Source: Methylovirgula sp. (GTDB lineage Bacteria; Pseudomonadota; Alphaproteobacteria; Rhizobiales; Beijerinckiaceae). Taken from it: a stretch of DNA of 12,217 bases. The stretch spans positions 1-12,217 of the forward strand of contig JASHSW010000078.1 of NCBI GenBank assembly GCA_030038595.1, given 5' to 3'. The notes below the pieces were generated by a model. It had not been told where the DNA came from. It did not search any database and saw nothing but the letters and a program-made list of their open reading frames with translations. The position numbers and the translations under genes were made by a program. Below are positions 1-12,217 of the stretch, in pieces. Each line of letters starts with the position of its first letter. Position 1 is the stretch's first letter.

Positions 1-466
1 TAGAAACAATGCCTTAGATTCCGATCTTAAAGCTGCTCAAAAACTCCGTCACGCCCTAGGCGCGGATGACCGAGGAGCAATTGACGCTACCAGTTTTGTC
101 GATGGCTCGCGCAGGGTGCGGCAGCGGTGCGTGCGAGATCGTCGGCCGAAAAGACTCGCAATATTCAGGCTCGTTGAACCGCGTGCGCTTGATATCGGAA
201 AGCTTGAGACCCGGCACACGCCGGTGAGCGCCCCGCGCCATTGGTCGAGAGTCACAAAATCGCTGTTTGCGCACTCTCGACAGGTTTCGGAAAACGGATC
301 TTGTGCGAAATGGCCAGCTTGCGCCGTTCCCCCGTTGGCGACCGTCCGGCCGTTCGGGAACGCGTCGGCGAAGTGCCAAAATGCGCTCTAGTCCTATACC
401 CAAGCGCTCACTTGAAGTACAAACCGCGCGGCGATTTGCCCAGTCGCGCATCAAAGGAGGTGTTCC
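1..466. other. Gene-free stretch at the left edge
   Basis: I find no convincing gene here. The open frames on either strand (for example 56-454 minus and 116-391 plus) are arginine- and proline-rich, overlap each other, and have no recognisable domain or good ribosome-binding site. They look like chance frames in GC-rich DNA. The only clear signal is the Shine-Dalgarno at the right end that serves the next gene. The window may begin just after a gene that lies outside it. Confidence 0.5.
453..460 (+). promoter_or_regulatory. Strong Shine-Dalgarno for the small secreted protein
   Basis: AAAGGAGG lies six bases before the ATG at 467. It is nearly a perfect complement of the 16S rRNA 3' end and fixes the start of this short gene. 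It also supports the gene being real and strongly translated. Confidence 0.85.
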
Positions 467-691
467 ATGAAAACGCTCGGGACCGTGCTGCTCGGGATCG
501 TAATTGTTTTTGCCGCCTTATCGTCGGCGGTCGCGCCGGCGTTCGCTTTGGGCGGCTGCGGTCCGAACCGTCATCGCAATGCTTGGGGCTATTGCGTATG
601 GGGCGGTCAAAATCAAGCCTGGTGCCTGAGACACACGGGCCATACTGCCGTGCGCATGCCCAACGGAACCCTGCGCTGCTTCAGGCGGTAG
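467..691 (+). CDS. Small secreted four-cysteine protein
   Basis: This 74-residue protein is probably exported. Residues 1-27 form a classic signal peptide: a short basic start, a hydrophobic core, and an AFA-type cleavage site before LGGCG. The mature part is about 47 residues and is rich in Gly, Arg, Asn and Trp. It has four cysteines (31, 43, 53, 71) that could form two disulfides in the periplasm. The GCGPNRHRN start and the GGQNQAWC and PNGTLRCF segments resemble a type of short GCG-containing secreted protein common in Hyphomicrobiales; its function is not known to me. A near-perfect Shine-Dalgarno precedes the ATG. The gene stands alone, 141 bp from the convergent end of the next gene. 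Confidence 0.8.
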   Translation: MKTLGTVLLGIVIVFAALSSAVAPAFALGGCGPNRHRNAWGYCVWGGQNQAWCLRHTGHTAVRMPNGTLRCFRR

Positions 692-832
692 TTGCCTTGG
701 GCGCCGTGTGCCGACGGAGACTTCCGCTCTGGTGATGGGACGCAGGTTGGGCGATTCCCAAACGGGCTTATCGCCATCCTTTTCGTCGAGCGGCGCGGGG
801 AGGCGGTGCAAGAGACAAGGAACAAGAAGGTA

Positions 833-1837
833 TCACCGTCCCTTGCAAATCGGCGTTGGGCGTTGCGGGGGTGCGGGATGATCCTTCTTGTATTGGACGA
901 GGATCGGATTGAGGGTTTCCTTTGGCCAAAATTTCGGTGAGCGGATTTCTTTCAGACAGGAAGCGTTCCAATATAATTGCGCGCGCGACAGCGACCGTCC
1001 GGCCGCCACCGCTCGCGCGACGGCGTTGACGTCGGCCGCGTCAGGATAGATGTACAGCGTCGTCGGATCGTCCCTCACCATCGCGATGATTTGCCGGACG
1101 TCCGACGGCGACCAACTGGTACAACCGTCGCTGCGGCCACCCGAGTAATCCACCAGCTTTCCGAACGGAACGTAACCGTCTTGGTTTGCGTGCGGGCTGG
1201 CCGGATCTTTCAGAAGACATACCCCCCTCAACAAGACGGCCGCATGTCCGCCGATCTTGCGCTGTCTGGCGTTTGCGGTCTCGCCTTCGCCGTAAAACTG
1301 AATGAACGAGCGTATCAAAACCGCGTCTTGTTTCACCGACACGCGGTAATAGCCTTTGAATGACGTTTTCATCTCGCCTGTCACATAGGCCCCGCCGGCC
1401 GTCAGGTCCGAATCCATCGCATTGCTGAAGTTTTTCGCGCACCGTCTCCCGTTTGCGAAATCCGCGACGCCTTGCAAATCGCGACCGCCGCCGTGCCCCG
1501 CCCAAATCGCACGAAACGACCGGTCGGATTCGCAGATAACGTAGAACCGGTGCCCCAATTTTCCGTCGCTTAGGACGCTGGGACGCGTAGCGTCCATGGC
1601 GAAGTAGCAAAGATTTTTAACCGCGCCTTCGCGCAGTTTTCGCAGGTAGAGCGCGCGGGCCCTTTGCAAGACCGGTTGCGCGATTTGACCTTCGCCTTCG
1701 CCGACATGGGCCCTCAGCCAGGCCGGAATGTCCGATGGCTGTTCGGCGGCCAAAGATCGCGGCTGCGCCGACAAGGCGATCACGACGAAGAGGCTGAAGA
1801 TATCGGCGATTTTCAGAAGGAAGGATCTTGACCGCAC
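833..1837 (-). CDS. Exported L,D-transpeptidase-like (YkuD_2-type) protein
   Basis: The 334-residue product probably acts on peptidoglycan in the periplasm. Residues 1-31 look like a signal peptide ending at SLAA. The middle has FSNAMDSDLTAGGAYVTGE (about 137-155), His198 in GGHAAVLLRG, and GRSDGC with Cys239. These match the order of conserved blocks in the murein L,D-transpeptidase catalytic family (YkuD_2), where His and Cys are the catalytic pair. Similarity outside these blocks is low, so the substrate is uncertain. The start is GTG at 1837, preceded by AGGAGA at 1852-1847 on the minus strand. The C-terminus is proline- and lysine-rich. It appears to be a single-gene unit, convergent with the small secreted gene. 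Confidence 0.72.
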   Translation of the reverse strand: MRSRSFLLKIADIFSLFVVIALSAQPRSLAAEQPSDIPAWLRAHVGEGEGQIAQPVLQRARALYLRKLREGAVKNLCYFAMDATRPSVLSDGKLGHRFYVICESDRSFRAIWAGHGGGRDLQGVADFANGRRCAKNFSNAMDSDLTAGGAYVTGEMKTSFKGYYRVSVKQDAVLIRSFIQFYGEGETANARQRKIGGHAAVLLRGVCLLKDPASPHANQDGYVPFGKLVDYSGGRSDGCTSWSPSDVRQIIAMVRDDPTTLYIYPDAADVNAVARAVAAGRSLSRAQLYWNASCLKEIRSPKFWPKETLNPILVQYKKDHPAPPQRPTPICKGR

Positions 1838-2286
1838 CGGACCAATTCTCCTGCCGAAGCCTGTGGCAACTCTGGTAGCGGTCGCCCGTCGGATTGCTGC
1901 GGCGAGGCCGCGAGTGGCGGCAGTGATCGTACCTCGATCTCGGCTTTTGAGGGATCAAAAGAATGCTCCGATTGGCGCCCTGTAGAGCCGCCGGTGGGAA
2001 GCCCGGTCTAGAATTCTTACGGTGCAGCGCGGAGGGCTGGCGGTGTGGCAATTGGCGACTGATTTTCTCTTCAAGAACAATGTCCCGGGCCCGCTCCTCT
2101 TGGTGCCGCCCGCTGCCAGAATCTACATTCGATAGCCTCCCGATTTTTTAGGTCGCGGAGACCGGCGGAAGCTGAGCCGGCGAGGTCTCGATGGCCCGCC
2201 TGACGACGCCGGTCTCGAGCGAGCGCTCCGCACAATGAATTTTCTTCTGGCAGGAAGATTTGCCGGATAATCGGGCCTTGCACCGA
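1838..2286. other. Long intergenic region between LDT-like gene and usp-mla operon
   Basis: No gene is supported here. The open frames crossing it are antisense extensions of neighbouring genes or lack a start, a ribosome-binding site and known motifs. One plus-strand frame ending at the stop near 2133 reads like ordinary protein (about 45 codons after a stop at 1983-1985) but has no start signal; it could be a remnant or chance. The region should hold the promoter of the minus-strand transpeptidase-like gene, and it contains a perfect inverted repeat at 1945-1960. Confidence 0.5.
1945..1960. repeat. Perfect inverted repeat TTTTGA-N4-TCAAAA
   Basis: TTTTGA and TCAAAA flank the four-base spacer GGGA. 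The site lies 108 bp upstream of the GTG of the transpeptidase-like gene. It resembles an FNR-family palindrome, but the TTG-to-CAA spacing is six rather than the canonical eight, so I do not call it an FNR/FixK site. It could be an operator for another dimeric regulator, or chance. Confidence 0.4.
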
Positions 2287-2300
2287 TTGCGCAGGATCAA
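2287..2300 (+). promoter_or_regulatory. FixK/FNR-like box upstream of usp-mla operon
   Basis: TTGCG-CAGG-ATCAA matches the FNR/FixK consensus TTGAT-N4-ATCAA at eight of ten positions and keeps the TTG-N8-CAA core. Its centre is 74.5 bp before the GTG start of the stress-protein gene. TTCTAT at 2323-2328 fits a weak -10 element. A transcript start near 2335 would put the box at about -41.5, the usual class II activator position, and leave a leader that still holds the Shine-Dalgarno at 2355-2362. A FixK-like regulator is encoded in the same window. Confidence 0.6.
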
Positions 2301-2354
2301 TGTCGGCAAGCGTCAGCTTCCCTTCTATGGGGGCGGTGACGGATCGCCTTTGCC

Positions 2355-2362
2355 AAGGGGGA
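2355..2362 (+). promoter_or_regulatory. Shine-Dalgarno that sets the usp start at GTG 2368
   Basis: AAGGGGGA ends five bases before the GTG at 2368. This decides against the longer in-frame start at 2260, whose 36 extra residues look unlike the family and would run through the FixK-like box. Confidence 0.75.
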
Positions 2363-2367
2363 CGGAC

Positions 2368-3210
2368 GTGTTCAAGGATCTGATCGTGCATCTGGATGGA
2401 ACGGAAGAGGACCATATCCGGCTTACCCAGGCCGAAGCGATCGCCGGCCGATTCGAAGCGCACCTGACGGGCCTCTATACCAATCCATTGCCGGAATACG
2501 CATATGTTCTGGCGATTCAATCCACGCTTGCGCCAATGGGTCCGGTGCTCGCATTCGAGCGGCAGATCCGCGAGGAAGGCGATGTCGCGGTCGCGCGCCT
2601 GAAAGAACGCTTCAAGAAGATCGCCGTCGAGAACGAAATTCGCCGCATCGATGCGGGCGCGAGTCTTTTGCCAAGGCTCTGCGCCTCGGCGGCTCGGTGG
2701 TCGGATCTTTTTATCGCGACCACGCCCTATCGCGGCGAAGCTTCGCTTGGTTGTGACGCTTTGGTCGAAGCCGTGCTTTTTGGTTCCGGACAACCCATTT
2801 ATCTCATCCCCGAGCAATTCAAGGGAAGCGGCGCGGTGCGCAACGTCCTCGTCGCCTGGTGCGACACGCGCGAATCGGCGCGCGCACTTGCCGAAGCCAT
2901 GCCGTTTTTGCGCGTTGCCACCAATGTCCGTCTCGTCACGGTCGAGACCGCCGGGCTGACGGACGAGCACGAGGACCCGATCAACATCACGGCCCATCTT
3001 CGTCGGCATGGCGCCAAAGCCGAAGTGCGCAGGATCGAGGCGGGCCGCCGTTCGACTTCGGAAGCGCTGTTGCAGGAAGCAAGCAAAATGGCCGCCGACC
3101 TCATCGTGATGGGGGCCTATGGACACTCGCGGTTTCGCGAATGGACAATCGGCGGCACGACGCGCGAAATGATCGCCCGCGCCGGCATCCCGATCCTCGT
3201 TGCGCATTGA
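2368..3210 (+). CDS. Tandem universal stress protein (UspA family)
   Basis: The 280-residue cytoplasmic protein has the size of a double Usp. It opens with MFKDLIVHLDG, the usual first strand of a Usp domain. The second domain starts near RNVLVAWCDTRESARAL and ends with MGAYGHSR, GGTTREM and GIPILVAH, the conserved ATP-binding loop and last strand of ATP-binding Usp proteins. The first domain lacks a clear G-x2-G-x9-G loop, so probably only the second binds nucleotide. The GTG start is set by a strong Shine-Dalgarno. It is the first gene of an apparent operon with the lipid transporter: its stop is only 7 bp before the mlaE ATG. A FixK/FNR-like box lies upstream, consistent with induction of Usp genes at low oxygen. 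Confidence 0.9.
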   Translation: MFKDLIVHLDGTEEDHIRLTQAEAIAGRFEAHLTGLYTNPLPEYAYVLAIQSTLAPMGPVLAFERQIREEGDVAVARLKERFKKIAVENEIRRIDAGASLLPRLCASAARWSDLFIATTPYRGEASLGCDALVEAVLFGSGQPIYLIPEQFKGSGAVRNVLVAWCDTRESARALAEAMPFLRVATNVRLVTVETAGLTDEHEDPINITAHLRRHGAKAEVRRIEAGRRSTSEALLQEASKMAADLIVMGAYGHSRFREWTIGGTTREMIARAGIPILVAH

Positions 3211-3217
3211 GAGAAAG

Positions 3218-4339
3218 ATGCAGCCGTTGGAGAGCGCGGTAAGCGGTCGAGATCTGGACATTACTCTGTCGGGATCGTGGACGGCCGCGCATACGCGCGT
3301 GCTCGAGCCGCTGGTCGAAGCTGCAGTTCGGGAGGCACGCGACCGGCACCTCCGCCTCGATATGCACGCCGTAACCGAGATCGATACGTTTGGCGCCTGC
3401 CTGGTGGAAAGGCTCGCTTGCAGCAATTCGACCGGCATCGAAGCAGAGCCTGTCGGAATTCCGGAGCGGATGCGCGGCCTTTTGGCGGAAGTCGGCCGCG
3501 TCAGCCGCGCGGCGCAGCCGCTGCCACCCAAAAAGAAGGCAAGCTTCGCGGGAATTGAATCGATCGGCCGAGCCACGATCAACGCCGGCCGGGATCTGGT
3601 CGTATTCATCGAGATGCTCGGCGAGCTGGGCGATGCGCTGCTGCGCGTCCTGCGCGACCCACGCCGGCTGCGGCCGATTTCCCTGATCTATCAGCTCGAC
3701 CGCGTCGGCCTGCAAGCCATTCCGATCATCTTTCTCATCACCTTCCTCATCGGAGGGATCATTTCCCAGCAAGGCATTTTTCATTTCCGCAGATTCGGCG
3801 CCGGCGATTATGCCGTCGATTTGGTCGGCATCCTCGTGCTGCGCGAAATCGGCGTGCTGATCGTCGCGATCATGGTAGCGGGCCGTTCGGGAAGTTCTTA
3901 CACCGCGGAACTCGGCTCGATGAAGATGCGCGAGGAAATTGACGCGCTCTATACGATGGGACTCGATCCTGTCGAGGTTCTTCTTTTGCCGCGCGTCGTC
4001 GCGCTCATTTGCGCGCTGCCGGCGCTGACGTTCTTCGGCTCGATCTCGGCGCTTTTCGGAGGCGGTCTAGTCGAGTGGTTTTACGGCGGCATGAGTCCGG
4101 CGATTTACATCGAGCGCCTGAAGGATGCGGTTTCCATCACGCATTTCGAGGTTGGGATCGTCAAGGCGCCGTTCATGGCCCTGGTGATCGGCATTGTCGC
4201 GTGTTCGGAAGGCTTGCGCGTCAAGGGCAGCGCCGAATCCTTGGGCCTTCAAACGACGACGTCCGTGGTCAAGTCGATCTTTCTCGTGGTGGTGCTCGAC
4301 GGGCTGTTCGCGATGTTCTTCGCCGGAATTGGGATGTAA
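3218..4339 (+). CDS. mlaE: MlaE-type lipid ABC transporter permease with N-terminal STAS domain
   Basis: This is the inner-membrane permease of an Mla-type phospholipid transporter, which exchanges lipids between the inner membrane and a periplasmic MCE protein. Residues 1-100 are a STAS-like domain (LTLSGSW-like and EIDTFGACLVERL segments). Residues 115-373 are the MlaE domain with several membrane segments (for example 165-183, 203-221, 257-280, 316-330, 352-372) and the family block GRSGSSYTAELGSMKMREE at 222-240, continuing to TMG at 248. A 373-residue STAS-fused form is common in alphaproteobacteria. I chose ATG 3218, preceded by GAGAAAG, over an upstream TTG at 3200 that overlaps the usp gene. 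It sits between usp and mlaF, 2 bp from the latter, which implies coupled translation. Confidence 0.93.
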   Translation: MQPLESAVSGRDLDITLSGSWTAAHTRVLEPLVEAAVREARDRHLRLDMHAVTEIDTFGACLVERLACSNSTGIEAEPVGIPERMRGLLAEVGRVSRAAQPLPPKKKASFAGIESIGRATINAGRDLVVFIEMLGELGDALLRVLRDPRRLRPISLIYQLDRVGLQAIPIIFLITFLIGGIISQQGIFHFRRFGAGDYAVDLVGILVLREIGVLIVAIMVAGRSGSSYTAELGSMKMREEIDALYTMGLDPVEVLLLPRVVALICALPALTFFGSISALFGGGLVEWFYGGMSPAIYIERLKDAVSITHFEVGIVKAPFMALVIGIVACSEGLRVKGSAESLGLQTTTSVVKSIFLVVVLDGLFAMFFAGIGM

Positions 4340-4341
4340 CG

Positions 4342-5124
4342 ATGGACAGCGAAGCGATCATCAGTGTGCGCGATCTTGTGGTCGGCTTTTCGGACCAGAT
4401 TGTACTCGACCACTTGTCACTCGACGTGCGGCGCGGCGAAATTCTCGGCCTTGTCGGCGCCTCGGGCGGCGGCAAGTCCGTGCTGCTGCGCGCGATCATC
4501 GGACTGCTTGCGAAACGAGACGGGAGAATTAGCCTTTTCGGCACGGATCGCGATATTGCCGCGCCGGAGACAATGCAAGCGATCGAACGGCGTTGCGGCG
4601 TGCTGTTTCAGCAAGGCGCTTTGTTTTCTTCGCTGAATACGCGCCAAAATGTCGAATTTCCGATGCGCGAATATCTACACCTGTCGGAGAGACTGCGCGG
4701 GGAGGTGGCGCTCACCAAGCTCGGAATGGTCGGCATCAGCACCGAGGACGCGGAAAAATTTCCGGCGGAACTTTCCGGCGGCATGACTAAACGCGCCGCA
4801 CTGGCGCGGGCGCTCGCGCTCGATCCGGAACTCGTCTTTCTCGACGAACCGACCTCTGGGCTTGACCCGATAGCAGCCGGCGATTTCGACACGCTGATCG
4901 AGACACTGCAGCGGACGCTGGGGCTCACGGTCTTCATGGTCACCCATGATCTCGACAGCCTCTATGCCATTTGTAATCGCATCGCCGTGCTTATCGACGG
5001 CAAGATCATCGTACAGGGCCCGATCGACATGATTCTCGCCTGCGAGCATCCGTGGGTGAAGGCATATTTCCGCGGCAAGCGTACGCGCGAGAAGGCGCCC
5101 GTGCTCGGCCAGCCAGCACATTGA
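4342..5124 (+). CDS. mlaF: MlaF-type ABC transporter ATP-binding subunit
   Basis: The 260-residue cytoplasmic ATPase powers the Mla-type lipid transporter. All key motifs are present: Walker A GASGGGKS (39-46), Q-loop FQQGALFSSL (Gln90), signature LSGGM (144-148), Walker B LVFLDE (164-169), and the H-loop His202 in MVTHD. LSGGMTKRAALARALALDP is typical of MlaF rather than of other ABC ATPases. The C-terminal extension, up to KAYFRGKR and beyond, also fits MlaF. The ATG at 4342 follows the mlaE stop by 2 bp, and the stop precedes the mlaD ATG by 9 bp, so the three subunits are surely co-transcribed. Confidence 0.95.
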   Translation: MDSEAIISVRDLVVGFSDQIVLDHLSLDVRRGEILGLVGASGGGKSVLLRAIIGLLAKRDGRISLFGTDRDIAAPETMQAIERRCGVLFQQGALFSSLNTRQNVEFPMREYLHLSERLRGEVALTKLGMVGISTEDAEKFPAELSGGMTKRAALARALALDPELVFLDEPTSGLDPIAAGDFDTLIETLQRTLGLTVFMVTHDLDSLYAICNRIAVLIDGKIIVQGPIDMILACEHPWVKAYFRGKRTREKAPVLGQPAH

Positions 5125-5133
5125 GGGAAAGCA

Positions 5134-6264
5134 ATGGAAACGCGGGCACGCTACATATCCGTCGGGCTCTTCGTGCTGGCAATCATTGTTTCCGGATTCG
5201 GCTTCGTCTATTGGCTGGACAACAACGGTGGCCTCGGCGAGCGCACCATCTATCGAATCCGGTTCGAGGAGTCGGTCGCGGGCTTACAGGTCGGGGCGTC
5301 CGTCCAGTTCAACGGCATACGCGTCGGAGAAGTCACCGGCCTGCAACTCGACAAAGACGATCCGCGGCGGGTTACCGCCACCATCGCCGTGGATCAGAAT
5401 ACGCCGCTCAGGGCCGACACCAGGGTCGGTGTCACCTCGCAAGGACTGATGGGAACGCCGGCAGTCTCGCTCAACGGCGGCACCTTGCGTTCACCGCTTC
5501 TTTCCGCCGCGCACGGAGAACCTCCCGTCCTCACGGCAAATCGGGGTGCCACGCAAGATCTCATGCAGTCCGCGCACCAGACTCTTCAACACGTTGATCA
5601 GATTTTAAGCGACAATTCGGAATCGATTAAGAGCACGATCGACAATCTCAAGACGTTCTCCGGGGCGCTGGCGCGCAATTCCAACCGCGTCGATGCAATC
5701 ATGGCAGGGCTTGAGCACCTTGCCGGAGGCGGTCCCACCGAAAAGCCCAAGCCGATCTATGATCTTACTGTGCCGAGCACATTTCCCATTTCGTCCGTTG
5801 CTCCGAAGATGCAGCTTTCCATCGCCACGCCCACGGCCATCGTAGCGCTGCAGACACAGCGGATGCTTGCCCGTTCGTCGGACGGACAGATCTCACCGTT
5901 GGGCGATGCGCAATGGAGCGACGCGCTGCCGAATTTAATTCAGGAAAAGGTGCTCCAAGGCTTCGAGAACGCGGGTATCACGGCCACCGCGGCTTCGGCA
6001 CTTGGCGAGCAACCAGTGGCATCCAATGATCAGCTTCTGATCGATCTTCGCAACTTCGCGATCGTGACGAATCCTACCCCGGTCGCGGATATCGCATTCT
6101 CCGTCAAGATCGTGGGGCAGAACGGCCGAGTCGTCGCCACCAAACTCATCCGTGCGACCGCGCCGGCAGCCGGCACGGATACGCCGCAGATCGTGGCGGC
6201 GTTCAATACGGCCTTCGGCGAAGCCCTTACCGATCTCATGGCATGGACGGCGAGGTCGATCTGA
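5134..6264 (+). CDS. mlaD: MlaD (MCE) protein fused to a PqiC-type auxiliary domain
   Basis: The 376-residue periplasmic, membrane-anchored protein should bind lipid for the MlaEF transporter. Residues 8-28 form one membrane helix. Residues 38-115 are an MCE domain (GLQVGASVQFNGIRVGEV, then SQGLMGTPAVSLNGG). Residues 136-195 look helical. Residues 206-374 resemble the ABC-type transport auxiliary lipoprotein family (PqiC/DUF330): PIYDLTVP at the start, then MLARSSDGQISPLGDAQWSD and ALPNLIQEKVLQGFENAG. In most species that domain is a separate lipoprotein gene next to mlaD. Here the frame is continuous and the protein contains no cysteine, so the second domain cannot be lipidated on its own. 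AGGGAAAG precedes the ATG. No mlaC or separate pqiC gene follows in the window. Confidence 0.85.
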   Translation: METRARYISVGLFVLAIIVSGFGFVYWLDNNGGLGERTIYRIRFEESVAGLQVGASVQFNGIRVGEVTGLQLDKDDPRRVTATIAVDQNTPLRADTRVGVTSQGLMGTPAVSLNGGTLRSPLLSAAHGEPPVLTANRGATQDLMQSAHQTLQHVDQILSDNSESIKSTIDNLKTFSGALARNSNRVDAIMAGLEHLAGGGPTEKPKPIYDLTVPSTFPISSVAPKMQLSIATPTAIVALQTQRMLARSSDGQISPLGDAQWSDALPNLIQEKVLQGFENAGITATAASALGEQPVASNDQLLIDLRNFAIVTNPTPVADIAFSVKIVGQNGRVVATKLIRATAPAAGTDTPQIVAAFNTAFGEALTDLMAWTARSI

Positions 6265-6317
6265 CGGAATGCGGGCATCGAAGCGTTACCGGCGCGCAAC
6301 GTTACATTTCGTTCTTA

Positions 6318-6331
6318 TTGCGGTGAATCAA
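6318..6331 (+). promoter_or_regulatory. FixK/FNR-like box upstream of GNAT-like gene
   Basis: TTGCG-GTGA-ATCAA has exactly the same half-sites as the box at 2287-2300 and the TTG-N8-CAA core. A good -10 candidate, AATAAT at 6356-6361 (five of six to TATAAT), would place the transcript start near 6367, with the box centred at about -42. The start codon at 6390 and its AAAGGA at 6374-6379 follow. Confidence 0.6.
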
Positions 6332-6389
6332 AACAGCCTCTTTGGAAATCGAACAAATAATCAAGCGTAGCCAAAGGAACATTTGCGCC

Positions 6390-6866
6390 ATGAGCGCCTA
6401 TCGAATTGACCGGTTGGACGTTGAACGGATCGACCAAGCCTATCCGTTCGTAACTCTGCTCGCGCCGACGCTCGGGCTTGATTCCTGGCGGACGCTATGC
6501 GAGACCGTCATGAACCGCGAGCGGGTCGGCGAAGTTATCGCCGCAACCAATCCTCTTGGTTACATCCAGGGGATCTGCGTGGCCGCATTGCGAAACGACC
6601 CTGCCGTCGGCAGCTTTCTCGACGTGCCATTCATCGTTATCGCCAGCACAGCGGACGAGGCGGGCGTAATCACCGATATGCTCGCCTATCTTAAGACGCT
6701 CGGGCGGGCGGAAGGCTGCGACAACTTGCGGATATGGACTACGGAGGAGGACAGTTGGAGACGCTGTTTACACGAACACGAGCTTCGACCGTGGGATCAT
6801 GGTGTTCTCCTGCCGCTTTCGCCGACGATCGCGAGCGACGAGCGGTTTGTCAGGTCTTGCCGGTAA
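6390..6866 (+). CDS. Small GNAT-like protein of unknown substrate
   Basis: The 158-residue cytoplasmic protein has a strand-helix pattern suggestive of a GNAT acyltransferase fold: GYIQGICVAAL, then FLDVPFIVIAST followed by a long helix (TDMLAYLKTLGRAEGCDNL) and LRIWT. The usual acetyl-CoA loop (R/Q-x2-G-x-G/A) is not evident, so it may be a degenerate or divergent member and no substrate can be given. I chose ATG 6390, preceded by AAAGGA, over a TTG at 6342 that falls in the likely promoter. A FixK/FNR-like box upstream suggests low-oxygen control. Its last 17 bp overlap the end of the convergent response-regulator gene. Confidence 0.62.
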   Translation: MSAYRIDRLDVERIDQAYPFVTLLAPTLGLDSWRTLCETVMNRERVGEVIAATNPLGYIQGICVAALRNDPAVGSFLDVPFIVIASTADEAGVITDMLAYLKTLGRAEGCDNLRIWTTEEDSWRRCLHEHELRPWDHGVLLPLSPTIASDERFVRSCR

Positions 6867-7563
6867 ATACATAGCCGACACCGCGGACGGACTTGATCAA
6901 GGCGGGCCGTTTGGGATCGCGTTCGATCTTCTTGCGAAGCCGGGCGATCTGCGCGTCAATCGTCCTATCGAAGGCCTCGAGATTGCGACTGCGCGTCAAG
7001 TCCATCAATATTTCGCGCGCAAAGACACGTCCCGGCTGTTTGGCGAGGAGCGCCAACATGTCGAATTCGCCAGTCGTCAGGACGACCTCCGTGCCGTCCG
7101 CCGCCAACAATTGGCGGCGGGCGATGTCGAGCTGCCAACCCCCGAAACGCAAAATCGTCTTGCTTTCTCCGGTCGGAGACGCCGTGGGCTGGCGGCGGCG
7201 TAGAACGGTTCGTACCCTTGCCAGCACTTCGCGAAGATGAAACGGTTTCGGGACGTAATCGTCAGCACCCACTTCGAGTCCGACGACCCGATCCACGACG
7301 TCATCGCGCCCCGTCAGCATGATGATCGGCACATCCGACTGCGCGCGAATCTCGCGGGCCAGCGCCAAACCGTCCTCGCCTCCGGCCAGCCCGAGGTCGA
7401 GTAAGATAATGTCAACCGAGGATTTGTCCAAGCAATCCCGCAGGCCTGCGCCGTTGGCGACAGTGGTGACGCGATATCCTTCGTCCTCGAAATAGCGAAG
7501 CAGCATCTGCCGAATGCGCGCATCGTCATCGACGACGAGGATGTGTTCACTGCGTTTGGCCAT
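6850..7563 (-). CDS. OmpR/PhoB-family response regulator, FxkR-like by context
   Basis: The 237-residue transcription factor has a complete receiver domain: Asp12/Asp13 acidic pair, Asp56 phosphoacceptor (in IILLDL), Thr84 (IIMLTGR) and Lys106 (VPKPF). A winged-helix DNA-binding domain follows (about 130-235), ending RTIDAQIARLRKKIE and RGVGYVFTG, the OmpR/PhoB signature. It has no partner kinase of its own; instead it is divergent from fixK and the hybrid FixL-like kinase. That matches FxkR of Rhizobium etli, an OmpR-type regulator that replaces FixJ in activating fixK. The family is certain; the FxkR role is inferred from context. I chose ATG 7563 (MAKRSEHILVVDD), since a start at 7599 would run into the putative operator at 7595-7610. 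The Shine-Dalgarno is weak. Confidence 0.88.
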   Translation of the reverse strand: MAKRSEHILVVDDDARIRQMLLRYFEDEGYRVTTVANGAGLRDCLDKSSVDIILLDLGLAGGEDGLALAREIRAQSDVPIIMLTGRDDVVDRVVGLEVGADDYVPKPFHLREVLARVRTVLRRRQPTASPTGESKTILRFGGWQLDIARRQLLAADGTEVVLTTGEFDMLALLAKQPGRVFAREILMDLTRSRNLEAFDRTIDAQIARLRKKIERDPKRPALIKSVRGVGYVFTGKT

Positions 7564-7594
7564 GATTCGAGCTTCGAGACACGGTCCGAAGGCT

Positions 7595-7610
7595 GTCACA
7601 AACCGTTACA
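7595..7610 (+). promoter_or_regulatory. Direct repeat GTCACA-N4-GTTACA, putative OmpR-type operator of fixK
   Basis: Two near-identical hexamers are spaced with a 10-bp period, the geometry bound by tandem OmpR/PhoB-family regulators. The repeat lies in the 139-bp gap between the divergent response regulator and fixK, 92 bp before the fixK ATG. From memory it agrees with the GTTACA-type K-box proposed for FxkR. The extended context CTGTCACA-AACC-GTTACAATTTT also resembles a Pho box, so PhoB is an alternative binder. Confidence 0.6.
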
Positions 7611-7701
7611 ATTTTGCACGAACAGTCATGCAGCTACCGCTTCGACATCACAAACGCCCGCTTTACTGCAGCCATCGAAAACGCAGGGAAGGGACTTAAT
7701 C

Positions 7702-8451
7702 ATGTTCTCCGAAAGCGCGCAAACAGCGATCGCCGGACACGCAAGTGGGGGGTTTGTCCCGCCGACAGCGCCCACTTTGCGGTCTCTTTTCGGCCGCCAG
7801 CCGATCGAAAAGTTCGAAGCCGGAACAGCCATTCTATGGGAAGGCGATGATGCCTCGCATATTTTTGAGGTTACCGAAGGCGTGCTTCGTGTCTTTCGCA
7901 TCCTGGGCGACGGCCGGCGCGTCATCACCGGGTTCCTCTATCCCGGCGACATTCTCGGCGTCTCGCTCAAGGACCGCTATCTTTATAGCGTGGAAGCGGT
8001 AACCCACGCGCAGGTGCGGCGTTTCGGCCGCAATCGTTTCCAAGAGGAGATCAGCCGTTCGCCCGAACTGCGTCCGCAGCTCTTCTCGCGGCTCTGCGAT
8101 GAAATGGCCGCGGCGCAGGACCAGATGGTTCTTCTTGCCCGCAAAAATGCCGAGGAACGGGTGTGCAGCTTTCTCCTTTTGATGGCGCGCCGTGTGAAGG
8201 CCGATCAACAGACCACACCCGTCATCGAAATTGCCATGACGCGTCTCGATATGGCGGATTATCTCGGCCTGACCATCGAGACGGTATCGCGCACCATGAC
8301 CAAGCTTGCGAGCCGCGGCGTGATCGCGCCCAGCGGCCGGCATGGCCTCAAGATTCTCAAGTTTGCGAAGCTTGTGGCGCTTGCGGGCGACGGCGATGAG
8401 GAGGATAAAACGGATTCTAATTACGCCCGACGGGCGGTCTGGCCCAACTGA
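7702..8451 (+). CDS. fixK: FixK-like Crp/Fnr-family transcription regulator
   Basis: The 249-residue regulator has a cyclic-nucleotide-binding-like domain (about 28-140), a dimerisation helix (AAAQDQMVLLARKNAEERV) and a helix-turn-helix (about 178-208). Glu193, Ser196 and Arg197 in TIETVSR match the FNR/FixK residues that read TTGAT-N4-ATCAA. It lacks the N-terminal cysteine cluster of FNR; the only cysteines are 132 and 155. It should therefore not sense oxygen through an iron-sulfur cluster, which marks it as FixK rather than FNR/FnrN. By alignment from memory, Thr180 sits where Bradyrhizobium FixK2 has its redox-active Cys183. ATG 7702 follows GGGAAGGGA. The kinase gene begins 20 bp after its stop, implying one operon. 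The charged tail after about residue 229 looks poorly folded. Confidence 0.9.
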   Translation: MFSESAQTAIAGHASGGFVPPTAPTLRSLFGRQPIEKFEAGTAILWEGDDASHIFEVTEGVLRVFRILGDGRRVITGFLYPGDILGVSLKDRYLYSVEAVTHAQVRRFGRNRFQEEISRSPELRPQLFSRLCDEMAAAQDQMVLLARKNAEERVCSFLLLMARRVKADQQTTPVIEIAMTRLDMADYLGLTIETVSRTMTKLASRGVIAPSGRHGLKILKFAKLVALAGDGDEEDKTDSNYARRAVWPN

Positions 8452-8471
8452 AATTCCCAGTCTGCGGAAGT

Positions 8472-10385
8472 ATGGAAACGATCAAGCCGCAAGTTATCGG
8501 GGAGAAAGGCCTCGACGAGATTGCCCGCGTCTTGGATGGCGCCAACGTCATCGTCCATGGCCTCGACGGCGTCATCTCGCGTTGGACGACCGGCTGCGAG
8601 CAACTTTATGGTTGGACTCGGCAAGAGGCCGTCGGTCGGGTCGTGCACAACATGCTCGCGACCGTTTTTCCGGAGCCGCTCGACGACATACGGGCACGTG
8701 TCGCAAATGTTGGCGCATGGTGGGGCGAGCTGGCCCACCAGCATAGAGACGGGCATACTGTGTCGGTCGCCAGCCGCTGGGTGGCGTTGCTGCCGGAAGG
8801 CCGTCCGGGGCTCGTTATTTTGCAGACGAACAGCGATATCAGCGATCTGAAGGAAACGCAGGCGGGCCTCGCCGCGCGCGAGGCGCATTTGCGCTCGATT
8901 CTCGACACCGTCCCGGAGGCCATGGTGGTGATCGACGAAACCGGTACCGTGAGCTCGTTCAGCGCCGCGGCGGAAAAGCTGTTCGGCTATCCCGCCAACG
9001 AGGTTTGCGGCCGCAACGTGAAGATGCTCATGCCCTCGCCGGATCGCGAGGCGCACGACGGCTATATTTCGCGCTATCTCACGACCGGCGAGCGGCGCAT
9101 CATCGGTTACGGACGCATCGTAACGGGGCTGCGCAAGGACGGAACGACCTTTCCGATGGAGCTCGCGATCGGCGAAGCGCTCGCCAACGGCAAACGCATT
9201 TTCACGGGGTTTATCCGCGATCTGACGAGCCGCCACAGGATGGAAGACGAGTTGCGCCAGGCGCAGAAGATGGAGGCCGTCGGCCAGCTAACCGGCGGCA
9301 TCGCCCATGACTTCAATAATTTGCTGACCGTGATCTCCGGCAATCTCGAAATGATCGAGAACCGAATCGACGATGACAAGCTGCGCGAGCTGTTGCGCGA
9401 GGCGCAGAATGCCACGACGGATGGCGCGAAATTGACGGAGCAGCTTCTGGCCTTCGGACGGCGCCAGCCGCTCAATCCGAAACTCACCGACGTCGGCAAG
9501 CTTATCGCCGACTTCTCGGATCTGCTGCGTCGAACGCTCGGCGAGACGATCGAGCTTCGTACCGTCGTGAAGGGCGCCTCGAATCAGGCGCTGGTCGATG
9601 CATCCCAGTTGCAGAACGTTCTGCTCAATCTGGCGCTCAATGCGCGCGATGCCATGCCGCGCGGCGGCAGTTTGACCGTCGAGATTTCTCCGGCCAAACT
9701 CGATCTCGATTACGTGCAGATGTATCCGGAGCTGCGTACCGGCGACTACGTGCTTGTCTCGGTCACCGATAGCGGGATCGGCATGTCGGCCGAGGTGAAG
9801 GCGCGCGCTTTCGAACCCTTCTTCACCACCAAAGGACCTGGTTCCGGAACCGGCCTCGGACTCAGCATGGTATATGGATTCGTCAAACAGTCCGGCGGCC
9901 ACATCCAGCTTTACAGCGAACCGGGCCAAGGGACGAGCGTGCGGTTCTTTTTGCCCGCCGTTCATGGCGATCGGATCGGTGGCAAAATCGCTAAGCCTGC
10001 CGCGGGCGACGAGATTCTCCGCGGCCACGAAGCCATCCTCGTCGTGGAAGACGATCCGCGCGTGCGTCGGGTCGCCGTGAGTCGTCTCAAGGATGCCGGT
10101 TATCAGGTGGTCGAAGCCGAGACCGCCGCGCAAGCCCTCATTCTGCTTGCCGAGCACCCGGATATCGCGCTGTTGTTTACCGACATCGCAATGCCGGGTG
10201 GTATGACCGGGGATGAACTGGCGCGGGAGGTCCGCGCCATGCGGCCGGACATCAAGATCCTGTTTACCTCCGGCTATGCCGAACCGCGCATTGCAGGACG
10301 CGAGTTGGCGCGGGCAAGGAGCTGGCTCAAAAAGCCCTATACCGCAATGGAACTGGCGGCCCGCCTGAGAGAGCTGCTCGACTAA
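8472..10385 (+). CDS. Hybrid FixL-like oxygen-sensing histidine kinase with C-terminal receiver
   Basis: The 637-residue protein has no membrane segment, so it is a soluble kinase. Domains in order: PAS (about 15-125), FixL-type heme PAS (about 135-252), dimerisation/H-box with His279 in GGIAHDFNN, ATPase domain (about 370-495; N-box, DSGIGMS, GTGLGLS), and a receiver (522-637) with Asp527/528, Asp571 and Lys621. The heme PAS matches Bradyrhizobium FixL closely. His195 in HDGYISRY equals the heme ligand His200, and Arg201, Ile210, Arg215, Leu231 and Ile233 equal Arg206, Ile215, Arg220, Leu236 and Ile238. Tyr213 replaces Ile218. The architecture fits the hybrid FixL (hFixL) class, which works without FixJ. 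The spacing from GGAAG to ATG is only one base, so it may be translated by coupling to fixK, whose stop is 20 bp upstream. Confidence 0.9.
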   Translation: METIKPQVIGEKGLDEIARVLDGANVIVHGLDGVISRWTTGCEQLYGWTRQEAVGRVVHNMLATVFPEPLDDIRARVANVGAWWGELAHQHRDGHTVSVASRWVALLPEGRPGLVILQTNSDISDLKETQAGLAAREAHLRSILDTVPEAMVVIDETGTVSSFSAAAEKLFGYPANEVCGRNVKMLMPSPDREAHDGYISRYLTTGERRIIGYGRIVTGLRKDGTTFPMELAIGEALANGKRIFTGFIRDLTSRHRMEDELRQAQKMEAVGQLTGGIAHDFNNLLTVISGNLEMIENRIDDDKLRELLREAQNATTDGAKLTEQLLAFGRRQPLNPKLTDVGKLIADFSDLLRRTLGETIELRTVVKGASNQALVDASQLQNVLLNLALNARDAMPRGGSLTVEISPAKLDLDYVQMYPELRTGDYVLVSVTDSGIGMSAEVKARAFEPFFTTKGPGSGTGLGLSMVYGFVKQSGGHIQLYSEPGQGTSVRFFLPAVHGDRIGGKIAKPAAGDEILRGHEAILVVEDDPRVRRVAVSRLKDAGYQVVEAETAAQALILLAEHPDIALLFTDIAMPGGMTGDELAREVRAMRPDIKILFTSGYAEPRIAGRELARARSWLKKPYTAMELAARLRELLD

Positions 10386-10390
10386 CTCAT

Positions 10391-10408
10391 CGGAGCGCAG
10401 CAGCTCCG
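10391..10408 (+). terminator. Possible hairpin after the hybrid kinase gene
   Basis: CGGAGC and GCTCCG can pair around a six-base loop five bases after the kinase stop codon. No run of T follows, so this is at best a weak or Rho-assisted terminator. It lies in the 228-bp gap between two convergent genes, where termination is expected. Confidence 0.3.
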
Positions 10409-10613
10409 CGCGGCAGAATTGTCTCATTCCGTCGCCGTCTTGCCGCAGCGATCATGGGGCGCGGCTTCCCACGAGGTATTTCCTGAAGATCGCATCGGCA
10501 CGTTATTTTCCTTGCTTCGCTTCCGGGCCGCGGCTGTACGTTAAAAGGGATTCCGCAGGGGGAGGCCTTCGCGGCCCAGATGTTTGATCAGGCTTGGTGT
10601 CCTGGCTTCATCA

Positions 10614-11651
10614 TTAGGCGGCGATGATAACCTTCAGCGCATGCGTATCGGCGGCGTGGCTGAACGTCTCATAGGCATCGAGGATGTGATCGAGGGTGAA
10701 GCGATGCGTGATCAGCCGGGTAGGATCGATCTTCTTCGCTTCCACGGTCTTCAGGAGCATTGGCGTCGAAACCGTATCGACGAGGCGCGTCGTGATCTCG
10801 ATATTTTGCGACCATAACCACTCCAAGTGCAGGTCGACCTTTTTGCCGTGCACACCAATGTTGGCGATGACGCCGCCCGGCGCGACAATGTCTTCACAGA
10901 GCTGGAAAGTCGCCGGTATGCCGACCGCCTCGATGGCGGTATCGACGCCGCGGCCGCTGGTCAGCGCCTTTACCGCTTCGGCCGCCCCGCCGTTGCCGCT
11001 GTTGATCGTGTGCGTGGCGCCCAACTGACGGGCCAATCCCAGGCGATTGTCGTCGAGATCGATCATGACGATCTGCGCGGGAGAATAGAACAGCGCGGTT
11101 AGCAGCGCCGCGAGGCCAATTGGGCCGGACCCGACAATCGCTACAGTTGACCCGGGCGCCACTTTGCCGTTGAGCACGCCGCATTCGAAACCGGTCGGCA
11201 GAATGTCGCTGAGCATGACAAGTGCCTCTTCGTCGGCTCCTTCGGGAATATGATAGAGGCTTGTGTCGGCATGCGGCGTGCGCACATATTCGGCCTGCGT
11301 TCCGTCGATCTCATTGCCGAGAATCCAACCGCCGGTCGTGCAATGCGAATACATGCCACGCCGGCAATATTCGCAGATTCCGCAGGCCGAGATGCATGAG
11401 ATGAGCACCTTGTCGCCGGGCCGGAACGACGTTACGCCGGGTCCGATCGAATCGATCACGCCGACACCCTCATGGCCGAGAATCCGCCCCGGCTTGCAGG
11501 TCGAAACGTCGCCCTTCAGAATGTGAAGGTCGGTACCGCAAATCGTGGTTTTCACCATCTTCACGATCGCGTCGCCGGGATCCTTGATCTTTGGCTTGGG
11601 GCGCTCTTCGAGGGCTTTGGAACCGGGGCCACGATAGACGAGGGCTTTCAT
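10614..11651 (-). CDS. Zinc-dependent alcohol dehydrogenase (medium-chain family)
   Basis: The 345-residue cytoplasmic enzyme should interconvert an alcohol and an aldehyde or ketone with NAD(H). The catalytic zinc ligands are Cys38 (TICGTD), His60 and Glu61 (GHEG), with Asp149 in the fourth position. The structural zinc site is complete: Cys90, 93, 96 and 104. The Rossmann loop GSGPIG is at 174-179, and Asp198 at the end of the second strand favours NAD over NADP. The exact substrate cannot be told. The ATG at 11651 has GGAG about eight bases upstream. It is downstream of the PHB-type reductase and a 95-residue gene on the same strand, with a FixK/FNR-like box 83 bp before the start. That supports a role in disposing of reductant at low oxygen. 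Confidence 0.93.
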   Translation of the reverse strand: MKALVYRGPGSKALEERPKPKIKDPGDAIVKMVKTTICGTDLHILKGDVSTCKPGRILGHEGVGVIDSIGPGVTSFRPGDKVLISCISACGICEYCRRGMYSHCTTGGWILGNEIDGTQAEYVRTPHADTSLYHIPEGADEEALVMLSDILPTGFECGVLNGKVAPGSTVAIVGSGPIGLAALLTALFYSPAQIVMIDLDDNRLGLARQLGATHTINSGNGGAAEAVKALTSGRGVDTAIEAVGIPATFQLCEDIVAPGGVIANIGVHGKKVDLHLEWLWSQNIEITTRLVDTVSTPMLLKTVEAKKIDPTRLITHRFTLDHILDAYETFSHAADTHALKVIIAA

Positions 11652-11727
11652 GACGAATTCTCCGCCGGCGGGAACGAGGAAACCTTTTCATCGGAAGAAG
11701 AAAGTCAAGCGGGCGTCTTTGGCGGCA

Positions 11728-11741
11728 TTGATATGGATCAG
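11728..11741 (-). promoter_or_regulatory. FixK/FNR-like box upstream of alcohol dehydrogenase
   Basis: On the plus strand the site reads TTGAT-ATGG-ATCAG, nine of ten to TTGAT-N4-ATCAA, the best match in the window. Its centre is about 83 bp before the dehydrogenase ATG. It overlaps the stop codon of the 95-residue gene upstream. I see no good -10 element at the expected place (about 11700-11705), which lowers confidence that it is a promoter site. Confidence 0.5.
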
Positions 11742-12025
11742 GCCGTCCGGCGCTCGCCTGATTTGGTCGCATCCTGGAACGTCGTCTGCTCGTGCAGGCG
11801 GAGAAGTTCGCAGATCGTTCCGGTGATTTTCCTGTCCGTTGCCGCCGAAAGGTGTTGCTGGCCGGAGACATCGGCATAGAGCGCATGCAGCTCGGCAGCC
11901 AGCTCTCGAAGCCGATCGACTTGTGACTCGGGCACGCGGAGCGCCGCGCTGTAGGAAGCTCCTCGCCATTTTCTCAGAGCGTTGATACGCTTTAGACCGA
12001 TGCTGACTGGGTCCTTGTCCATCAT
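11738..12025 (-). CDS. Conserved-looking small helical protein, function unknown
   Basis: This 95-residue protein (94 if the second ATG, at 12022, is used) has no signal peptide or membrane segment and belongs to no family I recognise. It looks mostly helical: a basic start (GLKRINALRKWRG), a heptad-like stretch (VDRLRELAAELHALYADV) and a second helix (DRKITGTICELLRLHEQT). GGGAAG lies 3 bases before the first ATG and 6 before the second, so the second start is equally likely. It lies 52 bp after the acetoacetyl-CoA reductase stop and 86 bp before the dehydrogenase start, all on one strand, so it may share their transcript. A small partner or regulatory protein is possible, but that is a guess. 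Confidence 0.65.
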   Translation of the reverse strand: MMDKDPVSIGLKRINALRKWRGASYSAALRVPESQVDRLRELAAELHALYADVSGQQHLSAATDRKITGTICELLRLHEQTTFQDATKSGERRTA

Positions 12026-12077
12026 GATCTTCCCAACTTTGCTGTCTGGCAGAATCTCCTAATCGCTTGCCGGAAAC

Positions 12078-12217
12078 CTACGCCATGTATTTTCCGCCGT
12101 TGATCGACAAAGTCGCGCCGGTGATGAAGCCCGAGTCGTCGTCCACCAGGAATAAAATGCCGCGGGCGATTTCTTCCGGTTTGGCAAGCCGGCCGATGGG
12201 TACGCCGGCCACGATGT
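12078..12217 (-). CDS. phbB: Acetoacetyl-CoA reductase (PhaB/PhbB-like), C-terminal part only
   Basis: Only the last 45 codons are in the window; the gene continues past the right edge. The reading frame ends in TAG at 12080-12078. The visible residues include PIGRLAKPEEIARG, then a segment GFITGATLSINGGKYMA at the very end. This is the classic C-terminus of short-chain dehydrogenases of the 3-ketoacyl reductase/PhaB type, and the NGGKYMA ending favours acetoacetyl-CoA reductase (NADPH-dependent, polyhydroxybutyrate synthesis) over FabG. The catalytic Ser-Tyr-Lys and cofactor loop lie outside, so the exact member is not proven. Confidence 0.8.
   Translation of the reverse strand, partial: IVAGVPIGRLAKPEEIARGILFLVDDDSGFITGATLSINGGKYMA

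Follow-up and report, generated by a model that had tools for sequence, protein, structure and literature searches.

A probable hFixL-FxkR-FixK low-oxygen switch beside PHB and acetate genes in Methylovirgula

In the 12,217-nucleotide stretch of Methylovirgula DNA analyzed here (the window), three genes form a compact regulatory locus. On the reverse strand, fxkR (6850..7563) encodes an OmpR-type response regulator of 237 amino acids (Pfam Response_reg and Trans_reg_C). Divergent from it, on the forward strand, lies fixK (7702..8451), which encodes a CRP/FNR-family activator of 249 amino acids (cNMP_binding and HTH_Crp_2) and is followed after 20 bp by hfixL (8472..10385, forward strand), encoding a soluble hybrid kinase of 637 amino acids (PAS, HisKA, HATPase_c and Response_reg). 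For fxkR we chose the ATG at 7563 rather than the listed GTG start further upstream at 7599, and for fixK the ATG at 7702, where the listed 302-amino-acid frame begins earlier. Frames, families and spacing agree with the original prediction of an OmpR-type regulator divergent from FixK and followed by a soluble, hybrid FixL-like kinase. The prediction also held that FixJ, whose family is NarL-type, is missing here; the window contains no FixJ, and a search of the 81.8%-complete genome at E<=1e-20 did not detect one either.

The domains of hFixL run from a first PAS through a second, heme-type PAS (heme His195), HisKA (His279) and HATPase to a receiver (Asp571). The second PAS matched the FixL heme domain structure 1d06 at 6e-46 and keeps the heme-pocket residues His195, Ile210, Ile211 and Arg215; the roles of the His, the Ile-Ile pair and the Arg we take to be those known from B. 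japonicum FixL. Features of the hFixL type are present, namely a FixL-type heme PAS that keeps both the proximal His and the distal Arg, and a C-terminal receiver on a soluble kinase. The protein looks soluble because no 19-residue stretch exceeds a mean hydropathy of 1.6, as against 39 such stretches in the S. meliloti FixL frame; R. etli hFixL, to which it is 63-64% identical, likewise looks soluble. Grouping with FixJ-linked FixL proteins, a result that the original prediction had weighed against itself, was not what we saw: in a quick tree with SH-aLRT support only, the four FixJ-linked FixL rows formed one side of a branch with support of 100, and the window kinase fell outside it. A 27-row group (support 90) contained both the window kinase and R. 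etli hFixL, and CckA-like rows also fell inside the larger hybrid group. An AU test rejected a group restricted to the window kinase, its counterparts from two other genus members and three Rhizobium-type rows (p 2e-47), a badly posed comparison given that other hFixL rows interleave, and one with no bearing on whether the kinase belongs with hFixL.

FxkR carries the phospho-acceptor Asp56 together with Thr84 and Lys106, and is 66% identical to FxkR of R. etli p42f. A quick tree, in which one paralogue of the window's genome was entered twice, joined it with the R. etli and R. leguminosarum FxkR proteins in a 28-row clade (SH-aLRT 98). The concern that the regulator might instead group with another paralogue was thus answered in favor of FxkR, and the paralogue of 43-47% identity that all 11 genus genomes carry fell outside the clade. 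Among the NCBIfam matches listed, models for hFixL or FxkR were absent, and all the scores noted lay below cut-off: the kinase scored 283 bits with FixL (cut-off 850) and 346 bits with CckA (cut-off 1000), the regulator matched PhoB less well than OmpR, and FixK matched FnrL best (149.6 bits) and FixK next (143.9 bits). Curated models do not settle the protein names.

A candidate operator inside the locus, also part of the original prediction, was found as the sequence GTCACA-AACC-GTTACA (7595..7610, forward strand), a predicted FxkR operator, or K-box, with one mismatch to GTTACA-N4-GTTACA. It starts 107 nt upstream of the fixK ATG, and its opposite end lies 31 nt upstream of the fxkR ATG. 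Among the 39 fixK genes examined, 38 have a K-box 94-113 nt upstream of the ATG (17 exact, 16 with one mismatch and five with two); in a simple letter-shuffle control of the same 260 nt, 0-6 of 200 shuffles did as well for each. Over the 1.85 Mb of genome examined, two sites with at most one mismatch were present, close to the 3.2 expected from base composition, so the genome is not enriched in K-boxes. For a given 138-nt gap the expectation is about 1.5e-4, and the unlikely thing is the placement of the K-box, which is conserved, not the number of sites. A scan of the gap between fxkR and fixK for a sigma-70-type promoter found none. We also considered a second FxkR target, a K-box-like site before an enoyl-CoA hydratase gene, as exactly one such further site occurs in each of the three hFixL genomes of the genus. 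This candidate was rejected: near-copies precede the same gene in five of the eight genus genomes that lack FxkR (G003, G004, G005, G007 and G010), and these, together with the palindrome GTTAC-N6-GTAAC, suggest that the site probably belongs to another regulator.

Because the trees place both proteins and the K-box is kept before fixK in nearly every case, we consider it very probable that the window holds a true hFixL-FxkR-FixK low-oxygen switch, a reading that the sequence itself supports in its gene families, heme-pocket and catalytic residues, K-box, FixK boxes and clade membership. The kind of switch is already known from root-nodule bacteria and is here in a more distant relative. As in the window, fixK and hfixL are adjacent on R. 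etli CFN42 p42f and the K-box is equally far from fixK; however, fxkR lies about 19 kb from fixKf-hfixL in R. etli and is divergent from fixK here, and the genes close to the R. etli pair are ccoO and ccoP of the cbb3 oxidase, whereas those close to the window locus form a PHB/acetate divergon. The S. meliloti pSymA FixL-FixJ-FixK system shares the same kinds of heme-PAS domain and output regulator, but its FixL is membrane-bound, has no receiver and stands apart in the kinase tree. A study of R. leguminosarum 3841, where the hFixL-FxkR-FixK pathway was tested, describes a divergent fxkR9-fixK9b pair that, like fxkR and fixK here, shares one K-box, and a chromosomal cluster, fxkRc-fixKc-hfixLc, with no K-box (PMC7888657). 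On that account, the chromosomal cluster has the same gene trio as the window, and only the window cluster has the K-box. A 2016 comparative study placed the origin of the system in the Rhizobiaceae (PMC4999443); we now see it outside that family as well, in the genus of the window and in records that carry the names Bosea, Kaistia and Microvirga.

FixK has cysteines only at positions 132 and 155, lacking the N-terminal cysteines of FNR/FnrN-type proteins. Its best solved relative is FixK2 (4i2o, 1.2e-28), and it is 52% identical to R. etli FixKf. Boxes of the form TTGAT-N4-ATCAA with at most one mismatch number 55 in the window's genome (G000), 52 in G001 and 37 in G009, where base composition predicts 13-16 and the reversed pattern gives two, four and one; this reversed control is overly lenient, and chance must account for many one-mismatch sites. 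Within the window, a Zn-dependent alcohol dehydrogenase gene identified by Pfam (10614..11651, reverse strand) has a FixK-type box upstream and is a candidate FixK target; in G001 it is on the contig of the three regulatory genes, about 5 kb from hFixL, and in G009 it adjoins hFixL. The FixK-box-like sequence TTGATATGGATCAG (11728..11741) has one mismatch, and TTGATGTGGATCAG occupies the matching place in G001, a conservation that may be partly coding because the box overlaps the end of a 95-amino-acid frame. The phaB gene, encoding acetoacetyl-CoA reductase, runs off the contig, which retains only its end (12081..12215, reverse strand). Contig C242 (392-bp overlap, 98.2%) carries the complete gene, which lies there beside a phaC divergon bearing FixK boxes; one arm of the divergon holds phaB and the alcohol dehydrogenase gene, the other phaC, pta-maoC, ackA and fabI. 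Paired FixK boxes precede phaC in G000, G001 and G009, and each of these genomes has one phaC copy at which neither box has a mismatch. PhaC scored above the Pfam cut-off for PhaC_N and below the NCBIfam cut-off for class I synthase; a 128-amino-acid frame before phaB reads as phasin-like and had no family match. From this arrangement, we think it probable, with appreciable doubt, that the PHB/acetate genes are the output of FixK at low oxygen. If so, the switch would be used in carbon storage and acetate metabolism.

In the mechanism that we propose, oxygen would bind the heme in the second PAS (His195) of soluble hFixL. As oxygen falls, the freed heme would allow hFixL to autophosphorylate and pass phosphate to FxkR, and phosphorylated FxkR on the K-box at 7595-7610 would switch on fixK-hfixL, thereby making more hFixL in a positive feedback. 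The closeness of the K-box to the fxkR start suggests that fxkR is probably damped. FixK would then bind TTGAT-N4-ATCAA boxes, its clearest putative target in the genus being the neighboring PHB/acetate divergon, so that at low oxygen electrons would flow into PHB and ATP would be made via acetate. Here we infer heme occupancy, phosphotransfer to FxkR, the direction of regulation and the targets from protein families and binding sites.

Other readings of the locus have to be weighed. The set could be a true hFixL-FxkR-FixK system whose main output is the classical one, cbb3 oxidase and possibly nitrogen fixation, with these genes lost in draft gaps. Indeed, hfixL lies near cbb3 oxidase genes in R. 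etli p42f and R. leguminosarum pRL9, and neither FixJ nor the cbb3 gene ccoN was detected in the three hFixL genomes of the genus, drafts that are only 82, 84 and 73% complete (G000, G001 and G009), so both absences may be gaps. Yet ccoN exceeds its family cut-off in just 1 of 11 genus genomes, and its loss from all three drafts by chance would have a probability of about 0.8% if gaps are independent; we regard this explanation as unlikely. It is far less probable still that the regulator is a general OmpR protein with a partner elsewhere, the kinase acting via an unseen FixJ or via its receiver together with a phosphotransfer protein. The hybrid kinase could pass phosphate to its own receiver first, and a search of the genome with the regulator gave 21 matches, a number that includes kinase receivers; against this stand the FxkR clade placement, the shared K-box, the failure to detect FixJ and the finding that the same three of the 11 genus genomes carry FxkR, hFixL, a close FixK (at least 80%) and a K-box upstream of fixK.

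A recently acquired mobile cassette also seems improbable, albeit less so than those two readings. hFixL is patchy, being present in 3 of 11 genus genomes and 50 of 397 family genomes, and the set of an Acidisoma-labelled genome falls with Bosea on weak branches (83 and 85). However, the patchy distribution fits transfer and loss equally, the three genes resemble their neighbors in GC and GC3, leaving no sign of recent import in base composition, and a scan of ten window frames gave no match to a mobile-element family. Moreover, the flanks (Mla genes and alcohol dehydrogenase) are common to G001 and G009, so the locus is not recent within the three genomes. The original prediction had called the locus a portable, complete switch. 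Its R. etli-like pathway stood, with both proteins in the expected clades and no FixJ detected, but that description was not borne out: neither base composition nor the ten frames scanned gave a sign of recent import or mobile elements, 21 of the 39 hFixL loci examined share the compact layout, more than have any other, and a similar cluster appears in the R. leguminosarum 3841 study.

The relation of the hFixL-FxkR-FixK switch to FixJ was followed in genus and family. Three genus genomes have hFixL, four others have a good FixJ match (E<=1e-50) and none has both, a pattern that is not significant (p = 0.21); the FixJ match in G003 is weak (35%). The family sample of 70 genomes, not a random draw, comprised 48 of the 50 hFixL-positive genomes, with G029 and G238 removed beforehand for weak hFixL matches, and 22 hFixL-negative ones. 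FixJ was found in 21/48 with hFixL and 6/22 without at E<=1e-50, and in 29/48 and 8/22 at E<=1e-40. Strict alternation was rejected as a general rule given this frequent coexistence and the genus p value, and hFixL is not a general FixJ substitute because 21 of the hFixL-positive genomes have a good FixJ match. The surroundings of phaC, covered in the hFixL genomes and the four FixJ genomes of the genus (G002, G003, G005 and G008 being left out), revealed the same kind of phaC operon adjoining FixJ-FixK in two relatives, G004 and G007. FixL was seen in one of these, going unseen in G007 because the contig starts inside fixJ. In G006 the operon is absent from the 19.5 kb examined, and the G010 contig ends before reaching it; with two of four, an in-place swap was rejected as a rule. 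We nonetheless suggest, tentatively and with more doubt than belief, that sensor cassettes have been swapped around one output within the genus, with either FixJ-FixK or FxkR-FixK-hFixL flanking the PHB/acetate divergon. If true, two different two-component routes would converge on one DNA box and one metabolism, unconnected with cbb3 oxidase, and one genus would offer a natural setting in which to compare two oxygen sensors on one kind of target operon.

The window, which is the entire contig C239 of the source genome G000 (a draft, probably metagenome-assembled, with 253 contigs that total 1.85 Mb and a completeness of 81.8%), opens with an L,D-transpeptidase-like gene on the minus strand (833-1837, below the Pfam cut-off). 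This is followed on the plus strand by genes for a universal stress protein (2260-3210), MlaE/MlaF/MlaD-type genes (3200-6264) and an unassigned 174-aa frame (6342-6866). The triad comes next, with FxkR on the minus strand (6850-7563) and FixK (7702-8451) and the hybrid kinase hFixL (8472-10385) on the plus strand, and an alcohol dehydrogenase gene (10614-11651) and a 95-aa frame (11738-12025), both on the minus strand, precede the end of phaB, the last gene. Open frames and gene order confirmed the coordinates and spacing of regulator, FixK and kinase in the original prediction.

The proposed kinship with the R. etli hFixL-FxkR pathway was supported by quick trees, which carry SH-aLRT support only and have many weak inner branches. 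The regulator fell in a 28-row clade with FxkR of R. etli p42f and R. leguminosarum pRL9 (SH-aLRT 98); its closest paralogue, present in all genus genomes (43-47%), lies outside this clade. The kinase grouped with hybrid kinases, and a fully supported branch separated it from four FixL proteins linked to FixJ, of which three come from the window's genus. Its heme PAS domain matched the solved FixL heme domains 1d06 (6e-46) and 1dp6 (9e-45), from S. meliloti and B. japonicum. The heme His, Ile-Ile pair and Arg were conserved across the hFixL rows, except that Val replaces the first Ile in locus L155. Because CckA-like kinases also sit in the wider hybrid group of the kinase tree, hFixL seems to join a kinase half of CckA-like lineage to the heme PAS of FixL. 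No curated NCBIfam model exceeded its cut-off for the regulator, FixK or the kinase, except a general PAS-box domain model; the best matches, all below cut-off, were OmpR for the regulator, FnrL then FixK for FixK, and CckA ahead of FixL for the kinase. More distant hybrid kinases (43-50%) with FixL heme-pocket residues were seen in L051-L055, L059, L065 and L109-L111, labelled Bradyrhizobium, Elioraea, Cellvibrionales, Rhodospirillales and others; L054 has Val for the first Ile, and L059, L110 and L111 have an adjoining OmpR-type regulator (48-54% identity to FxkR).

The K-box, the predicted FxkR operator (GTCACA-AACC-GTTACA, 7595-7610), lies 107 nt upstream of the fixK ATG. We compared 39 loci whose kinase matched at 560 bits or more: the window itself, two reference plasmids, six further genome stretches and, among the matches listed, 30 of 80 retained loci. 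These loci are non-independent, as L136 and L137 belong to the window's genus. At a cut-off of >160 bits they held 39 fixK genes, with none in L045 and two in L132. Within this set, drawn from the matches listed, a K-box with zero, one or two mismatches (17, 16 and 5 genes) was found upstream of 38/39 fixK genes, 94-113 nt from script-chosen start codons. The sole fixK without one was that of L141, whose FixK (44%) stands apart from the other triad genes. K-box-like sites were not enriched across G000 (2 observed vs 3.2 predicted from composition); the evidence for the K-box is its location and the conservation of that location, rather than genome-wide number.

A script identified the divergent fxkR, fixK, hfixL layout in 21/39 loci among the matches listed, a rate biased because the loci were selected by likeness to the window (22/39 if L049, whose open frame is too long for the script rule, is added). 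Other layouts were seen in L140, where hFixL is convergent with fxkR, and in L141, where fxkR is divergent from hFixL and FixK lies ~1.3 kb beyond it. Records with the compact layout include Bosea, Kaistia, Ensifer, Sinorhizobium, Rhizobium, Microvirga and Acidisoma, a wider range than in a comparative study (PMC4999443), which detected the system in three of the genomes it covered and assigned its origin to the ancestor of Rhizobiaceae. The window is, as far as these data go, a real hFixL-FxkR-FixK locus outside Rhizobiaceae, new in place, not in kind, and probably new in output. Among the open-access papers listed (15 of 141) on hybrid FixL, Bosea, Beijerinckiaceae, Microvirga or Kaistia, none used the term hFixL.

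Across Beijerinckiaceae, 50/397 genomes in 11/43 genera had a match to the kinase at E<=1e-130, a threshold that lets in two weak matches as well as the long hFixL-like frames of genus g56, which span 677-1069 aa. This patchy distribution is compatible with transfer or loss. Base composition of the locus was even, and pairwise distances of FxkR, FixK and hFixL correlated (r 0.60-0.76, 25 loci), as expected from joint travel or joint descent; taken alone, the correlation does not separate transfer from shared descent. In L025, labelled Acidisoma sp. L85, weak branches place FxkR and hFixL of the triad with Bosea, reflecting either inter-order transfer or a mislabelled genome.

Within the window's genus, hFixL, a close FixK, FxkR and a K-box before fixK all occurred in the same 3/11 genomes (G000, G001 and G009), in which an S. 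meliloti query did not find FixJ. The same query detected FixJ in G004, G006, G007 and G010 (47-58%) and weakly in G003 (35%), and the G004 protein exceeded the cut-off of the NCBIfam FixJ model. This pattern covers too few genomes to be tested (p = 0.21). Since FixJ and hFixL are so distributed and ccoN was above its cut-off in G006 only among the 11 genomes, both sensors seem untied to cbb3 oxidase in this genus.

In R. leguminosarum, 1% oxygen is a condition under which hFixL signals via FxkR to fixK; the K-box stands at -62 relative to the fixK transcription start, and the box common to fxkR9 and fixK9b is considered both an activating site for fixK and a repressing site for fxkR (PMC7888657). 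The K-box, fxkR and fixK of the window have a similar geometry. By analogy, hFixL would act through FxkR on fixK at low oxygen. Activation of fixK would raise the sensor too because hfixL starts 20 bp after fixK, and the hFixL receiver may tune or store phosphate.

Contig C242 of G000 overlaps the window end (392 bp, 98.2%) and continues with phaB, a small unnamed frame, two exact FixK boxes (TTGAT-N4-ATCAA; 5677 and 5721, 62-119 nt upstream of the likely phaC start), phaC, pta-maoC, ackA and fabI, named from Pfam and NCBIfam (fabI from its Pfam family alone). In G001 the triad, ABC-transporter genes, the dehydrogenase gene, phaB, one exact and one near FixK box and phaC follow one another on a single contig. 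Paired exact boxes also precede phaC on a second G001 contig (C161) and on G009 C23; composition predicts ~0.4 exact boxes per genome. This arrangement suggests that the triad probably controls the neighbouring phaB/phaC-pta-maoC-ackA-fabI divergon. Such a FixK-PHB link has precedent because a phaC paralogue of Bradyrhizobium diazoefficiens is reported to be under FixK2 control (PMC10888616). G004 carries FixL, FixJ, a receiver, FixK, the exact box TTGATATTTATCAA, phaC, pta, ackA and fabI in that order, and in G007 FixJ and FixK are followed by the identical box TTGATATTTATCAA and phaC.

Further exact FixK boxes were located on G000 C3, G000 C102 and G009 C246, and one lies upstream of an Hsp20 gene in G009. 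Two near-copies of the FixK-boxed phaC region stand on separate G001 contigs (C161 and C164), through either duplication or mixed strains. A conserved palindrome, GTTAC-N6-GTAAC, precedes an enoyl-CoA hydratase gene in 8/11 genus genomes with FxkR present or absent: G000:C4:3656-3671, G001:C43:2333-2348, G009:C150:1296-1311 and sites in five genomes without FxkR.
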